From: Pseudomonadota bacterium
Lineage (GTDB): Bacteria; Desulfobacterota; Desulfobacteria; Desulfobacterales; Desulfolunaceae
Reading direction: 5' to 3'
Assembly (NCBI GenBank): GCA_018818835.1
Contig: JAHIRD010000145.1
Coordinates: forward strand, 1-64,000
DNA length: 64,000 bases
Shown piece after piece: positions 1 through 64,000 of this stretch; within the stretch, counting starts at the first letter, position 1; each line of letters opens with the position of its first letter. The notes under the pieces are model-generated. The model saw only the letters and a list, made by a program, of their open reading frames with translations, did no database searches and was not told where the DNA came from. The position numbers were made by a program, and so were the translations under genes.

Positions 1-46
1 TCGCATGCTTTTAAAAAACAGAAATCAAACGTTGAGCAGGTGGCAC

Positions 47-133
47 ATGTCCGTGTTCGTCCCTGTCAGTCCGTGTTTGTCCAGGCTATTTCTTCGTGGA
101 CGGACACGGACGAGCACTGACTGACACGGACAT
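47..133. repeat. Imperfect inverted repeat built of GTCCGTG-like units
   Basis: The left arm (47-83) and right arm (97-133) are imperfect reverse complements around a 13-base loop. Each arm is itself made of short repeats of the type GTCCGTGT / ACACGGAC. It resembles small dispersed hairpin elements of REP or MITE type common between genes in deltaproteobacteria. That class assignment is inference, because no second copy is seen in this window. Confidence 0.65.
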
Positions 134-170
134 TGAAACACTGTGGTCAAACCGTTTTTTTTATTTCGTT

Positions 171-187
171 TCCAGGCGAAGCCTGGA
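171..187. repeat. Short perfect hairpin
   Basis: TCCAGGC at 171-177 and GCCTGGA at 181-187 form a 7-bp stem closed by GAA. It follows a T-rich stretch, so it could be the base of an element or a transcript end. No gene is seen upstream on the plus strand inside the window. Confidence 0.5.
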
Positions 188-289
188 AATCTAACTTTAT
201 TTTTCACCATGAAGGTCGCGAATAAATATGCCTCAGGCGACCAGCTTCACCACCTACGTGAGCCCCCCTACAGGGGGAAATGATTTTGT

Positions 290-323
290 TTGACACGAAG
301 AATGTATGGTAATACTATTACCA
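290..323 (+). promoter_or_regulatory. Promoter and palindromic operator of the toxin-antitoxin operon
   Basis: A consensus -35 TTGACA (290-295) is followed after 17 bases by TACTAT (313-318), a good sigma-70 -10 box. A perfect inverted repeat, TGGTAAT-ACT-ATTACCA (307-323), covers the -10. The layout fits autorepression: AbrB-type antitoxins, alone or with their PIN toxin, bind palindromes over their own promoter. Binding itself is inferred. The Shine-Dalgarno GGAGG is at 339-343, seven bases before the antitoxin ATG. Confidence 0.75.
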
Positions 324-350
324 GTATGACATACAACCGGAGGATGGACC

Positions 351-572
351 ATGAAAGTGACGACAAAAGGGCAGGTGACCATACCCCAGGCAATACGAGA
401 AAAACTGGGAATTATGCCTGCATCTGAAATTGATTTTATCGAGGATAAGGGCCGATTTTATTTGATCAAAATAACGTGCGAAAATTCCGTGAGCCGGTTC
501 AGAAGTGTACGGGGTGCGGCCACAATAAAAATGTCAACGGATGAGATTATGGCGTTGACACGGGATGACTGA
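351..572 (+). CDS. AbrB/SpoVT-fold antitoxin (VapB-like)
   Basis: This 73-residue protein opens with the swapped-hairpin AbrB signature (VTTKGQVTIPQAIREKLGI), a DNA-binding fold found in many VapB antitoxins. The C-terminal tail, with its charged and hydrophobic residues, is where such antitoxins usually contact the PIN toxin. The start is supported by GGAGG at 339-343. The stop TGA shares its A with the ATG of the PIN-domain gene, so the two are translationally coupled. Its likely roles are to neutralise the toxin and to repress the operon through the palindrome at 307-323. The class is clear; the partner assignment rests on adjacency. Confidence 0.85.
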   Translation: MKVTTKGQVTIPQAIREKLGIMPASEIDFIEDKGRFYLIKITCENSVSRFRSVRGAATIKMSTDEIMALTRDD

Positions 573-982
573 TGAAGGGCATTCTGGTTGATTCCAATAT
601 CATCCTGGATATTTTTCTTGATGATCCCATCTGGGCAGATTGGTCTGAGGCAACATTGGAAACATGTGCTCAACGATCCACGCTGTATATTAATCCAATT
701 ATTTATACCGAGATATCCATTGGATTTGATCGCATAGAAGATCTGGAGTCTGCAGTGAGACGATCAGGATTTCAGATGATAAATATATCCAAAGAAGCTT
801 TGTTTCTGGCTGGAAAAGCTTTTCTTAAATACAGAAAGAATAAAGGGACGAAACGCTCACCCCTTCCAGACTTTTATATCGGAGCACACGCCGCTGTGCT
901 TGGATTAGAATTAATAACGCGAGATGTTGCAAGATATTCAACGTATTTCCCCACAGTTCCCCTGATTAGCCCCTTGGGATAA
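572..982 (+). CDS. PIN-domain ribonuclease toxin (VapC-like)
   Basis: This 136-residue PIN-domain protein carries the expected acidic catalytic residues: Asp7 in LVDSNIILDIF, a Glu in YTEISIGF near residue 47, Asp in PLPDFYIG near residue 98 and Asp in LITRDVARY near residue 116. VapC toxins use these to bind Mg2+ and cut tRNA or rRNA. The length is normal for a VapC. The ATG overlaps the antitoxin stop. All four acidic positions appear intact, so the toxin is probably active; its RNA target cannot be read from the sequence. Confidence 0.87.
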   Translation: MKGILVDSNIILDIFLDDPIWADWSEATLETCAQRSTLYINPIIYTEISIGFDRIEDLESAVRRSGFQMINISKEALFLAGKAFLKYRKNKGTKRSPLPDFYIGAHAAVLGLELITRDVARYSTYFPTVPLISPLG

Positions 983-1000
983 ACCTTTATGAACATCAGG

Positions 1001-2824
1001 TCACGGGTTGGTTTCCGTTGGGACAGCCTCGCTTCCCATGGGTATAAGGCTGATGATGGTCCATTGGCTTTTGGGTGTGAGTGTGTTCTCCTCCGTTGAA
1101 ATATAAATTTTACCCTTGGGATTGATTGCAAAAAGGGGAATGGCTTTTTGATTGTACTGGACCTTGTAGTGGTCATAACTAAAGGTGTCGGTCAGGGCTG
1201 TGCTTCGAATCATCCCTCCCTGATTAATGATGTCCTCCAAATCATCAAATGTATGCGTGTTATTGAATATATTTTTCCAATGGGGATTTCGTAGAACCTT
1301 TCCTCGTTTTACAAGTTCATCCTTGGTCGTTGTCCGAATGGCATAGACTGAATTCGGCCCCAGCTCCATGCGATAATGCATGCACGCCAGGGAATTCAGA
1401 CTGCCCCTGGGGGTCAGGGCCAGCATTGTTCCCATACCAATCAAATTGAGATTTTGTTCCGTGGGTTGGGAAACAGCCTCGCCATGAAAGGCGTCAAGGC
1501 CTGCCATACGGGCCTTTCCGATTTTTTCCCAACTGGTGTCAACCAGAAGAGCCTTAAAATCATTTTGTTCCAGGGCCTTGGCAACGGCAACGGCAAATGC
1601 GTTGGCTCCGATAATAAGAAACCCTTTGGGGTATGGTTCGGCAACACCCAGCAATTTTGCGATCAATCGGGCTGTGGAGCTTTGAAGCACAACCGTTCCG
1701 ATAATAACCATAAACGTCAGGGGAACCAGAAGATCAGCTTCTGCATAGCCGGCACCTTTGAGTTTAATGGCAAATAGAGCGGAAATGGCCGCAGCCACAA
1801 TGCCACGGGGGGCAATCCAGGCCAGAAGATGGCGTTCTGACCAGGTCAGGCTTGAGCCCAGGGAGGACACGACCACACTCAAGGGCCGTGACAAAAACTG
1901 GATGGTGATGAAGATAATGAACACAGGCATTCCCAGGCTGATCAACCGATGAAGATCAAGCCGGGCCGCAAGGACAATAAACAAAACAGAGATCAGAAGA
2001 ACACTTAGATTTTCTTTGAAATGAAGAATCTTTTCCCTGGGGACATCCTTCATGTTTGCCAGCCACATACCCATGACCGTCACCGTGAGAAGGCCAGATT
2101 CTTCCTGGTAATAATTGGACAGGGAAAATATAAAAAAAACAATGGCAAGGGTGCCAGCACTGTGGAGAAACTCAGGAAGAAAATGTTGTCTAAGAACAAG
2201 GCCGAACAGGTAACCTGTGGCTGCACCAAAAAAAAGACCGATTCCTATAATACGTCCAAAGGTGAGCAGGGTGTGGCCTATGGGGCTGCCGCTTCCGGCT
2301 GAAACGATGAATTCATAAACCAGAACCGCCAGGGTGGCTCCGATGGGATCAATGACAATGCCTTCCCACCGCAAGATGTTGGCAATGGCCATGGTGGGGC
2401 GGACTGTCCGGATCATGGGAACAATCACCGTGGGGCCAGTGACCACGGTGATGGCACCAAAAAGAAGTGAAAGACCCCAGGGAAAATGAAAGACCAGTCG
2501 TGTGGCTGTTGCCGTGATCAGCCATGTGACAATAACACCAAAGGAAATCATCCGGCGAACAACCTTTTGAAGCCCGGCAATCTGCCGATACTCCAGGGTC
2601 AGGCTCCCTTCAAAAAGAATCACGGCAACCGAAAGGGAAATAAACGGAAACAGCAGTTCCCCAAACAAGAGGTCCGAATCCAGAATGCCCATGACCGGTC
2701 CGGCAACAATACCGGTTATCAATAGAAACAAGATGGCAGGAAGCTTGACCCTCCATGCAAACCATTGACAGAGAATCCCGGAAAAAATTATCAGTGATAA
2801 AAGCATGGCTTTTGAAAGCAGCAT
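1001..2824 (-). CDS. Cation/proton antiporter (CPA1, NhaP-like) with RCK-like C-terminal domain
   Basis: The 607-residue protein has about a dozen hydrophobic segments over residues 1-390, as in the Na+/H+ or K+/H+ exchanger fold, with motifs such as the TGPTVIVPMIR segment and WIAPRGIVAAAISALFA. From about residue 395 a cytosolic TrkA-N/RCK-like domain begins with a nucleotide-binding pattern (GFLIIGANAFAVAVAKAL). Such domains gate transport in response to NAD(H), nucleotides or ions. The transported ion cannot be decided from sequence. The ATG at 2824 is preceded by an AAGG-type ribosome site. The gene is convergent with the PIN-toxin gene. Confidence 0.85.
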   Translation of the reverse strand: MLLSKAMLLSLIIFSGILCQWFAWRVKLPAILFLLITGIVAGPVMGILDSDLLFGELLFPFISLSVAVILFEGSLTLEYRQIAGLQKVVRRMISFGVIVTWLITATATRLVFHFPWGLSLLFGAITVVTGPTVIVPMIRTVRPTMAIANILRWEGIVIDPIGATLAVLVYEFIVSAGSGSPIGHTLLTFGRIIGIGLFFGAATGYLFGLVLRQHFLPEFLHSAGTLAIVFFIFSLSNYYQEESGLLTVTVMGMWLANMKDVPREKILHFKENLSVLLISVLFIVLAARLDLHRLISLGMPVFIIFITIQFLSRPLSVVVSSLGSSLTWSERHLLAWIAPRGIVAAAISALFAIKLKGAGYAEADLLVPLTFMVIIGTVVLQSSTARLIAKLLGVAEPYPKGFLIIGANAFAVAVAKALEQNDFKALLVDTSWEKIGKARMAGLDAFHGEAVSQPTEQNLNLIGMGTMLALTPRGSLNSLACMHYRMELGPNSVYAIRTTTKDELVKRGKVLRNPHWKNIFNNTHTFDDLEDIINQGGMIRSTALTDTFSYDHYKVQYNQKAIPLFAINPKGKIYISTEENTLTPKSQWTIISLIPMGSEAVPTETNP

Positions 2825-3111
2825 AATATGGGTTACCTTGATATAGATACGAGAAAGTAAATTAACATCCGACCCATCATGTCAAAACGTGGTTCCAAGA
2901 TGAACTCATAAAACGTCGACGGATGGCTATGGAAAAATGTCCCTTGATAAAGTTACCATGTCATCCCAGTCTGTCAAAGTGATTTTTTGATACTCTCGGA
3001 CATTGCGCAGAGACATGTTTTGTAATATCATGCCTATGATTTATTATGAAGTTTTTTAATATATCGCTTTAGTAAAATAACACAATTACTTGATAAATAA
3101 AGGAATTATAA
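2825..3111. other. Divergent intergenic region
   Basis: These 287 bases separate the antiporter (minus) and the ParB-like gene (plus), and must carry both promoters. No strong inverted repeat or recognisable operator is evident. The ribosome-binding site for the ParB-like gene, AAGGA, is at 3100-3104. Confidence 0.5.
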
Positions 3112-3855
3112 TTGGACATCACCGAAATAGCTGTTGCCGACATTCGGGTTGAAAAACCATTCTCACATTTTTTCCCCATCCATGACGATACCCTGCTTGC
3201 CATACGGATCGACATGAGTTCAAATGGCTATGACCCTGCATTCCCACTGATTATTTGGCAAGGGGACACCATTCTTGTGGACGGCCATACGAGGCTGATT
3301 GCTGCCAGGGAAGCCGGTATTGACAACGTGCCCGTGTTGATGAAACATTTCGAAAACGAAGATGACGCCATCCTTTACGCCTTTCATCTTCAACGTAACA
3401 GACGAAATTTGACCGATGACCATATCATCCGATGTCTGGAAGTTCTGGATAAAATCAATGCCGGAAAAAAAGAAAAACCTACCACGGACAAACCCATACC
3501 TGCAAAAAAAGAATCTGTTGAGCTGCGGGCCAGGGAACTGGGGACAAGCAAAAGCAAGATTGAAAAGGCCAGGACCATTCTTGAACACGGGGATGATGAC
3601 ATCAAGGAACAGGTCAATGCCGGGAAGACAACCATCAATAAAGCGTATCAGGAGATCCAGTCCCAGAGAAGGGAAAGCGGAGAGCTCAAAGGCCAAAAGA
3701 CCACTGGGCTTGCGTCTGATGCCAGGTACAACAAAGCCTACCATAAGCTCATGGAGGAAATTGCATTTTTAAAAGATGAAAACTGGAGCCAGGTTAGCTT
3801 AGAAAAAATTATGGGCGATCTGGAGAAATTAAAAACAATGATTCTTGAACCTTGA
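3112..3855 (+). CDS. Orphan ParB/Spo0J-like protein
   Basis: The 247-residue protein has an N-terminal ParB-like (ParB/Srx fold) domain, with the box VDGHTRLIAAREAG at residues 56-69. A helical middle follows with a possible helix-turn-helix near residues 140-165 (VELRARELGTSKSKIEKA), then a coiled, charged C-terminus. Chromosomal ParB proteins bind CTP and spread from parS sites, but there is no parA beside this gene and the GERR box is replaced by GHTR. A regulatory or plasmid-derived role is as likely as segregation. The start codon is TTG with AAGGA seven bases upstream. Confidence 0.72.
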   Translation: MDITEIAVADIRVEKPFSHFFPIHDDTLLAIRIDMSSNGYDPAFPLIIWQGDTILVDGHTRLIAAREAGIDNVPVLMKHFENEDDAILYAFHLQRNRRNLTDDHIIRCLEVLDKINAGKKEKPTTDKPIPAKKESVELRARELGTSKSKIEKARTILEHGDDDIKEQVNAGKTTINKAYQEIQSQRRESGELKGQKTTGLASDARYNKAYHKLMEEIAFLKDENWSQVSLEKIMGDLEKLKTMILEP

Positions 3856-3891
3856 CAAACCGGGGTAAGGACCTTGCTATTAAATTCAAAA

Positions 3892-3910
3892 GGCGGGTTT
3901 TAAGCCCGCC
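3892..3910 (-). terminator. Terminator between convergent genes
   Basis: GGCGGG (3892-3897) and CCCGCC (3905-3910) form a GC-rich stem with extra A-T pairs in the loop. Read on the minus strand it is followed by a T-rich run, so it fits the end of the HEPN-like gene. The ParB-like gene also ends just upstream of it. Confidence 0.7.
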
Positions 3911-3921
3911 CAGTCATAGCG

Positions 3922-4317
3922 TCAATGGATCATTTCACCGAGTTGAACTCTGCAATTCAACTCGGCAATCACTTTGACTTTCTCCATCACGCCTTTCATA
4001 ATATCGATATCCTCATCACCAAGCTCCCGTTGAAAACAATCGGTAAACGAACAGATTTGTTGGGCTGATTCGAGTCTTAATATCGTTTTTTTCATATCCG
4101 GTTCTACCTGGCATACTTTTTCGAGCCCGATGAGAAGGTCAGAAAATGTATGGTTGTCAGGCAGGGTGCCATGATGAATCAAAATAGCCATGACAAATTT
4201 TTCAAAAGCCATTCCCAGAAGATTGTAACGAATGGACCGGTTGAATTTCTTTTTTTTACCTGAGGCCGCTGTCAAAAACTGACAACCTTCCTTGAACCAG
4301 TTTATGGAATCATTCAT
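3922..4317 (-). CDS. HEPN-like helical protein
   Basis: The 131-residue, all-helical protein has a segment (residues 31-64, including FEKFVMAILIHHGTLPDNHTF) that resembles the HEPN fold, in which a four-helix bundle often carries nucleotide or RNA-cleaving sites. The RX4-6H motif of HEPN ribonucleases is not visible, and no nucleotidyltransferase partner is adjacent, so a toxin role is unsupported. The ATG is preceded by AAAGGTGA at good spacing. The fold is inferred from sequence pattern only; otherwise it is a conserved-looking unknown. Confidence 0.6.
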   Translation of the reverse strand: MNDSINWFKEGCQFLTAASGKKKKFNRSIRYNLLGMAFEKFVMAILIHHGTLPDNHTFSDLLIGLEKVCQVEPDMKKTILRLESAQQICSFTDCFQRELGDEDIDIMKGVMEKVKVIAELNCRVQLGEMIH

Positions 4318-4905
4318 GGGTCACCTTTCAAAAGAGCTGATTAATATGCACTTCAAATGTTTTGACCCATGATCCCCATAATTCAGGAGGATGGGGTTGC
4401 CATCCTCCTGAATTATGGGGACCTGAGGCTCTGAACATAACTCCATCATTTGCAAGACATGGACCATGAAAAAATCCTGACCCTGAATCCAAGAGGCTTG
4501 AGAGCCTAATGATCTTTGTTATCAGTTTGTTGAACAAAAAAGTAAATAAAATTCAAGTTGAGAACCAGGGACCGAAAGAGGGGATACCAGAATTTAATAT
4601 GACATAAATGTTTCTATATAAGATGAAAAAGACAATTATGTGCAGTCTATGGACTTGAATAAATTGATTTCGATCCCGAAGGAACTAAATCCCAACAAAC
4701 GGATGCTCTGGACGCTGATTCTTCTCACCAGTGATCCTTGGTTATATACCCATGACCCTTCTCACAAGCATTCAAGTACTCCATTCATCACGCCGCCTAT
4801 CAGGGCTGCTTCACCTTGTTTTTATGGACGGGATCATATATATCTGTCTTTTTTGATATGATATCCAACAGATCAACGAATCCGACACAAACGATGATAA
4901 AAAAC
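4318..4905. other. Long intergenic region with a perfect 21-bp hairpin
   Basis: About 590 bases lie between the HEPN-like gene and hrpB. The only clear structure is the perfect inverted repeat at 4374-4420. Two short frames (4328-4537 minus, 4640-4861 plus) have no recognisable protein pattern and no ribosome-binding site, and are not called as genes. The promoter of hrpB is presumably within the last 250 bases but no strong box stands out. Confidence 0.5.
4374..4420. repeat. Perfect 21-bp inverted repeat
   Basis: Bases 4374-4394 are an exact reverse complement of 4400-4420, with a 5-base loop (GGTTG). The arms begin CCCCATAATTCAGG and end ATTATGGGG. The stem is far longer than a usual intrinsic terminator and lacks a flanking T-run. 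It lies about 60 bases upstream of the HEPN-like start, so it could be a leader structure, a binding site or a tiny mobile element. Confidence 0.85.
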
Positions 4906-7434
4906 ATGAGTGACCGACTCCCCATTGAAGACCATATTCCAGATATCCGCAAAGCCCTTGGGAAACATGGATGTGTTGTTATTGAAGCAACCCCGGGAGC
5001 AGGGAAGACAACCCTGGTGCCCCTGGCTCTTCTTGGCGAACCCTGCCTACAAGGGAAACACATCGTGATTCTGGAGCCCAGGCGTCTGGCTGCCCGTATG
5101 GCGGCCGCTCGCATGGCCTATCTCCTGGGGGAACCCGTTGGAAAAACAGTTGGTTATCAAATAAAAAATGATCGAAAAATCTCCCCTGAAACCCGAATTC
5201 ATGTCCTGACCGAAGGCATTCTGACCCGGAGGATTCAATCTGACCCACTGCTCCAACATACAGGCCTTGTGATTTTTGATGAATTCCATGAACGAAACCT
5301 GGTTTCTGATCTGGGCTTGGCCCTTTGCCTTGAAATCAAAGAGGCACTGAGGGATGACTTAAATATCATAATCATGTCAGCAACAATGGATTCCAAAGCA
5401 GTTTCCAGCATGATGGGCCAGGCACCTATCGTTTGTTGCGAAGGAAGGCAATTTCCGGTTGAAACCCGTTATCTGAAACGAAAAGCCATGGGCTCCCTTG
5501 AGAGAACATGCACTGACTATGTTGTTGAATCCCTTTCACGTCATGAAGGTGACATCCTTGTCTTTTTACCCGGAGCCGGTGAAATCAAACGGGTTTCTGC
5601 GCTGATTCATGAAAAACTCGATGACCCTGATGTATCGGTGTATCCCTTATATGGGAATCTGGATAAAAAAGATCAGGACTCAGCCATCAGACCATCTGGC
5701 CCTGGAAAACGTAAAATCGTTCTGGCGACCTCCATTGCAGAGACATCCCTCACCATTGAAGGTGTAAGAATCGTTATTGACGCCGGGTTTGTTCGAAGAC
5801 CACGATATTTTTCCGGAACCGGAATGAGTCGTCTTGAAACTCTGCCCGTATCCAAAGCAGGGGCGGATCAGAGACGGGGCCGTGCCGGACGACTGGGACC
5901 GGGAATCTGCTACAGGCTCTGGCCAGACGACGAAACAATTTTACATCAGGATTTTAGTTCACCTGAAATTTTAAACGTTGATCTTACATCGTTTGTTCTT
6001 GAACTCGCCCTTTGGGGCGTTCAGGATCCGGAGCAACTGAAATGGTTGGATCTCCCTCCCAAGGGAGCGTTTGGTCAGGCCCGTGATCTATTGATACGGC
6101 TCAAGGCCCTTGACATCACGGGCCACATCACAAGCCATGGGAAAACCATGGCCGGCCTGGGGGTTCATCCCCGTCTGGCCCATATGCTCTTGGTTGCCAA
6201 AACACTGGGAAAAGGCTCTTTGGCCTGCTTGATGGCGGCCTTGCTTCATGAAGGAGATTTTCTGATCCAAAAAGATCAGATCCGTGAATCGGATATCCGG
6301 ATACGGCTTCAAATTCTTGATGAATTCAAACGAAAAGAGATGTCGATACTCAACCGGACGCCCCTGAATAAAGGCCGAGTTAATGCCATACTTCAGAGTT
6401 CCTCACTCTTTGAACATAATCTTGGAATCACGCCATCTCGGATTTGTGATGACCATGCGGGCTTTCTCCTGGCCCATGCCTATCCCGAACGGATCGCCCT
6501 GGGTGTGGATAACAGAGGTTCCTTCAAGCTTGCTTCCAAAATGGCGGCGTATTTACAGGACACGGATCCCTTGGCACAGGAACCCATGATTGTGTGTGCG
6601 GACATGGACGGGAACCTTTCCCGATCAAAGATCTATCTGGCGGCACCCTATGACCGTGTTCAGTTTGAACAGGATTTCAAAGACCTGATTGAACAAAAAA
6701 CCAGCCTATACTGGGACGGGGTCACCATTGTGTCATCCATGCGTCGGACTTATGGTCAGCTTTTGCTTTCCGAAACCCCGTCACGATGTTCCGATGAAAG
6801 TCTTATAACGGCTCTGATGCTCCGTGTCATACAGGAGCAGGGCATAGATATTCTGCCATGGACACCACCCCTTAACCATATCCGAGACCGGGCCATTTTC
6901 CTCAAACAGATTGAATCCTTCGAGGACATTCCTGATTTAAGCAATCAAGCCCTGACCAAAACACTGGAGTTCTGGCTCGGGCCTTTTCTTTCAGGCATAC
7001 GATCCTTGAACCAGTTGAAAAAAATAGATCTATCATCAGCGCTTTTATCTCTTTTATCGTATCGTGAAAGGCAGACTCTTGATCACCATGCCCCTAGTCA
7101 CCTCAGGGTTCCCAGTGGGTCACGAATCCCTTTGATCTATACCTCAGAGGGACGTCATCATTCGTCCCCAATATTGGCTGTTCGACTCCAGGAGATGTTT
7201 GGATTGGTTGAAACACCCCGCATAGCCGCTGGGCGGGTTCCTGTCACATTGCATCTACTCTCTCCGGCAGGGCGCCCCATGCAGGTGACCCAGAACCTTG
7301 AAAGTTTCTGGAAAAGCACGTATGACCAGGTAAGAAAAGATCTGAAGGGACGTTACCCAAAACATTACTGGCCCGATGATCCCTTGAACGCCCGTGCCAC
7401 AAGCAGAACCAAGAAAAAAATGGATACACCATGA
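4906..7434 (+). CDS. hrpB: ATP-dependent helicase HrpB
   Basis: This DEAH-box helicase has all the expected motifs when counted from the ATG at 4906: Walker A (ATPGAGKTTLV) near residues 28-38, DEFHER near 115, SATMD, the motif V segment SIAETSLTIEGVRIVIDAG and QRRGRAGR. The winged-helix and C-terminal HrpB regions follow, for about 842 residues in all, the usual HrpB size. Upstream in-frame ATGs at 4816, 4858 and 4894 exist, but the protein they add is unlike the family. No start has a convincing ribosome site, so this choice rests on homology to MSDLPIE-type N-termini. The gene overlaps the following hydrolase gene by 4 bases (ATGA). Confidence 0.9.
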   Translation: MSDRLPIEDHIPDIRKALGKHGCVVIEATPGAGKTTLVPLALLGEPCLQGKHIVILEPRRLAARMAAARMAYLLGEPVGKTVGYQIKNDRKISPETRIHVLTEGILTRRIQSDPLLQHTGLVIFDEFHERNLVSDLGLALCLEIKEALRDDLNIIIMSATMDSKAVSSMMGQAPIVCCEGRQFPVETRYLKRKAMGSLERTCTDYVVESLSRHEGDILVFLPGAGEIKRVSALIHEKLDDPDVSVYPLYGNLDKKDQDSAIRPSGPGKRKIVLATSIAETSLTIEGVRIVIDAGFVRRPRYFSGTGMSRLETLPVSKAGADQRRGRAGRLGPGICYRLWPDDETILHQDFSSPEILNVDLTSFVLELALWGVQDPEQLKWLDLPPKGAFGQARDLLIRLKALDITGHITSHGKTMAGLGVHPRLAHMLLVAKTLGKGSLACLMAALLHEGDFLIQKDQIRESDIRIRLQILDEFKRKEMSILNRTPLNKGRVNAILQSSSLFEHNLGITPSRICDDHAGFLLAHAYPERIALGVDNRGSFKLASKMAAYLQDTDPLAQEPMIVCADMDGNLSRSKIYLAAPYDRVQFEQDFKDLIEQKTSLYWDGVTIVSSMRRTYGQLLLSETPSRCSDESLITALMLRVIQEQGIDILPWTPPLNHIRDRAIFLKQIESFEDIPDLSNQALTKTLEFWLGPFLSGIRSLNQLKKIDLSSALLSLLSYRERQTLDHHAPSHLRVPSGSRIPLIYTSEGRHHSSPILAVRLQEMFGLVETPRIAAGRVPVTLHLLSPAGRPMQVTQNLESFWKSTYDQVRKDLKGRYPKHYWPDDPLNARATSRTKKKMDTP

Positions 7435-8195
7435 TACAAAACAGCATGCCCATCACTGTGATGACTTTGAATTTGAGGTTCGGCCTGGCCGATGATGGGA
7501 AAAATTCCTGGGAACATCGAAAAGTTGCCTATCCGAAATTATTCATGCAAATCAGACCCGATTTTATCGGTGTTCAGGAAGCCAATAATTTTCAAACCGA
7601 TTATCTTGCCACAGTGCTTGATGATTATCAGTACATCGGGAGGCGTGAGCCTTCTCCCGATTTCTGGCAGAATAATATCATTTTCTATAAAAAACCATGG
7701 GTCTGCCGTAAGAGTCAGCATTATTTTTTGAGTGACACACCGCATATCCAAAGCCAGTTTCCTGACAGCAGATGGCCACGGCAATGCACCATCGGCCTTT
7801 TTGAGAAAAAAGACCGGTCTTTAATCCATGTCAATACTCACTTTGATTTCAAGGCATCGGTACAGATGAAAAGCGCTGCTCTTATTCTTGATTTTCTCAA
7901 AGATTTCCATGAAAAAACAGATACCATTATAACGGGTGATTTTAATACCACACCCGAAAGCGACACGTACAAACTCTTTATTAAAAGCGGTTTCAACGAT
8001 CTGTTCAAAAATAAACACAGTTCAACGTTTCATGGCTTTACAGGGAAAAACCTTGGAGGACATATTGACTGGATTCTTTTTAAAGGGAACCTCAAAGGTA
8101 TGGATCAGAGCATCATTCGTGAATCATTCGTGGGAATTTATCCGTCGGACCATTATCCTGTCTTATCCGTGTTCGAATTCCCCTCATCCCCTTGA
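7431..8195 (+). CDS. Endonuclease/exonuclease/phosphatase (EEP) family protein
   Basis: The 254-residue protein shows the metal-dependent EEP core: Asn in MTLNLRFG, Glu in VQEANN, Asp and Asn in TGDFNTTP, and Asp-His in PSDHYPV. Members hydrolyse phosphodiesters in DNA, RNA, phosphoinositides or small molecules, and the substrate cannot be told from these motifs. No signal peptide is seen, so it is likely cytosolic. Its ATG overlaps the hrpB stop (ATGA), so the two are cotranscribed and coupled, which leans weakly towards a nucleic acid substrate. Confidence 0.83.
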   Translation: MIQNSMPITVMTLNLRFGLADDGKNSWEHRKVAYPKLFMQIRPDFIGVQEANNFQTDYLATVLDDYQYIGRREPSPDFWQNNIIFYKKPWVCRKSQHYFLSDTPHIQSQFPDSRWPRQCTIGLFEKKDRSLIHVNTHFDFKASVQMKSAALILDFLKDFHEKTDTIITGDFNTTPESDTYKLFIKSGFNDLFKNKHSSTFHGFTGKNLGGHIDWILFKGNLKGMDQSIIRESFVGIYPSDHYPVLSVFEFPSSP

Positions 8196-8535
8196 AAATC
8201 ATCATCCTGTCAATCATGACTCACTCTAAGTAATAGAGTTAATTAACTGTTTTATTGTTTTATTTCCCAAGATCCATTGCATGGTTTTGGATTTACGATT
8301 CCTAAGTACATGTCATTGATTTTTCCAGTAAAAGTTTATCTTTCTTTCCTAGATGTTTGGCATGGATGAACGAATGCTCAAGCATGCGGTCAGTAAAGCA
8401 TTTAGCGGCAATTTGTTATCCACCTGTATAAAAATATAACAGATGATGAATGGGATCAATAATAATAAAAATTTTACTCAATTATTAAGTTTTTCTATTG
8501 ATTTATGGATTCATTAGTGCAATTGTACTGAAACC
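8196..8535. other. Intergenic region upstream of the HEAT/HD-GYP operon
   Basis: 340 bases, AT-rich in the last 120. They presumably hold the promoter for the HEAT-repeat gene. No strong sigma-70 or sigma-54 boxes, hairpin or small gene could be supported. Confidence 0.45.
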
Positions 8536-10281
8536 ATGTATGATATTCACCAACAGAAAAAATCAACGTCAGTACCTGACCTCAATGTCCGATTAGAAGG
8601 AATTGTCAAAGCTATTATATCGGCTTACAGGAATTATGTCCTTTACCCTGAAGACCACGCTCTGTCCTCACAATGTCTCAAGCATATTACATCGGAACTG
8701 ATAAAATTCACAGAGGACTCGGGGGATCTCCTTCTTACAATCGAAAAAGACGGCATTTATTCCGATAGTAAAAAATTCTATTCATGTACAGGAGAAGATG
8801 ACGTTTTTGTCTATCCCCTTATCAGGGATGGTATTTTAAGCCTTGGGTTCACCCGAGGAATTCAAAGCTATGAAATTAAAGATCTTTTTGAAATTCTTAA
8901 AAAAAACCGTCAACTGCCCGATAATCCTGAAAGTGATATTGTAACGGACCTCTGGCAGGCAGAGTCACCCCATCTCCATTACCAGGCTGCCGAAGTATTC
9001 TGGGATTCGGAGCCTGTTTTTAATTTTCCCAATCCCACCATGGGGTTCCCGGACCCGCCTCCGGATACGTCAGGGAAAAACACCTTGAATGGGAAGAGGG
9101 GCGATGGCGCATTCAAACCAGGCCCTGGTGGACTGACATACGAACCATCATTCTTTAAACCCGCAAATCTTGACGGACCCAATTTTACCGGAACCGATCT
9201 TTCCTTTAGTCAAGATGAGTTGAATAATCTTCGTAATATCGTCCACAATGAAGAAGTAAACCGCTGTGATGATGACATTTTAGATCTTCTGCTCATTGTT
9301 TTAGATGAAGTAACCAGTTCCGAAGACCTTGAAAATGTTCTGATCAATTTGGCTGAAGAATTTCTTCGTGTCATAAAAAAAGAAGAAGCTTACAAGGCGT
9401 TTGCCATTATTGAGAAGGTCATTGCCTATAATAACAAACATGCCTGGATGCGACCCTTTGTGGAAAGCAGGGTAAATAATTTTATGGTTCATCTGTCCGG
9501 GCCCGTTTTTAAAGAATCATTGACCGGGGTGGTATCCCTATTGAACCGCAACAAACCCGAGGAGATCTTTTTTTTTAGGAAAATATGCATGGCACTTGAG
9601 TCTTCAGCTGTGCTCAGTCTTTGCGAAACCCTGGTCTATCTCGAAACACAGACGTCCCGGGATCTATTAATGGATATCATTAAAATGAAAACACGTGAAA
9701 ACGTGTCTGTCATTGAACGTATGCTTGAAAGTACCGATAAGATGATGGCACTTATCGGCGTATCTCTTCTAAAAGAATTGAAGGACAATAACAGCGATAT
9801 CCTGTTGCAAAGAGTATTAAAACATTCCGTGGAGCAAGTCCGGTCAAGTGCCTTGGATTATTTTATTGAAAAGCCTGTGAGTGTTCTGCCACGAATTTTT
9901 TTTCTGGTTGATGACACAAGCATGGATGTAAAAATCAAACTTTTAAAATTTATCAGTACAAAAAGAGCCGTGACCTCTGAAACATTAATGCTCAATTATC
10001 TAAAAGAACAACCCCAGATGGTCAACGATAAAGAACACCTTTTAAGCTGCTACAAAGTCCTTGGGAAATGCGGGTCAGATCGTTCAATCCCATTTTTAAA
10101 AAAACAGCTGTTCAAAGGATCATGGATGGGCTTATCCGGTTACAAAACATTTGAGCACCGTGCAGGGGCCCTATTGGCCCTTTCCGTACTTGAAAGTGCT
10201 GAAGCAATGAAACTGTTGAAAAAGGCTTCTAAGAGCATGCTCCCCGTTGTGAGCAAAGCCTATAAAATGTATATCGAATAA
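8536..10281 (+). CDS. HEAT-repeat protein with N-terminal module shared with HD-GYP proteins
   Basis: This 581-residue soluble protein has three parts. Residues 15-125 form an alpha/beta module (pattern YRNYVLYPEDH followed by LLLTIEKDGIYSD). A low-complexity Pro/Gly-rich linker covers about 155-215. From about 230 to the end the helices look like HEAT or armadillo repeats (for example MALIGVSLLKELKDNNSDILLQ). HEAT solenoids act as protein-binding scaffolds. It is followed after 24 bases by an HD-GYP phosphodiesterase whose N-terminus has the same style of module, so the two probably work together. No Shine-Dalgarno is obvious before the ATG. Confidence 0.75.
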   Translation: MYDIHQQKKSTSVPDLNVRLEGIVKAIISAYRNYVLYPEDHALSSQCLKHITSELIKFTEDSGDLLLTIEKDGIYSDSKKFYSCTGEDDVFVYPLIRDGILSLGFTRGIQSYEIKDLFEILKKNRQLPDNPESDIVTDLWQAESPHLHYQAAEVFWDSEPVFNFPNPTMGFPDPPPDTSGKNTLNGKRGDGAFKPGPGGLTYEPSFFKPANLDGPNFTGTDLSFSQDELNNLRNIVHNEEVNRCDDDILDLLLIVLDEVTSSEDLENVLINLAEEFLRVIKKEEAYKAFAIIEKVIAYNNKHAWMRPFVESRVNNFMVHLSGPVFKESLTGVVSLLNRNKPEEIFFFRKICMALESSAVLSLCETLVYLETQTSRDLLMDIIKMKTRENVSVIERMLESTDKMMALIGVSLLKELKDNNSDILLQRVLKHSVEQVRSSALDYFIEKPVSVLPRIFFLVDDTSMDVKIKLLKFISTKRAVTSETLMLNYLKEQPQMVNDKEHLLSCYKVLGKCGSDRSIPFLKKQLFKGSWMGLSGYKTFEHRAGALLALSVLESAEAMKLLKKASKSMLPVVSKAYKMYIE

Positions 10282-10305
10282 TACAGGACTAAGGTAAATT
10301 CGAGT

Positions 10306-11751
10306 ATGGGACAATATGCAGTTGAAGGTGAACAGATCATTGGGAACTTGTATAAACTTCTGATGGCTGTAAAACTTCACGGTGAAACAAACAAGACAGT
10401 TGTAACGGTTTCAGACACCCTCATTGTTCTGTTGAGTCGTTTTTTTAAGCGTGAAACGTTTTTGTCCATAAAAATTAACGATAACCGATTCTATTTTCAG
10501 GATGAAAAACTGATATACAGAAGGGAAACAGAAACTCTTTTTAATAAAGCCTGTCAGTTTTTTAGTGATCGGTCCATTGCTGAAATAAGGATTCTTTCAC
10601 CGAATGAGCCCATGACGTCGGCTGTTATCCATAAAATTGCCTTTTTTCTGTATCATTCAATCAAGGCGGCCCATCCCGTTGTATGGATAAAAAAACGATT
10701 GTTGAGCGAAGGTATCACATGGATTGACGTTGACCTCCTACCGGAAAAACAGACCTTGGATTTGTTCCGGGAACAAAGTGCCCCACCACAAAAAGTGAAC
10801 TCAAGGCCGGAAAAAGGTCAGAAAACGTATGCCAGTGCCATGGCCTCCATCAAAGGGGTCGCTGAAAAAGTATCCGGTCCTAATTACGCGGGAATTCGCA
10901 AGACCCAGAGAATGATTCAGAAAATGGTGGATCTGATCATTGAAGATGAGTCGATTCTTATGGGTATGAGCACCATCCGTGATTATGATGATTACACCTA
11001 TTGCCATTCAGTCAATGTATCCATTCTGGCCATGTGTTTTGGCCTGAACATCGGATTGTCACGGCAATCCGTTGAAATCCTTGGAATCTGCGGACTTTTC
11101 CATGACCTTGGTAAGGTGGATATCCCCTCTGAAATCATCCGTAAGCCCGGCAAACTCACACGGGAGGAATCACGGATCATTGAAAAACATTCCTTATATA
11201 GTGTGACAAAAATACTTAAATTAAATGCACCCCGGGAGCTGAAATCCAGAATTTTAAGATCTCCCTTTGAACATCATATCAAATTCAACTTAACGGGCTA
11301 CCCACGCCTTAACCAGAAAAAGCCGGTCAGTCTTTTTGGACGAATTCTCGCCATTGCTGATGTATTTGATGCCATCACATCACCGCGGGCTTACCGCCCC
11401 GTCGCCTTCAGCCCGGATGAGGCTCTGGGCAAAATGCTCGAAGGGTCCGGAACCGATTTTGATCCCTTGCTTCTCAAAGCCTTTATCAACATGATCGGGA
11501 TATATCCGGTGGGCACCTTGTTACAGCTTGATACCGGTGAACTGGGTCTTGTTTCAGGAAAAGGTAAGAGCTCCATGGGCAACAGGCCTGATGTTGTTGT
11601 GCTGGAAACCGACAAAGAAACAGGTTATAAAAAAGGCCCCATGGTCAGCCTTGAGGAACGAGATTCCAAAACCATGGCCTACATCCGGAATATTGTAGGG
11701 AGCTTCCATCCCGGCCAGTTTGGGATACAGCCGGCACAATACCTTTTATAA
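10306..11751 (+). CDS. HD-GYP domain protein (cyclic-di-GMP phosphodiesterase family)
   Basis: The 481-residue protein has an N-terminal module (residues 1-130) with no known catalytic signature, a linker, and an HD-GYP domain from about 210 to 400. The metal-binding pattern is present: an early His (HSVNVSIL), HDLGKVDIP, His in EKHSLYS, FEHHIKFNLTGYPRL, and Asp in AIADVFDAIT. HD-GYP enzymes hydrolyse c-di-GMP, usually to GMP. The central HHExxDGxGYP motif is altered to HHIKFNLTGYP, so activity may be changed. It probably counters c-di-GMP signals read by the PilZ proteins elsewhere in the window. AAGGTAAA precedes the ATG. Confidence 0.87.
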   Translation: MGQYAVEGEQIIGNLYKLLMAVKLHGETNKTVVTVSDTLIVLLSRFFKRETFLSIKINDNRFYFQDEKLIYRRETETLFNKACQFFSDRSIAEIRILSPNEPMTSAVIHKIAFFLYHSIKAAHPVVWIKKRLLSEGITWIDVDLLPEKQTLDLFREQSAPPQKVNSRPEKGQKTYASAMASIKGVAEKVSGPNYAGIRKTQRMIQKMVDLIIEDESILMGMSTIRDYDDYTYCHSVNVSILAMCFGLNIGLSRQSVEILGICGLFHDLGKVDIPSEIIRKPGKLTREESRIIEKHSLYSVTKILKLNAPRELKSRILRSPFEHHIKFNLTGYPRLNQKKPVSLFGRILAIADVFDAITSPRAYRPVAFSPDEALGKMLEGSGTDFDPLLLKAFINMIGIYPVGTLLQLDTGELGLVSGKGKSSMGNRPDVVVLETDKETGYKKGPMVSLEERDSKTMAYIRNIVGSFHPGQFGIQPAQYLL

Positions 11752-12049
11752 TTTCTAATCAATCATACATCGCACCGTATAATCCATCGTGATATTTTAG
11801 GATTTCAAACGTCATCCTGTGTGTGCTGATTTCTTTTCATGGCTTGAAATTCAGATGAAACTGTATTATATAATTAACTTCTTACACTCCTTTTTTAAAA
11901 AAAGGCTATCATCCGTTCTCGTTTTCAAAAAAAGCAGTTTGCCTTATCCTTTAACCAACGGAAAAGCAGTTTTCGTTTTTTATTTTTTCGATCAGGCAGA
12001 AAGTCTTTTAATCTGATCAACGACATTAACATGCATAGGAGGAAACCCA
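11752..12049 (+). promoter_or_regulatory. Upstream region of the superoxide reductase gene
   Basis: 298 AT-rich bases hold a near-perfect T-run/A-run hairpin (CCTTTTTT at 11889-11896 followed by its complement) and an inverted repeat GATCAG (11990-11995) / CTGATC (12013-12018) about 32 bases before the gene. The ribosome site AGGAGG is at 12037-12042. The second repeat could be an operator for an oxygen-responsive regulator; this is inference. A 65-codon frame at 11819-12016 looks random and is not called. Confidence 0.45.
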
Positions 12050-12430
12050 ATGGCAAAACGACTGGATGTCTACAGATGTGATCTTTGCGGACATATTATC
12101 GAAGTGGTCAACAATGGAGAGGGAACCCTGGTCTGCTGCGGTCAGAATATGACATTTTTAGCTGAAAACACCCAGGATGCGGCAGTTGAAAAACATGTTC
12201 CTGTCATCGAAATCAGCAATGATGGCGTGAAGGTTACCGTGGGTAAAGTTGCACATCCCATGACCGAAGAGCATTACATCCAATGGATCGAAGTGATTGT
12301 CGATGGAAGAATCTGCCGTGCCTGGCTCAAACCCGGAGCTGCGCCTGAAGCCTTCTTCAAGGTCAAAGGGTCCAAAATCACGGCAAGAGAATATTGCAAT
12401 CTCCATGGACACTGGAAGGCTAACGCCTGA
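12050..12430 (+). CDS. dfx: Desulfoferrodoxin (superoxide reductase)
   Basis: The enzyme reduces superoxide to hydrogen peroxide in the cytosol of anaerobes, taking electrons from rubredoxin. The 126-residue protein has the two-domain class I layout. The N-terminal desulforedoxin centre has Cys10, Cys13, Cys29 and Cys30. The catalytic centre II has Glu47, His49, His69, His75, Cys116 and His119 in the expected places (EKHVPVIE, HPMTEEHYIQW, YCNLHGHW). All ligands are intact. A strong AGGAGG lies seven bases upstream of the ATG. It is transcribed alone and ends at the terminator at 12503-12535. Confidence 0.97.
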   Translation: MAKRLDVYRCDLCGHIIEVVNNGEGTLVCCGQNMTFLAENTQDAAVEKHVPVIEISNDGVKVTVGKVAHPMTEEHYIQWIEVIVDGRICRAWLKPGAAPEAFFKVKGSKITAREYCNLHGHWKANA

Positions 12431-12502
12431 TTCAAACGTAACAAGGCCGCGACAATAGGGGCCTGACCTTTGAATACAAAACAGAATATATGTTTAAAAA
12501 AC

Positions 12503-12535
12503 AAAAAGCCCGGCGTTATCCAAGCCGGGCTTTTT
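12503..12535. terminator. Bidirectional intrinsic terminator
   Basis: AAAAAGCCCGGC (12503-12514) pairs perfectly with GCCGGGCTTTTT (12524-12535) around a 9-base loop. The A-run and T-run on either side let it stop both the superoxide reductase gene (plus) and ackA (minus). Confidence 0.93.
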
Positions 12536-12563
12536 TGTTTTTAATATCAAAGGAACGATTCGC

Positions 12564-13766
12564 TTATTTCAGGGTGTTTACCGTATCCTGTGCAATCTGA
12601 AGTTCTTCGTTGGTGGGGACGATCCAGACCTGAACCTTACTACCCTCTTTATGGATCGGCTGGGGTTTTGAAAAACGTCCCTTGTTTTTCTCCGTATCAA
12701 TATCAATACCCAGGGATGTCATATCTTCACAGACACCTTTTCTGACAATATCGTCATTTTCACCGATACCCGCTGTAAATACAACCATATCCAGGGTGCC
12801 AAGGACCGCCGCATAGGAGCCGATATATTTCTTGACACGATAGACAAACATGTCAACAGCCAGCTTGGCCATCTCATCGCCCTGTTCAGCCTTTGAATGG
12901 ATATCACGCATATCATTCATACCGCAGATACCTTTGAGTCCGCTCTTCTTGTTAAAAACGTCGTCCAAGTCTTCAACTTTAACGCCTTTGTGTTCCACAA
13001 GATAGGAAATGATTGCCGGATCAAAATCACCGGATCGGGTTCCCATCATAACACCAGCAAGGGGAGTCATCCCCATGGATGTATCCACACACTTGCCTTT
13101 TTTTACCGCAGCCATGGAGCAGCCATTTCCAAGATGGACGGTAATGATATTGACGTCTTCGGGGTTTTTACCCAGAAGATTTGCGGCTCTTTTTGCAACA
13201 TATTTATGGGATGTCCCGTGGAAACCATAGCGACGAATACGAAGGTCTGTATAGTATTCGTAGGGCAGGGCATACAAAAAGGCCTTGGCCGGCATGGTCT
13301 GGTGGAATTCCGTATCAAAAACAGCCACATTGGGGGTTCCCGGAAACAGTTCTTCAGCCACGTCGATGCCCATGAGGTTTGCCGGGTTGTGAAGAGGTGC
13401 CAAGGGATTGTTGTCCTTAATAGCCTTTTTAACCGACGCATCGATCAGAATGGAGGTATTGAAGGATTCTCCTCCCTGGACTACCCGGTGTCCAATGGCA
13501 TTGATTTCGGATTTATCCGAGATCACGCCTTTTTCTTTGTGCGTGATCAGGTCGATTACAAGATGCATCCCCACCTTATGGTCAGGAATGGCTTGCTCGA
13601 TCACTGTTTTTTCTTCACCTGTGCCATTCATTTTTTTATGGGTCAGAACCCCGAGTTTGTCTCCGATTCGCTCGACAATTCCTGACGCCATGACAGCTTC
13701 ATTTTCCATATTGAGCAGCTGATATTTCAATGATGAACTGCCCGCATTGATGACTAATACTTTCAT
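12564..13766 (-). CDS. ackA: Acetate kinase
   Basis: The enzyme interconverts acetate plus ATP and acetyl phosphate plus ADP. The 400-residue protein has the full family length and motifs: NAGSSSLKYQLL at residue 6, GHRVVQGGE, FDTEFHQTMP, YGFHGTSHKYV, HLGNGCSMAAVK, MGTRSGDFDPAI and FTAGIGEND. It follows pta directly: the pta stop TAA shares its final A with the ackA ATG. With Pta it allows substrate-level ATP formation from acetyl-CoA, or acetate activation in the other direction, as in many sulfate reducers. Confidence 0.97.
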   Translation of the reverse strand: MKVLVINAGSSSLKYQLLNMENEAVMASGIVERIGDKLGVLTHKKMNGTGEEKTVIEQAIPDHKVGMHLVIDLITHKEKGVISDKSEINAIGHRVVQGGESFNTSILIDASVKKAIKDNNPLAPLHNPANLMGIDVAEELFPGTPNVAVFDTEFHQTMPAKAFLYALPYEYYTDLRIRRYGFHGTSHKYVAKRAANLLGKNPEDVNIITVHLGNGCSMAAVKKGKCVDTSMGMTPLAGVMMGTRSGDFDPAIISYLVEHKGVKVEDLDDVFNKKSGLKGICGMNDMRDIHSKAEQGDEMAKLAVDMFVYRVKKYIGSYAAVLGTLDMVVFTAGIGENDDIVRKGVCEDMTSLGIDIDTEKNKGRFSKPQPIHKEGSKVQVWIVPTNEELQIAQDTVNTLK

Positions 13767-15877
13767 TAATAAACTATTCCTTTCCCTGCTTGTGCCTGAA
13801 TCGCAGTGATTGCGACCGTATTTACAATATCCGGAACTGTACAGCCCCGGCTTAAATCATTGACTGGTTTATTCAAACCCTGGAGTATGGGGCCAATGGC
13901 CAGGATGTTGCTTGACGCTCTTTGGACTGCCTTATAAGTATTGTTCCCCGTATTCAGATCAGGAAAAATAAACACGGTGGCTCGTCCGGCAACTTCACTG
14001 TCCGGCAGCTTTGTCTGTGCAACAATGGGATCAATGGCCGCATCGTATTGAATGGGGCCTTCAATGAGAAGATCCGGATTCTTTTCTTTAACAATGCGCG
14101 CCGCTTCGATGACTTTTTCAACTTCCGCACCCTTGCCGGATGAACCGGTGGAATAGGAAAGAAGGGCCACCCGTGGCTCTACCCCGAAAATTTTTGCTGT
14201 TTCCGCTGAAACAAGGGCAATTTCGGATAGTTCTTCCGCTGTGGGATTGGGATTCACCGCGCAATCTCCAAAGACAAGAACCCTGTCTTTCAAGCACATC
14301 AAAAAAACCGATGAAACAATGGACGATCCGGGCAAGGTTTTGATGATCTGGAACGCGGGCCTTATGGTATGTGCCGTGGTGTTGATGGACCCTGAAACCA
14401 TGCCGTCTGCATGACCTTTATGAACCATCATGGTACCAAAATAAGTCACATCAGCCATGGCATCCTTGGCAAGGTCTTCGGTCATCCCTTTTTTCTTTCT
14501 CATGTTATAGAAAATCTCGACGTATTCCGGAAACAGAGGACTTTTGTCAGGCTGAACAATGTGGGCGCCCGTTAGGTCAAGGCCAAGTTGAGAAATCTTG
14601 GTTCTTATTTCATTCTCTTTTCCCAGAAGGGTCAGTTCACAGACATTTCGTCTGAGAAGAATATCAGCGGCATTTAATATACGTTCACCCACACCTTCCG
14701 GAAGAACGATGTGCTGTTTGTTTTTCCGAGCCTTTTGGATAAGGTTGTATTCAAACATCTGGGGGGTGACTTTATTTGATTTCCGCTTGATCAGTTTGTC
14801 TCTCAGCTCAGACGTTTTAACATTGGCCTCAAACGTTCCCAGGGCCGAAGCAATTTTGGCTGGGTTATCCGGGTTGATTCGCCCGTGGAGATGGCTCAAT
14901 GCCTTGATGGTGGGGTAGGTTGATTCCTTGACCATGAGAATGGGCACGGGAATGCCTTCCCATCCCTGAACCAGACGCTGAATATTGATTGATGGAGATA
15001 TTCCACCGGTCAGGAGAATACCCGAAATATCCGGATACGATGACGACAATTTTGTGGCCATCGTACTTAATATAATGTCTTCACGGTCTCCTGATGTCAC
15101 CACCAAGCAGTCTTTTTTAACATAGTTCAGAAAATTTGAAATCTGCATGGCCGCGATCACATAGCCGTCAATTTTTTTATTGGTGGCTTGCTTACCATAA
15201 AGAATTTCCGCACCGAGAAATTTCTGGAGATCTGAAATCGTGGGTTTGACCAAGTTATCATCTTCCGGAATAACATAAAACAGACCATCCGGAAGGGATG
15301 TGTTCTCCTTGAGAGCCTTTAAAATATTATCCCTCTGCTCTTCATCCACCCGATTGACAATGGTCCCGATAATATCCACCCCTTTTTCAGTCAACCCTTC
15401 AATGGCAAGTTCAGTTAGAGCCACAACTTCTTCCGGGGTTGTTTTCCGGGCGTTGGTGATAATCAGAGTCGGCGTGTTCAAATACGCTGCAATATCGGTG
15501 TTTATTTCAAAGGTGAACGCTTCATTTCCAGCGATAAAATCAGTCCCTTCGCATAAAACAAAATCGCATTTTTCTTCAAGCTGCTTGAATTTTATAAGAA
15601 TGTTTTCAAGAAGTTCGGATTGCTTTCCAGCCTGGATCAGAATTTTTGCTTCTTCAAGAGTGTACGCATACGTATCTTCATAGTTCAGCCCAAGATAAAA
15701 ATGGGACAGTACTAAATCGATATCATGATCTTTTTGACCGGGTACCGTCGGATTGATAACCGGACGAAAAAAACCAACTTTATGGAGGTCTCTCAATAAA
15801 AGCTGCATGATTCCAAGGACGATGGAAGACTTACCACTTCTGCTTTTTGTCGTGGTGATGTATAGACTTTTTGACAT
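13766..15877 (-). CDS. pta: Phosphate acetyltransferase (long form)
   Basis: Pta converts acetyl-CoA and phosphate to acetyl phosphate and CoA. The 703-residue protein is the long type. An N-terminal P-loop domain related to dethiobiotin synthetase (TTTKSRSGKSSIVLGIMQLL) is followed by a DRTGG-type regulatory region at about residues 210-330. The catalytic PTA_PTB domain starts near residue 370 and includes SGSINTTAHTIRPAFQIIKT and SYSTGSSGKGAEVEKV. In enterobacteria the N-terminal part mediates allosteric control by NADH and pyruvate. It forms an operon with ackA and is the first gene. Confidence 0.96.
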   Translation of the reverse strand: MSKSLYITTTKSRSGKSSIVLGIMQLLLRDLHKVGFFRPVINPTVPGQKDHDIDLVLSHFYLGLNYEDTYAYTLEEAKILIQAGKQSELLENILIKFKQLEEKCDFVLCEGTDFIAGNEAFTFEINTDIAAYLNTPTLIITNARKTTPEEVVALTELAIEGLTEKGVDIIGTIVNRVDEEQRDNILKALKENTSLPDGLFYVIPEDDNLVKPTISDLQKFLGAEILYGKQATNKKIDGYVIAAMQISNFLNYVKKDCLVVTSGDREDIILSTMATKLSSSYPDISGILLTGGISPSINIQRLVQGWEGIPVPILMVKESTYPTIKALSHLHGRINPDNPAKIASALGTFEANVKTSELRDKLIKRKSNKVTPQMFEYNLIQKARKNKQHIVLPEGVGERILNAADILLRRNVCELTLLGKENEIRTKISQLGLDLTGAHIVQPDKSPLFPEYVEIFYNMRKKKGMTEDLAKDAMADVTYFGTMMVHKGHADGMVSGSINTTAHTIRPAFQIIKTLPGSSIVSSVFLMCLKDRVLVFGDCAVNPNPTAEELSEIALVSAETAKIFGVEPRVALLSYSTGSSGKGAEVEKVIEAARIVKEKNPDLLIEGPIQYDAAIDPIVAQTKLPDSEVAGRATVFIFPDLNTGNNTYKAVQRASSNILAIGPILQGLNKPVNDLSRGCTVPDIVNTVAITAIQAQAGKGIVY

Positions 15878-15972
15878 AGGTTTTTTACCTTTGATCCTAA
15901 TACGTTATAAATCTAATATTTTTAAGGCTCCAGAGCCTTTTCTCCTGATTGGGATTTAAAAAAAGGTGAGAC

Positions 15973-16263
15973 TTACTCCATGTCAGGCAAACAATCAATA
16001 GTTTTTCTATCTTTCCGGACATGTGTTTTCCAAGCCCCAGAATTCTTTTTTATGGTAAACAATTTATAATGATATAGCCTATAAGAAAAAGAATTCTTGG
16101 GTTTATCACTTTCCCACTCGTTTAAAAAACAAACATAAATATACTGTATAACCGATGATTTGAAAACAATATGCGAATAACTCCTACCATCCGGGCACAT
16201 GACATTCATTTCGGCATACCCGCCATAATCCTTGAAAGAAATATCAAAACAGATATTTATCAA
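15973..16263 (-). CDS. Small unknown protein (uncertain)
   Basis: A 96-codon frame starting with TTG, rich in Tyr, Lys, Ser and Phe. No family is recognised. Its middle (MNVMCPDGRSYSHIVF) and basic C-terminus look protein-like rather than random. There is no convincing ribosome-binding site and the surrounding DNA is AT-rich. A shorter version could start at the internal ATG at residue 19. If it is not a gene, 15878-16520 is a 640-base gap. Treated as possible. Confidence 0.35.
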   Translation of the reverse strand: MINICFDISFKDYGGYAEMNVMCPDGRSYSHIVFKSSVIQYIYVCFLNEWESDKPKNSFSYRLYHYKLFTIKKNSGAWKTHVRKDRKTIDCLPDME

Positions 16264-16520
16264 TGATAAAAAACATATATTTTATTTTGATTTTTATGAC
16301 ATAATTTTATGAAATGCTTTATGTAAACATTGTCCCCATTCATGACGGCCGGAAATCTATTTGTAATAATGATATTTGCAAAGAACAGAGGGCCGTGATA
16401 TAGGTTTTAAGATACCATGCAAATGGACTAACGTGGTGATCCCCATGATTTTACCGAAAGATCATCGATTTGAAAACTCCATCAAACCTTATGTGGCTTT
16501 TTTAAAACAGGAGATAGTGA

Positions 16521-17477
16521 ATGCAAAAAACGATTTTATCCCTTGGCCTTAGTATTCTTGTATTGTTTTGCTGTCTTTCATCCGCACATGCAGAAGAAGA
16601 TATTGCAGCCATTGTGAATGGAGACAAAATTACCATTACGGAAATCAACAGGACAGTGCAGGCCCTGCCTCAATATCAGAAGCTCCAGCTTGAAATACTC
16701 GAAGACATGATCGTAAAAACCCTGATTTATCAAGAAAGCATCAAAGACGGCATTGTTGTTGAAAAAAGTGAGGTTGACAACGGCTTCAATGAATATATTG
16801 AAAAACTGTCATTGACGGATGAGGTGGTCAAGCAGGAAATGAAGCGTATGAACATAACTGAAGAAACCATGAAAGATGAAATACAAAAGCTTCTGATGGT
16901 GGAACGATTTCTCAAAAAACGTTCTAAAACACTGAATCTTAACGTCAGTGATGAAGAGGTCAAAGCCTTTTATGATGAACGTCCTGAAACCTTCAACAAA
17001 CCAGAGAGAATCCAGGTCAGCCATATTCTGATCAAAAGTAATCCCGGTGCCGATAAAGCTGACGTTGATGCAGCCATGAAAAAAATTGTGGACATCCAGG
17101 ATAAGCTTAAAAAAGGAGAGGGCACCTTTGCAGATATCGCAAAAAAATACTCGGAAGATACGTCCAGCGCCCCATCAGGAGGAGATCTAAAAGGAGAAAT
17201 CACCCGGAACAGTCCTTTGCCCAAATCCTTTATCGATGCCGCCTTTGCTCTGGATAAAGGACAGGTCAGTGATGTGGTCAAATCTGTTGTGGGATTTCAC
17301 CTGATCAAGGTCACGGAAAAGAAACCAGCTGAAGTCACAGCCTTCCCTGAAATTAAGGATTCACTAAAATTCAGGCTGCTTGAACAAAAAAGCAACATAG
17401 AGATGAAACAGTATGTGGATTCCCTTGTGGACAAATCGGACATTCAAATTAAGCTTGAAAAACGACCTGTGAAATAA
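16521..17477 (+). CDS. Periplasmic peptidyl-prolyl isomerase, SurA/PrsA type
   Basis: The 318-residue protein has a signal peptide ending near residue 24 (LSSAHA-EE), a SurA-N-like helical chaperone region (about 30-150) and one parvulin/PpiC domain (about 160-270). Parvulin signatures include QVSHILIKS, FADIAKKYSEDTSSAPSGGDL and VVGFHLIKVTEKK. It should help outer membrane or exported proteins fold in the periplasm. AGGAG at 16509-16513 sets the start. The gene stands alone and ends in a strong hairpin. SurA proper usually has two parvulin domains and lies near lptD; here there is one and no such neighbour. Confidence 0.9.
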   Translation: MQKTILSLGLSILVLFCCLSSAHAEEDIAAIVNGDKITITEINRTVQALPQYQKLQLEILEDMIVKTLIYQESIKDGIVVEKSEVDNGFNEYIEKLSLTDEVVKQEMKRMNITEETMKDEIQKLLMVERFLKKRSKTLNLNVSDEEVKAFYDERPETFNKPERIQVSHILIKSNPGADKADVDAAMKKIVDIQDKLKKGEGTFADIAKKYSEDTSSAPSGGDLKGEITRNSPLPKSFIDAAFALDKGQVSDVVKSVVGFHLIKVTEKKPAEVTAFPEIKDSLKFRLLEQKSNIEMKQYVDSLVDKSDIQIKLEKRPVK

Positions 17478-17497
17478 TTCCCCATGGGAATAACATT

Positions 17498-17528
17498 ATA
17501 ATAATGCGGGGTTTCCCCGCATTATTAT
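17498..17528. terminator. Bidirectional terminator
   Basis: A 14-bp perfect stem (17498-17511 with 17515-17528) with a TTT loop has GC pairs at the top and AT pairs at the base. It separates the convergent SurA-like gene and the cation exchanger. Confidence 0.85.
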
Positions 17529-17545
17529 GGGGGTTTAGCCGTATA

Positions 17546-18484
17546 TCAACTCACCGAATAATACGATCCCAGGATATAGACCACAAAACATCCGATTAAA
17601 AAAACACCATGTCTTCGTCCCAGTGTTTTCCCACGAAACAAAAATACAGTCAGAATCAGAGACACAAAGATCATAAAGGGAAATTCAAATCCATTCAGGT
17701 CTGTTTCCACGATCATGGGGTTGATGATACCGACCATCCCCATGACCATGCAGATGTTAAACATGTTGCTGCCCACGACATTTCCAAGGGCAATGTCGCT
17801 TTCTTCTTTTTTTGCAGCCATAATTGAGGTGACAAGTTCAGGAAGGGACGTCCCCAGGGCAACAATGGATATTCCGATAAAGGTTTTGCTCACATTGAAA
17901 AACTCTGCAATGGAAACGGAATGATCCACAACAAGATGGGCACCTGCACAGAGAAAAACAATTGAAATGATGATCATCAGACTACTTTTACCGAGGCTGT
18001 CCTTTGGTTTTTCTATGATATCTTCAAAAGAAACATCCTCTTTAGCATTTGAAATGCCGTAAATCAAAAATAAAGCCAGCATGGACAAAAGCATGACACC
18101 GTCAGCAAATCCTATTACACCATCCATGCAGACAAGCCAGAAAGCCATTGAAGCCCCAAGCATGAATAAAACTTCACGGTTTACATTACCTTTATTAATG
18201 GCTATGGGTTTGACAAGTATGCTGGCACCCAGTACAAGGGCTATGTTGATGACGTTGCTCCCAAGAATATTTCCGATGGAAATACCATTTTCACCGGTCT
18301 GTGATGCAAAAAGGCTGACAAGGAATTCTGGGGAGGACGTTCCGAAAGCAACAATGGTCAGCCCGATTATGATGGGTTTAATGGCGTAGGCCACAGCAAT
18401 GGATGCCGATCCTGACACAAGCCATTCTGAGCCGAAAAAAAGCAGCAAAAGACCAAGACTTAAAAGAACAACGTGTAATAACAT
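17546..18484 (-). CDS. Ca2+/cation antiporter (CaCA family, YrbG-like)
   Basis: This inner membrane exchanger of 312 residues has about ten hydrophobic segments in two inverted halves, each with the alpha-repeat signature. Half one has AFGTSSPEFLVSLFA and GNILGSNVINIALVLG. Half two has ALGTSLPELVTSIMA and GNVVGSNMFNICMVMG. The acidic residues in both repeats, which bind Ca2+ and Na+ or H+, are present. Length and layout are typical of the prokaryotic family. The ion pair used cannot be fixed from sequence. Confidence 0.92.
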   Translation of the reverse strand: MLLHVVLLSLGLLLLFFGSEWLVSGSASIAVAYAIKPIIIGLTIVAFGTSSPEFLVSLFASQTGENGISIGNILGSNVINIALVLGASILVKPIAINKGNVNREVLFMLGASMAFWLVCMDGVIGFADGVMLLSMLALFLIYGISNAKEDVSFEDIIEKPKDSLGKSSLMIIISIVFLCAGAHLVVDHSVSIAEFFNVSKTFIGISIVALGTSLPELVTSIMAAKKEESDIALGNVVGSNMFNICMVMGMVGIINPMIVETDLNGFEFPFMIFVSLILTVFLFRGKTLGRRHGVFLIGCFVVYILGSYYSVS

Positions 18485-18791
18485 AAATGATCACCGGGAA
18501 AATGAAAAATGAAAAAACAGAGCCTTATTATCAATCCAAGGATGACGATAGTTATACTAAAAAATACAGGGATCTTATCCATGTGTAAAGACTTTAATGG
18601 CAAAGGGATCGTTTGCATGGTTTTAACCCTGGTGAATAATGGACCAGCTGATTGTTGCCAACTGGGCTTACATCTTCTTGAACCATGAAATATCGTTGAC
18701 AAATCTTTTCTCGCTAATATATTCTTTATGATCACATACGTTAATCTATAAAATTCCAAAGTTCATATCATACAAAAAGGAAATCAAATAC
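18485..18791. other. Divergent promoter region
   Basis: 307 bases between the exchanger (minus) and the FabH-like gene (plus). It should contain both promoters. No clear operator, hairpin or small gene was found. AAAGG at 18776-18780 is the likely ribosome site of the FabH-like gene. Confidence 0.45.
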
Positions 18792-19805
18792 ATGAAAAGA
18801 ACTGTCATAAAAAGCACAGGCCGCTTTATCCCATCACGGTTAGTCACCAATGAGGATCTTACTAAAATGATGGACACCACCGACGCCTGGATCAGAGAAC
18901 GAACCGGTATTGAACAACGATACTGGATTCCGGAGGGTGAGATTGTGGGGGCCTCGGACCTTGGGTTGGAAGCGTCAAAAATTGCCCTTGAACGAGCCGG
19001 ATGGACTGCCGAAGATCTGGATCTGATCATTTTTGCAACCTTAAGCCCCGATATTTTCTTTCCAGGACCAGGTTGCCTTTTACAGCACAAGCTGGGTCTT
19101 TCATCAACCCCCACCCTTGATATCCGTCAGCAGTGTACAGGTTTCCTCTATGGCCAGTCCATTGCCGATGCCTATATCCGAAGCGGTCTTGCCAATAAAA
19201 TTCTATTTGTCGGCTCAGAAGTCCACAGCACCGGACTGGACAAAACAACCCGTGGACGTGATGTGGCGGTGATCTTTGGAGACGGCGCAGCAGCCGTTTG
19301 TTTTGAAGGCATAGAAACCGACAAGAACACAGGAATTATTGCCTCGGTTCTCCATACAGCCGGTGAATTTGCAGAAAGTCTCATGTTGGAACTTCCCGCA
19401 TCGCGACTTCCGGAACGGGGTCTTTTAGATAACGAGGACGTGGCCCGTCTTTATCCCACCATGAATGGATCAAAAATATTCAAACTGGCATTGAGGCGTC
19501 TTCCTGAAGTAACCCATGAGGTTCTTGAAAAAGCCGGAATGACCCTTGATGATATCGATCTGTTTATCCCCCACCAGGCCAATCTTAGAATCAACGAGGC
19601 CTATCAGAAAACCATGAACATTCCCAATGAACGGATCTACAACAATATCCAGAAATATGGGAATACCACTGCGGCCACTATTCCCCTTGCCCTGGATGAA
19701 GTCATCGAAAAAAACATGATCGACACCCAAAAAAGCACACTGATGTTTGTTGCCTTGGGTGCGGGCCTGACCTGGGCGGCATCCATTTATAAATTTGGTG
19801 AATAG
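18792..19805 (+). CDS. 3-oxoacyl-ACP synthase III family protein (FabH-like)
   Basis: The 337-residue thiolase-fold protein has the FabH catalytic triad: Cys115 in RQQCTGFLYG, His261 in IPHQANLRI and Asn291 in KYGNTTAATI. FabH starts fatty acid synthesis by joining acetyl-CoA to malonyl-ACP. Close relatives make other C-C bonds, for example OleA-type or secondary-metabolite ketosynthases. It is not in a fab gene cluster: it is followed 13 bases later by a hexapeptide-repeat protein and then glmM, so its substrate is uncertain and no gene symbol is given. Confidence 0.85.
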   Translation: MKRTVIKSTGRFIPSRLVTNEDLTKMMDTTDAWIRERTGIEQRYWIPEGEIVGASDLGLEASKIALERAGWTAEDLDLIIFATLSPDIFFPGPGCLLQHKLGLSSTPTLDIRQQCTGFLYGQSIADAYIRSGLANKILFVGSEVHSTGLDKTTRGRDVAVIFGDGAAAVCFEGIETDKNTGIIASVLHTAGEFAESLMLELPASRLPERGLLDNEDVARLYPTMNGSKIFKLALRRLPEVTHEVLEKAGMTLDDIDLFIPHQANLRINEAYQKTMNIPNERIYNNIQKYGNTTAATIPLALDEVIEKNMIDTQKSTLMFVALGAGLTWAASIYKFGE

Positions 19806-19818
19806 GCCATTCTATTGA

Positions 19819-21069
19819 TTGGAAACGATGATGACACAAGAAAACAAGATAAGACATCTTTGTGAAAAAGGTGTTCTAATTCCTGTTCCTCAAAGCGTGG
19901 AAATTGGCGATGAGGTTAACCTTGACCGAATATCCGGACAAGGCGTGACCATACACAGCGGGTGCAGAATTTTTGGTGAAAATACGTTTATATCAAAGGG
20001 CTGCACCATTGGCCGTGAAGGCCCCGCAACCATTGACAACTGCTGGCTGGCACCTGAAGTGACCGTGGCGGGTGGATATGTTCAGGGCTCTGTTTTCCTC
20101 TCCAAATCACGGGTCGGATACGGTTCCCATGTTCGGACAGGATGCATTCTTGAAGAAGAAGCCAGTATTGCCCATTGTGTGGGAATCAAACAAACGATCC
20201 TGTTTCCCTTTGTCACCCTGGGCAGTCTGATCAATTTTTGCGACTGCCTCATGGCAGGGGGAACAAGCCGGAAAAACCACAGTGAAGTGGGCAGCTCATA
20301 CATCCATTTTAATTTTACCCCCAACCAGGACAAGGCCACACCGTCCCTCATGGGCGATGTGCCACGGGGTGTCATGCTCAATGCCGACCCCATCTTTCTG
20401 GGTGGCCAGGGAGGAATGGTTGGCCCCTTGAATCTGAATTTCGGAACAGTGATCGCCGCAGGAACCCTCCAGCGAAAAGATGAACTTCAAGAAAGCCGAC
20501 TTTTGTTTGGCGGGGGGCCCCTGAGTGCCGGAAACGTAAAGCACACGCCCGGAGTCTACCAGGGTGTGGGGCGTATCGTGAAACACAACATGACCTATAT
20601 TGCAAACCTGATTGCCTTGAAGAACTGGTATTCCCATGTGAGAACCCGATGCTTCAGTGAAAATTTTCCTGAAGAACTTGTTCATGGATTGAAGATAACC
20701 CTTGCCCTGGCTATTGATGAGAGAATCAAACGGCTGAAAAGCCTTTTTGAAAACGTATCGAAATCCTCGATCCGTCTTTTAGAAAAAGGTTCAGGACAGT
20801 CTCCCACCTTGCTCAAACAAAAAGAGTTTGTCCAAGCATGGGCTTCCGTCAACATAGGATTTGAACAAATCAACCATTCGGATTTATGCCAGATGGAACG
20901 GGACCAATTTCTTGCAGAATTTGACAGACAAAGAACTGACAAGGCAATGGACTACATTGATCAAATCAAAGGCCTGAACCAAAGGCAAATGTTATTGGGT
21001 ACAACCTGGCTTCAAGCCATTGTGGATCATATTCAGGATACGATGGTTAAGATTATCCCGGATGTTTAA
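19819..21069 (+). CDS. Left-handed beta-helix protein related to sugar-nucleotide transferases
   Basis: This 416-residue protein has hexapeptide-like repeats in residues 20-130 (for example GQGVTIHSGCRIFGENTFISKG and IGREGPATIDNCWLAPEVTVAGG) and again around 180-260, followed by a helical C-terminal region. It looks like the beta-helix part of GlmU or UDP-GlcNAc pyrophosphorylase relatives, but no N-terminal nucleotidyltransferase domain is present. Its position between the FabH-like gene and glmM suggests an amino-sugar or cell-envelope role. A second ATG at 19828 or 19831 could also be the start. The function is inferred only at fold level. Confidence 0.68.
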   Translation: METMMTQENKIRHLCEKGVLIPVPQSVEIGDEVNLDRISGQGVTIHSGCRIFGENTFISKGCTIGREGPATIDNCWLAPEVTVAGGYVQGSVFLSKSRVGYGSHVRTGCILEEEASIAHCVGIKQTILFPFVTLGSLINFCDCLMAGGTSRKNHSEVGSSYIHFNFTPNQDKATPSLMGDVPRGVMLNADPIFLGGQGGMVGPLNLNFGTVIAAGTLQRKDELQESRLLFGGGPLSAGNVKHTPGVYQGVGRIVKHNMTYIANLIALKNWYSHVRTRCFSENFPEELVHGLKITLALAIDERIKRLKSLFENVSKSSIRLLEKGSGQSPTLLKQKEFVQAWASVNIGFEQINHSDLCQMERDQFLAEFDRQRTDKAMDYIDQIKGLNQRQMLLGTTWLQAIVDHIQDTMVKIIPDV

Positions 21070-21113
21070 CACATAAACAGAATTATCAAATCGCATAGAC
21101 CTAAGGAAAAGGC

Positions 21114-22463
21114 ATGGGAATATTATTTGGAACAGACGGAATCAGGGCCAGGGCCAACACCCATCCCATGACCGCTGAAATCGCTTTAAAAACAGGCCGG
21201 GCCCTGGCCATGTTTTTCAATAAAAATAACCGTGGTAAAATCATCATCGGAAAAGACACCCGACTTTCAGGAGATATGTTTGAACATGCCCTGGCCGCAG
21301 GAGCATGCTCCATGGGAGTCGATGTGTACCTGGCAGGTGTGATTCCCACACCGGGCATTGCCTATCTTGCACGAACCCTCCCCGATGTGGTAGCCGGTGT
21401 GGTGATATCTGCATCCCACAACCCGTTCCAAGATAACGGGATCAAAATTTTCAAAGGAGATGGGTTTAAGCTGGATAATGAAACAGAAGCTCTCATCGAA
21501 AAAATAATTCTTGAAAACGATCAAGAAAAACACGCCATAACCATCCAGGAAACCGGCCGGATTTTTCAGCTTCCCCATGCCGCTTCGGATTACGCAGCAT
21601 TTATCAAAGACCTTGTTCCCGGGGTTGATTTTTCAGGAATTAAAGCGGTGATAGATTGTTCGAATGGGGCTTCCAGCCAGGTTGCACCGGCTTTGTTCAA
21701 AACAATGGGCCTGGATGTCACCACCTTATTCACGGATCCTGATGGGAAAAACATCAATCTGAATTGTGGATCAGAACACATCGAGACCATGGTTGAAAAA
21801 GTCATAGAAACCAATGCGGATATCGGACTTGCCTTTGACGGAGATGCAGACAGACTGATTGCTGTGGACCAAAAGGGCAGGGTGGTCACCGGCGATCAGA
21901 TCATCGCCATTTGCGCTGTCCATGAAAAAGAAAAAGGGAATTTGAAAAACAACACCGTGGTCACAACCGTCATGAGCAACATGGGCCTTGGTTCCTGCCT
22001 CAAAGAAAAGGGAATCAATCATATCATGTCCCAGGTGGGTGACCGTCACGTGATGATGGACATGGTCAAAGCAGGTGCCGTTGTTGGAGGAGAAGACTCG
22101 GGCCATATGATTTTCCTGAATCACCACACAACCGGTGACGGGATCATCAGCGCATTGATGCTTCTGGCCATCCTCAAAGGCACCGGGCGCTCCCTTGAAA
22201 ACCTGGCCAAGGTGATGACAGTGTATCCCCAGATGCTTGAAAATATTGATGTCACATCCAAACCCGACATCTCGACTGTCCCTGAAATCGTTCAGGTTAT
22301 AACCGAATCTGAAAAAGAACTGGAGGGCAGGGGACGGGTACTCGTGCGCTATTCCGGAACCCAGTCCCTGTGTCGCGTCATGGTGGAAGCCCCCAGTGTG
22401 GAAGAGACAAAAACCCATGTCAGGCGGATTGCCGATATGGTAAAAAAGACACTCGGTTCATAA
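21114..22463 (+). CDS. glmM: Phosphoglucosamine mutase
   Basis: GlmM interconverts glucosamine-6-phosphate and glucosamine-1-phosphate for UDP-GlcNAc, peptidoglycan and LPS synthesis. The 449-residue protein has the four-domain phosphohexomutase layout: FGTDGIR at the start, the catalytic phosphoserine loop ISASHNP (Ser101), the Mg2+ loop FDGDADR and the sugar-binding loop GGEDSGH. The C-terminal phosphate-binding loop reads RYSGTQSLCRV, where the family usually has RPSGTEPLIRV-type. The core motifs make a phosphohexosamine mutase likely. It ends at a strong terminator. Confidence 0.9.
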   Translation: MGILFGTDGIRARANTHPMTAEIALKTGRALAMFFNKNNRGKIIIGKDTRLSGDMFEHALAAGACSMGVDVYLAGVIPTPGIAYLARTLPDVVAGVVISASHNPFQDNGIKIFKGDGFKLDNETEALIEKIILENDQEKHAITIQETGRIFQLPHAASDYAAFIKDLVPGVDFSGIKAVIDCSNGASSQVAPALFKTMGLDVTTLFTDPDGKNINLNCGSEHIETMVEKVIETNADIGLAFDGDADRLIAVDQKGRVVTGDQIIAICAVHEKEKGNLKNNTVVTTVMSNMGLGSCLKEKGINHIMSQVGDRHVMMDMVKAGAVVGGEDSGHMIFLNHHTTGDGIISALMLLAILKGTGRSLENLAKVMTVYPQMLENIDVTSKPDISTVPEIVQVITESEKELEGRGRVLVRYSGTQSLCRVMVEAPSVEETKTHVRRIADMVKKTLGS

Positions 22464-22486
22464 ACCGAAGATCCGGTAAAGAATAA

Positions 22487-22525
22487 AAAAGGGTGAAAAC
22501 GGTCCATAACCATTTTCACCCTTTT
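22487..22525. terminator. Bidirectional terminator
   Basis: AAAAGGGTGAAAA (22487-22499) pairs perfectly with TTTTCACCCTTTT (22513-22525). It ends glmM on the plus strand, with a following T-rich run, and the BI-1 gene on the minus strand. Confidence 0.9.
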
Positions 22526-22558
22526 GTTTTTCACATATCTCGGAATTAAAGAGACTTA

Positions 22559-23263
22559 TCAGTCCCTGTCACCCAGAAGCCGCAAAAGCATCAGAAACAT
22601 ATTGATAAAATCAAGATAAAGAGCAAGCGCCCCCATAATTGCACCTTTCCGAATGGTCCCACCATCAAGGTCCGCCGGTTGGGAAAGTGCCATGTGCTTG
22701 ATTTTCTGGGTATCATACGCTGTCAGGCCAATAAATACAATCAAACCCACATAAGTAATAATCATTTCCATGGCACTGCTTCGTAAAAAGATGTTAACCA
22801 CAGACGCAATGATGACCCCGATAAGCCCCATGACCATAAAACTTCCCATGGATGTAAGATCACGCTTGGTGATCATCCCATAAACACTGCACGCTCCAAA
22901 CGTTGCAGAACAGACAAAGAAGGTGGAGAAAATGGACGCATGGGTGTAAATCAAAAAAATCGGCGCCAGAGTTGCCCCGTTCAGTGCTGCATAAAAAAGA
23001 AAAAGTGTCGTGGCTGTCCCAGCCGATAATTTACTGATACGGGCACTTAAATAAAAAACAAATCCCAACTCAGCGATAATCATACCAAAAAAGAGTATTT
23101 TGTTTCCCAGAATAATTCTTGAAAGGGTATCATTCGTGGCCACGGTATAAGCCAAAAGGCCTGTAATAGCGAGACCAATAGTCATCCAGTGAAACACATT
23201 CAGCACAAAGGCATTGACGTGAGCCTGGGTTCTTGATTGACTGACCGAACTTGTGTTAATCAT
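22559..23263 (-). CDS. Bax inhibitor-1 (YccA/YbhL) family membrane protein
   Basis: The 234-residue protein has seven hydrophobic segments and the BI-1 family signatures, with VFHWMTIGLAITGLLAY near the N-terminus and TAYDTQKIKHM plus GALALYLDFINMFLMLLRLLG at the C-terminus. Bacterial members are inner membrane proteins linked to pH-dependent Ca2+ leak (BsYetJ) or to FtsH control (YccA). The start is upstream of the long N-terminal polar stretch. A decayed copy of its last third lies at 23897-24050 (see that entry). Confidence 0.92.
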   Translation of the reverse strand: MINTSSVSQSRTQAHVNAFVLNVFHWMTIGLAITGLLAYTVATNDTLSRIILGNKILFFGMIIAELGFVFYLSARISKLSAGTATTLFLFYAALNGATLAPIFLIYTHASIFSTFFVCSATFGACSVYGMITKRDLTSMGSFMVMGLIGVIIASVVNIFLRSSAMEMIITYVGLIVFIGLTAYDTQKIKHMALSQPADLDGGTIRKGAIMGALALYLDFINMFLMLLRLLGDRD

Positions 23264-23398
23264 TATTCCTCCGAAATATTGTGTTGTTTGGGTTGTATTG
23301 AAATAAATTTATGAACGTTTTTATTGTAGTATCCATATTGGTTTCATATAAAATAACACATAAATTGATAAATTCAAGAAATACCGACGAAATATAAA

Positions 23399-23671
23399 AT
23401 GAAACAAGACGAAATATACCGCCACCTCAAAGACCTTGCCGAAAATCTGGGCATACGTTTTGCTGAAAAAAATTTCAGAAACGCCGGAATCCCCGTGAAC
23501 AGCGGTTTATGTAAAATTGAAGGCGTGTTTCATTTTTACATGGACAAACATAAAAGACCCCGCGAGAAAAACGAAATCCTTGCAAACACATTGTCACAAT
23601 TTCCCCTTGATGACATTTATATAATACCCGCCTTAAGAGAATTCATTGATCAACATAACGATCAGGGATGA
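23399..23671 (+). CDS. Small unknown protein
   Basis: This 90-residue soluble protein has balanced composition and a plausible alpha/beta pattern (DEIYRHLKDLAENLGIRFAE, then VNSGLCKIEGVFHFYMDK). No family is recognised. It ends with DDIYIIPALREFIDQHN. The frame is preceded by an AT-rich promoter-like stretch and its stop codon TGA overlaps the left terminal repeat at 23670-23688. It lies divergent to the BI-1 gene. Real gene likely, function unknown. Confidence 0.65.
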   Translation: MKQDEIYRHLKDLAENLGIRFAEKNFRNAGIPVNSGLCKIEGVFHFYMDKHKRPREKNEILANTLSQFPLDDIYIIPALREFIDQHNDQG

Positions 23672-23797
23672 TGGCGTCGTAAAAAATTTTATATATTGTT
23701 TTTGAAAGATGCCTCTCTGATGGCCATCCATTAATGAAACTCAAACCTTACCTAAAATCGGTTGCGGCATGGGATGAGTGTGTAGCGGTGTAAACAT

Positions 23798-23817
23798 GGG
23801 CACGGCGCGCCGTGCCC
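23798..23817. repeat. Perfect 20-bp GC-rich palindrome
   Basis: GGGCACGGCG followed directly by its reverse complement, then CTAC. It stands out strongly from the AT-rich surroundings. This style of palindrome is common as a dispersed intergenic repeat in many bacteria, and could be a REP-like unit brought in with the block. Confidence 0.8.
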
Positions 23818-23896
23818 CTACAAAATACGAATGTTTTTGCTCAATAGAAGGAGAGGGCAAATCAATAAAAACGTAAGCAAACAACCTATATCATGA

Positions 23897-24050
23897 ACCC
23901 AAAAGCCGCAAAAGCATCAGAAACATATTGATAAAATCGAGATAAGGAGCCAACGCACCCATAATTATACCTTTCCGTATTGTCCCACCATCAAGGTCTG
24001 CCGGTTGGAAAAGGGCCATGTCCTTTATTTTTTGGTATCTTACGCTATAA
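23897..24050 (-). pseudogene. Decayed copy of the 3' end of the BI-1 family gene
   Basis: Bases 23897-24050 align almost throughout with 22571-22725, the C-terminal part of the intact BI-1 gene in the same orientation. Read on the minus strand it encodes the same C-terminal residues up to an early stop (RLLGS-stop in place of RLLGDRD-stop). One base is missing near 24037-24040 relative to the gene, giving a frameshift. The rest of the gene is absent. It is a remnant of a duplication or of capture by the surrounding block. Confidence 0.88.
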
Positions 24051-24140
24051 ATTCATTAAACTCCGCCATATTCTACGTTTTGAGTGGACGCGGTGGACTT
24101 TGTGGACAATGGGTTTAAAAATATCATCTCAACGCCCCTT

Positions 24141-24275
24141 ACTTGAACTGCGAGGAATCAATTAACAGCTATAACGCTTATATTATACAAACTAAAATTT
24201 ACATAACTTGAACTGCGAGAACGGAATGGACTGCTTCAACGCTTATATTATGTAAACTAAAGTTTACATAATATA
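24141..24275. repeat. Two tandem 65-bp repeats with terminal hairpin
   Basis: Unit one (24141-24205) and unit two (24206-24270) both start ACTTGAACTGCGAG and end in a TTTACATA segment, with a diverged centre. In unit two the end is a perfect inverted repeat: 15-bp arms 24244-24258 and 24261-24275 around AA. It does not match the attC core-site consensus of integrons. The rest of 24276-24499 shows no gene. Confidence 0.75.
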
Positions 24276-24499
24276 CATTATCGGACGTTGTATTTGGGGT
24301 GAAGTGCTGTGGTTGTAAGGTTTGGTTTTACGAGGCATGTTGTGTTTTGAAAAGAACAAACACATCTTTGGTCCCACAAAAAAACAATCTTTCTGGGCAC
24401 AGAATTTTTTACGACGCCATCTGATTGATTATTTCAACATGTTTTCTCTTACATATTGAATGGTGCATGCATCTGTGCTAGATTATAAAGTTTCATAGG

Positions 24500-25894
24500 A
24501 TGTATGATAACGAAAGGCGGGGTCATTTGCATTGGCAGGAAAACAAAACACGGGCGATGATATACAGCGTTTCAGGTCTGACGTCTGAAATCAAGACCCA
24601 TCTTGAGGACAAATATCCCTTTGTCTGGATTCAGGGCGAGATATCCAATTTGAGCAGGCCGTCATCCGGTCATATGTATTTTACATTAAAGGATTCAAAG
24701 TCCCAGATATCTGCTGTTATCTTTAAGAACCTGGGTTATCACTTAAAATTTGCCCTTGAAAACGGTTTGCAGATCACGGGCCTGGCCCGATTGAGTGTGT
24801 ATGAACCCCGTGGAACCTATCAATTAATTTTTGAGCATTTGGAACCCAAAGGTGCTGGAGCCCTCCAGCTTGCCTTCGAACAACTCAAAGCACGACTGGC
24901 ACAGGAAGGTCTTTTTGACCAACGCCATAAAAAAAGTCTACCTTTTTTTCCTAACCGAATCAGTGTAATCACGTCCCCTTCCGGTGCTGTGATTCATGAT
25001 ATCATCCATGTTCTTGGCAGACGATTTCCCAACGTCATCCTTGAAATCGTTCCCGTGAAAGTCCAGGGTGAACATGCCGCGAATGAAATTGAAGCTGCCC
25101 TTTTAATCGTCAATCAAAGAAAAAATTCGGACCTTATTATTATTGCCCGTGGTGGAGGTTCACTGGAAGATCTTGCGCCATTTAATACAGAACGTCTGGC
25201 CCGGGCTGTTTTTTCTTCAGAAATCCCCGTTGTTTCAGCCGTGGGCCATGAAACCGACTTTACCATATGTGATTTTGTGGCTGATTTCAGAGCCCCTACC
25301 CCTTCAGCGGCAGCAGAGCAGGTGGTTCCGTTAAAACAGGACCTTGTTCAGCGGATAAACGGCCTGTCCCTCATGCTTAAAAACGGCATGAACAATCAGA
25401 TGACCCACAAAAAAAACATACTGGAACGTATCTGTAAAGCCATGGTGGACCCCAAACGAAAAGTGATTGATTTGCGGCTTTTAAATGATGATCTGACCCA
25501 ACGGCTTATTCGGGTCATTGGAAATAAAATGTCCCACCAACGATCCTCCATGGCCTGGAAAAAAGAAAAATTACTGATGGTCAGCCCACAGAATAGAATC
25601 AGTACCCATAAAAAGACCCTGGGTCTTTGGAAAGACAGTTTATTATCGTCAACCCGATATATCATGAATCGAAAGACCATGGACTTAAGAGAGCACCATG
25701 GTCGACTTCAGGCTCTGAACCCCTTGTCCATTTTGGATCGTGGTTACAGCATCACACGGACCATCCCAAATGAAGAAATTCTTAGGGCTTCAGATCGTGT
25801 ATCGTTGGGCCAGGAACTCGAAGTTATTTTATCCAAAGGCAGGCTGATCTGCAGCGTGAAAGGAATACCGGACAATGGCAAAGAAAAATTTTGA
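24500..25894 (+). CDS. xseA: Exodeoxyribonuclease VII large subunit
   Basis: With XseB it degrades single-stranded DNA from both ends. The protein (464 residues from the ATG at 24500) has an N-terminal OB-fold (VWIQGEISNLSRPSSGHMYFTLKD), then the catalytic region with FPNRISVITSPSGAVIHDI, ARGGGSLEDLAPFN, AVGHETDFTICDFVADFRAPTPSAAAE, and a helical C-terminus with LDRGYSIT. The start is uncertain: TTG at 24527 lies downstream of an AAAGG stretch and the ATG at 24557 matches many homologues. It overlaps xseB by 20 bases. Confidence 0.95.
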   Translation: MYDNERRGHLHWQENKTRAMIYSVSGLTSEIKTHLEDKYPFVWIQGEISNLSRPSSGHMYFTLKDSKSQISAVIFKNLGYHLKFALENGLQITGLARLSVYEPRGTYQLIFEHLEPKGAGALQLAFEQLKARLAQEGLFDQRHKKSLPFFPNRISVITSPSGAVIHDIIHVLGRRFPNVILEIVPVKVQGEHAANEIEAALLIVNQRKNSDLIIIARGGGSLEDLAPFNTERLARAVFSSEIPVVSAVGHETDFTICDFVADFRAPTPSAAAEQVVPLKQDLVQRINGLSLMLKNGMNNQMTHKKNILERICKAMVDPKRKVIDLRLLNDDLTQRLIRVIGNKMSHQRSSMAWKKEKLLMVSPQNRISTHKKTLGLWKDSLLSSTRYIMNRKTMDLREHHGRLQALNPLSILDRGYSITRTIPNEEILRASDRVSLGQELEVILSKGRLICSVKGIPDNGKEKF

Positions 25895-26105
25895 GCAATC
25901 CTTGGAACTGCTCGAAAAAATCGTATCAGAACTTGAATCAGGGGATCTTCCTCTGGAGGAATCCATCAAGAAGTTTGAAGAAGGGATGAAACTGTCCAAG
26001 TTATGTTCCCAGATTCTTGATGAAACTGAAAAGAAAATCGTGATGCTTGTCAAAGAAACTGACGGCAATATCTCGGAAGTTCCTTTCCAGGAGATTGAAC
26101 CCTGA
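25875..26105 (+). CDS. xseB: Exodeoxyribonuclease VII small subunit
   Basis: This 76-residue helical protein has the XseB signature FEQSLELLEKIVSELESGDLPLEES near the N-terminus and FEEGMKLSKLC. It binds the long helices of XseA in the exonuclease VII complex. The overlap with xseA suggests coupled translation. Size and order are typical. Confidence 0.95.
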   Translation: MAKKNFEQSLELLEKIVSELESGDLPLEESIKKFEEGMKLSKLCSQILDETEKKIVMLVKETDGNISEVPFQEIEP

Positions 26106-26128
26106 TACCATGAAACGATAAAACCACT

Positions 26129-27022
26129 ATGTTTGAATTAAAATCATACCTTGAGTCCCGGCGGGATCTGTTTGAAAAAAAACTCGACGCCCTTCTGAAT
26201 ATCCCGTCATCCGGATCGGGCCGTCTTTTGTCAGCCATGCGCTATTCTCTCTTATCCGGTGGCAAACGACTGAGGCCCATATTGTGTTTTGCTGCGGCAG
26301 AAGCTGTTGGAGGTTCACCATCCCAATGCATGACCACGGCATGTGCCCTGGAGATGATACACACCTACTCCCTGATTCACGATGATCTCCCTGCCATGGA
26401 CGATGATAACCTGCGCCGTGGAATGCCCACATGCCATAAAGCCTTTGATGAAGCAAGCGCCATATTGGCCGGTGATGGTTTATTGACCCTTGCATTGTAT
26501 TTCCTATCGTCTCCAAGTCATTGGGATTCGAGTGATCCTGCATTGAATCTGACATTAATCTCCCTGATCTCCCATGCTGCCGGACAACAAGGAATGATTG
26601 AGGGCCAGATGTTGGATATGGAATCCCAAGGTAAAAATCTATCGTTGGACGAGTTAGAACAGCTTCATCGTTTAAAAACAGGTGCCATGATCACCGTATC
26701 TATACGTTGCGGTGCCATGCTGGCAGGAGCAAACAGCCACCAGATTCAGTCTCTTGAAAACTATGCTGCCCACATCGGCCTTGCTTTTCAGGTTGCAGAT
26801 GATATTCTGAATGTGACAGGGAATTCCGCCCTGATGGGAAAGGCAACAGGAACTGATGATAAATTAAACAAAGCAACCTACCCTTCCCTTCTGGGCCTTG
26901 AACCTGCAAGGGCTTTTGCACGGGAGCTGGTGGATAAATCATTACGTGAACTTGAACCATTTGATGCTAAAGCCGATCCCTTAAGATCCATAGCCTTATA
27001 TATTATCGAACGAAATCGTTAA
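26129..27022 (+). CDS. ispA: Polyprenyl (farnesyl/geranyl-type) diphosphate synthase
   Basis: The enzyme condenses isopentenyl diphosphate with allylic diphosphates, giving short-chain prenyl diphosphates for undecaprenol, quinones and other products. The 297-residue protein carries both Asp-rich motifs: DDLPAMDDDNLRRG near residue 87-100 and FQVADDILNVTG near 222. SGGKRLRPILCFAAAE is the usual binding segment for IPP. Its place between xseB and dxs is the classic order. The exact chain length is not decided by the sequence seen. Confidence 0.93.
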   Translation: MFELKSYLESRRDLFEKKLDALLNIPSSGSGRLLSAMRYSLLSGGKRLRPILCFAAAEAVGGSPSQCMTTACALEMIHTYSLIHDDLPAMDDDNLRRGMPTCHKAFDEASAILAGDGLLTLALYFLSSPSHWDSSDPALNLTLISLISHAAGQQGMIEGQMLDMESQGKNLSLDELEQLHRLKTGAMITVSIRCGAMLAGANSHQIQSLENYAAHIGLAFQVADDILNVTGNSALMGKATGTDDKLNKATYPSLLGLEPARAFARELVDKSLRELEPFDAKADPLRSIALYIIERNR

Positions 27023-27056
27023 TGGCCTTTGTGGGCCTTGAAGGAGTAATCCTATT

Positions 27057-28937
27057 TTGAAGTACCTTGAGCACATTGACAGTCCCATTGATCTAAAAAA
27101 ACTTGCCCGGGGAGACCTTCCGGAGCTTGCCAAAGAGATTCGAGACACCATCGTAGATACAGTTTCAAAAAATGGCGGTCACCTGGCATCCAGTATGGGC
27201 GTTGTGGATCTGACCATTGCCCTTCATTATGTTTTCGATGTTCCCCATGATAAAATCATCTGGGATGTTGGGCACCAGTCTTATGCCCACAAACTCCTGA
27301 CAGGACGGCGTAAGAAATTCCATACTTTGCGTCAACTCGGCGGCTTATCAGGTTTTCCAAAAATCTGTGAAAGTCCCTATGACGCCTTTACAACCGGACA
27401 TAGCAGTACATCCATCTCCGCTGGGTACGGCATTGCCTGTGCCCGTGAAATCAAAGGGGAAAAAGGGAAAACCATTTGTGTGATCGGTGATGGCAGCATG
27501 ACCGGCGGCCTTGCTTACGAAGGGTTAAACCAGGCTGGGAACAAACGAAAAAATCAATTGGTCATATTAAATGATAACGAGATGTCAATCTCGAAAAATG
27601 TGGGTGCCCTCTCCTCTTTTTTGAGCAGAACCTTTTCCGCCAAATACCTCCATGATCTAAGAGACGAGTTCAAAAAGTTTTTCAAATCTCTGCCCATGAT
27701 CGGTGATGATATTTATAAATTTGCAAAAAAATCCGAAGAATCATTTAAAACCTTTGTCACACCCGGTATGCTCTTTGAAGCGTTTGATTATGAATACATG
27801 GGCCCCATTGACGGCCATAATCTTGATCATCTGATTAATATTCTTGAAAACATCAAAGGGATAACCAAACCCATTGTTCTCCATGTGACAACAACCAAGG
27901 GCAAAGGCTACCTGCCCGCAGAGTCCAACCCCACCTATTTCCATGGTGTGGGTGCCTTTGTGATCGATACAGGTGATGCCAAATCTCAAAGTAAAAGTCA
28001 GCTTAGCTATACCCAGGTTTTTGGAAAGACGATGACCGAACTGGCACGGGTCAACAAAAAAATTGTCGCTGTCACTGCAGCCATGCCCGAAGGAACAGGG
28101 CTTGCCGAATTTTCAAAAGAGTATCCGGACCGTTTCTTTGACGTGGGAATTGCCGAACAACATGGTGTCACATTTGCTGCAGGCATGGCCAGTGAAGGTC
28201 TTAAACCGGTTATCGCCATCTATTCAACCTTTCTTCAACGGGCCTATGACCAGATCATTCATGATGTGTGCATTGAAAAGCTTCCTGTTGTTTTTGCCAT
28301 TGATCGTGGTGGTATTGTTGGAGAAGACGGTCCGACGCATCATGGTCTCTTTGATTTTTCATATTTCAAAAATATTCCCGGTATGGTGGTCATGTCCCCC
28401 AAAGATGAAAATGAATTGAGGCGCATGCTTAAAACCGCCATTGATCACCCAGGACCAATTGCTTTAAGATACCCCAGAGGCAAAGGAGAAGGCGTTGCTC
28501 TTGACCAAATCATTGAGCCCCTGCCCATCGGGAAAGGAGAAGTACTTGCTGACGGTGAGGACCTGCTCATTCTTGGAATAGGACGGACAGTGAACGATGC
28601 CATGATAGCCCGCAACGAACTGCTCAAAGATAACATATCCGCAGCCGTGATTAATGCTCGATTTGTGAAACCCTTGGATTCGGAGCTCATTCTTTCATAT
28701 GTCAAGAAAGTAAAAGCCGTCATCACCATTGAGGACCATATGAAAAACGGCGGATTTGGAAGTGCTGTCCTCGAATGTCTCTGTGACAATCATATAAACC
28801 CCATTAATATAATTCGACTTGGAATTGACGATACCTTTGTGGAACATGGTACCCAAAAAGAGTTACGGGAAAAATACAACATCGGCGTTGCTGATATTGT
28901 TCGTTCTGCCAGGAGTCTTTTGAGCCATAATGAATAA
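27057..28937 (+). CDS. dxs: 1-deoxy-D-xylulose-5-phosphate synthase
   Basis: Dxs joins pyruvate and glyceraldehyde-3-phosphate in the first step of the MEP isoprenoid pathway and uses thiamine diphosphate. The 626-residue protein has the full family length, with the ThDP/Mg motif GDGSMTGGLAYEGLNQAGN and later IVLNDNEMSIS-like and PEGTGLAEF segments, HGVTFAAGMASEG and the transketolase C-terminal domain. The start is TTG at 27057, with AAGGAG at 27041-27046. It overlaps tlyA by 8 bases. Confidence 0.96.
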   Translation: MKYLEHIDSPIDLKKLARGDLPELAKEIRDTIVDTVSKNGGHLASSMGVVDLTIALHYVFDVPHDKIIWDVGHQSYAHKLLTGRRKKFHTLRQLGGLSGFPKICESPYDAFTTGHSSTSISAGYGIACAREIKGEKGKTICVIGDGSMTGGLAYEGLNQAGNKRKNQLVILNDNEMSISKNVGALSSFLSRTFSAKYLHDLRDEFKKFFKSLPMIGDDIYKFAKKSEESFKTFVTPGMLFEAFDYEYMGPIDGHNLDHLINILENIKGITKPIVLHVTTTKGKGYLPAESNPTYFHGVGAFVIDTGDAKSQSKSQLSYTQVFGKTMTELARVNKKIVAVTAAMPEGTGLAEFSKEYPDRFFDVGIAEQHGVTFAAGMASEGLKPVIAIYSTFLQRAYDQIIHDVCIEKLPVVFAIDRGGIVGEDGPTHHGLFDFSYFKNIPGMVVMSPKDENELRRMLKTAIDHPGPIALRYPRGKGEGVALDQIIEPLPIGKGEVLADGEDLLILGIGRTVNDAMIARNELLKDNISAAVINARFVKPLDSELILSYVKKVKAVITIEDHMKNGGFGSAVLECLCDNHINPINIIRLGIDDTFVEHGTQKELREKYNIGVADIVRSARSLLSHNE

Positions 28938-29670
28938 AGTGCTTAAAAAACGTCTGGACCTGCTTGTCTTTGAAAAAGGATTATGTGAAAGCAGACAACG
29001 GGCACAGGCTTTGATTATGGCCGGAAAGGTTTTTGTCAATGATGAGATGATCGACAAACCCGGAGTCAAAGTATTTGAACATGCTCACATTGATTTACGG
29101 ACGTCTGACCTGCCCTATGTGAGCCGCGGTGCGCTTAAACTTGAAAATGCATTGAAAATTCTTGAAATTGATATACATAATGATGTATGTCTTGATGTCG
29201 GGGCCTCCACCGGTGGATTTACAGACTGCCTGCTTCAATTTGGTGCGGCTAAAGTGTATGCCGTGGATGTGGGTTATGGCCAATTGGCCTGGAAATTAAG
29301 GCAGGACCCTCGGGTGGTTGCCATTGAACGGACAAATATCCGGCATATGCCGGAAGATATTATTGTTGAACCGATCGATCTGACAACAATTGACACCTCG
29401 TTTATATCCCTGAAAATTGTTGTGCCCTCTATCCTTAAATTTTTAAAGGAAAAGGCCAGAATCCTTGCTCTGATCAAGCCGCAATTCGAAGTTGGAAAAG
29501 GAAACGTTGGAAAAGGCGGTGTTGTCAGGGACCCCCTGCTCCATGATCACGTCATTCAAGACCTGTCTGATTTTTTTTCCGGATTGGGGCTTGAAAAAGA
29601 GGCGGTGATTCCTTCCCCGATACTTGGCCCCAAAGGGAATAAGGAATTTATTATCTCTTTGAAATACTAA
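28930..29670 (+). CDS. tlyA: TlyA-family RNA 2'-O-methyltransferase
   Basis: The 246-residue protein has an N-terminal S4 RNA-binding domain (LDLLVFEKGLCESRQRAQALIMAGKVFVND) and a C-terminal FtsJ-like SAM methyltransferase domain (CLDVGASTGGFTDCLLQFGA; TIDTSFISLKIVVPSIL; LIKPQFEVGKG). TlyA enzymes methylate rRNA (in mycobacteria, C1409 of 16S and C1920 of 23S). Older annotations call them haemolysins. It is the last gene of the xseA-xseB-ispA-dxs-tlyA unit. Confidence 0.93.
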   Translation: MNKVLKKRLDLLVFEKGLCESRQRAQALIMAGKVFVNDEMIDKPGVKVFEHAHIDLRTSDLPYVSRGALKLENALKILEIDIHNDVCLDVGASTGGFTDCLLQFGAAKVYAVDVGYGQLAWKLRQDPRVVAIERTNIRHMPEDIIVEPIDLTTIDTSFISLKIVVPSILKFLKEKARILALIKPQFEVGKGNVGKGGVVRDPLLHDHVIQDLSDFFSGLGLEKEAVIPSPILGPKGNKEFIISLKY

Positions 29671-29890
29671 GGTAGTTGGTATATATTAATGGTCTTCTAA
29701 TGGTCTTCAAATAATAACTGTGGTTATAAGTCATTTAAGCTCGAATGCCATTTAATTTTTAACCATGCGTTATTATGCAGTCAATATTGACGAACTCGTA
29801 AAAAGTATGCCCGATGGCCAAGCCATCAATATTATTTTATGGAAAGAGACACTACACGCATAAATAATAAATACCGACAGGAGGTTGTGA

Positions 29891-31957
29891 ATGAATCTGG
29901 AATCTGAAAAAATTAGAAACGTCGCTCTGGTTGCCCATGGAGGGGCAGGCAAAACGTCACTGGCCGAAGCCCTGATTTTTAATTCGGGTGAAATAAACAG
30001 GCTGGGACGTGTGGAAGATGGCAATACTGTCATGGACTTTGATGAAGAAGAGCGAAAAAGAACCACTTCAATCAACAGCAGCTTTTATCAGTATGCTTGG
30101 AAAAAGAATATTATCAGCCTGATTGATACGCCGGGTGATCAGAACTTTTTTTCAGAAGCAAAGACATGCCTTCCTGCTGCAGACAGTGCAGTTGTCATTA
30201 TTGAATCAGCCAGTGGTGTGGAAGTCAGGACTGAACATGCCGTCCAGTTTGCAAAGGAAAGCGGTCTTCCATGTATCGCCTTTATCAATAAACTTGACCA
30301 GGAACGGTCTGATTATGCTAAGGCCTTCAAATCCGCAGTGGATCATCTGGAACCCAAGCCCATCCTCCTGCAGTTGCCCATCGGAGAAAAATCAGATTTC
30401 AAAGGTATTGTGGATCTCATCACCAACAAGGCCTATATTTATCACGATGGCAAAGCAACAATAACAAGTATTCCGGCGGATATGGCTGATGATGTTGAAT
30501 CGGAACGAGCCGAACTTATCGAAAATATTGCTGAAGCTGATGATACACTTCTTGAACGATATCTTGAAGGTGAAACCATTGAAGAGGGCGAACTGGTTGC
30601 AGCTCTCCAGACCGGAACAAAACAACGCCAGTTCATGCCTGTTCTTATGGGGTCTGCCACCCAGAACATCGGGGTGGATATCCTGGCTGATTTTATTGTT
30701 AAATGCATGCCCAGCCCCCTTGAACGCAAACCCTTTACCGCCAAGGATTCTTCAGGGAATATGGTTGAGGTCGCAATCGATGCGAACGCACCTCTTTCGG
30801 GTTTTGTATTCAAAACCATCGTAGATCCCTATGCCGGACGTTTATCCGTATTCAAAATCGTATCGGGGACACTGACCAAGGATGGCAACCTTTACAATGT
30901 CAACAAGGAAGCCAAAGAACGTTTTACCCAGCTTTTAATTCTCCAGGGCAAAGAACAAAAAACCATTGATAAGGCAGGGCCGGGAGCCATTGTTGCTTTT
31001 GCCAAACTCAAAGAAACCTTCACAGGGGATTCCTTGTGTGCCGATAACAACAAACTTGAATTTGAAAAACCCAAACCCATTGCTCCTGTAATTTCATTTG
31101 CTGTGGAAGCAACCAAGCAGGGAGATGAAGACAAGATCTATTCATCACTCACACGTCTCCAGGAAGAAGACAGTGCAATTGCCCTCTTACGTAATGCCGA
31201 AACAAAAGAAATCCTTCTTTCCGGTGTTGGAATGATCCATATAGAAGCAACCATTGAAAAGATTAAACGTAAATTCAATGTTGAGATGACATTAAAAACA
31301 CCCAAGGTACCTTACCGTGAAACCATTAAAAAGAAGGTCCGAGTCCAGGGACGCCATAAGAAACAATCCGGTGGACACGGTCAGTTCGGTGATTGCTGGA
31401 TCCAGATGGAACCCCTGCCCCGTGGCGGTGGTTTTGAATTTGTGGACGCCATTGTTGGGGGATCCATCCCCAAAACCTATATTCCAGCTGTTGAAAAGGG
31501 TGTTGTGGAGTCATCGGTCAAAGGATGCCTTGCAGGCTTCCCCTGTGTGGACTTTAGAGTCACCGTGGATGATGGGTCCTACCATGCAGTGGATTCCTCT
31601 GAAATGGCCTTTAAGATCGCCGGTGCCCTTGCATTTAAAAAGGCATCTGAACAGGCGAGTCCCGTTCTGCTTGAGCCTGTCATGAAGGTTTCCGTTATAG
31701 CTCCGGATGATTACACCGGTGATATTATGGGTGACCTGAACTCCAGGCGCGGTCGTGTTCTCGGCATGGACAGCGAGGGAAAATATCAGGTGATCAATGC
31801 CAATGTTCCCATGTCAGAAATTTTGACCTATGCCCCTGACCTGAACTCTATGACAGGGGCTCGTGGTACATTTACCATGGAGCTATCCCACTATGATGAA
31901 GTTCCTGGAGATATTGCAGCAAAAATTATCGAAAAGATAAAATCCGAACAGGATTAG
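29891..31957 (+). CDS. Elongation factor G-like translational GTPase
   Basis: The 688-residue protein has the EF-G domain series: GTPase domain with G1 AHGGAGKTSL (residues 15-24), G3 DTPGDQNF (79-86) and G4 FINKLDQE, then domain II, and the C-terminal domains with GRHKKQSGGHGQFGDC. It belongs to the EF-G-like paralogue group rather than the main FusA. The P-loop has GG in place of ID, and the G3 His that helps GTP hydrolysis (DTPGHVDF) is replaced by Asp83. It is not in a str operon. It likely has a specialised translational or ribosome-release role. AGGAGG lies before the ATG. Confidence 0.9.
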   Translation: MNLESEKIRNVALVAHGGAGKTSLAEALIFNSGEINRLGRVEDGNTVMDFDEEERKRTTSINSSFYQYAWKKNIISLIDTPGDQNFFSEAKTCLPAADSAVVIIESASGVEVRTEHAVQFAKESGLPCIAFINKLDQERSDYAKAFKSAVDHLEPKPILLQLPIGEKSDFKGIVDLITNKAYIYHDGKATITSIPADMADDVESERAELIENIAEADDTLLERYLEGETIEEGELVAALQTGTKQRQFMPVLMGSATQNIGVDILADFIVKCMPSPLERKPFTAKDSSGNMVEVAIDANAPLSGFVFKTIVDPYAGRLSVFKIVSGTLTKDGNLYNVNKEAKERFTQLLILQGKEQKTIDKAGPGAIVAFAKLKETFTGDSLCADNNKLEFEKPKPIAPVISFAVEATKQGDEDKIYSSLTRLQEEDSAIALLRNAETKEILLSGVGMIHIEATIEKIKRKFNVEMTLKTPKVPYRETIKKKVRVQGRHKKQSGGHGQFGDCWIQMEPLPRGGGFEFVDAIVGGSIPKTYIPAVEKGVVESSVKGCLAGFPCVDFRVTVDDGSYHAVDSSEMAFKIAGALAFKKASEQASPVLLEPVMKVSVIAPDDYTGDIMGDLNSRRGRVLGMDSEGKYQVINANVPMSEILTYAPDLNSMTGARGTFTMELSHYDEVPGDIAAKIIEKIKSEQD

Positions 31958-32013
31958 TTTTCTTTTTTGTCAGCAGATAATTTTTCATTATTTGAATGAT
32001 CAGACAAAACATC

Positions 32014-32054
32014 ATAAGGCAGAAACCCGATTCATAAAAGGGTTTCTGCCTTAT
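32014..32054. terminator. Intrinsic terminator of the EF-G-like gene
   Basis: A 15-bp perfect stem (32014-32028 with 32040-32054, ATAAGGCAGAAACCC and complement) around an 11-base loop lies just after the EF-G-like gene. A short T-containing run follows on the plus strand. Confidence 0.8.
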
Positions 32055-32195
32055 TCGTTTGTCGGCCATCATCGTCTGATTTCTTTAACCATTTGGCAAA
32101 CACACCTTTACAATTCATGTGTGTGCTGATAAATTGACCTATTTTATTTTTTCTAATCAATTCTATTGTTTCGTTTATGGCATAATGGTGATTTT

Positions 32196-33494
32196 ATGAG
32201 AAGAGATATCGTTCATGCAGGCTCGGGACAACTTTCCTATGAAATCAGGGAAATCGTCGCCGTTGCTGAAGACCTCAAACAATTAGGTGTTCAGATTACT
32301 TGGGAGAACATAGGAGATCCAATTGCCAAAGGCGAAATGGTTCCCCTGTGGATTAAAGACATTATCACCAAGCTTGTCTCGGATGATAAAACATACGGAT
32401 ATGTGTCAACTCGAGGTGTTGAAGAAACGCAGAAATTTCTTGCGAATCATGTCAATCTAAGAGGTGGATGCCAGATTACAAAGAATGACATTGTTTTTTT
32501 TAATGGCCTGGGAGATGCTGTTGCAAAAATTTTCGGTTTTTTAAAACGTGAAGCACGAGTCATAGGTCCCTCCCCTGCTTATTCGACCCACTCGTCTGCA
32601 GAAGCAGCCCATTCCGGATACAGTCATCTGACCTACGAATTGGACCCTGAAAATAACTGGATGCCTGACCTTACAGATATTGAAAACAAGGTCAAATACA
32701 ACGATGCCATTTCAGGAATACTGATCATTAATCCGGACAACCCCACAGGTGCTGTATATCCCAGAGAAATCCTGGAAAAAATTGTGGACATTGCACGCCG
32801 ATACAAGTTGTTTGTGATTTGCGATGAGATTTACGCCCATATTGTTTATGATGATGCGGGAACGGTTCACTTAAGTGAGGTTATCGGAGACGTTCCCGGA
32901 ATTGCCCTAAGAGGAATTTCAAAAGAATTCCCCTGGCCAGGTGCCCGATGCGGATGGATTGAGGTATTCAACCAGGATAGTTATCCCATGTTTAAACAAT
33001 ACATCAAAAGCATCGTGAACGCGAAGATGCTTGAAGTTTGTTCGACCAGTCTTCCCCAGTATTCTATTCCTCTGGTCATGGGCAATGATAAATATCTGGA
33101 CCATCTTTCCATGCGAAAAAAAATGTTTGAATCCCGGGTGGATGAAGCTTATGAGATTCTCACCCAAACCAAGGCCCTAAAAATCATCAAACCCAAAGGC
33201 GCATTTTACATGGCGGTTCTTTTTGCAGAAGGGGTTCTGAACAATACACAAACCCTTGAAATCGGAGACCGACGCATAAGAGAATACATTGAAGAAAAAG
33301 TCGCTGATGTTGAAGTAGACAAGCGTTTTGTCTATTATCTGTTGGGAGCCACGGGGATTTGTGTTGTCCCTCTGACCGGCTTTTGCTGTTCACGAAAGGG
33401 CTTTCGTATCACCTTGTTGGAAACCAACGATGAAAAAAGACGCTGGACATGGCAGACCATTGTCAATGCTGTAAATCACTATGTCCAGTCATAA
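32196..33494 (+). CDS. PLP-dependent aminotransferase, class I/II
   Basis: The protein (432 residues from the ATG at 32196) has the fold type I pattern: YGYVSTRGVEETQ near the N-terminus, NPDNPTGAVYP, CDEIYAHIVYDD and the PLP-lysine segment GISKEFPWPGARCGWIEV. Several amino acid transaminases share this layout, so donor and acceptor are not assigned. A TTG at 32166 would extend it by 10 residues with no family support. The gene is monocistronic. Confidence 0.88.
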   Translation: MRRDIVHAGSGQLSYEIREIVAVAEDLKQLGVQITWENIGDPIAKGEMVPLWIKDIITKLVSDDKTYGYVSTRGVEETQKFLANHVNLRGGCQITKNDIVFFNGLGDAVAKIFGFLKREARVIGPSPAYSTHSSAEAAHSGYSHLTYELDPENNWMPDLTDIENKVKYNDAISGILIINPDNPTGAVYPREILEKIVDIARRYKLFVICDEIYAHIVYDDAGTVHLSEVIGDVPGIALRGISKEFPWPGARCGWIEVFNQDSYPMFKQYIKSIVNAKMLEVCSTSLPQYSIPLVMGNDKYLDHLSMRKKMFESRVDEAYEILTQTKALKIIKPKGAFYMAVLFAEGVLNNTQTLEIGDRRIREYIEEKVADVEVDKRFVYYLLGATGICVVPLTGFCCSRKGFRITLLETNDEKRRWTWQTIVNAVNHYVQS

Positions 33495-33835
33495 TTTCCC
33501 ACAGGATCTGCCGGTTTTCACCGGCAGATTTATATCTCCAGGCTGAGGCGCGCTTTTTTTTAAGCGTCGCCACCAGCTGTTGGTTTACGCGTGTTTTGGT
33601 TCGCCACCACTTTAAAACAAACGATGGCGAGCCTTGCTCATTCCTTTTTTCGAACTATTGTTCAATATACTGAATAAATCCCCTGTATATAATAATTTTA
33701 ATATTAATACATAGCCTTAACTTGTTTAAGATATAAGCTTGATTATACAATAGATATCAATAAATATTTTTCATGGCATGCATTTTGAAGAAGATATCAT
33801 TAAATAAAGTAAATGTCTTTTTCAAGGAGGACGTC
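33495..33835. other. Intergenic region with several hairpins
   Basis: 341 bases. A 10-bp perfect hairpin at 33506-33529 (ATCTGCCGGT and complement) just after the aminotransferase stop acts as its likely terminator. A second imperfect stem is at 33547-33571 (GGCGCGCTT / AAGCGTCGCC with one bulge), and a third pairs 33598-33606 with 33625-33633. The words GTCGCCACCAG and TTCGCCACCAC are diverged direct repeats. The remainder up to the ribosome site at 33824 is AT-rich and empty. Confidence 0.6.
33506..33529 (+). terminator. Probable terminator of the aminotransferase gene
   Basis: ATCTGCCGGT pairs with ACCGGCAGAT around TTTC, followed by TTATAT. The stem starts 12 bases after the stop codon. 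Confidence 0.7.
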
Positions 33836-34285
33836 ATGAAGGGCCTAAAGCAGAAATCAACACAGATCAATCATTTTTATCGTTACATCATTGGACTTTT
33901 TTTTCTGGCACTTGTTCTGTTCCCAGTAAAGTCCTTTGCATTTGGCTCATGGAACCAGGAAACAACAGCCCGTGAACTCTGCTTCCTTTTCACGTTATCC
34001 AAAGATTGGCAACAGACACTTGATATTTCAAAAAATCCGGAAAAATATAGTGAAGCCAATCCTTTTTTAGGCGCTCATCCCGATCAAGGAAAGGTACATA
34101 CCTATTTTGCAGGGTGTGCCATAGCCCATGCATTGGTCGCCTATATGCTACCACCCCGTTATTCAAAACTATGGCAGGTGACATGGATAGGCATCCAATC
34201 AAGCGTGACAGAGCACAACAACAACAACGGTCTTGATCAGGAAATGGGTATGGAGTATATGATTAGTTTCAGCATCCCGTTTTAG
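33836..34285 (+). CDS. Exported or membrane-associated unknown protein
   Basis: The 149-residue protein starts at the ATG at 33836, set by a strong AAGGAGG at 33824-33830; an upstream in-frame start at 33773 is not supported. A signal peptide or membrane anchor (IIGLFFLALVLFPVKSFA) is followed by a conserved-looking core: ELCFLFTLSKDWQQTL, EANPFLGAHPDQGKVHTYF, HALVAYMLPPRYSKLWQ and EHNNNNGLDQEM. The core, with its E-NP-LG-HP pattern, resembles small proteins found near phage or membrane genes; function unknown. It converges on the SPL-like gene with a 14-base gap. Confidence 0.72.
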   Translation: MKGLKQKSTQINHFYRYIIGLFFLALVLFPVKSFAFGSWNQETTARELCFLFTLSKDWQQTLDISKNPEKYSEANPFLGAHPDQGKVHTYFAGCAIAHALVAYMLPPRYSKLWQVTWIGIQSSVTEHNNNNGLDQEMGMEYMISFSIPF

Positions 34286-34299
34286 TTTATCATCAGGGG

Positions 34300-35394
34300 T
34301 TATAGCTTGAGGTTGCAATAGTTTCGGACACGTTCATCAAGCATTTTTCCAAGACCTCCGAACTGTTCAGGACTAAAACCCATGGATTTTATCCACACTT
34401 CATCATCCTCCATACAAAAATAAACAAAGACATCCGGAGCCATCATTCTGATTTTTTCAATGATGGCTTTGTATGTTTTGATACGAAGGGGTTTGAAATA
34501 CCTCATCTTATTATCAAGTCCTATGATAAATTCACCATAAATAATCCCCGAGTCAGGAAATCTGTTTTGTATGATTTTCTTGAGTGAGGGAATATAGCGA
34601 AAAGAACCCAGGCTGATATAAACAATGGAATCGGATTTGATATGGTTGAATAATTTTTCAATCACAGCCATATATTCAGGGATGCAGTTTTCATAGATCA
34701 CGATGGGATCAAAATGAAAGGCCAACTTATACCCCCAGGATTCACACAGGGCAGCAGCTTTAAGTCGTGCATCCAGGGACGATGTGCCACGTTCATCACT
34801 TTTGATGATACATTCAGTATTAAGGGACCATGATACAATTGTTTTTTTGTTATGATCAAGATTTTCCAGAGAATGAACAGCCGTGGTTTTTGTTTTAAGT
34901 TCCAGTATGGCTTTTTTCTGGGTGGCAAAACATTCAATCAGAGGCTTTGCCTGTTCTGTCCAAATTTCCCATATCAAACTGTCTGTAAATTCTCCGGTCC
35001 CTATCCGGCTGATTTGATTTTTCGAAAATGTCTGATCAAGCTCTTTAAAAAGGTCTTCATCGTTTACAAAATACTGAAGCACCGGTGGATGAAAATAGGC
35101 CTGTAAAATACAGTAGGAACAATCCATGTGGCAAAATGAACCTATATGAAGAATCTGATAGTCACAGCATGTGTACTCACTTGTTCCGGGACATTTTTTA
35201 ATAAATGCACCTTTATTTCTGGTGAGTATCAGATTTTTTTTCCCTTGGGAAACCGGATCGGAAGATGCTTCAATAATACTGTAAACTTCTGAAATATCAT
35301 TAAATATTGTAAAGGGTACGGAAAGTTTATTCTGAAAAGCTTGAACTTTTGGCGACGCGATGACATCCGCATCGATATATAGATTTGATATCAA
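34300..35394 (-). CDS. Radical SAM protein of the spore photoproduct lyase (SplB-like) family
   Basis: The 364-residue protein has CxxxCxxC (CHMDCSYC, near residue 92-99) for a [4Fe-4S] cluster that cleaves SAM. The flanking SplB-like pattern is HIGSFCHMDCSYCILQAYF, then GTGEFTDSL, then VSWSLNTECI, then FCMEDDEVW near the C-terminus. In spore formers SplB repairs the thymine spore photoproduct. A non-spore-forming host would use the enzyme for a different lesion or substrate. It follows the PilZ genes with a 103-base gap and may be separate from them. Confidence 0.85.
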   Translation of the reverse strand: MISNLYIDADVIASPKVQAFQNKLSVPFTIFNDISEVYSIIEASSDPVSQGKKNLILTRNKGAFIKKCPGTSEYTCCDYQILHIGSFCHMDCSYCILQAYFHPPVLQYFVNDEDLFKELDQTFSKNQISRIGTGEFTDSLIWEIWTEQAKPLIECFATQKKAILELKTKTTAVHSLENLDHNKKTIVSWSLNTECIIKSDERGTSSLDARLKAAALCESWGYKLAFHFDPIVIYENCIPEYMAVIEKLFNHIKSDSIVYISLGSFRYIPSLKKIIQNRFPDSGIIYGEFIIGLDNKMRYFKPLRIKTYKAIIEKIRMMAPDVFVYFCMEDDEVWIKSMGFSPEQFGGLGKMLDERVRNYCNLKL

Positions 35395-35497
35395 AAAATC
35401 TCCAGAGCCCCCTATCTATTCGTGATTAACAGGATTTTTCGTTACAACATACACCCATGAAAAGCCGGATTCTCAGGAATACAAAGGGGCAAACACG

Positions 35498-35965
35498 TTA
35501 ATGGAACATCAGGTATGAACCCAATTTATCATAATGTTCCGGTGATTTGAATTCCGCACCTAATTTCTTTCCGGAAATGGTTCGGATGATTATTTTTTTG
35601 CTAATCAACGATTTTTCCGAATCATCAATTTGGAATTCAATGAGTAGCTCATCACCGGGATTAAAGTCATGGGGGGCATTCAGTTGAATTTTCATTCCTG
35701 ATCGTGAGATATCAGTGATGATAACAGAAAGTTTAAGATTATCTTTCCCCAGATAACAGGTCCCCTTAAACTGGATTCCTTTTCTATAAAATCGTCTGCG
35801 TTCAAGGGTTGTCTCAAAGTGTTGGCCACACTTGCATTTACATTTGATATTGATCGCTGTTTTTGCACCAATAATCTTTGATACATCTGCATTTCTTGTT
35901 TTATTGCAAGTAGGACAGATAAAGGTCGCAATGTTTTCCGAATTGATAAATATCCGTTCGCGCAT
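35498..35965 (-). CDS. PilZ-domain protein with N-terminal zinc ribbon (copy 1)
   Basis: The 155-residue protein has a Cys-rich ribbon (Cys17, Cys20; Cys42, Cys44, Cys46) followed by a PilZ beta-barrel with the c-di-GMP-binding motifs: RxxxR in ERRRFYRKG (about residues 55-62) and DISRSG (about 88-93). Both motifs are intact, so c-di-GMP binding is likely. It is the downstream partner of a second PilZ gene 23 bases upstream with the same layout, and of the PilB-like ATPase gene. The zinc ribbon may contact a partner protein or nucleic acid. Confidence 0.9.
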   Translation of the reverse strand: MRERIFINSENIATFICPTCNKTRNADVSKIIGAKTAINIKCKCKCGQHFETTLERRRFYRKGIQFKGTCYLGKDNLKLSVIITDISRSGMKIQLNAPHDFNPGDELLIEFQIDDSEKSLISKKIIIRTISGKKLGAEFKSPEHYDKLGSYLMFH

Positions 35966-35988
35966 GGTTTTTTACTCTATGGGGCATA

Positions 35989-36459
35989 TTATTTGAACAT
36001 TAAATAACGCCCAAGTTGATCATATTGTTCAATGACATCAAATTCTAATCCGAGGTACTTGCCTTTGCTGGTCCGGATAGTCGCTTCTTTACGTATCAAT
36101 GACTTTAACGAATCATCAAGGTTGAATTCAATAAAAACCCGTTCATCCACATTAAATATGTTATTTGCCGGATTAATCTTGAGTTTGCAGCCGGATCTGG
36201 AAATATCGGTCACAACCATAAATGTTTTTTTTAAATCGCTAATCAAATAAAAAAACCCGGGGAGCTCAATGTCTTTTCTGAAGAATTTTCTTCGTTCAAT
36301 AATGGCTTTAAATTGATGACCACATTTACATTTACAGTTGATTTTGACCTGAAGATCATATTTTAAAAATTTCGTAACATCTGCTGTTCTAGAAACATTG
36401 CATTCAGGGCAGATGAAGGTTACCTGATTATTATTTGCAAATATTCTTATTTCATCCAT
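35989..36459 (-). CDS. PilZ-domain protein with N-terminal zinc ribbon (copy 2)
   Basis: From the ATG at 36459 the protein has 156 residues and aligns from end to end with the neighbouring copy: CPECNVSRTADVTKF, CKCKCGHQF, ERRKFFRKDIELPG and TDISRSGCKL. The RxxxR and DxSxxG motifs for c-di-GMP are intact. The two genes are a tandem duplication with substantial divergence. A longer version starting with GTG at 36504 adds residues not found in copy 1, so the start matched to copy 1 is preferred. It lies 71 bases after the ATPase gene. Confidence 0.9.
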   Translation of the reverse strand: MDEIRIFANNNQVTFICPECNVSRTADVTKFLKYDLQVKINCKCKCGHQFKAIIERRKFFRKDIELPGFFYLISDLKKTFMVVTDISRSGCKLKINPANNIFNVDERVFIEFNLDDSLKSLIRKEATIRTSKGKYLGLEFDVIEQYDQLGRYLMFK

Positions 36460-36530
36460 AGGGTTTATCCATCTCAACATTTCTAAACCAACGATAAAGA
36501 ACACGGCCTATAAAATAAGAAACAATACGA

Positions 36531-38906
36531 TTAACTTACACAGACTCGCCTTACTTCCGTTACATCAGTCAAACCCTCAAAAGATTTTAAGAGCCCATCC
36601 TGAACAAGGGTGGTCATTCCCTGCTCAGAGGCTGTTTCAAAAAACTCGAATGTTGTCGACTGTTTTTTTATCATCTGTTTGATTTCTTTTGTACCATCCA
36701 TCAGTTCATGAATCGCCAATCTCCCACGGTACCCTGTCTCAGAGCAGTCCGCACACCCCTTGGGTCTGTAAAGAAATAGGTCTTTGGAATAGATAATTCC
36801 CGTTTTATCAAAATAAGTCTTACCATACAATGAAACAATATCATTAAATTCTTCCAAAGATGGATTATACTTTTCCCGACATTTTTTACATAAACGCCGA
36901 ACTAAACGTTGGGCAAGAACTCCAAGGAACGCGTCTGAAAAGTTTAAGGGATTCAGCCCCATGTCAAGAAGACGAGTTATTGTTTCCGGTGCACTGTTGG
37001 TATGAAGTGTGGATAACACAAGATGGCCTGTTAAAGATGCTTCGATACCTGTAGAGGCTGTTTCATGGTCACGCATCTCACCGATCATGATAACATCAGG
37101 ATCAGCTCTCAAAAAAGCCCGCATAATTCGGGCGAAATCAAGTCCAATTTTAGGTTTACATTCTACCTGACGCAAGCCTTGCTGTGTAATTTCAACAGGA
37201 TCTTCAGCCGTCCATATTTTGACTCCCGGAGTATTGATATGTCCCAAGGACGAATGGAGAGTTGTGGTCTTACCTGAACCTGTTGGCCCAACCACAAGGA
37301 TCAAACCATAGGGTTGGGCGATGATTCGCTTTAAAACTGAAAGATTTCTTTCGGTCAGGCCCATTTCATTGATTTTCATGGCTCCTGAATCGGCCAGTAT
37401 TCTCATAACCGCATCTTCATATCCGCCTGCTGTGGGAAGTGTCGCAACACGGAGTTCAAACGCCTTGACCCCTTTACGTTTAAATTTGATCTTTCCATCC
37501 TGGGGAAGTCGTTTTTCGGCAATATCGAGATTACTCATGATTTTAATACGTGAAAGAATACCCATAGAATTTGAAATGGGTACCTTTAAAACATCCTGAC
37601 ACACACCATCGATACGGTACCTGATATGGGTTTTCTTTGTTTGAGGAGAAGGTTCCACATGGATATCCGAGGCACCTTTTCTGTATGCGGTGATAATAAC
37701 CTGATCCACGACACGAACAATCTGACTTGAGGTTTCATTGAGGCCGGAATCGGATTCAAGTTCTTCTTCCTCATCTTCCTCAAATTCAACATCCATCATC
37801 ATGTCAAAGTTTTCGGTTTCTCCCCTGCCCTGATCTTTCTCATCCTTCTTTTTACCGTCATAAAAAAGTTCAATGACTTTTTTAATGTCTTCCTGGATTC
37901 CAACTGCGAATTTAATATTTTTAGCATTGATCAAGGCATAGATGTTGTCTGTCTTTTCAAGATTTTTTGGGTCATCAATCAGAATCTCAACTAAACCTTC
38001 AGTCATATCCCAGTTCAATGGAACCCAATGGTTTTGTATCAAAAAAGCTTTTTTTAGTTTACCTAAAAGTTCCACGGGTATGGGCATGTCTTTATCAAAT
38101 TTGACAAAGGGACAATTGTAATAGCCTGAAAGAGATTTTCCGATTTGGTGTTTATCGACTCTGAGATCCTGCATCAAAACAAATTCAACACTTTTATTGG
38201 TTTTTTTTGATAATGCAAGGGCTGTCTGAAGTTGAGCTGTTGTTACAATTTTTTCATCAAGCAGATATCCGTATTTGGAATCATAGGATTTAATGCCTTC
38301 AATGGACTCTATCTTGGCACCGATGCCTTCATAATCAGGGTCGTCTATCTTAACGGCTTTGTAAATTTCCAAAGCAAGATCTTTATTCCCTTTTTTCTCA
38401 AGTTCAATACCAAATCTGAATCGTATTTCTGTATCAATGGATTTATCAAGATTGAGTTTGGTGAGAATTTTAGTGAGATGCTGTGTTGTTTTCGATGGAG
38501 AATGTATTTCAAAAAAACAGTCAGATATACCTGGAAATAACCGAGCGGCAGGATACTTCATTTTCAACAATTTGACGTATTCTGTAAACGCTTCTTTGTG
38601 AAGACCCAGTTCAGAAAATGCCTTAGCACTGTCAATGATTTCAGGAGCTCCCTCATCATTAGACCAGGTTTTTTTTATGTTGGACACCTCTTCTGACGTA
38701 AGTTCCTGGGGTGAGTCATCTTCATCCAGATCCTGAATTGTTTTTTCAAGATGTTTGATCTGGGCTATAACAGATTTAGTTGTAAGTTTATCGAGTTCAG
38801 CGCTTCCGCTTAGAATGGAAGCATATATTTCTAAGGATTCACGGTAAAGACCATGCTCATTATATGCTTCGGCTGTATCAAGTTTCGTTCTGATTTCAGT
38901 ATCCAA
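36531..38906 (-). CDS. PilB/GspE-type secretion ATPase with N-terminal helical (TPR-like) extension
   Basis: The 791-residue protein has a helical, TPR-like N-terminal region (1-200; YNEHGLYRESLEIYASILSG and FSELGLHKEAFTEYVKLLK), a MshEN/GspE-N-like domain (about 210-330), an acidic linker (about 355-385) and the GspE/PilB motor: Walker A GPTGSGKTTT (about 540), the Walker B region GEMRDHETA (about 608), and a Cys4 zinc site CKKC...CADC (about 675-722). Such ATPases drive type IV pilus extension or type II secretion. MshEN domains often bind c-di-GMP. No pilin, PilC or PilQ gene is nearby; the genes around it are MglA, PilZ and roadblock. Confidence 0.93.
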   Translation of the reverse strand: MDTEIRTKLDTAEAYNEHGLYRESLEIYASILSGSAELDKLTTKSVIAQIKHLEKTIQDLDEDDSPQELTSEEVSNIKKTWSNDEGAPEIIDSAKAFSELGLHKEAFTEYVKLLKMKYPAARLFPGISDCFFEIHSPSKTTQHLTKILTKLNLDKSIDTEIRFRFGIELEKKGNKDLALEIYKAVKIDDPDYEGIGAKIESIEGIKSYDSKYGYLLDEKIVTTAQLQTALALSKKTNKSVEFVLMQDLRVDKHQIGKSLSGYYNCPFVKFDKDMPIPVELLGKLKKAFLIQNHWVPLNWDMTEGLVEILIDDPKNLEKTDNIYALINAKNIKFAVGIQEDIKKVIELFYDGKKKDEKDQGRGETENFDMMMDVEFEEDEEEELESDSGLNETSSQIVRVVDQVIITAYRKGASDIHVEPSPQTKKTHIRYRIDGVCQDVLKVPISNSMGILSRIKIMSNLDIAEKRLPQDGKIKFKRKGVKAFELRVATLPTAGGYEDAVMRILADSGAMKINEMGLTERNLSVLKRIIAQPYGLILVVGPTGSGKTTTLHSSLGHINTPGVKIWTAEDPVEITQQGLRQVECKPKIGLDFARIMRAFLRADPDVIMIGEMRDHETASTGIEASLTGHLVLSTLHTNSAPETITRLLDMGLNPLNFSDAFLGVLAQRLVRRLCKKCREKYNPSLEEFNDIVSLYGKTYFDKTGIIYSKDLFLYRPKGCADCSETGYRGRLAIHELMDGTKEIKQMIKKQSTTFEFFETASEQGMTTLVQDGLLKSFEGLTDVTEVRRVCVS

Positions 38907-38916
38907 AGGTCAACTC

Positions 38917-39297
38917 TCACTTATTTTTAAAAAAACGTCCCAAGCCCTTTTTCTTCTTAAAGTTATCAAGTTCGGGAATAATAATTTGGCAATTCATGCG
39001 TACCATGGCAACAGGTACAAACATACCCATGGCAATGAGCAGATAACCGGATTTAATTTTTCGAATATACAATCTGATTTTTTCATAAATGAGCAACGTT
39101 TCCATAGATGAATCAAAGGCCCCCTTAAGGGCCTCAATATTAATGGAATTCTTGATAAAAACACCAAAATCTTTATCGCCGATTCTTTCAGAAAGGGGCG
39201 AACTGAATTTTGTGAACTCTGAAGAACCGTCATCGGAGATAACGAGAGCCCCCATGATTCCTTCAATTGTAAACATTTCTTCAAACAAATTATCCAT
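38917..39297 (-). CDS. Roadblock/LC7-like small protein
   Basis: This 126-residue protein has the start EEMFTIEGIMGALVISDDGSSE, which resembles the roadblock/LC7 fold used by MglB-type GTPase regulators. The middle hydrophobic strand (SGYLLIAMGMFVPVAMVRM) could be a beta-strand or a short membrane-associated segment. It ends with a basic tail (KKKKGLGRFFKNK). It is encoded between the response regulator and the PilB-like ATPase. Roadblock assignment is by pattern only. Confidence 0.6.
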   Translation of the reverse strand: MDNLFEEMFTIEGIMGALVISDDGSSEFTKFSSPLSERIGDKDFGVFIKNSINIEALKGAFDSSMETLLIYEKIRLYIRKIKSGYLLIAMGMFVPVAMVRMNCQIIIPELDNFKKKKGLGRFFKNK

Positions 39298-39330
39298 TAA
39301 CGTGACCCTTGTATTCCCATAATATCAAAA

Positions 39331-40416
39331 TCATTCTTCGGTCAGTGACTTTATCACTTTGTCAGGTGAACATTTGGAACCGACAACAATTTCAATGTTT
39401 TTTTCGCCTTCCATTGGAATGACAATGATATTTTCATAGTTATCCTTATCAAAATAGGCTCCTTTGAAATTTCCGGCATCAAAATAGAAACCAAGTGCCG
39501 TTGCCTGAGCTGTAAAGGTGGACCAGACATTGCCTACTTTCAAGGATTTTAGATCCTTGTCAATATTGATCACATGTTTCAACTTCGATTTTGCAATATC
39601 TTCCGGCGAAACGGCACTATCATCCCAGCGCATCAGGGAATCACTTTTTTCAGCAGCCTGTTTCGGGGGTTGTGATATTTTACCATTGATAGGAACGTTG
39701 CTTTTTGGCTCTTCATTAAATTCTTCTTCAGTCGCACCATTCTCATCCTTCATACGCATGGAATCAAGTAAAATAGCTTGAAGCTCGTCACGTATTTCAC
39801 GATGATTGACGACACAGGCGTTTTCAATGGATAAGGTCACTTTATCCCAGGAGAAAATTTTATAGGCCGCTTTGGTTCCCAAGGTATTATTGTATCGTGC
39901 GTTAAACAGGTCCCCTTCAAAAAAGAACAATGTCCCTCGTTTTCTTGTTTTTTCATCTAAAACTCGTATTGTGCATGTTTTAGCTTCCATTTCGATAAGT
40001 TGAATGAACATCTCAAGGGAGGCGTTATTCAGCCGTCCCCCTTCTGTTTCACGTTTAACAAGATCATCAATACAATTGATAAGATCTTCCACAACCAGAG
40101 GCTTTGTAAAATATGCAAAGGCACCTGTTTTTTTTACAACACTTTCTGTCTTTGGTTTATCAAATGCTGTAATAACAATGACAGGGATATCGGGGAAATG
40201 CTTTTTAATTTTTTCTAACAGTGCATAGCCATCCATATTGGGCATCTGAAGATCAGTGATCACGATGGAGTAATTGTGACTTTTCAGTAGCTCAATGGCA
40301 TTGACACCGTTAATAGATGTATGTATTGAATATTTATCTTTATATTTATCAAATATTTTCGTAATAAGGTTAAGAAATGGCTGATTGTCGTCAACGACTA
40401 GAATATTATGTATCAT
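39331..40416 (-). CDS. Response regulator: REC domain plus PATAN (DUF4388) domain
   Basis: From the ATG at 40416 the 361-residue protein has a REC domain (residues 1-120; phosphoacceptor Asp55 in VITDLQMPNMDG, conserved Lys in YFTKPLV). A PATAN/DUF4388 region follows (about 128-225; SLEMFIQLIEMEAKTCTIRV, then GTLFFFEGDLFNARY and KAAYKIFSWDKVTLSI). A linker and a C-terminal alpha/beta part (about 275-361) of unclear family complete it. PATAN proteins act as partners of surface-motility and polarity GTPases. No DNA-binding domain is present, so the output is by protein contact. The in-frame start at 40446 adds only 10 residues. Confidence 0.87.
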   Translation of the reverse strand: MIHNILVVDDNQPFLNLITKIFDKYKDKYSIHTSINGVNAIELLKSHNYSIVITDLQMPNMDGYALLEKIKKHFPDIPVIVITAFDKPKTESVVKKTGAFAYFTKPLVVEDLINCIDDLVKRETEGGRLNNASLEMFIQLIEMEAKTCTIRVLDEKTRKRGTLFFFEGDLFNARYNNTLGTKAAYKIFSWDKVTLSIENACVVNHREIRDELQAILLDSMRMKDENGATEEEFNEEPKSNVPINGKISQPPKQAAEKSDSLMRWDDSAVSPEDIAKSKLKHVINIDKDLKSLKVGNVWSTFTAQATALGFYFDAGNFKGAYFDKDNYENIIVIPMEGEKNIEIVVGSKCSPDKVIKSLTEE

Positions 40417-40589
40417 AATTATCACCCGGTGTAAGTCCGTGCCCATCCATAAAAAAATTTAATCTTAATTTTCGGACAGTCACTAGTTATCTATGTAACC
40501 ACATGCATAGCAAAATGAATGCGTAATAGAATAAATGTATGTATCAAATTTTGATGTATGTGAAAACATGTAATGCTTAAATAATACAT

Positions 40590-41630
40590 TTAAGCTTTAT
40601 TTTTAATGAATTCAATCTCCCTCAAATATTTTTCTTCCCATGGACCGAGGTGTTTTTTTAACCATTTCTGCATTCCATTTTCACCGGCAATTTCGTTCAG
40701 ACATTCAACAAGGCCCGAAGCAAGTTTAGCCTTGTCCGTATTCCCGGTGTATGTAATTTTACCATTTGAATACATGAATTCTGCCGCAAAGGGATCAAGA
40801 AAATCAAACCTATCGACCTTTTCCATAAATTTACGTTTAAGAATTGTGTCAAAATCTTCACGAATTTTCCGGTTACCCACAATGAATTTTTCATAAATAA
40901 GCATCAAATGTTGAAGCATACCCATAATATTCAAGGGTTTTTCTACTTCGACAGGTTGGGCCGGAAGAATTGTTTCGATGTTTATTACGTCAGATGGGTT
41001 TACGTGTTCAGGACCTGTGTGGGTATAATTCTCAATGATCAGCTTTAATGGGATCTTCTTCACGTTTAAAATGGCACCTTTTGTCCGTGATTTATCGATC
41101 AACAGCTGCTGAAGGGCTTCGGTTCTGTTAAGCTGCCATTTGTCTTCTGATGTGGTGGTTCCGATAATCTCGCCATTTAATAAAAACAAAACCGCTTTTT
41201 CAGCCTTATTAAAGGTAACGTCAATATATCCGGTTAGCTTCTCAGAAACCATTTTTTTAATCAAACTATCAAGATCAGTAAATTCAGTGGATAAATCTTT
41301 ATGAAGATCTTCTGCATCAGCAAGATTTGCCCAGTATGTGATTCGTTCAGGAATAATTTCATAAATTGAAACTGAAAAATTATTTGAACCTGATTCTCCC
41401 ATCAAAAGATCAATCGCTTCTTTACCTTTGATCAAACTGGTTTTGTTTCTGAATGTTCCATTAATCAAATTTTCCTCATCAAAAAAAACAACGCCTTCTG
41501 ATGAGGGCGATTTGAAATAGATACAACCGGAATCAACAACGCCTTGATAATGCTCAAATAATTTATCTATATTCAAATAATAACTGTTCAAATTTGTAAT
41601 TAACGGGGTTTCTTTGGGTATAACTATCAT
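40590..41630 (-). CDS. Unknown protein with two PATAN-like segments
   Basis: The 346-residue protein has two segments with the PATAN/DUF4388 strand pattern: GVVDSGCIYFKSPSSEGVVF then NLINGTFRNKT near residue 35-65, and LTGYIDVTFNKAEKAVLF then NGEIIGTTT near 130-165. A C-terminal helical region (about 235-346) follows, with LQHLMLIYEKFIVGNRKIRED. No catalytic motif is seen. The match to PATAN is weak and by eye. It lies between the zinc-ribbon/HAMP gene (34 bases upstream) and the response regulator. Confidence 0.6.
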   Translation of the reverse strand: MIVIPKETPLITNLNSYYLNIDKLFEHYQGVVDSGCIYFKSPSSEGVVFFDEENLINGTFRNKTSLIKGKEAIDLLMGESGSNNFSVSIYEIIPERITYWANLADAEDLHKDLSTEFTDLDSLIKKMVSEKLTGYIDVTFNKAEKAVLFLLNGEIIGTTTSEDKWQLNRTEALQQLLIDKSRTKGAILNVKKIPLKLIIENYTHTGPEHVNPSDVINIETILPAQPVEVEKPLNIMGMLQHLMLIYEKFIVGNRKIREDFDTILKRKFMEKVDRFDFLDPFAAEFMYSNGKITYTGNTDKAKLASGLVECLNEIAGENGMQKWLKKHLGPWEEKYLREIEFIKNKA

Positions 41631-41663
41631 TCTACTTTTCAGCCTCCATACATAAATACGGTA

Positions 41664-42923
41664 TTATCTTCGGCGACGTAGTCGTTCGATGGAAAATCGA
41701 AGACTGTCCTGCATTCGGCTGATTGCTTCAGCAAGGGCACCGATTTCGTCGTTGGATTTGATCTCAATGACAACGTCAAGTTCACCAACACTGATTCGAT
41801 CCGCTGCCTCGGTGAGCTTTCCAATACTTCTGGAAAGCCTGTACCCATAAATTGTAATCGACAGACCAATGATGAGAAGAAGTGCAACAAGAATGACAAT
41901 ATTTATATTTCGTGTATTTTCAGTCAGTTTATGCGCTTCTTTTTCAAGCATCTTAATGGGTTCTGTAAAATCATCGATAAACGTCGTGCTGATGATCATG
42001 TATTTGCTTTGTTCAATGCATTCCGCAGCGACAAATTTTTCAGTGGTTATACCTTTGTCATCAGTCCATGTGTAATAACCGGAGTTGCCACCTCCTTTTC
42101 TGAGGGTGTTAATAACATCTTTAAAATTGTTGTAACTTGAACCCAGTGCTTTTTTGAAGGCCGGCAGAAGTGGTTGACCGATCAGAGCCTGATCAGGATG
42201 GCACCAAATGATGAAATGATCTTCGTTTTTGTCAGGATCAGGAAGTTCGATTAATGCAGTATAGCCCCGTTTCGTGCCAACCTCCTGAATTGAAATGCGG
42301 TTCAGTTCAAGATCATAATAAAAATCATCCTTATTTAAATCAGGATTGTTTTTTAGAAAAATAGAACATTGGGATGCAACGGATTTGGCTTTATCAATAA
42401 TACTCTGTTCTGCAAGTTTTTTAACGACTTCAGTACTTTTGAATGTAATATCACTTGCAAGTTTAAGCATCTGAAGTTGTGAAAAAACACCCGAGCCAGC
42501 CATAAGAAAAAGAGGGATAACAAGAAACAGAAAAAACATTTTTGTCCGCAAACCAATACCTGAGGTTTTTTTTGAAACGGATTTTTTTTTTGATGTTTTG
42601 GTTTCAACTAAATCAGTGTCTATCTTGTTGGCAATGGTTTCGTTCTGATCTGAGTCTTCCTCTTGATTATCCGGTGATTCTTCACTCACATCGGTTTCTG
42701 ATTCATCTGCCATTTGATCATTGGTATCATGTTGTGATTGAAATGGGACATGCTGGATATTCCCTGAAGACGTATCCAAATTATTTTCATCATCCAATGA
42801 AATGGTAATAACATGATCGCATACTCTGCATTTAATTTTGGAAGTTTTGCCTTTCATGCTGCTTTTAAGTTTTTCCGCATCAAGTTTGTAGACTTTTCCA
42901 CACTCTTCACAAATAACTACCAT
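41664..42923 (-). CDS. Membrane receptor: zinc ribbon, Cache-like sensor and HAMP, no output domain
   Basis: The 419-residue protein begins with an MJ0042-type zinc ribbon (Cys5, Cys8, Cys32, Cys35) in the cytosol, followed by an acidic stretch, a membrane segment near 130-150 (FFLFLVIPLFLMAGSGVF), a periplasmic domain of about 165 residues (150-315) with single-Cache-like features (SVASQCSIFLKNNP; GYYTWTDDKGITTEKF), a second membrane segment near 330-350 and a HAMP domain. It stops soon after HAMP with RRRR. There is no kinase, GGDEF or methyl-accepting domain, so signals must pass through HAMP contacts or the zinc ribbon. Confidence 0.85.
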   Translation of the reverse strand: MVVICEECGKVYKLDAEKLKSSMKGKTSKIKCRVCDHVITISLDDENNLDTSSGNIQHVPFQSQHDTNDQMADESETDVSEESPDNQEEDSDQNETIANKIDTDLVETKTSKKKSVSKKTSGIGLRTKMFFLFLVIPLFLMAGSGVFSQLQMLKLASDITFKSTEVVKKLAEQSIIDKAKSVASQCSIFLKNNPDLNKDDFYYDLELNRISIQEVGTKRGYTALIELPDPDKNEDHFIIWCHPDQALIGQPLLPAFKKALGSSYNNFKDVINTLRKGGGNSGYYTWTDDKGITTEKFVAAECIEQSKYMIISTTFIDDFTEPIKMLEKEAHKLTENTRNINIVILVALLLIIGLSITIYGYRLSRSIGKLTEAADRISVGELDVVIEIKSNDEIGALAEAISRMQDSLRFSIERLRRRR

Positions 42924-42967
42924 AATTAATGCTCCTTAAAATAATAAGAAAATAACTCGTTACACAT

Positions 42968-43429
42968 TTACATATTTTTCAGCTTCTTCAGCATGATCTG
43001 TTGGAACTGAATCTTCTTTTCATCTCTGGGGATTTCTCTTGCCAAGATATCCACAAGTTCAGCTGCACGATGCGTGGGTATCTTGTCTTTGGAAATCCCG
43101 ATTTCACGAATTTCATCTTCAATCAATATTTCAGCCATAGGCCCCATGGCAATGGAAAGGTGATTGGCAAGAAAATCAAAAAAATTATGATCAAGTGTTG
43201 GTACCGTGGCCACATCGGCTTCAATAAGATTCAAGCGGTCAAGTCTCTGCAAGGTTTCTTTCAAGGAATGCATGTCCACTTTCATGACTCTTGCGACTTC
43301 ACCTATGTTCCGGACACCATCAATATGCATCAAAACATTAAGCATCTGGCTATCCAGAGAAACTTCACCAATATTAGAGTTTACCACTCGTTTGATGACC
43401 ACGGATGCAATATTTGCAGAAAAATCCAT
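42968..43429 (-). CDS. Helix-turn-helix-like protein with DUF8082-like C-terminus
   Basis: The 153-residue protein has an N-terminal winged-helix-like region (DSQMLNVLMHIDGVRNIGEVARVMKVDMHSLKETLQRL, 28-67). The C-terminal region (NHLSIAMGPMAEILIEDEI; LVDILAREIPRDEKK) resembles a domain found at the end of regulatory proteins near roadblock GTPase systems. The winged-helix part may be a protein-binding rather than a DNA-binding module. No characterised homologue is recalled; function unknown. Confidence 0.6.
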   Translation of the reverse strand: MDFSANIASVVIKRVVNSNIGEVSLDSQMLNVLMHIDGVRNIGEVARVMKVDMHSLKETLQRLDRLNLIEADVATVPTLDHNFFDFLANHLSIAMGPMAEILIEDEIREIGISKDKIPTHRAAELVDILAREIPRDEKKIQFQQIMLKKLKNM

Positions 43430-43450
43430 GAATAAAACTCCAATATACGT

Positions 43451-44149
43451 TTATTTAAAATTCTTTTTTAAGGCTTCGATTTTCTGAGCAATCTCACGTT
43501 CTATATAATCATTGATTTCTTTTTGAATATCATCAGGTAGACTTGAAAAGTCCGGTTTGACTGCGGCTGTCGGCTGTTCGGGAACAAATGATTGAACCTC
43601 AACAGAAGAATAGGAGTTCGGGAACATACGTGCTTTAAGATTTTTGAAATTAGTGACTTCTTTCAAAATCATTTTATTCTTTTCGAACGTAGACAAATTC
43701 TTCGTAGTCACTTTTTCAAGGCTGTTGAAGACCTGATAAAGAAATTTTAAGGCATCAGGGTGTGCACGTACTTTTTTATGCAGCATATAAGTTCCAATGG
43801 AACTATGCAGTTTGAAGAAAAGATATATTGCTCGGTCATCTTTATACTGATTTTTTAGACGTCCTATTTCTTCAAGATATTTGTTTAGATTTTCATCCGT
43901 AAGTTCCCAGTCCATTTCAAGGACAATGACTTTCAACGTATCTAAGGGACCTTGCGGATTCTTATGAAATTTAGCCGATTGAGTATCCGGGAATGATTTT
44001 TTAACCTTGGGTTCATCCGATGAATCAATGATCATCTCATCAGAATGAATGTCAGACGATTCATCAAAAGATAGTTCATCATCCGCAAAAAAGTCATCCA
44101 ACCGACTGTCCAGTTCATCAAAAATGGAATTACCGTCATCATTGCTCAA
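43451..44149 (-). CDS. Unknown protein with acidic N-terminus, linked to the MglA-like GTPase
   Basis: The 232-residue protein has a strongly acidic, low-complexity N-terminus (residues 1-55). A conserved-looking helical core (about 68-165; LKVIVLEMDWELTDENLNKY, then SIGTYMLHKKVRAHPDALKF) is followed by a Pro-rich linker and a short C-terminal helix. No catalytic signature is seen. It starts 3 bases after the stop of the MglA-like GTPase, so it is almost certainly co-translated and functionally linked. Possibly an effector or adaptor. Confidence 0.65.
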   Translation of the reverse strand: MSNDDGNSIFDELDSRLDDFFADDELSFDESSDIHSDEMIIDSSDEPKVKKSFPDTQSAKFHKNPQGPLDTLKVIVLEMDWELTDENLNKYLEEIGRLKNQYKDDRAIYLFFKLHSSIGTYMLHKKVRAHPDALKFLYQVFNSLEKVTTKNLSTFEKNKMILKEVTNFKNLKARMFPNSYSSVEVQSFVPEQPTAAVKPDFSSLPDDIQKEINDYIEREIAQKIEALKKNFK

Positions 44150-44152
44150 TGG

Positions 44153-44779
44153 TTATTTCCCTCCCAGGTCTAGTTTCTCTTTTAAAGAAATAACGGTCAG
44201 AGAAATTATTTTTTTCATGGTCGCAGCAACATTTTCTCCAGTAACGGCACTTGCAGGAAAATATGATGCCTTTAGCGTACTATTCAGATCTTTTTCAAGC
44301 GATTCAATGGGCAGGATCGGAATACCCTGTTTACCAAGATCACGTTTATTATACTGGATGACAAGGGGGATACTATTCAGATCTTTGTTGAACGAAGCAA
44401 GATTTTCTCTGAGATTTTCAAGGGAACGAATATTCATTTCCTGTCTCAATGTCATTGAATCGGCGACAAAAACGATACCGTCAACACCACGTAGTACCAA
44501 CTTCCGGGTCGCGTTGTATTTAACCTGCCCTGGCACGGTATAAAACTGGATTTTAATTGTATATCCTTTTATCATTCCGATATCAAAGGGTAAGAAATCA
44601 AAAAAGAGCGTGCGGTCATTGTAGGTTTTTACTGTAACCATCTCACTCTTGATTCTACTTTTAAACTTTTTATTTATATATTCAAGATTCGTGGTTTTTC
44701 CACCCCTACCAGGACCATAATAAACAATTTTAACCTGAACTTCTTTTTTTTTGGGATTAATTAAAGCCAAAATGAACAC
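44153..44779 (-). CDS. MglA-like Ras-superfamily GTPase (GTPase 1)
   Basis: The 208-residue protein closely follows MglA. It has P-loop GPGRGGKTT (residues 22-30), DRTLFFDFLP with Arg56 (equivalent to the catalytic Arg53 of Myxococcus MglA), TVPGQVKYNATRKLVLRGVD with the catalytic Gln, and NKRD for guanine binding. MglA switches between GTP and GDP under its roadblock GAP MglB and sets cell polarity and type IV pilus use. The roadblock gene lies 61 bases upstream, so both are present. Catalytic residues are intact. Confidence 0.93.
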   Translation of the reverse strand: MFILALINPKKKEVQVKIVYYGPGRGGKTTNLEYINKKFKSRIKSEMVTVKTYNDRTLFFDFLPFDIGMIKGYTIKIQFYTVPGQVKYNATRKLVLRGVDGIVFVADSMTLRQEMNIRSLENLRENLASFNKDLNSIPLVIQYNKRDLGKQGIPILPIESLEKDLNSTLKASYFPASAVTGENVAATMKKIISLTVISLKEKLDLGGK

Positions 44780-44840
44780 CTCTTAAATATATACGACGTT
44801 GTTATGATACGACGCTAAATATCAGAATAAAATCAATAAA

Positions 44841-45233
44841 TCACACGAGTTCCTTGATTTTATTGTTGGCCTCGGTAACTTTCAAACGCAAAAAGCCGAG
44901 GGATACGTCTTTCCCGAAAATTGTCAACAAAAGAAGGTCCGTTCCAATCTTGCTGAAATGGATACTGTCGTTTTCACCTTTATGGAAAAGTAGCGAGAAT
45001 TCTTCTTCACCAATAATGTTCGCCATTGCGCTTACAGCTCCAAAATTGGCTGCGGCGAGGGCTGCCAGCGAGTAAACGTCATGTTCACACCTCCCATTGT
45101 CAAGATTGACAATGACATTTCCTGCAAGGTCTATCAATACAACGCACTCAACACCTAACTCGATGAGCTCTTCTTCGAGAATTGCCTCGATTGATTCAAG
45201 CTGGCTTTTATTGAAATCAAAAGTAAAATCCAT
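44841..45233 (-). CDS. Roadblock/LC7 protein (MglB-like)
   Basis: The 130-residue protein has the roadblock/LC7 pattern: GVECVVLIDLAGNVIVNLDN, AALAAANFGAVSAMANII and TDLLLLTIFGKDVSLGFLRL. MglB homodimers of this fold act as GTPase-activating proteins for MglA. It lies directly before GTPase 1 and is the natural partner. A GAGGAT ribosome site precedes the ATG. It is the first gene of the 45233 to 35498 series after an AT-rich 284-base gap, so a promoter probably lies there. Confidence 0.88.
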   Translation of the reverse strand: MDFTFDFNKSQLESIEAILEEELIELGVECVVLIDLAGNVIVNLDNGRCEHDVYSLAALAAANFGAVSAMANIIGEEEFSLLFHKGENDSIHFSKIGTDLLLLTIFGKDVSLGFLRLKVTEANNKIKELV

Positions 45234-45517
45234 TTTAAGATGATCCTCATAAATAACATTTAAGTTTGAAGCATATTACAAAATATGCCATTAATACAGT
45301 TAAATTAAATAATTATACCAATATTTAAATCATTATCCAATGGTAAAATTTAACTGATTACAACTAAAAATTGAAAAAAATTATACTGAAAATTACCCAT
45401 CGTTAAGACTTATCTATATCAATTTATTAGCAATAATTTTAATACTATACCCCTATAACGTATTTCATTGATTTTATCAATTCCAAAAAACATTGCATTT
45501 TAAAATTATTTCATATT
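45234..45517 (-). promoter_or_regulatory. AT-rich gap, probable promoter of the GTPase cluster
   Basis: 284 very AT-rich bases between the ParB-like gene and the MglB-like gene, both on the minus strand. It is the largest gap in the series and the likely place for an internal promoter. No exact -35/-10 pair or operator could be chosen by eye. Confidence 0.4.
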
Positions 45518-46492
45518 TTATTCTCTTTTGAGAATCATTTCCATTTCGGGTTGGTTACTGATATGTTCAATTTTCTTGTTCAACTGTTTCAACTCCGTCA
45601 TGGTTTTGAAGTTAAATTGAATCTGATACGTCGATCCTTCAAAGGATTCAGGAACCATGAATTTGATGGTATCCGGAAACTTCAATCGAGAAACCAAATC
45701 ATTATGCTTATTATAAGCAACTGTAATTTCAGGATATCTACGCTGATATAGACAATTTCTAATCATGCCGAAAATAGCATTTTTATCTTGAAGGTCCCTA
45801 TGAGTTGAAACCATACGGGATACATCTTCCAGAACAGCTCTGGCCATCAGCTTCTCCCGTGCAGCAATTTCTCGAATAAATAGAACAAACTCCTTTTGCT
45901 TGCTTAACGATATTTTGAATTCCAAAAAAAAAGGATGAAACATTTTTTGTGTCTCTAAATCAAACAAAGACAAATCAACAGCAACTTCCAACGATATTCG
46001 TTCATGTGCAACAAGGTCCATCAGGCTTTCAGAGAGGTGTGATGCCTGCCACAATTTCTTTATGTACAATTTATTATTGGGAATCAACAAAGACTCACTG
46101 ACGGCTTTAAAAAATTCATTATTGTTTTCAGGATCAGAAAAATAGGTTGAAAGAAGCGTTACACTTCTAATCTGTTCCGAAACTGAGAGCGACCTCTGAA
46201 AAGAATTATCCATCACAGCAATCTGAGCGCACATCATTTCATCCGCCATATCAGTGACACACGCCTCAATTTGCAGGGCACCATGTTGAAGTGATGCCTT
46301 TATTCGACGAAAACCGGATATCACACAAAAGCCCCCTTTTTTTTTCAAAAGAAGGGGTGGGGTCATAATGCCAAATTGACTGATGGAGTGTTCTAAAACC
46401 TTATTATTTGTTTCGTTTGAAATTTTGAAGCGTTCATCCTTAAGATCAATATCTTTGCACTGTATGTTTTCAAACTCAAACAATTTTTTCAA
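45518..46492 (-). CDS. ParB-like protein at the head of the GTPase cluster
   Basis: The 324-residue protein has an N-terminal ParB-like nucleotide-binding fold with the box GGFCVISGFRRIKA (about residues 53-66), preceded by an ISQFGIMTPPLLLK segment, and then a helical region (about 90-220) and a C-terminal part of unclear fold. There is no parA gene beside it. Its stop is followed by the 284-base gap before the MglB-like gene. It starts 5 bases after purC ends, so the two may be cotranscribed. Role in segregation or in polar positioning is unknown. Confidence 0.68.
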   Translation of the reverse strand: MKKLFEFENIQCKDIDLKDERFKISNETNNKVLEHSISQFGIMTPPLLLKKKGGFCVISGFRRIKASLQHGALQIEACVTDMADEMMCAQIAVMDNSFQRSLSVSEQIRSVTLLSTYFSDPENNNEFFKAVSESLLIPNNKLYIKKLWQASHLSESLMDLVAHERISLEVAVDLSLFDLETQKMFHPFFLEFKISLSKQKEFVLFIREIAAREKLMARAVLEDVSRMVSTHRDLQDKNAIFGMIRNCLYQRRYPEITVAYNKHNDLVSRLKFPDTIKFMVPESFEGSTYQIQFNFKTMTELKQLNKKIEHISNQPEMEMILKRE

Positions 46493-46496
46493 TGAA

Positions 46497-47390
46497 TTAG
46501 TTCTTTTTATTTGGACTAAAAAGGTTTAGGGCATCAAAATACTTCATACTTGTTTTTTTGATCACGTCTTCCGGAAGTCGGGGTCCCGGTGGAGTTTTGT
46601 TCCAATCAAGGGTCAAAAGATAATCCCTGACATACTGCTTGTCATAGCTTTCCTGGGGACCGCCTGGGCAATAGGTGCTCTTGGGCCAAAACCGCGATGA
46701 ATCCGGCGTCATAACCTCGTCAATGAGAATAATTTCATCTTGGTAAAAGCCGAATTCAAACTTTGTATCTGCGATGATAATCCCAAGTTTATCAGCAATT
46801 TCGACGCCTTTATTATAGATGCTCAGGCTGAGATCTCGAATTTTATCAGCATTTTCTTTACCGATGACACGAACCGTTTGGTCAAAATCAATATTAATAT
46901 CATGAAGCCCCACCTCCTCTTTGGTTGAAGGAGTAAAAATAGCTTGGGGTAAACGGTCCGATTCTTTCAACCCTTTGGGCAAGGTGATTCCACAAATGGT
47001 TCCTGACTCTTTGTAGGAGTTCCATCCTGACCCGGATATGTATCCCCTGACAACGCATTCAATGGGCAACGGTTCGGCTTTTTTAACAAGCATGCTTCGA
47101 TCCCTGAGGCTATCTGAATAGGGTTTGCAGACCTCCGGATATTCGTCCACATTGCCTGAGACCAGATGGTTTTGAACAATAGACTCAAGGTGCTTGAACC
47201 AAAAAAGAGAAATCTGAGTCAATACTTTTCCTTTTTCAGGAATGGGATCGGGCAGGACCACATCAAAAGCTGAAAGCCTGTCTGTTGCAACGATCAAAAA
47301 ATAATCATCAAGATCGTAAATATCTCTAACCTTTCCACGTTTCAACAGGGTAATTTCTTTAAAGTCTGTTTCAAAAACAATGTTGCTCAT
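46497..47390 (-). CDS. purC: Phosphoribosylaminoimidazole-succinocarboxamide synthase
   Basis: PurC joins CAIR and aspartate with ATP to form SAICAR in purine synthesis. The protein (297 residues from the second of two consecutive ATGs) has the family motifs: [55 protein letters not shown] and [14 protein letters not shown]. The second ATG at 47390 has better spacing from the AAGGA site than 47393. It sits alone among signalling genes, away from other pur genes. Confidence 0.96.
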
Positions 47391-47424
47391 CATCTATCCT
47401 TATACGTTAATATATGTAAAAATG

Positions 47425-47910
47425 TTAAATATTTATAATAGTACCGCTGATGCCATGTGTTTCATTAATGTTAAGAACCCCCACAGATCGACTGCTTCCA
47501 AAGGGATGTGTTCCTGAAAAAGCTCCGGGATTGAACATTAAAATACCTTGATTAATATGGTTGGCGACCCGATGAGTATGACCATAAACAATAACCTGAA
47601 CATCGTCAAAACATGCGATTATTTTTTCTTCAAGGCCTTTTGGGGAGCCCCATCCGTGAATCAGTCCGATGCGATATCCAAAAACCTCAATGACCTTCTT
47701 TTTCGGAAGCATGCTTGTCACGTCATACCGATCCATATTACCTGAAACGGCTATCACCTCTTTTCCAGGGAATGCCTCAAGAACAGAGAGACGAGTGAGG
47801 TCGCCAGCATGGAGAATCATGGAAACATCTGCAAAAATATCGTCTGCCAAACTGCATAGTGCCTCCACAGGAGTTGAGACATGCGTATCAGAAATTACAC
47901 CTATTTTCAT
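47425..47910 (-). CDS. YfcE/MJ0936-type metallophosphoesterase
   Basis: The 161-residue protein has the calcineurin-like phosphoesterase motifs: ISDTHVS at the start, HAGDLTR, SGNMDRYD, IHGWGS and YGHTHR. This small family hydrolyses phosphodiesters, with unknown natural substrates in most cases. All metal ligands appear in place. It lies between PilZ and purC genes; a role in cyclic nucleotide turnover is possible but unproven. Confidence 0.88.
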   Translation of the reverse strand: MKIGVISDTHVSTPVEALCSLADDIFADVSMILHAGDLTRLSVLEAFPGKEVIAVSGNMDRYDVTSMLPKKKVIEVFGYRIGLIHGWGSPKGLEEKIIACFDDVQVIVYGHTHRVANHINQGILMFNPGAFSGTHPFGSSRSVGVLNINETHGISGTIINI

Positions 47911-47931
47911 TATCTCGAAAAGACCACCTGA

Positions 47932-48264
47932 TCACATATGAAATTTTTTAATAAAAGAGGATAAAATGCCTTGGCATTCGCTTGTAACCGTCTTGAACTT
48001 GATCCCGGACTCGATCATCCCGTCCCCTCTTTTCCTTGAGTATATGACACTTCCTCTAATGTCGGCCATATCATTTTCAAATCCGATACTGAGAAGAATT
48101 GTGAAATCAGGATTAATAGAAACATGCGTTTCAAGAAGGATCCCCCCTTCGCTCACATCAATTGTTTTCCCCATGCCCTGCTGAACAACTTTATCTTTGT
48201 CATCTAAACACACATACGAAAGGAGATTCCCGGAATCAAATCTTCGATGCTTTCTATTGTCCAT
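47932..48264 (-). CDS. Small PilZ-domain protein
   Basis: The 110-residue single-domain PilZ protein has the RxxxR motif in NRKHRRFDSG (residues 3-12) and DVSEGG (about 37-42), both required for c-di-GMP binding and intact. It lies 29 bases downstream of the cNMP-binding protein gene and upstream of the phosphoesterase. It could relay c-di-GMP to the GTPase system. Confidence 0.9.
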   Translation of the reverse strand: MDNRKHRRFDSGNLLSYVCLDDKDKVVQQGMGKTIDVSEGGILLETHVSINPDFTILLSIGFENDMADIRGSVIYSRKRGDGMIESGIKFKTVTSECQGILSSFIKKFHM

Positions 48265-48293
48265 GCTTCCCCACTTTTTTGATATTTTTCAGT

Positions 48294-49445
48294 TTAAGCG
48301 CATGCTCTGCTTGTTGTTGCAGACAAACAAACCGTTGTATATTCAATGATGTTTTTAATGGTCACGGATAGTTTCGTGTATTCCTCAATCAACTTTTCAG
48401 TATCCAAAATCCCCAGCTTCAAATCCTCTGAGGCAAACACAGACGCAAATGACGGTTCATGGTCGATATTTAAAAAAGGTACACGTCCGATAAAATCTCC
48501 TTTTCCCAGGGTCATCAGATAAATCATACCATTTTTTGATTTTCTTACAATGTGTGCCTCACCATTTAAAATGGTAAACACCTTCTGGACATCATCTCCC
48601 TGGCGGATCATGGGTTTGATGTTCAGGGGCAGACCGTCAAATTTGTTATGTCCATTCAAGATATCCGTGTACCTGGAGGATATCTTCCTGAACCGGTTAT
48701 CAAGGCTCAGAAGAACTTTTTTAAATTCCGGATCAATGGTGGACATTTCACTTGAAAGCTGCTGGGTGTCGATTACTCCAAGTTGCACTGTTCCCCTTGC
48801 CACGGCAGAGGCACTCCTTGAATTTTCAGGCTGAAGTATGGTTGTCAGTCCGCCAATAAACGCTCCGGTACCACTTGAAGAAACAAGGGCCTGACCATGT
48901 TCTGTTTGTTTGAAGATATCAACGATTCCTTCAAGAATGACCCACAACCAGTTCCCATGCCGACCCTGGGCAACAATCGTTGCACCATCGGTGTACTCAT
49001 CCTCATCCACCACCGATGAATATTCCACAAAAGGGCCTTTAATGGCAGTGGTTATGGCTGGAGCAGATTTTATATCCTGGCCTGATTCTTTGGCCGAGGC
49101 GTCACCGAATGTTTCTATTCCCCCTTCATCCAGGACTCGTAAGGCATCCAGAACGATGGCCATCATTCTTTTCTTTATGACATCCTGATGTTTGACCTCT
49201 TCGGAATTAAATTCAAATTTACCAGAGACCCATCCAAAAAGAGCATATATGGCGTCAACACCGGTCTTATCTGAAGTCTGGGCATCAACGGGATTTCCGG
49301 ATTTTATATAGATCAGACCAGGGTCCTTAAAATGCGGATTGATAATTCGCAAAACACCTGTTCGATTATCTGTGCCAAGAAGCTGCAGAAGATCTCCAAG
49401 TGTTAAGAACGTCAGATTGCCTGCAAGTACTGTTTTGTTTTCCAT
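48294..49445 (-). CDS. PATAN (DUF4388) plus two cNMP-binding-like domains
   Basis: The 383-residue protein starts with a PATAN/DUF4388 domain (1-100; GNLTFLTLGDLLQLLGTDNRTGVLRI, then GLIYIKSGNPVDAQT). Two cyclic-nucleotide-binding-like beta-barrels follow (about 130-255, with GATIVAQGRHGNWLWVILEGIVDI; and about 270-370, with MIRQGDDVQKVFTILNGEAHIV). There is no DNA-binding domain. The usual phosphate-binding cassette signature (GE-R-A) is not clearly conserved in either repeat, so ligand binding is uncertain. It starts 9 bases after GTPase 2 ends. Confidence 0.82.
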   Translation of the reverse strand: MENKTVLAGNLTFLTLGDLLQLLGTDNRTGVLRIINPHFKDPGLIYIKSGNPVDAQTSDKTGVDAIYALFGWVSGKFEFNSEEVKHQDVIKKRMMAIVLDALRVLDEGGIETFGDASAKESGQDIKSAPAITTAIKGPFVEYSSVVDEDEYTDGATIVAQGRHGNWLWVILEGIVDIFKQTEHGQALVSSSGTGAFIGGLTTILQPENSRSASAVARGTVQLGVIDTQQLSSEMSTIDPEFKKVLLSLDNRFRKISSRYTDILNGHNKFDGLPLNIKPMIRQGDDVQKVFTILNGEAHIVRKSKNGMIYLMTLGKGDFIGRVPFLNIDHEPSFASVFASEDLKLGILDTEKLIEEYTKLSVTIKNIIEYTTVCLSATTSRACA

Positions 49446-49454
49446 TCGTATGTT

Positions 49455-50066
49455 TTACTGTGACCATTTCAGTTCACGCTGAAGAGATATCAGGGTGAGC
49501 TTTAAACATTCTTGAAGGGTATTCCCAACACCTGTTCCTTTGATGGCACTTGCCTGAAACGAAGGAACCTTGAGCTGTCTGTTCAAATCACGGCCCATCT
49601 TTTCCACAGACATGATGGGCATCCCTTCATCAGCCAGGTCCCTTTTGTTATATTGCATAACCAGCGGAATCCGAGAAATATTCAAACCATAATCCTTGAG
49701 GTTCTGCTGGAGATCTTTTAATGAAAGCATGTTTTTTTCTCGTCTGACTTCAAGGGAATCGGCAACAAAAACGATTCCATCCACCCCTTTGAGGACAAGC
49801 TTTCGTGTCGAAGAATATTTTTGCTGGCCTGGCACGGTAAATATCTGAACACGGACATCGCACCCTTTGATTTTCCCAAGTCCTATGGGCAAAAAATCAA
49901 AAAAAAGCGTACTGTCGCCTTCTGTATCAACCGAAACCATTTCTCCGGTAACCTGTTTTTTGAATGCCTTGAAAAGATATTCAAGATTCGTTGTTTTTCC
50001 GCAACGACCAGGGCCGTAATAGACGATTTTACATTCGATTTCCCGTTTTTGGATATTAAATATTGC
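49455..50066 (-). CDS. MglA-like Ras-superfamily GTPase (GTPase 2) with Arg53 replaced
   Basis: From the ATG at 50066 the 203-residue protein aligns with MglA: P-loop GPGRCGKTT (19-27), TVPGQQKYSSTRKLVLKGVD and NKRD. The segment that reads DRTLFFDF in MglA and in GTPase 1 reads DSTLFFDF here, so Ser53 replaces the catalytic Arg53. The Gln of TVPGQ is retained. Loss of the Arg would lower GTP hydrolysis unless a partner supplies it. No roadblock gene is directly adjacent; its neighbours are a PATAN-cNMP protein and a TPR/PilZ-like protein. Confidence 0.92.
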   Translation of the reverse strand, partial: AIFNIQKREIECKIVYYGPGRCGKTTNLEYLFKAFKKQVTGEMVSVDTEGDSTLFFDFLPIGLGKIKGCDVRVQIFTVPGQQKYSSTRKLVLKGVDGIVFVADSLEVRREKNMLSLKDLQQNLKDYGLNISRIPLVMQYNKRDLADEGMPIMSVEKMGRDLNRQLKVPSFQASAIKGTGVGNTLQECLKLTLISLQRELKWSQ

Positions 50067-50152
50067 CATTTTAGTCGCAATTCCCACATTCAGATATATA
50101 AATTAACAGGTTTACTGCATTATACAGTCAGAAACAAAATAATCAAATAAAA

Positions 50153-51103
50153 TTAAATACTGTGAATTTTGATATCAAGGCTGTAGTCGCCTCGTTTTGG
50201 ACCAGATTCAATCCGTGTATTTGCTTCAACGATACCCGAGCCTTTAAAAATAGCGATGGGCGAATAAAAATCCATATCATCAAGACGCACACCAATTTTG
50301 AGGCTGTCAATAAGCAGTTTATCCTTGCTTGATACAATGAGACTTAGGACGTTGCCGGCTTGAAAGCTGACATCAAGTTCCACATGTTCTCCTTGTTTAG
50401 GGCCATGATTAAATCGAATGCCGATGGATGTAATGTCAATGATATCCTCATCGTCCTGATCCATAAAACTATTTCCCAAAAGGCCGGTGTCTTCTTCTTT
50501 TTCTTTATCTTCGATATCAACATCGGTATCCAGGCTTATGGACAAACCTTTTTTTGTGATGATATCCTGAAGAAACTGTTTGACAATAAGTCCTTTATCA
50601 TTGGGGAAAAAGTTCTTGTTCATCCACTGGTGGTACTGGGTCACCGCATCATCTAAAGACGAAACCTCAATAATACACTTCAGAGAATTTTTGGCCGCTG
50701 GGACACAGACCGAATCAATCCGTATCAACTGATTGAATTCTTTGATCGCACGTTTGTACTGGCCAAATTTTGCAAGAGTAATGGCGCTTTTCAATGACTT
50801 GACAACATCATTGTCCTTTTTTTCTTCGGGTGTAAAAAGCTTTTTGATGAGGTCTTGTACTTTAGGTGAAACTTCAGGTGTGCTTGAGGATTTATCCCAT
50901 CTGACAATCCCGGTGTCCAGTGTGCTTATTTTTTTAGTGATGGCATTGATCAAACTTTTCCGATTGGGGATCTGTTCATTGTTTTGAATAAGTTTAATGG
51001 CCTCAAGGTATTTACTTTTCGATTCCTTAAGAAGACGCTGTGATTTATAAAGGTCTGCTTCTTTTAAAAGCGACTTGACTCTATCCTTAATACTCATTGA
51101 CAT
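50153..51103 (-). CDS. TPR-like protein with C-terminal PilZ-like beta domain
   Basis: The 316-residue protein has helical TPR-like segments (residues 5-55 and about 100-160; LAKFGQYKRAIKEFNQLI), an acidic linker with DKEKEEDTG, and a C-terminal beta-rich domain (about 215-316) that resembles PilZ. The DITSIG segment corresponds to DxSxxG but with Thr for Ser, and no RxxxR is obvious, so c-di-GMP binding is doubtful. It is the first gene of the second sub-cluster (51103 to 46492). Confidence 0.65.
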   Translation of the reverse strand: MSMSIKDRVKSLLKEADLYKSQRLLKESKSKYLEAIKLIQNNEQIPNRKSLINAITKKISTLDTGIVRWDKSSSTPEVSPKVQDLIKKLFTPEEKKDNDVVKSLKSAITLAKFGQYKRAIKEFNQLIRIDSVCVPAAKNSLKCIIEVSSLDDAVTQYHQWMNKNFFPNDKGLIVKQFLQDIITKKGLSISLDTDVDIEDKEKEEDTGLLGNSFMDQDDEDIIDITSIGIRFNHGPKQGEHVELDVSFQAGNVLSLIVSSKDKLLIDSLKIGVRLDDMDFYSPIAIFKGSGIVEANTRIESGPKRGDYSLDIKIHSI

Positions 51104-51453
51104 CCTCGATAAGATTTTTCAACACCCCTGGTCAAGTTGTATTTTGTAAACGGTTAAACCATGATTTTCCGTAATTTTAAAAAAGGGAAACTCCCGTGCA
51201 ATCTATCAAAACAAGATGTGAAATACAATCAATAGTTTAACATATTACTCACATAAATGGTCAATAAATTATTTCACAGGATTCCTTTTATGCGTTATTC
51301 TGCATCAGAATATTAAAATCGTTAATAATTGACACGTGTGAAGCGATTAAGCCTTGAGCCTGTTTAATATCTGGAATATTATTGTTTATACAAATTATGT
51401 CAACCACTAAATAGAATGCATCTTTAAAAAATCAAATCAGGTGAAACACACAT
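51104..51453. other. Divergent intergenic region
   Basis: 350 bases, mostly AT-rich, separate the signalling cluster (minus) and the exported unknown gene (plus). Promoters for both must lie here. I see no convincing sigma-70 pair, sigma-54 box, hairpin or small gene. AGGTGA at about 51438-51443 is the ribosome site of the plus-strand gene. Confidence 0.45.
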
Positions 51454-52020
51454 ATGATGATAAAAAAGCGTTTTATTGAAAAGATATTCTTTTTTATTTT
51501 CATTCATTCAATATTTCTGATGCTCTCACCTTCTGATTTTATTTATGCTGATGAACATAGCATCCTTTATATTCGGTCAGATATTAAAACTGTCAATGGG
51601 CATGAAATTGAAGCCAAGCTTATGATGCTGCCTGCTGCCATGGAAGAATTCAGGATGTCGTCCTTCAAACGCTACAAAATCCATGGGGTATGTTCCCAAG
51701 ATGCCAAACCCGATCCCTTGTCCGCAGCCAAACACAATGCGTTTTTGGACCTTCTTCGATTATCGGGGATCAAATCGATTCGGAATCACAGCGAATCTCG
51801 GAATGCAATGATTCACGATGAATCTATCTTAAGTTTTGAAGGGTTTATTAAAACCCCTTATACAATTTTATCCCAGGGGTTTAATCGTGAAAACCAGGCC
51901 TTTGAAATCGAAATAGACGTTTATTTTGCCCCCCTGGCTTACCCTTCAAAATGGTCATTCCATTATTTTAAAAAAAAGCTTTATGATACACTCAAGAACA
52001 TGGTATCGGTGTTCCTGTAG
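51454..52020 (+). CDS. Exported unknown protein
   Basis: The 188-residue protein has a basic N-terminus and a hydrophobic signal segment (IFFFIFIHSIFLMLSPSDFIYA) ending near residue 32. The mature part has no family I recognise; a Cys in GVCSQDAKPDP and a segment LDLLRLSGIKSIRNH look conserved-like. It is probably periplasmic. It stands alone, divergent from the signalling cluster and upstream of tex. Confidence 0.6.
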   Translation: MMIKKRFIEKIFFFIFIHSIFLMLSPSDFIYADEHSILYIRSDIKTVNGHEIEAKLMMLPAAMEEFRMSSFKRYKIHGVCSQDAKPDPLSAAKHNAFLDLLRLSGIKSIRNHSESRNAMIHDESILSFEGFIKTPYTILSQGFNRENQAFEIEIDVYFAPLAYPSKWSFHYFKKKLYDTLKNMVSVFL

Positions 52021-52108
52021 CTGTATCAGAACATAATGTAACATCATTGTGACAACCATGTATCTTGCTTCAATCTTATATTAAACCTCGGGATACCATA
52101 ATTACGCC

Positions 52109-54388
52109 ATGAATAATCAACACATAAAAAAGATATCCGAAGAATTATCCATCGTTGAAAGGCAGGTGTCCGCCGTGGTGGAACTGCTTATGCAGGATGC
52201 CACCGTCCCCTTTATTGCCCGCTATCGAAAAGAAGCCACAGGCAGTCTGGACGAGGTGGCTATCACCGATATAAGAAACAAACTCACCCAACTTCAGGAA
52301 CTGAAGGCCAGGAAAGAAACCATTGTCAGATCCCTTGAAAAACAAGGTGTTCTGGACGAAGAACTTACATTTAAAATTGATCAGTCCCAAACCCTTGTGG
52401 AGCTTGAAGACCTCTACCTTCCCTTTAAACCCAAGCGAAGGACCCGTGCCACCATTGCCAAGGAAAAAGGTCTTGAGCCACTGGCCATGCTTATCTTTGA
52501 GCAAACAGGCAGCCCCGTTATCCAAGCTGCTCAGACCTTCATCAATCCAGAAAAAAGTGTGAACACCATAGAGGATGCCTTGGGTGGTGCACGGGACATA
52601 CTTGCCGAAATGATCAATGAAACCCCTCGGGCTCGTTCGGAGCTCCGGCACTTATTCATGGAAAAAGGGGTGATATCAAGTACGGTCGTTGTCGGCAAAG
52701 AGGATGAAGGGAAAAAATTCAAGGATTATTTCAACTGGCAGGAGCCAGTAAAAACAGCCCCTTCCCATCGAATTCTCGCCATGAGGCGGGGAGAAAAGGA
52801 AAATATTCTTAATTTCACTATAGCACCGCCTGAAGATCAATCCATTTCGATTCTGAACGCCCTGTTTATCAAAGGGAAAGGCGATGATTCAGCCCAGGTG
52901 GAATTGTCGGTTAAAGACAGTTACAAACGCCTCCTTTCGCGATCCATGGAAACTGAAACACGTCTGGCCCTCAAAGAAAAAGCTGATAAAGACGCTATTT
53001 TCGTATTTTCAGAAAACCTTCGTCAACTGTTATTGTCCCCTCCCCTTGGTGCTAAACGGGTCCTGGGCATTGATCCGGGGTTTAGAACCGGGTGTAAAAT
53101 GGTGTGTCTGGACCGGCAGGGTAAACTTCTTCACCATGATACAATCTATCCGAACATGAATGAAAAAAATGACCGCGACGCCGAACAGAAACTTCTCTTT
53201 CTGGTTGAGAAATTCGACATTGAAGCCATTGCAATCGGTAATGGTACCGGCGGACGTGAAACGGAAACCTTTGTCAAAAAAATCCCTTTCAATAAAAAAA
53301 TCAGCGTGATTGTCGTCAATGAAAGCGGTGCATCCATCTATTCAGCATCAGACGTTGCACGGGAAGAATTCCCTGATCTTGATCTTACAATCAGGGGGTC
53401 TGTATCCATTGGTCGACGGTTGATGGACCCCTTGTCAGAACTTGTTAAAATAGACCCCAAGTCCATCGGTGTGGGGCAATACCAGCACGATGTGGATCAA
53501 AATGATTTGAAACAGGCCCTGGATGACAGTGTCATCCATTGTGTCAATGCCGTTGGGGTGGATATAAACAGGGCCAGCGCACAACTTTTAACGTATGTGT
53601 CGGGCCTGGGCCCGGTCCTTGCGAAAAATATTGTTCATCACAGAGATGAAAATGGCCCATTCAAAAACCGGAAACAACTGACCAAGGTGCCAAGACTTGG
53701 ACCAAAAGCATTTGAACAATGTGCCGGTTTTTTGCGTATCCCTGACGGCCAGGTGGCACTTGATAGAAGTGCGGTTCATCCTGAAAGTTACCATATTGTT
53801 GACCTCATGGCCAAGGATCTTCAGTGCAGTATCGATGATTTAATGGCACAAAAATCCTTGAGGGATAATATTAATATTAGCGTGTATGTAACTGAAAAAA
53901 CAGGAATTCCAACATTAAATGATATTGTCGCAGAACTTGCAAAACCCGGGCGTGACCCAAGAAAGGAATTCCAGGAATTTTCCTTTGCCACGGGAATCGA
54001 AAAAATATCCGACCTTGAACCGGGTATGAAAATCCCGGGGATTGTTACGAATGTCACGGCATTTGGTGCCTTTGTCGATGTTGGCGTGCACCAGGACGGT
54101 CTTGTTCATATCAGTGAACTTTCAGACAGCTTTGTCAAAGATCCTGCATCCATCGTCAAGGTTAACCAGAAAGTTGACGTCCGGGTTCTGGAGGTGGATA
54201 TCGACAGAAAACGAATTTCCCTGTCCATGAAATCCACTGTGGAGAAACGTGATGGCACACACCAAACCTCACCAGCAACCAGGAAGCCTGCACCAAAAAA
54301 AATCACTGAACGCCCTGGGAAAAAAAACGAGGCTAAACCGTCACCGTTTAACAACCCCTTTGCCAAACTGCTAAACAAGGACTCATAG
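52109..54388 (+). CDS. tex: Tex-family RNA-binding transcription factor
   Basis: The 759-residue protein shows the Tex order of domains: helical Tex-N region (1-200), a YqgF/RuvC-like domain around 320-450 (VLGIDPGFRTGCKMV), helix-hairpin-helix segments near 490-560 (LTYVSGLGPVLAKNIVHHRDENGPF) and an S1 RNA-binding domain near 645-715 (GIVTNVTAFGAFVDVGVHQDGLVHISELS). Tex (YhgF) affects transcript elongation and RNA handling. The basic C-terminal tail is extra. It precedes dtd by 9 bases. Confidence 0.94.
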   Translation: MNNQHIKKISEELSIVERQVSAVVELLMQDATVPFIARYRKEATGSLDEVAITDIRNKLTQLQELKARKETIVRSLEKQGVLDEELTFKIDQSQTLVELEDLYLPFKPKRRTRATIAKEKGLEPLAMLIFEQTGSPVIQAAQTFINPEKSVNTIEDALGGARDILAEMINETPRARSELRHLFMEKGVISSTVVVGKEDEGKKFKDYFNWQEPVKTAPSHRILAMRRGEKENILNFTIAPPEDQSISILNALFIKGKGDDSAQVELSVKDSYKRLLSRSMETETRLALKEKADKDAIFVFSENLRQLLLSPPLGAKRVLGIDPGFRTGCKMVCLDRQGKLLHHDTIYPNMNEKNDRDAEQKLLFLVEKFDIEAIAIGNGTGGRETETFVKKIPFNKKISVIVVNESGASIYSASDVAREEFPDLDLTIRGSVSIGRRLMDPLSELVKIDPKSIGVGQYQHDVDQNDLKQALDDSVIHCVNAVGVDINRASAQLLTYVSGLGPVLAKNIVHHRDENGPFKNRKQLTKVPRLGPKAFEQCAGFLRIPDGQVALDRSAVHPESYHIVDLMAKDLQCSIDDLMAQKSLRDNINISVYVTEKTGIPTLNDIVAELAKPGRDPRKEFQEFSFATGIEKISDLEPGMKIPGIVTNVTAFGAFVDVGVHQDGLVHISELSDSFVKDPASIVKVNQKVDVRVLEVDIDRKRISLSMKSTVEKRDGTHQTSPATRKPAPKKITERPGKKNEAKPSPFNNPFAKLLNKDS

Positions 54389-54397
54389 ATTCCAAGC

Positions 54398-54838
54398 ATG
54401 AAAGCGTTGATCCAGCGTGTTAAAGAGAGCTCTGTCCAGGTTGATGGTATCCTTGTGGGGAAAATCGGAAAAGGTCTTCTCATCTTTTTAGGTGTGGGCC
54501 AGGATGATTCACCAAAAGATGCGGAATACCTTGCCAAAAAAATTCCCGATCTAAGAATTTTTGAAGACACGGATGGAAAAATGAACTGCTCCTTAAGGGA
54601 TATTGAAGGCGAGATCCTGGTGGTCTCCCAGTTCACTCTTATGGGCGATTGCCGCAAAGGGCGTCGTCCATCCTTTACACGTGCGGCAAATCCAAATCTG
54701 GCCCACGGGCTTTACACATATTTTATCGATCTTTTGATCAAACAGAACATCATTATCCAGTCCGGACAATTTCAGGCAATGATGGAGGTCTCTCTCATCA
54801 ACGACGGTCCGGTCACGCTCATTGTCGACAGCCATTAA
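54398..54838 (+). CDS. dtd: D-aminoacyl-tRNA deacylase
   Basis: Dtd removes D-amino acids and misloaded glycine from tRNA. The 146-residue protein has the canonical motifs, SQFTL near residue 78 and a GPVT motif as NDGPVTL near 135, with [17 protein letters not shown] at the start. It lies close after tex and before the aminopeptidase; tex-dtd-aminopeptidase may form a unit. Confidence 0.96.
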
Positions 54839-54867
54839 AAAAGACAATCCTGAACATAGAGGACGCC

Positions 54868-56280
54868 ATGAAAGATTTTAGCAAAAAAGAAATTGAAAAC
54901 ATCAAAACCCTCACAGAAAACAAACAGACCCTGATCTGGGACAGTCTGAATCGAAAAGAAAAAGAATCGGTATTCATGTTTTCAGACGCATATAAGGATT
55001 TTCTCAGCCGGTGCAAAACAGAACGGGAAGCTGTTCTTTATATGATTGACAAGGCCAAACAATATGGGTTTGTTGATCTTGATTCAGAACAGTCACCCCA
55101 TGGGAAATATTATAAAGTTTACCGCGACAAGGTTGTTGCCTTGACGATATTCGGCAAGGAATCATTCGATAAGGGTTTTCGTATTATCGGTTCTCATATC
55201 GATTCCCCCCGTCTTGATCTCAAACAGAACCCCTTGTATGAAGAGGTGGATCTGGCCCTGATGAAAACCCATTACTATGGGGGAATTAAAAAATACCACT
55301 GGCTTGCCCGCCCTCTTTCCATGCATGGCTCCGTGGTTACCAAAGGCGGAAAACGTATTGATATTGTCCTTGGGGAAAAAGAATCGGAACCTGTTTTCAC
55401 CATTTCAGATCTTCTGCCCCATCTGTCCAAGACTCAGACCGGTAAAAAATTATCCGAAGCCTTTGATGGTGAAAAATTAAATATTCTTGTGGGAAGCCTG
55501 CCCATTGGAGACGATAAAGTCAAAGAGCGCTTCAAGCTGGCTGTGCTTAAAGAGCTTTATGATCATTATCAGATCACAGAGGGGGATTTTATCAGTGCGG
55601 AGATTGAGTTGGTTCCTGCGGGTTCCGCCAGGGATGTGGGGTTTGACCGAAGTCTGATTGGAGCCTATGGACAGGATGATAGAATATGTGCATTCACATC
55701 ATTTGAAGCCTTGCTGGAAACGAAAAAGCCCGAACATACGGCAGTAGGGCTGTTTTTTGACAAGGAAGAAATTGGAAGTGAAGGCAGCACAGGTGCTAAA
55801 TCCCGTTTTTTTGAGGATTTTATTTCAGATGTCATTGAAAAACAAGAGGGACAGTCCACTGAAAGAATGCTCAGAAAGTCTCTGATCCAGTCACAGATGC
55901 TCTCTGCAGATGTCAATGCTGCCCTTGAGCCGGACTATCAGGAGGTACATGATAAGAAAAATGCCGCCAGACTGGGCTATGGAATATGCGTGACAAAATT
56001 TACAGGAACGGGTGGGAAGTCCGGATCAAGTGATGCCAGTGCAGAATATATGGGCGTGATCCGTGATCTGTTCGATAAAAACAACATCGTGTGGCAGACG
56101 GGTGAACTGGGTAAAGTGGATCAGGGCGGCGGTGGAACCATTGCAAAATTTCTCGCATCTTACGGCATGGAGATTGTGGACTGTGGCCCTGCACTTCTGT
56201 CCATGCATTCTCCCTTTGAGATAGCCAGTAAGGCCGATATTTATATGACATTTAAAGCTTACGCTGCTTTTTTTAAATAG
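54868..56280 (+). CDS. M18-family aminopeptidase
   Basis: The 470-residue protein is a zinc aminopeptidase of the aspartyl-aminopeptidase type. The metal-site segments are IGSHIDSPRLDLKQ, DKEEIGSEGSTGAKS and CGPALLSMHSPFEIASK. The start is the ATG at 54868, set by GAGGA at 54859-54863; upstream in-frame residues come from the tail of dtd and are not protein-like. It acts on N-terminal residues in the cytosol. Substrate preference (Asp/Glu or broad) is not visible. Confidence 0.93.
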   Translation: MKDFSKKEIENIKTLTENKQTLIWDSLNRKEKESVFMFSDAYKDFLSRCKTEREAVLYMIDKAKQYGFVDLDSEQSPHGKYYKVYRDKVVALTIFGKESFDKGFRIIGSHIDSPRLDLKQNPLYEEVDLALMKTHYYGGIKKYHWLARPLSMHGSVVTKGGKRIDIVLGEKESEPVFTISDLLPHLSKTQTGKKLSEAFDGEKLNILVGSLPIGDDKVKERFKLAVLKELYDHYQITEGDFISAEIELVPAGSARDVGFDRSLIGAYGQDDRICAFTSFEALLETKKPEHTAVGLFFDKEEIGSEGSTGAKSRFFEDFISDVIEKQEGQSTERMLRKSLIQSQMLSADVNAALEPDYQEVHDKKNAARLGYGICVTKFTGTGGKSGSSDASAEYMGVIRDLFDKNNIVWQTGELGKVDQGGGGTIAKFLASYGMEIVDCGPALLSMHSPFEIASKADIYMTFKAYAAFFK

Positions 56281-56324
56281 TGCCCATCAATTTCCGGATG
56301 AACACGAAATAAGGCATCACTGAC

Positions 56325-57551
56325 ATGAAAAAGCATTTGCCCTTTGTCACAGGAATCTGTTTGATGGTCTTTTTTTCCATGGCCCGTATTACTCTTGCGG
56401 ATTTCAAACATATTGATTCACTGATCGGATCCAATGATTCAGTGATTTTAATGTCGGACACAGATGAGTGTCTCTATGAAAAAAATGCCGAAAAAAAGTT
56501 GATCCCCGCTTCATCACTGAAGGTTCTCACGGCACTGTCCGCATTTCATTCCCTGGGTGATGATTTCCACTACAAAACGGAGTTTTATCTGGATGATCAA
56601 CACAATCTCACCATTAAGGGTTATGGAGATCCTCTGCTTATTTCTGAAATTATTTCTGCCTATTGCGACAGTCTTTACCCCATTGTTCGTCAGATGACAA
56701 ACGCCGTGAATGATATCCGTTTTGATGACTCGTACTTTGGTATCATCACCATTCCCGGTGTAACTGCCGGATCACCCGAACCCTATGACGCAGCCAATGG
56801 TGCCCTTTGCGCCAATTTCAACACGGTCGCTTTTTTCACGGACAATCAGGGGAATCTGGTCAGTGACGAAGAACAGACACCTCTTCTGCCTTTTGTAATT
56901 AAACGGATACAATCATCCGGACTCAAACAGGGACGGATTCGTTTGAATACCCATGAAAGCAGGCTGTATGCCGCTTATCTTTTCAAGTATTTTCTTGAAA
57001 AAAAAGGGCTTATCATCGGTGGAAAAATCTGTGAAGCGTCTGTCCCCTCCCCGGACAGGGTATTGATTCATACATGTACCTCGCCTTACCCTTTGGACGA
57101 AATCATATCCAAGCTCCTTGAATTCTCAAACAATTTCATTGCAAACCAACTTTTTTTGACCATGGGAGCCCGGATCAAAGGTCCCCCGGCAAATCTTGAT
57201 AAAGGCGTGGCCGCCCTTGTCAGTTATGCTGGGTCACAAATGGACCCCAAAGAGGTTATCCTTTCGGAAGGTTCTGGATTATCACGAAAAAACAGAATTT
57301 CAGCCCGGAATATGGACCGCCTTCTCAAACAATTCCAGAGTCATCGTTTCCTTATGAAAAAAAAAGATGGCGTATACTATAAGACAGGGACTCTGGATGG
57401 GATATCCACCCGGGTCGGTTATTTTACCGGGTTGGACAATCGGATTTACCGGTTTGTCGTATTTTGTAATACACCTGGAAAATCTTCGGAAAAAATCACC
57501 CATATGCTTTTTGATCGCCTTAAAAAACAAAAAGGCCTGTCAATGGAATAA
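56325..57551 (+). CDS. D-alanyl-D-alanine carboxypeptidase (PBP4, S13 family)
   Basis: The 408-residue protein has a signal peptide (residues 1-25, ending ARITLA) and the penicillin-binding triad: SxxK at Ser63-Lys66 (PASSLKVL), SxN (LEFSNNFIAN) and KTG (YYKTGTLDG). It trims peptidoglycan peptides in the periplasm. The domain II and III insertions of E. coli DacB seem smaller. The last codons overlap a hairpin that ends transcription. Confidence 0.9.
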   Translation: MKKHLPFVTGICLMVFFSMARITLADFKHIDSLIGSNDSVILMSDTDECLYEKNAEKKLIPASSLKVLTALSAFHSLGDDFHYKTEFYLDDQHNLTIKGYGDPLLISEIISAYCDSLYPIVRQMTNAVNDIRFDDSYFGIITIPGVTAGSPEPYDAANGALCANFNTVAFFTDNQGNLVSDEEQTPLLPFVIKRIQSSGLKQGRIRLNTHESRLYAAYLFKYFLEKKGLIIGGKICEASVPSPDRVLIHTCTSPYPLDEIISKLLEFSNNFIANQLFLTMGARIKGPPANLDKGVAALVSYAGSQMDPKEVILSEGSGLSRKNRISARNMDRLLKQFQSHRFLMKKKDGVYYKTGTLDGISTRVGYFTGLDNRIYRFVVFCNTPGKSSEKITHMLFDRLKKQKGLSME

Positions 57552-57562
57552 GACAGACCTTT
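57531..57562. terminator. Terminator overlapping the end of the carboxypeptidase gene
   Basis: AAAGGCCTGTC (57531-57541) pairs with GACAGACCTTT (57552-57562) with one mismatch, and includes the stop codon in the loop. On the minus strand a T-rich run (complement of TTAAAAAACAA) follows, so it suits folE2. On the plus strand it ends the carboxypeptidase transcript less clearly. Confidence 0.7.
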
Positions 57563-57591
57563 CTACTTCAGTTCACGTGGAGCGTATATCG

Positions 57592-58410
57592 TTATCGTTT
57601 GTTTTCCGGCATTTCACCACTGGTAATGGACGCATAGGCACTGTGGTTGTGAATGGACTCAAAATTCTCGGCGCTGACTGAAAACCAGATGATATTATCA
57701 TCTGAATTGAGTTCCTGTGCAATATCACGAACAACGTCTTCAACAAATTTCGGATTATTATAGGCCTTTTCCGTGACGTATTTCTCATCCACACGTTTGA
57801 GAACAGAATACAGTTCACAGGATGCGGACCTCTCCACAAGATCGATCATATCCTCAATCCAGATAAACTTGTTGAACCGTGTCAGCAGACGGACTTCCCC
57901 CCTCTGGTTATGGGCTCCGGCAACGCTGATTTCTTTAGAACAGGGGCATAACGATGTGATGGGCACCACAACTTCGGACACCAGATCAAGGTTGCCGTTT
58001 CTGTCACTGGTACCAGCAAAATTACAGGTATAGTCCACCAGCCCTGGAGACTTGCTCACAGGAGCTTTTTTTTCTATAAAATAGGGAAAGGTCATTTCCA
58101 CATGGGAAGAGGCTGCATCCAGAATCGTTTTCATCTCTTCGAGAATAACCCCAAAGGTCTTGAGAGATACTTCGAACTGAAAGGTATGAAGCAGTTCGAC
58201 AAAGCGGCTCATATGTGTCCCCTTGGAATGATGGGGTAAATCAACATACATATTGATATTTGCCACGGTATATTGAAAACCCTTGTCCCTGTCTAACACT
58301 TTGATGGGATACTTGAGGTTTTTAATTCCAACCTGATCAATGGGTATGTTTCGAAAATCTTTTTGCTTTTGAATATCAATCATTTTTCCAACCATCCGTT
58401 TTTCGGTCAT
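57592..58410 (-). CDS. folE2: GTP cyclohydrolase FolE2 (type IB)
   Basis: FolE2 converts GTP to 7,8-dihydroneopterin triphosphate for folate or queuosine synthesis. It is the metal-flexible type IB enzyme, not related in sequence to FolE1. The 272-residue protein has DRDKGFQYTVANINMYVDLP, HSKGTHMSRF, VTSLCPCSKEIS-type and HNHSAYA segments, which include the active-site Cys and Glu/His ligands. The length is usual. It is followed on the minus strand by the strong terminator at 57531. Confidence 0.94.
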   Translation of the reverse strand: MTEKRMVGKMIDIQKQKDFRNIPIDQVGIKNLKYPIKVLDRDKGFQYTVANINMYVDLPHHSKGTHMSRFVELLHTFQFEVSLKTFGVILEEMKTILDAASSHVEMTFPYFIEKKAPVSKSPGLVDYTCNFAGTSDRNGNLDLVSEVVVPITSLCPCSKEISVAGAHNQRGEVRLLTRFNKFIWIEDMIDLVERSASCELYSVLKRVDEKYVTEKAYNNPKFVEDVVRDIAQELNSDDNIIWFSVSAENFESIHNHSAYASITSGEMPENKR

Positions 58411-58442
58411 AGTAGATCATGTAAAAAAGCAAAGTTTTCTAC

Positions 58443-59174
58443 TTATGTCAATAAATAGTCTTCCCTAACCTTGGACATGGACCTAAAAATATTCCCTTTG
58501 ATGTTCGGATTCATTGAGTATACCTGATTTAGCAAATTTTTGATTTCACGTCGTTTTGAGCGGCTGGATGAGGGGCAGACATTGAAAAAAGGGGGAAACG
58601 TCTGTTGGGCGGCAAATTTCAGAACATGGGACTCATCAACAAAGGCCAAAGGCCTTATGACTTTGAACCGGCCCTGGAACATGGACTGACAGGGCATCAT
58701 GGTACTGATATGCCCCGAATAAAACATATTGATAAAAAGGGTTTCAATGATATCATCTTTTGTATGACCAAGGGCGAGTGTGCTGCAACCCAGTTCATCG
58801 GCAATTTCAAAAAGTCGTTTACGTCGATGCCTGGAGCACAGGAAACATGGATTAACCTGATTACCCGGATCATGGGCACGAGGGCCATCATCGGTAATCT
58901 CAACCCGCAAGGTATATCCCAGGTCATTGCAATATTCAGCAAGCCTGTCAGCATAGCTGTTTTCGAATCCGGGATCAATATAAACCGGTACCAGTGAATA
59001 GGTGACAGGGATCCTTTTCAATCGATGGTCAAGGATTGAAAGAAGGGTCATGCTGTCTTTTCCACCGGAAAGGCCCATAATAATCTTATCCCCATCATCT
59101 ATCATGTGATATTGATGGATGGCCTTTCCGACAAGCCGGTTGATCAATGCATATGTTTTTGTTGTTCTTGACAA
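58443..59174 (-). CDS. TtcA-like tRNA 2-thiolation protein
   Basis: The 243-residue protein has a PP-loop ATPase motif (GLSGGKDSMTLLS), a CFLC pair in NPCFLCSRHRRKRLFE, and a later Cys (VCPSSSRSKRRE). TtcA uses these with an Fe-S cluster to put sulfur on C32 of tRNAs. The set of three Cys and LGHTKDDIIETLF fits TtcA/TuaA-type proteins. It starts just upstream of rpoZ's end on the minus strand. The exact tRNA target is inferred from family. Confidence 0.87.
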   Translation of the reverse strand: MSRTTKTYALINRLVGKAIHQYHMIDDGDKIIMGLSGGKDSMTLLSILDHRLKRIPVTYSLVPVYIDPGFENSYADRLAEYCNDLGYTLRVEITDDGPRAHDPGNQVNPCFLCSRHRRKRLFEIADELGCSTLALGHTKDDIIETLFINMFYSGHISTMMPCQSMFQGRFKVIRPLAFVDESHVLKFAAQQTFPPFFNVCPSSSRSKRREIKNLLNQVYSMNPNIKGNIFRSMSKVREDYLLT

Positions 59175-59186
59175 GCTATGACACGA

Positions 59187-59396
59187 TTATTCATCCGAAT
59201 CTTTGCCGGATAACTTAACATAAACTTTGCCCGCGGCAATTTCACGCAAAGCGGTAACAATGTCCTCATTCCCGGATGTTTTAACCAGGAATTCAGCTCC
59301 TTCACGTATTTGTCGAACACGTTTTGCAGCCATGTGAACAAGCATAAATCGATTGGGAATCTTGTCAAGACAGTCTTCTATTGTAACACGTGCCAA
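59187..59396 (-). CDS. rpoZ: RNA polymerase omega subunit
   Basis: Omega helps assemble RNA polymerase. The 69-residue protein starts LARVTIEDCLDKIPNRFMLV with MAAKRVRQI, as in RpoZ. The start codon is TTG at 59396, fixed by GGAGG seven bases upstream; a much longer in-frame version to 59798 reads through the opposite side of greA and is not real. Gene order with greA (minus strand) supports it. Confidence 0.93.
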   Translation of the reverse strand: MARVTIEDCLDKIPNRFMLVHMAAKRVRQIREGAEFLVKTSGNEDIVTALREIAAGKVYVKLSGKDSDE

Positions 59397-59427
59397 AGGA
59401 TGACCTCCGTTTTTTAGATTATATGTT

Positions 59428-59895
59428 TTAAATAATTTCAACCAGTTCGTAAGATCGTTTTCCGCCGGGAGCCTGAAGGACGACCTCATCACCCGGAGCC
59501 TTACCAAGAATCGCGCGACCCAGGGGAGATGATATGGAAATTTTACCTTTTGAAATATCCGATTCGTCTTCTCCAACCAGCTGATATTTAACTTCTTCGC
59601 CGGTATCACTATTTTCCAGAATAAACGTTGTGGCAAAAACGACTTTATCCTTGGGGAGTTCCGAAGGATCAATGATATCGGCATTGCCCAATTTATATTC
59701 AAGATCATTGATTCGTGCTTCAATAAAGGCCTGCCGTTCTTTTGCCGCATCAAATTCGGCATTTTCCGACAAATCTCCATGGGCACGTGCAATTTCAATG
59801 GCCTTAATATTTTCAGGTCGTTCGACTTTTTTCAACGTCTCAAGATCTTTTTTTAACGCGTGGTATCCTTCTTTCGTAATGGGTACTCTGTCCAA
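59428..59895 (-). CDS. greA: Transcription elongation factor GreA
   Basis: GreA rescues stalled RNA polymerase by stimulating transcript cleavage. The 155-residue protein has the coiled-coil N-terminus with its acidic tip (HGDLSENAEFDAAKERQAF) and the FKBP-like C-terminal domain (ISISSPLGRAILGKAPGDEVVL). The start is TTG at 59895, giving LDRVPITKEGY, with AGGAG six bases before it. Upstream in-frame ATGs (59967, 59946) add residues without family match. Confidence 0.95.
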   Translation of the reverse strand: MDRVPITKEGYHALKKDLETLKKVERPENIKAIEIARAHGDLSENAEFDAAKERQAFIEARINDLEYKLGNADIIDPSELPKDKVVFATTFILENSDTGEEVKYQLVGEDESDISKGKISISSPLGRAILGKAPGDEVVLQAPGGKRSYELVEII

Positions 59896-60030
59896 GGCAA
59901 TCTCCTGATTGTACGGATAAAAAAACAAAACCTCTTTCAGATTCATGGACCGGACCGTAACCATCACAGGTTCATCTCCGGGTATGACCCGAAAGGGGCT
60001 CTAAAATATATATTAATTTAATCTAAAAAT

Positions 60031-60792
60031 CTATAGTTTATGCGTTTTGACTTTTTTTTCATGCTTTGATCGGACTCTTAGCACCAATGAGTGTATTGGA
60101 CCCGAAGAAACATAAATCAATCCAATGGAAAAAAGAAAGAGCTGAGGTTTTTGGGCAATCACAATAAAAACAAGGATAAGCCCCACCAGAACATTAAATT
60201 TCATCTTTTTGAAAAGTTCAGCCTTTTTAAAACTTTCATATTTAATGGTGCTGACCATAAGAAAAGACAGAAAGTAAACACCAAGAAGAAACACAACCGG
60301 CATTTCTATCGCGGGTATGGCAAATTTAGTGCAGAACAAAACCGTGGTGCTGCACATGGTTGCAGCTGCCGGTATGGGTAAACCGATAAAATGGGAACTG
60401 GGTGTTTCTTCGGCCATGCTGTTGAATCGGGCAAGTCTGAGCGCGCCGCAGGATGTAAACAAAAATGCAGCAAGCCAGCCAATCCGCCCCTTGGGAAGTA
60501 CCCATAGATACATCATCAAAGAAGGGGCCAGTCCAAAGGACACAAGGTCAGCCAGGGAGTCGTATTCTATACCGAACTGACTGGTGGTATGCGTGGCACG
60601 TGCAATTTTACCATCCAGAGAATCGAAAATGACCGCCACAAGAATGGCGACAGCTGAAAATTCGAAGCGTTCATCAATAGCGGAAATAATAGCGATAAAG
60701 CCACAAAAAAGATTCAGTGACGTAATCGCATTGGGTAGTATATAAATACCCCGTTTTATTTTATCCCGCCGTGACATTTTTTGATCATCCAT
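60031..60792 (-). CDS. pssA: CDP-diacylglycerol-serine O-phosphatidyltransferase
   Basis: This inner membrane enzyme makes phosphatidylserine from CDP-diacylglycerol and serine. The protein (253 residues from the ATG at 60792) has six or more hydrophobic segments and the CDP-alcohol phosphotransferase motif D(x2)DG(x2)AR(x8)G(x3)D(x3)D, visible as DSLDGKIARATHTTSQFGIEYDSLAD. Its start overlaps the psd stop (ATGGATGA), so the two are coupled. A second ATG at residue 6 is possible. Confidence 0.92.
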   Translation of the reverse strand: MDDQKMSRRDKIKRGIYILPNAITSLNLFCGFIAIISAIDERFEFSAVAILVAVIFDSLDGKIARATHTTSQFGIEYDSLADLVSFGLAPSLMMYLWVLPKGRIGWLAAFLFTSCGALRLARFNSMAEETPSSHFIGLPIPAAATMCSTTVLFCTKFAIPAIEMPVVFLLGVYFLSFLMVSTIKYESFKKAELFKKMKFNVLVGLILVFIVIAQKPQLFLFSIGLIYVSSGPIHSLVLRVRSKHEKKVKTHKL

Positions 60793-61462
60793 GATTGATA
60801 TATCCAATAATTGATGTTCCTGCCTGAACTTTATCACCAAGGGTTACAGCAACCTCGGCGTTAGAGGGCAGATAGACGTCAAGCCTTGAACCAAAACAGA
60901 TCAGTCCGAATCTCACGCCCCGTCGAAGCATATCGCCTGCCTGTACGCCACAAATAATGCGCCGTGCAATCAGCCCGGCGATCTGAACGGTGGCATATTT
61001 TATGCCTTTATCCGTTTCAATGATCAACGCGTTTCGTTCATTGTCGGATGATGCCTTGTCCAGGCTGGCGTTTACAAATTTTCCGGGGAAATACCTGATT
61101 TCTGAAATCGTGCCGGTAAAAGGAATGCGGTTTACATGGACATTAAAAACAGACATGAAAATACTGATTTTTTTACAGGGACCCTCAAAAAAGGGGTTTT
61201 CATCCATATTTTCAATGATAATGACTTTTCCGTCAGCTGGCGACGAGACAGCCCCTTCCCTGTCCTGGATAACCCGATCAGGGTCCCTGAAGAAAAAACA
61301 GATAAAAAGGGTCAAAACCAAGCTGATAAAGGACAAAAATGAAAAACCGATAAGGGCCAGCAAAAACGTTATCAGGGCAGCTGCAATAATAAATGGGTAG
61401 CCTGGTCGGGCAATTGGAAAAGCCGTCATACCGGGCTTTTCAGGCCAGGAGAATGAATTCAT
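60785..61462 (-). CDS. psd: Phosphatidylserine decarboxylase proenzyme
   Basis: Psd makes phosphatidylethanolamine from phosphatidylserine. It is made as a proenzyme that cleaves itself at a Ser, creating a pyruvoyl group. The 225-residue protein is the short type with N-terminal hydrophobic segments (about 22-60) and the cleavage region RFGLICFGSRLDVYLP near the C-terminus, where LGST of E. coli is FGS. PVNVHVNRIPF-type and GRDPDRVIQ segments are present. Psd and pssA act in sequence and are encoded together. Confidence 0.93.
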   Translation of the reverse strand: MNSFSWPEKPGMTAFPIARPGYPFIIAAALITFLLALIGFSFLSFISLVLTLFICFFFRDPDRVIQDREGAVSSPADGKVIIIENMDENPFFEGPCKKISIFMSVFNVHVNRIPFTGTISEIRYFPGKFVNASLDKASSDNERNALIIETDKGIKYATVQIAGLIARRIICGVQAGDMLRRGVRFGLICFGSRLDVYLPSNAEVAVTLGDKVQAGTSIIGYINHG

Positions 61463-61550
61463 TGAATCTACCTACTCTAATTTAAAATATATTAAAAAAA
61501 TACTTTCTCTGACTATCAGAAGAGAATGAAAAAGTCAAACTAAGAGCAAC

Positions 61551-62243
61551 CTAAACCCCAGGTTTAAGTTGATTTATTTCTGCATCGGACTTCCGGATAT
61601 ACTGGGGGATGATCATGGATGCTTCATCCGTCTGTTCTGATTCAAAGCGGCTGAAACTTAGTTCAGCCACATGGCGTGCGCGGATATGCCTAAATGCCGA
61701 AGGGACAAGAATTGCAAGATCCCCCAGTTCCCGTTGAATTATTTTTCCAAAAACATCAAGGCCTGTCCCAACAAAAACAGTTTGGGTCGTTATCCCGTCA
61801 CAAAGGTTATCGGGGCCAACAGCACAAGGACGCCTTCGTGTCACAAGCACGCCAGATTCATGGGTGTAGCACGCCATATAGACTTCATTTTTTCGGGCAT
61901 CAATCAGTGCACATACCGGCATATTCAAACAAGGGACACCCAAAGCAAGGGCTTCCAGTGAGGAAACACCCACAATCGGTTTGCCTGTGACAAAGGCCAG
62001 ACCTTTCAGGGTACTCAAGCCAATTCGAAGCCCCGTAAAGCTTCCCGGACCCTGCGCCACAGCAAAACCGCCAATATCCTGGATGTCCATCCCTGAAACA
62101 TTTAAAATTCTATCAACAATCCCCATTAAGTGCCTGGAATGGGTTTCCTGCTTCTGAAAGTTCAGTTCAGCGACAAGATGTTTATCATCCGTGATGGCAA
62201 CACTACAACCGTGGCTTGTTGTATCAATGGCAAGAATTTTCAT
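61551..62243 (-). CDS. tsaB: tRNA threonylcarbamoyladenosine protein TsaB
   Basis: TsaB is a non-catalytic partner of TsaD in making t6A37 on ANN-decoding tRNAs. The 230-residue protein has the ASKHA-fold start [54 protein letters not shown] and [11 protein letters not shown], as in YeaZ/TsaB. Its ATG overlaps the lon stop (TCAT on the plus strand), so the pair is coupled. Confidence 0.94.
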
Positions 62244-64000
62244 GAAATCAACGGGTCGTTTTTTTTCTTTACGGTTTTCTTTTCAACCGTTTCTTTTTTC
62301 GATATCTTATTTTTTTTCTTTCCCACACTGGCCCAGTCACAAATAGCAATATCGAGAACCTCATCCACATTTTTAACCGGAATGAATTTAATTTTACGTT
62401 TGACGTTGTTGGGAATCTCAACCAGATCATTTTTATTTTTTTCAGGAAAAATAATGGTTTTAATTCCTCCCCTCAGAGCGCCCAATGCTTTTTCCTTTAA
62501 TCCGCCAATGGGTAGAACACGCCCCTTAAGGGTGATTTCACCTGTCATGGCCACGTCTCTGTTGACATTTTTATTAAGGATTGCAGAAAGAAGGGACGTT
62601 GCTATGGCGATACCTGCCGAGGGCCCGTCTTTGGGAGTTGCACCCGCTGGAACGTGAATGTGAACATCACTATTTTCAAAGGCGTCTTTTACACCCAAGG
62701 ATGAGAGTTTCATTCGGGCATAGCTCACAGCAGTACGAACGGATTCCTGCATGACATCACCCAACTGACCGGTAATGACAAGCTCACCCTTTCCATGGAC
62801 CAGGCTTGTCTCAATGTAAAGTACTTCCCCACCAATCTGTGTCCAGGCAAGTCCTGTGGAAAGTCCTGGCTGGCTTTCTTCCTTGTCCATTTCAGGAAGG
62901 AACTGGGGGGGGCCGAGATATTTATGAAGGGTCATTTTGCTGATTTTAAATTTTTTCTTTTCACCTTCAGCCACATAACGTGCAACTTTTCGACATATTT
63001 TCCCCAAGGCACGTTCAAGGCTTCTGACACCTGCTTCCGCCGTATATTCTTCGATAATTTTCTCAACAGACCCCTGGCTGAACTCGATGTGTTTCTTTTT
63101 CAGGCCATTTTCCTTGATCTGTCTGGGCATGAGATATTTATCCGCGATGACTTTTTTTTCTTCAATGGTGTACCCGGATAAATTGATGATTTCCATACGG
63201 TCCAGAAGTGCCGACGGAATGGTATCAATCTGATTGGCTGTCAGGATAAACATGACCTTTGATAGATCAAAGGACAGATTCAGGTAATGGTCACTGAATT
63301 CGGAATTCTGTTCCGGATCCAAGGCTTCCAGAAGAGCGGAAGACGGATCGCCTCTGTAATCGGATCCCACCTTATCCACTTCATCCATCATAAAAATCGG
63401 GTTATTGGTTCCGCACTGTTTGAGACCCTGAATGATTCGGCCTGGCAATGCACCGATATAGGTCCGTCGATGCCCTCTGATTTCAGCTTCATCCCTGATG
63501 CCACCCAGGGAAAGTCGAATGAACTCACGCTTCATGGCCTTGGCTATGGCTTGTCCCAGTGAGGTTTTTCCCACACCCGGCGGTCCAACGAAACAAAGAA
63601 TGGGCCCCTTCATCTTAGGGTTCAACTTACGGACACTTAAATATTCAAGAATTCTGTCCTTGATTTTCTCCAACCCATAATGTTCTTTTTCCAGATATTC
63701 TTTGGCTTCGGGAATATTTAGATAATCCTTGGTGGATTTGTTCCAAGGGAGTTCAACCATCCAGTCCAGATAGGTTCTCACAATGGATGCTTCCGATGAA
63801 TCCGGATGCATCTGTTCCAGGCGCCTGAGTTGTTTTATGGCCTCTGCATGAGCCGTTTCAGGCATCTTGGCCTTGGTGATATTTTTTTTGTACTCATCAA
63901 TTTCCAGGGCTTTTTCATCAAGTTCACCCAGTTCTTTATGAATGGCTCGAACCTGCTCCCTTAGATAATAATCCCTCTGGCTTTTGGAAATTTCATCTCT
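62240..64000 (-). CDS. lon: ATP-dependent Lon protease (N-terminus beyond the window)
   Basis: Lon degrades misfolded and regulatory proteins with ATP. The reading frame stays open to 64000, where upstream codons read [14 protein letters not shown]-type coiled-coil residues, so the gene is cut by the edge, lacking its N-terminal substrate domain here. Visible are Walker A ([15 protein letters not shown]), Walker B with sensor regions ([11 protein letters not shown]), and the protease domain with the catalytic Ser in [10 protein letters not shown] and Lys in [14 protein letters not shown]. The C-terminal Lys-rich tail ([15 protein letters not shown]) is longer than usual. Confidence 0.97.

Follow-up and report, generated by a model that had tools for sequence, protein, structure and literature searches.

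The 752-bp block at 23670-24421 of the window, the whole 64,000-nt stretch of DNA that we analysed, is very probably not a mobile unit but an orf90-xseA intergenic region that carries a dif-like site and has become swollen by repeat debris, with left-end remnants from a MITE family at its two ends. The earlier note had proposed a non-autonomous mobile element here, and that proposal divides into two parts. The ends do belong to a family of such elements, whereas the 752-bp unit does not stand, as it has neither a target site duplication (TSD) nor the body of a MITE and encloses a dif-like site that most simply belonged to the locus already. This site, at 24261-24288, is a feature that the earlier note overlooked.

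Contents of the block

The features of the region, with their coordinates in the window and their strand, are as follows.

22559-23263, minus strand: BI-1 family gene (Bax1-I; Pfam PF01027, E 8e-61), source or paralogue of the fragment inside the block
23399-23671, plus strand: orf90, a conserved small gene beside dif, with homologues at 24 of 30 dif loci
23670-23688, plus strand: left 19-bp end, a solo MITE left end without body (arm comparison, end survey)
23792-23848 (block 123-179), no strand assigned: GC-rich palindromic dispersed repeat of a separate family, with many matches elsewhere in the genome
23897-24046, minus strand: decayed duplicate of the BI-1 gene's 3' part (88% identity)
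24141-24270, plus strand: two 65-bp tandem units (82%), each with a XerD-like arm at its end (repeat comparison)
24183-24193, plus strand: extra XerD-like arm, 2 mismatches, orientation opposite to dif as listed (arm scan)
24196-24206, plus strand: extra XerD-like arm, 1 mismatch, in the orientation of dif as listed (arm scan)
24248-24258, plus strand: extra XerD-like arm, exact, orientation opposite to dif as listed (arm scan)
24261-24288, minus strand: dif-like site, with the order XerC arm, centre, XerD arm on this strand (pattern, gaps of relatives, comparison with Geobacter dif)
24403-24421, minus strand: right 19-bp end, a second solo MITE left end without body (arm comparison, end survey)
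24470-24485, plus strand: CATCTGTGCTAGATTA, possible xseA promoter outside the block, picked out by eye and common to the region upstream of xseA in G001
24500-25894, plus strand: xseA, exonuclease VII large subunit (Pfam PF02601, E 2e-97)

As a description of what the block holds, the earlier note was accurate. The two 19-bp arms are indeed exact inverted repeats, 100% complementary over their length with 714 bp between them, and matches to the 19-mer at up to 3 mismatches number two in the window against 0.02 expected in shuffles. The block contains no intact gene, the longest listed open reading frame inside it being 61 aa, and an Rfam search of 23300-24700 returned no structured RNA match. 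The overlap of one end with the stop codon of the small gene at 23399-23671 is also real, since the left arm starts with the GA that follows the T at 23669. Both the tandem repeats and the GC-rich palindrome are present inside the block, the latter as part of its own dispersed family.

The piece of the BI-1 gene is likewise present and is a decayed second copy of the nearby gene. Over 150 bp (block 228-377) it is 88% identical to 22571-22721, with one frameshift but otherwise in frame, and it ends at a stop codon of its own (LLRLLGS* vs LLRLLGDRD*). At the three codon positions the differences number 4, 3, and 10, which hints at a period in which the copy still coded.

A candidate dif site between orf90 and xseA

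A shared motif was first noticed on reading the orf90-xseA gaps of seven relatives. In the window it is the 28-mer AGTTTACATAA TATACA TTATCGGACGT, as listed, and each of the 19 relative loci that cover the gap (L061-L072 and L074-L080) has it within 3 mismatches of the query. We consider that the candidate dif at 24261-24288 most likely acts as the XerC/XerD site of chromosome dimer resolution, an identification drawn from sequence, copy number, position, and GC skew, for which the support is good but indirect. The pattern AGTTWACATAANNNNNNTTATNRGAC occurs in 87 of 146 Desulfobacterales genomes, once in 83 of these 87 and twice in the remaining four (G017, G110, G130, and G132, as read from the table), and there is one copy in the window's own genome (G000; 6.75 Mb, 334 contigs). 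The reversed control of this pattern gave a single match across all 146 genomes. Counting against the identification, the exact pattern is absent from 59 of the 146.

In structure and copy number the site resembles the dif sites of Proteobacteria as presented in the available part of a published survey, which are 28 bp long, have a 6-bp centre flanked by an 11-bp XerC arm and an 11-bp XerD arm, and occur as a single copy on each chromosome (PMC2731167). The survey places such sites close to the switch in GC skew. Read on the opposite strand, the window 28-mer agrees with the dif of Geobacter sulfurreducens, as given in the table of that survey, at 24 of 28 positions. Concerning position, the one-contig chromosome of a member of the same family (G003) switches skew at 1.66-1.76 Mb and carries the site at about 1.707 Mb, judged from 20-kb samples; in another genome (G055) the unevenness of the skew kept a switch from being located, and at 24 kb the profile of the window itself shows none. 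The one Desulfobacterales entry in the tabulated part of the survey, that of Desulfotalea psychrophila, differs from the site described here, being another sequence that lies 78 kb from the skew point (PMC2731167), and in the accessible portion of a second study this species is named among the genomes set apart in the predictions (PMC3025954). A dif-xseA neighbourhood goes unmentioned in the available part of the survey (PMC2731167), and our search of an open-access library for a Deltaproteobacteria dif site together with XerD and chromosome dimer resolution found nothing.

Deeply diverged members of the Desulfobacterales have the site within or next to the orf90-xseA gap. At 30 dif loci drawn from the 87 pattern-bearing genomes, xseA stands beside dif at 26 and orf90 at 24, and at least one of glmM, BI-1, orf90, and xseA is present at 29, with none at L230. 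The orientation of dif relative to orf90 and xseA is constant at every readable locus except L079 (G005), where dif starts at 1447 on the minus strand and is inverted relative to both genes. At the locus of G001, which belongs to the same family as the window's genome, a 414-codon open reading frame sits between dif and xseA (L074) and looks by eye like a class I methyltransferase. No match to orf90 was found in Pfam, NCBIfam, or PDB. By xseA, the nearest named relatives of the window are Desulfobacterales MAGs with 43-59% identity over the best segment; relatives align to the protein from about residue 21, so its true start is probably near 24557. A sequence similar to the possible xseA promoter, TGTGCTAGATT, was seen among the gaps of relatives.

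As the dif-like site between the two ends occupies the same gap in the relatives examined, the ends did not bring the middle of the block with them, and that middle is most simply ancestral to the locus.

What sets the window's site apart is the tandem repeat next to it. The repeat boundary falls at the junction of the XerD arm and the central hexamer, and the extra XerD-like arms lie at -78, -65, and -13 from dif. The scan of dif loci (L229 being the window, and L226-L228 duplicates of L074, L078, and L076) showed elsewhere no extra arm of 0 or 1 mismatch within 200 bp of dif; seven of the other loci have one or two extra arms with 2 mismatches. We suggest that the 65-bp repeat arose as a local duplication next to dif, one that would have ended at the junction of arm and hexamer. 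It is unlikely, though worth considering, that the repeat and its inverted arms are instead the scar left by a former occupant of dif, either a filamentous phage or an integrative element that used Xer. Such a history would suit the three arms, which alternate in orientation and have 2, 1, and 0 mismatches, the best two being of a quality absent from the other scanned loci, and it would suit the position of the repeat boundary, but the gap holds no gene of such an element, the genome contains no further copy of the 65-bp unit, and slippage or illegitimate recombination produces tandem repeats as well.

A MITE family and an IS1182-like element with the same ends

The earlier note suggested looking for further copies of the ends and for an intact relative with a transposase, and both exist; the absence of any second copy, which the note had named among its grounds for refutation, is not what was seen. 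The 16-mer GATGGCGTCGTAAAAA is present in G000 in 155 exact copies (84 + 71) and in 224 copies when one mismatch is allowed, against none for the reversed 16-mer. A survey of 80 stretches of this genome and the window covered 88 distinct exact copies. A right end can be recognised for 64 of these, another 13 have a body but no right end that could be found, and 11 are solo ends; the last group includes both ends of the block.

The consensus built from 32 copies gives a complete MITE of 151 bp, which folds back on itself from end to end. Its TSD is 6 bp, exact in 25 of 48 full-length copies and matching at five or more of the six positions in 35 of 48, where 500 rounds of flank shuffling averaged 6.2 copies and never exceeded 13. 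The target hexamer begins with A in 44 of the 48 and ends with T in 45. The 151-bp family thus has the terminal inverted repeats (TIR), TSD, shortness, and high copy number of a MITE, although no autonomous partner was found in G000 or in G001. Across the order, 88 of 146 Desulfobacterales genomes have the end motif GATGNNNTCGTAAAAAGTC, and one genome has 202 exact end motifs. The motif is constant apart from the three bases after GATG, which differ from genome to genome and also from one end of an element to the other. Symmetric short forms also occur in G000, as shown by a 92-bp element (L106:2087-2178, contig C202) whose ends are both of the left type.

The 151-bp family resembles the prokaryotic MITEs described in the accessible part of earlier work, among them the Methanosarcina MITEs paired with an IS1182 element, which are likewise short, palindromic, and geneless, with IS-like ends, TSD, and many copies (PMC3852290). 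Set against that same account, the present family is distinguished by its 6-bp TSD of the form A....T, the three variable bases in its TIR, and the 202 exact motifs in a single genome. A search of an open-access library for MITEs of Desulfobacteraceae or Desulfobacter found none.

The intact relative is a 1.9-kb IS found elsewhere in the order, whose ends carry the same motif. In G077 a 1893-bp copy with the ends GACAGCTTCGTAAAAAGTC and GACACGCTGGTAAAAAGTC has AACCTT on both sides and lies beside a weak ISNCY match; at this place (L146:21-2052) the IS and a MITE follow each other head to tail, with AACCTT between them and at both outer flanks. Thirteen distinct near-complete copies were compared, and in 12 of them both ends were found 1.87-1.92 kb apart at up to 4 mismatches per end; these 12 comprise six with an exact 6-bp duplication, one with an 8-bp repeat, and five without an exact one. 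Transposases of the IS1182 family have DUF772 and DDE_Tnp_1_6 domains, and all three IS transposases analysed for domains have both. IS1182 is also the nearest NCBIfam family, at 121-161 bits, which is below its cut-off of 270. Terminal inverted repeats are a further feature that the IS found here has in common with the IS1182 family. In the available part of a study of IS1272, that element is reported to replace a stem-loop without TSD (PMC5678879), whereas six of the 12 paired copies here have a 6-bp TSD.

Because the intact IS shares both ends and TSD length with the MITE family, an IS1182-like transposase would be expected to move that family. From this agreement we infer that such a transposase may have moved the MITEs of G000. 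Matches to it are present in 24 of the 146 genomes of the order, with none in G000 or G001. Among the 15 genomes that have 50 or more end motifs, 2 carry it (read from the tables), as against those 24 of 146 overall, so the presence of the IS lends no support to a link with MITE number. Two other candidate partners were rejected: the ISNCY transposase (NF033593) has no match in G000 or G001 and its above-cut-off loci elsewhere lack the ends, and none of the five DDE_Tnp_1 (PF01609) matches in G000 is flanked by paired ends.

History of the ends and meaning of the locus

The terminal inverted repeats of the block are those of a known family of transposons. The block's flanks, AGGGAT and TGATTG, agree at one of six positions, so that no target duplication surrounds it, and as a query against its own genome it returned pieces only and no second 752-bp unit. 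Nor did the relatives offer an empty site, their gap holding the dif-like site of the interior. A rival reading, which we consider highly improbable, takes the block for a present or former transposable unit of which both ends are left ends: a long MITE, or the IS shortened by deletion, would have inserted in the orf90-xseA gap, and its TSD would since have decayed. The ends are correctly oriented and identical over 19 bp, a symmetric element of 92 bp does exist in this genome, and the pairing of two solo ends is not what chance would give; set against this are the dif in the same gap of relatives, the missing TSD, and an interior that resembles IS copies and their transposase only at chance level, on which count a deletion derivative of the IS was rejected.

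The inward pairing of the ends needs to be read with care. With 155 ends in the genome, chance would give 0.67 pairs that face inward within 752 bp, so pairing alone proves nothing, whereas for solo ends the expectation is 0.01. Both ends of the block also carry ATT after the 16-mer, as no other exact copy in G000 does. Given the unexpected solo pair and the shared ATT, the two ends are probably related, and we do not claim that they arrived independently.

A serious rival for the history of the ends, plausible though not the reading we favour, is that one solo end arose beside dif and was then copied or inverted across it by local rearrangement, perhaps mediated by Xer, which would give the two a shared origin in a block that never transposed. 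That both ends are solo and share an ATT seen at no other exact copy fits this course, and so do the inverted XerD arms beside dif and the inversion of dif relative to the same genes at L079. It fits less well that CAATCA, before the right end, departs from the A....T target form to which AGGGAT, before the left end, conforms, and that the sequences flanking the two ends are not linked by any longer stretch of homology. The verdict on a single transposable unit is the same under either history. In the reading of the block as an intergenic region filled with debris, the two 19-bp arms would be body-less relics of the MITE left end, one on each side of dif, and it is the left one that now completes the orf90 stop codon. 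Where stray ends are as abundant as in this genome, a block bounded by matching terminal repeats is not thereby proved to be a mobile unit.

What we regard as worth keeping from this locus is the linkage of dif to xseA together with the MITE/IS family, for which TIR and TSD definitions are now given and whose motif reaches 88 of the 146 genomes. In the part of a published study available, E. coli without exonuclease VII shows added over-replication at the terminus (PMC6393302). The locking of dif to xseA across much of the order could conceivably reflect a selected partnership, with exonuclease VII encoded where forks meet, and the three extra XerD arms here might alter Xer loading or trace a past Xer-using element; we offer this as a tentative and rather doubtful idea. 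The gene neighbourhood of the candidate dif is now fixed for the Desulfobacterales, which provides a good candidate dif for an order whose entry in the published proteobacterial survey, as far as its available part goes, looks doubtful.

Follow-up and report, generated by a model that had tools for sequence, protein, structure and literature searches.

An MglA-type GTPase with serine in place of the catalytic arginine is fixed in the Desulfoluna family

We analysed a stretch of 64,000 nucleotides, hereafter the window (contig JAHIRD010000145.1, positions 1 to 64,000), from a bacterium of the Desulfoluna family, order Desulfobacterales. It encodes two MglA-type small GTPases in separate cassettes, here called GTPase 1 and GTPase 2. 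The features that bear on their comparison are the following.

44153..44779, minus strand: GTPase 1, MglA-type, with Arg53; a paralogue of GTPase 2 in a separate cassette
44841..45233, minus strand: roadblock/LC7 protein (PF03259, 1.8e-7), coupled to GTPase 1 and not to GTPase 2
47932..48264, minus strand: PilZ protein of the GTPase 2 cassette (PF07238, 6.5e-6), with Asn36 replaced by Asp
48294..49445, minus strand: DUF4388 (PATAN) and cyclic-nucleotide-binding (cNMP) protein (PF14332, 1.2e-17; PF00027, 9.9e-25)
49164..49166, minus strand: codon 94 of the PATAN protein, Met in place of a conserved Arg
49455..50069, minus strand: GTPase 2, MglA-type small GTPase with Ser53, 204 aa from the ATG at 50069
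49911..49913, minus strand: codon 53 of GTPase 2, AGT (Ser) in place of the catalytic Arg
50153..51103, minus strand: TPR-like protein upstream of GTPase 2 (weak TPR matches; synteny)
51035..51037, minus strand: codon 23 of the TPR protein, Arg in place of a near-invariant Gly

The open reading frame of GTPase 2 spans 49455-50087 on the minus strand. It begins with a GTG at 50087, which is a possible start, and the MglA-like start is the ATG at 50069. A plus-strand reading of 49455-50066 was rejected because of its many stops. Residues 52-59 of GTPase 2 read DSTLFFDF, and a gap-free phmmer alignment with M. xanthus MglA (6hjh, 6h17 and 5ymx; E about 3e-58) pairs Ser53 with the Arg of DRTLFFDF. 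Arg53 is found in MglA of both M. xanthus and T. thermophilus. The serine-for-arginine replacement pointed out in a preliminary description of this DNA was thus borne out, as were the segment DRTLFFDF in GTPase 1, which lies on the minus strand, and the retention of Gln82 (TVPGQ) in both GTPases. The two proteins also share GKT, Asp58 and NKRD, and GTPase 2 keeps the P-loop GPGRCGKT and Thr54. The structure modelling that the same description had proposed confirmed an MglA fold for GTPase 2: the AlphaFold model (pLDDT 82) has the GTPgammaS-bound M. xanthus MglA 6h17 as its top Foldseek match (TM 0.86/0.91), and the MglA proteins of M. xanthus and T. thermophilus are its closest PDB relatives by sequence as well as by predicted fold. 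Switch I, modelled at low confidence (pLDDT about 61) and without nucleotide or partner, is uninformative on catalysis. Compared with these two MglA proteins, GTPase 2 is alike in fold (TM 0.86-0.91 to 6h17), with about 50% identity, and in its P-loop, TVPGQ, NKRD and all switch residues but one; it differs in having Ser for the catalytic Arg53 and in a cassette without a roadblock GAP. An arginine placed elsewhere at the active site could in principle have compensated for the loss, and GTPase 2 does have Arg22 in its P-loop. However, Arg22 also occurs in 101 of 112 Arg53 sequences; it is therefore ancestral, does not compensate for the missing Arg53 and was rejected as a substitute finger.

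In a published survey of this protein class, the Arg was conserved in all Group 1 members, which carry TVPGQ, while Groups 2-5 have Thr at that position together with GTPGQ (PMC4316618). GTPase 2 belongs with Group 1 by its homology to MglA in sequence and fold, by TVPGQ in G3, by its P-loop, Mg-binding Thr54 and Asp58, Gln82 and NKxD, and by its nesting among Arg53 members in a tree built without Groups 2-5. The signature of Groups 2-5, Thr for Arg with GTPGQ, is absent from it. What it lacks is the Arg beside the conserved Thr of G2, where Ser53 stands, and by combining TVPGQ with Ser it is an exception to the published Group 1 rule. A pattern consisting of [D/E]-(non-Arg)-TLFFD and, after it, a short hydrophobic-Pro motif matched 27 stretches in about 85,000 GTDB species genomes, and the true MglA-like ones are a subset of these; since the pattern cannot detect Lys, Gln, Glu or Trp at residue 53, nor certain codons, the count is a lower bound. 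The Desulfoluna family contributed seven Ser53 genes and one Cys53 gene. The others were a Ser53 gene from the Desulfobacteraceae MAG L079, a single gene with Asn53 (L058), and three remote cases of Ser53; in one of these three, L056, the P-loop is lost as well. This last protein (L056 2527-3456, minus strand, from a deltaproteobacterial MAG), with both P-loop and TVPGQ destroyed (GSLATTAATD, TVVTAKEY), is a probable pseudo-GTPase as judged from its motifs. MglA proteins with Lys53 (KGDKTLFFDF) were seen at two further loci, L036 and L043, both with an adjoining roadblock gene.

Ser53 was present in all 8 Desulfoluna-family genomes, which represent three genera, and in none of the 144 orthologues collected across the rest of the order, all of which have Arg53. 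The tree places the Ser53 clade (100/97) within Arg53 orthologues, beside L083 (Arg). The Ser53 protein of L079 branches apart from it, indicating two origins, and masking residue 53 still gives two changes. The dN/dS ratio within the Ser53 clade, calculated from unsaturated dS only, is about 0.01-0.03 and similar to that of Arg53 controls. Ser53 is encoded by AGC and AGT in the family and by TCC in one genome, and its maintenance across these codons argues for selection on Ser itself. Arg53 orthologues share 84 conserved columns, and of these only residue 53 is lost in every Ser-clade protein. Strong selection thus maintains the R53S substitution, which has become fixed in a single family of sulfate reducers, and GTPase 2 is a true, rare, selected active-site variant of a known switch type.

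The preliminary description had paired GTPase 2 with the roadblock protein at 44841-45233, a pairing that the genomic comparison does not support. The protein is the only Robl_LC7 match in the window's genome, and its gene adjoins GTPase 1 in nearly every family examined, so that across families the roadblock tracks GTPase 1. No roadblock gene was found in the flanking DNA examined around GTPase 2 orthologues of other families, and none in that of the Ser/Cys/Asn53 loci L056, L058, L062, L078, L079, L152 and L153. Moreover, among 52 sampled genomes, nearly all of them with a GTPase 2 orthologue, 16 lack any Robl_LC7 match. In the window, five genes separate GTPase 2 from the roadblock gene, beyond the four-gene limit used to define an MglA/MglB GTPase-GAP module. 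The two cassettes are adjacent only in the Desulfoluna family, and this peculiarity accounts for the pairing originally suggested. Downstream of the roadblock-GTPase 1 pair lies a run of minus-strand genes (39331-44149) that is conserved in the family and in part beyond it. The run encodes three uncharacterised proteins, the third of them following a zinc-ribbon/HAMP membrane protein, and a response regulator that carries DUF4388. The window's genome encodes two further MglA-type proteins, one with Arg53 (C156, L004) and one with Cys53 (C317, L002). The latter (G000:C317:31650-32246) and its counterpart L012 read EGDCTLFFDY, with TGC at codon 53 and TVPGQ intact; they form a clade of their own (100/99) from two genomes, with no roadblock gene nearby.

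The GTPase 2-type cassette is widespread in the order. In other families the gene order is TPR, GTPase 2, PATAN/cNMP, usually PilZ, in some cases a phosphodiesterase, and then PurC and ParB-like, and in the window the PATAN/cNMP gene begins 9 bases past the GTPase 2 stop. We screened the cassette for columns with a conservation of 95% or more in Arg53-type genomes that all family members have lost. Such losses comprised R53 and L76 of the GTPase, R94 of the PATAN protein, G23 of the TPR protein and N36 of the PilZ protein; the control PurC, from the same cluster, had lost 0 of 107 conserved columns in the Desulfoluna family, and the same screen in five other families returned no losses or conservative ones only. 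The PilZ change, N36D, also occurs in 8 Arg53-type genomes and was rejected as a specific co-change. Of 141 Arg53-type genomes, 137 have PATAN Arg94, whereas none of the 9 Ser53 genomes has it, among them L079, which has Gln. All four exceptions (L123, L160, L239 and L245, from two related families) have Leu94 despite an Arg53 GTPase. In the window and in L064 the PATAN segment reads KKRMM, with an Arg one position earlier. Among Arg53-type genomes, 134 of 135 have Gly at TPR residue 23; in the family, all 7 complete sequences have Arg there. The co-change evidence comes from two lineages, one family and one MAG (L079): an independent-pairs test of the joint loss of R53 and R94 comprises 2 pairs only and has no power, and of the 43 conserved PATAN columns L079 lacks 4, which puts the probability of a chance coincidence at residue 94 at about 9%. 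The PATAN protein was rejected as an arginine donor, since its conserved Arg94 was lost, not gained, in both Ser53 lineages. Its domain model (pLDDT 81) had no PDB neighbour at E < 0.001 and thus gives no indication of a roadblock-like fold.

How might such a switch work? The active site of MglA consists of Arg53 and Gln82, and the action of MglB is to bring Arg53 into it (PMC6876712, PMC6785124, PMC11016934). With Arg53 absent, this route is closed for GTPase 2. We propose, with a probability of about one half, that GTPase 2 is the roadblock-independent switch of its cassette, in which a selected R53S substitution leaves slow hydrolysis by Gln82 only, a long GTP-bound state and timing by partners. 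In the Desulfoluna family Ser has taken the place of the intrinsic arginine finger, and selection has kept it there. With GTP binding and effector surface both intact, GTPase 2 most likely still switches. Judged from sequence, finger-less hydrolysis is most likely slow, and the longer-lived GTP state that the preliminary description had suggested is plausible and consistent with the evidence. Timing would most likely be set by nucleotide exchange and by the TPR and PATAN/cNMP partners, not by a roadblock GAP. As these partners changed at conserved sites of their own on the same branch as R53S, the whole cassette may have been retuned.

A challenge to slow hydrolysis comes from Groups 2-5, whose members lack the Arg. 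In MfpB and CvnD of Group 2, as in GTPase 2, a Ser/Thr-type residue and not Arg precedes the Mg-binding Thr, and MfpB, reported to have no Arg53 equivalent (PMC13015309), hydrolyses GTP with a roadblock GAP and is stimulated by MfpD (PMC9769811). Slow turnover in the cell is therefore not a necessary consequence of losing Arg53. With Gln82 kept and Ser53-Thr54 resembling the Thr-Thr of Groups 2-5 (PMC4316618), GTPase 2 could have near-normal stimulated hydrolysis, a partner merely ordering the active site. We nevertheless consider this unlikely: in Groups 2-5 the Thr is paired with GTPGQ and not with the TVPGQ of GTPase 2, MfpB and CvnD have unusual G4/G5 motifs where GTPase 2 has NKRD, and the helpers of these groups are roadblock proteins, encoded in the conservon in the case of MfpB and CvnD and unlinked to the GTPase 2 cassette. 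Sharing of the GTPase 1 roadblock GAP, suggested by the two cassettes lying side by side, is very improbable, given that this juxtaposition is limited to the Desulfoluna family, that the roadblock gene adjoins GTPase 1 and lies five genes from GTPase 2, and that MglB acts by placing the very residue that GTPase 2 is missing (PMC6876712).

The preliminary description also raised the possibility of a partner that supplies an arginine, for which the TPR protein, with G23R, is the one candidate. It might insert Arg23 or otherwise act as the GAP of GTPase 2: Arg23 arose on the same branch as R53S, replacing the near-invariant Gly in every complete family sequence, and M. xanthus TPR proteins bind MglA-GTP (PMC7519303). 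On the other hand, this is one evolutionary event only; L079, with its independent Ser53, has no such TPR gene, and Gly is retained in the TPR part of the TPR-PilB protein encoded beside its GTPase; and SgmX, the known TPR partner, is an effector and not a GAP. We regard a trans-acting arginine as quite unlikely, and somewhat less likely still the fuller version, in which the finger moved from switch I of the GTPase to the TPR partner (R53S, G23R) and PATAN Arg94 was released, within a roadblock-free MglA system. If true, a bacterial Ras-like GTPase would here have exchanged an intrinsic arginine finger for an extrinsic one in the course of evolution. Least likely of all is inconsequential loss of the Arg by drift in a redundant paralogue under relaxed constraint. 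GTPase 1 and the two other MglA-type proteins could provide redundancy, and one paralogue has itself changed to Cys53, but drift is already contradicted by the strong purifying selection seen in the low dN/dS, in the holding of Ser across codon types and in the loss of residue 53 alone from the conserved columns.

Under the proposed slow, partner-timed switch, R53S would be a real change in switch timing, and a testable one. The fixed and selected exception, together with its co-changed partners and the Arg53 orthologues of sister families, makes up a natural experiment on how MglA-type switches turn off without a roadblock GAP. The Ser53 case also singles out the TPR and PATAN/cNMP proteins as candidate regulators of this widespread cassette. 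A partial parallel is SofG of M. xanthus, likewise an MglA paralogue for which no cognate roadblock GAP was identified in the 2014 survey; it differs in having kept the Arg (PMC4316618), and a later paper reports that MglB acts on it (PMC11016934).

The output of the cassette probably concerns type IV pili, by analogy with systems in which TPR or PATAN proteins, the kinds encoded beside GTPase 2, act on the pilus. In M. xanthus, MglA-GTP binds the TPR effector SgmX, promoting pili (PMC7519303), and cyanobacterial PATAN regulators bind PilB (PMC10519157, PMC7690835); proteins of both types thus act on type IV pili elsewhere (PMC7519303, PMC10519157). The TPR and PATAN proteins of the window are short, with architectures unlike those of SgmX and the PilB regulators, and a pilus role here is suggested by likeness. 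In L079, a TPR-MshEN-PilB-type ATPase (4845-7271, plus strand; PF00437, 7.9e-121) is encoded divergently from the Ser53 GTPase, a direct genomic link between a Ser53 GTPase and a type IV pilus motor, and pilM is present in the window's genome.
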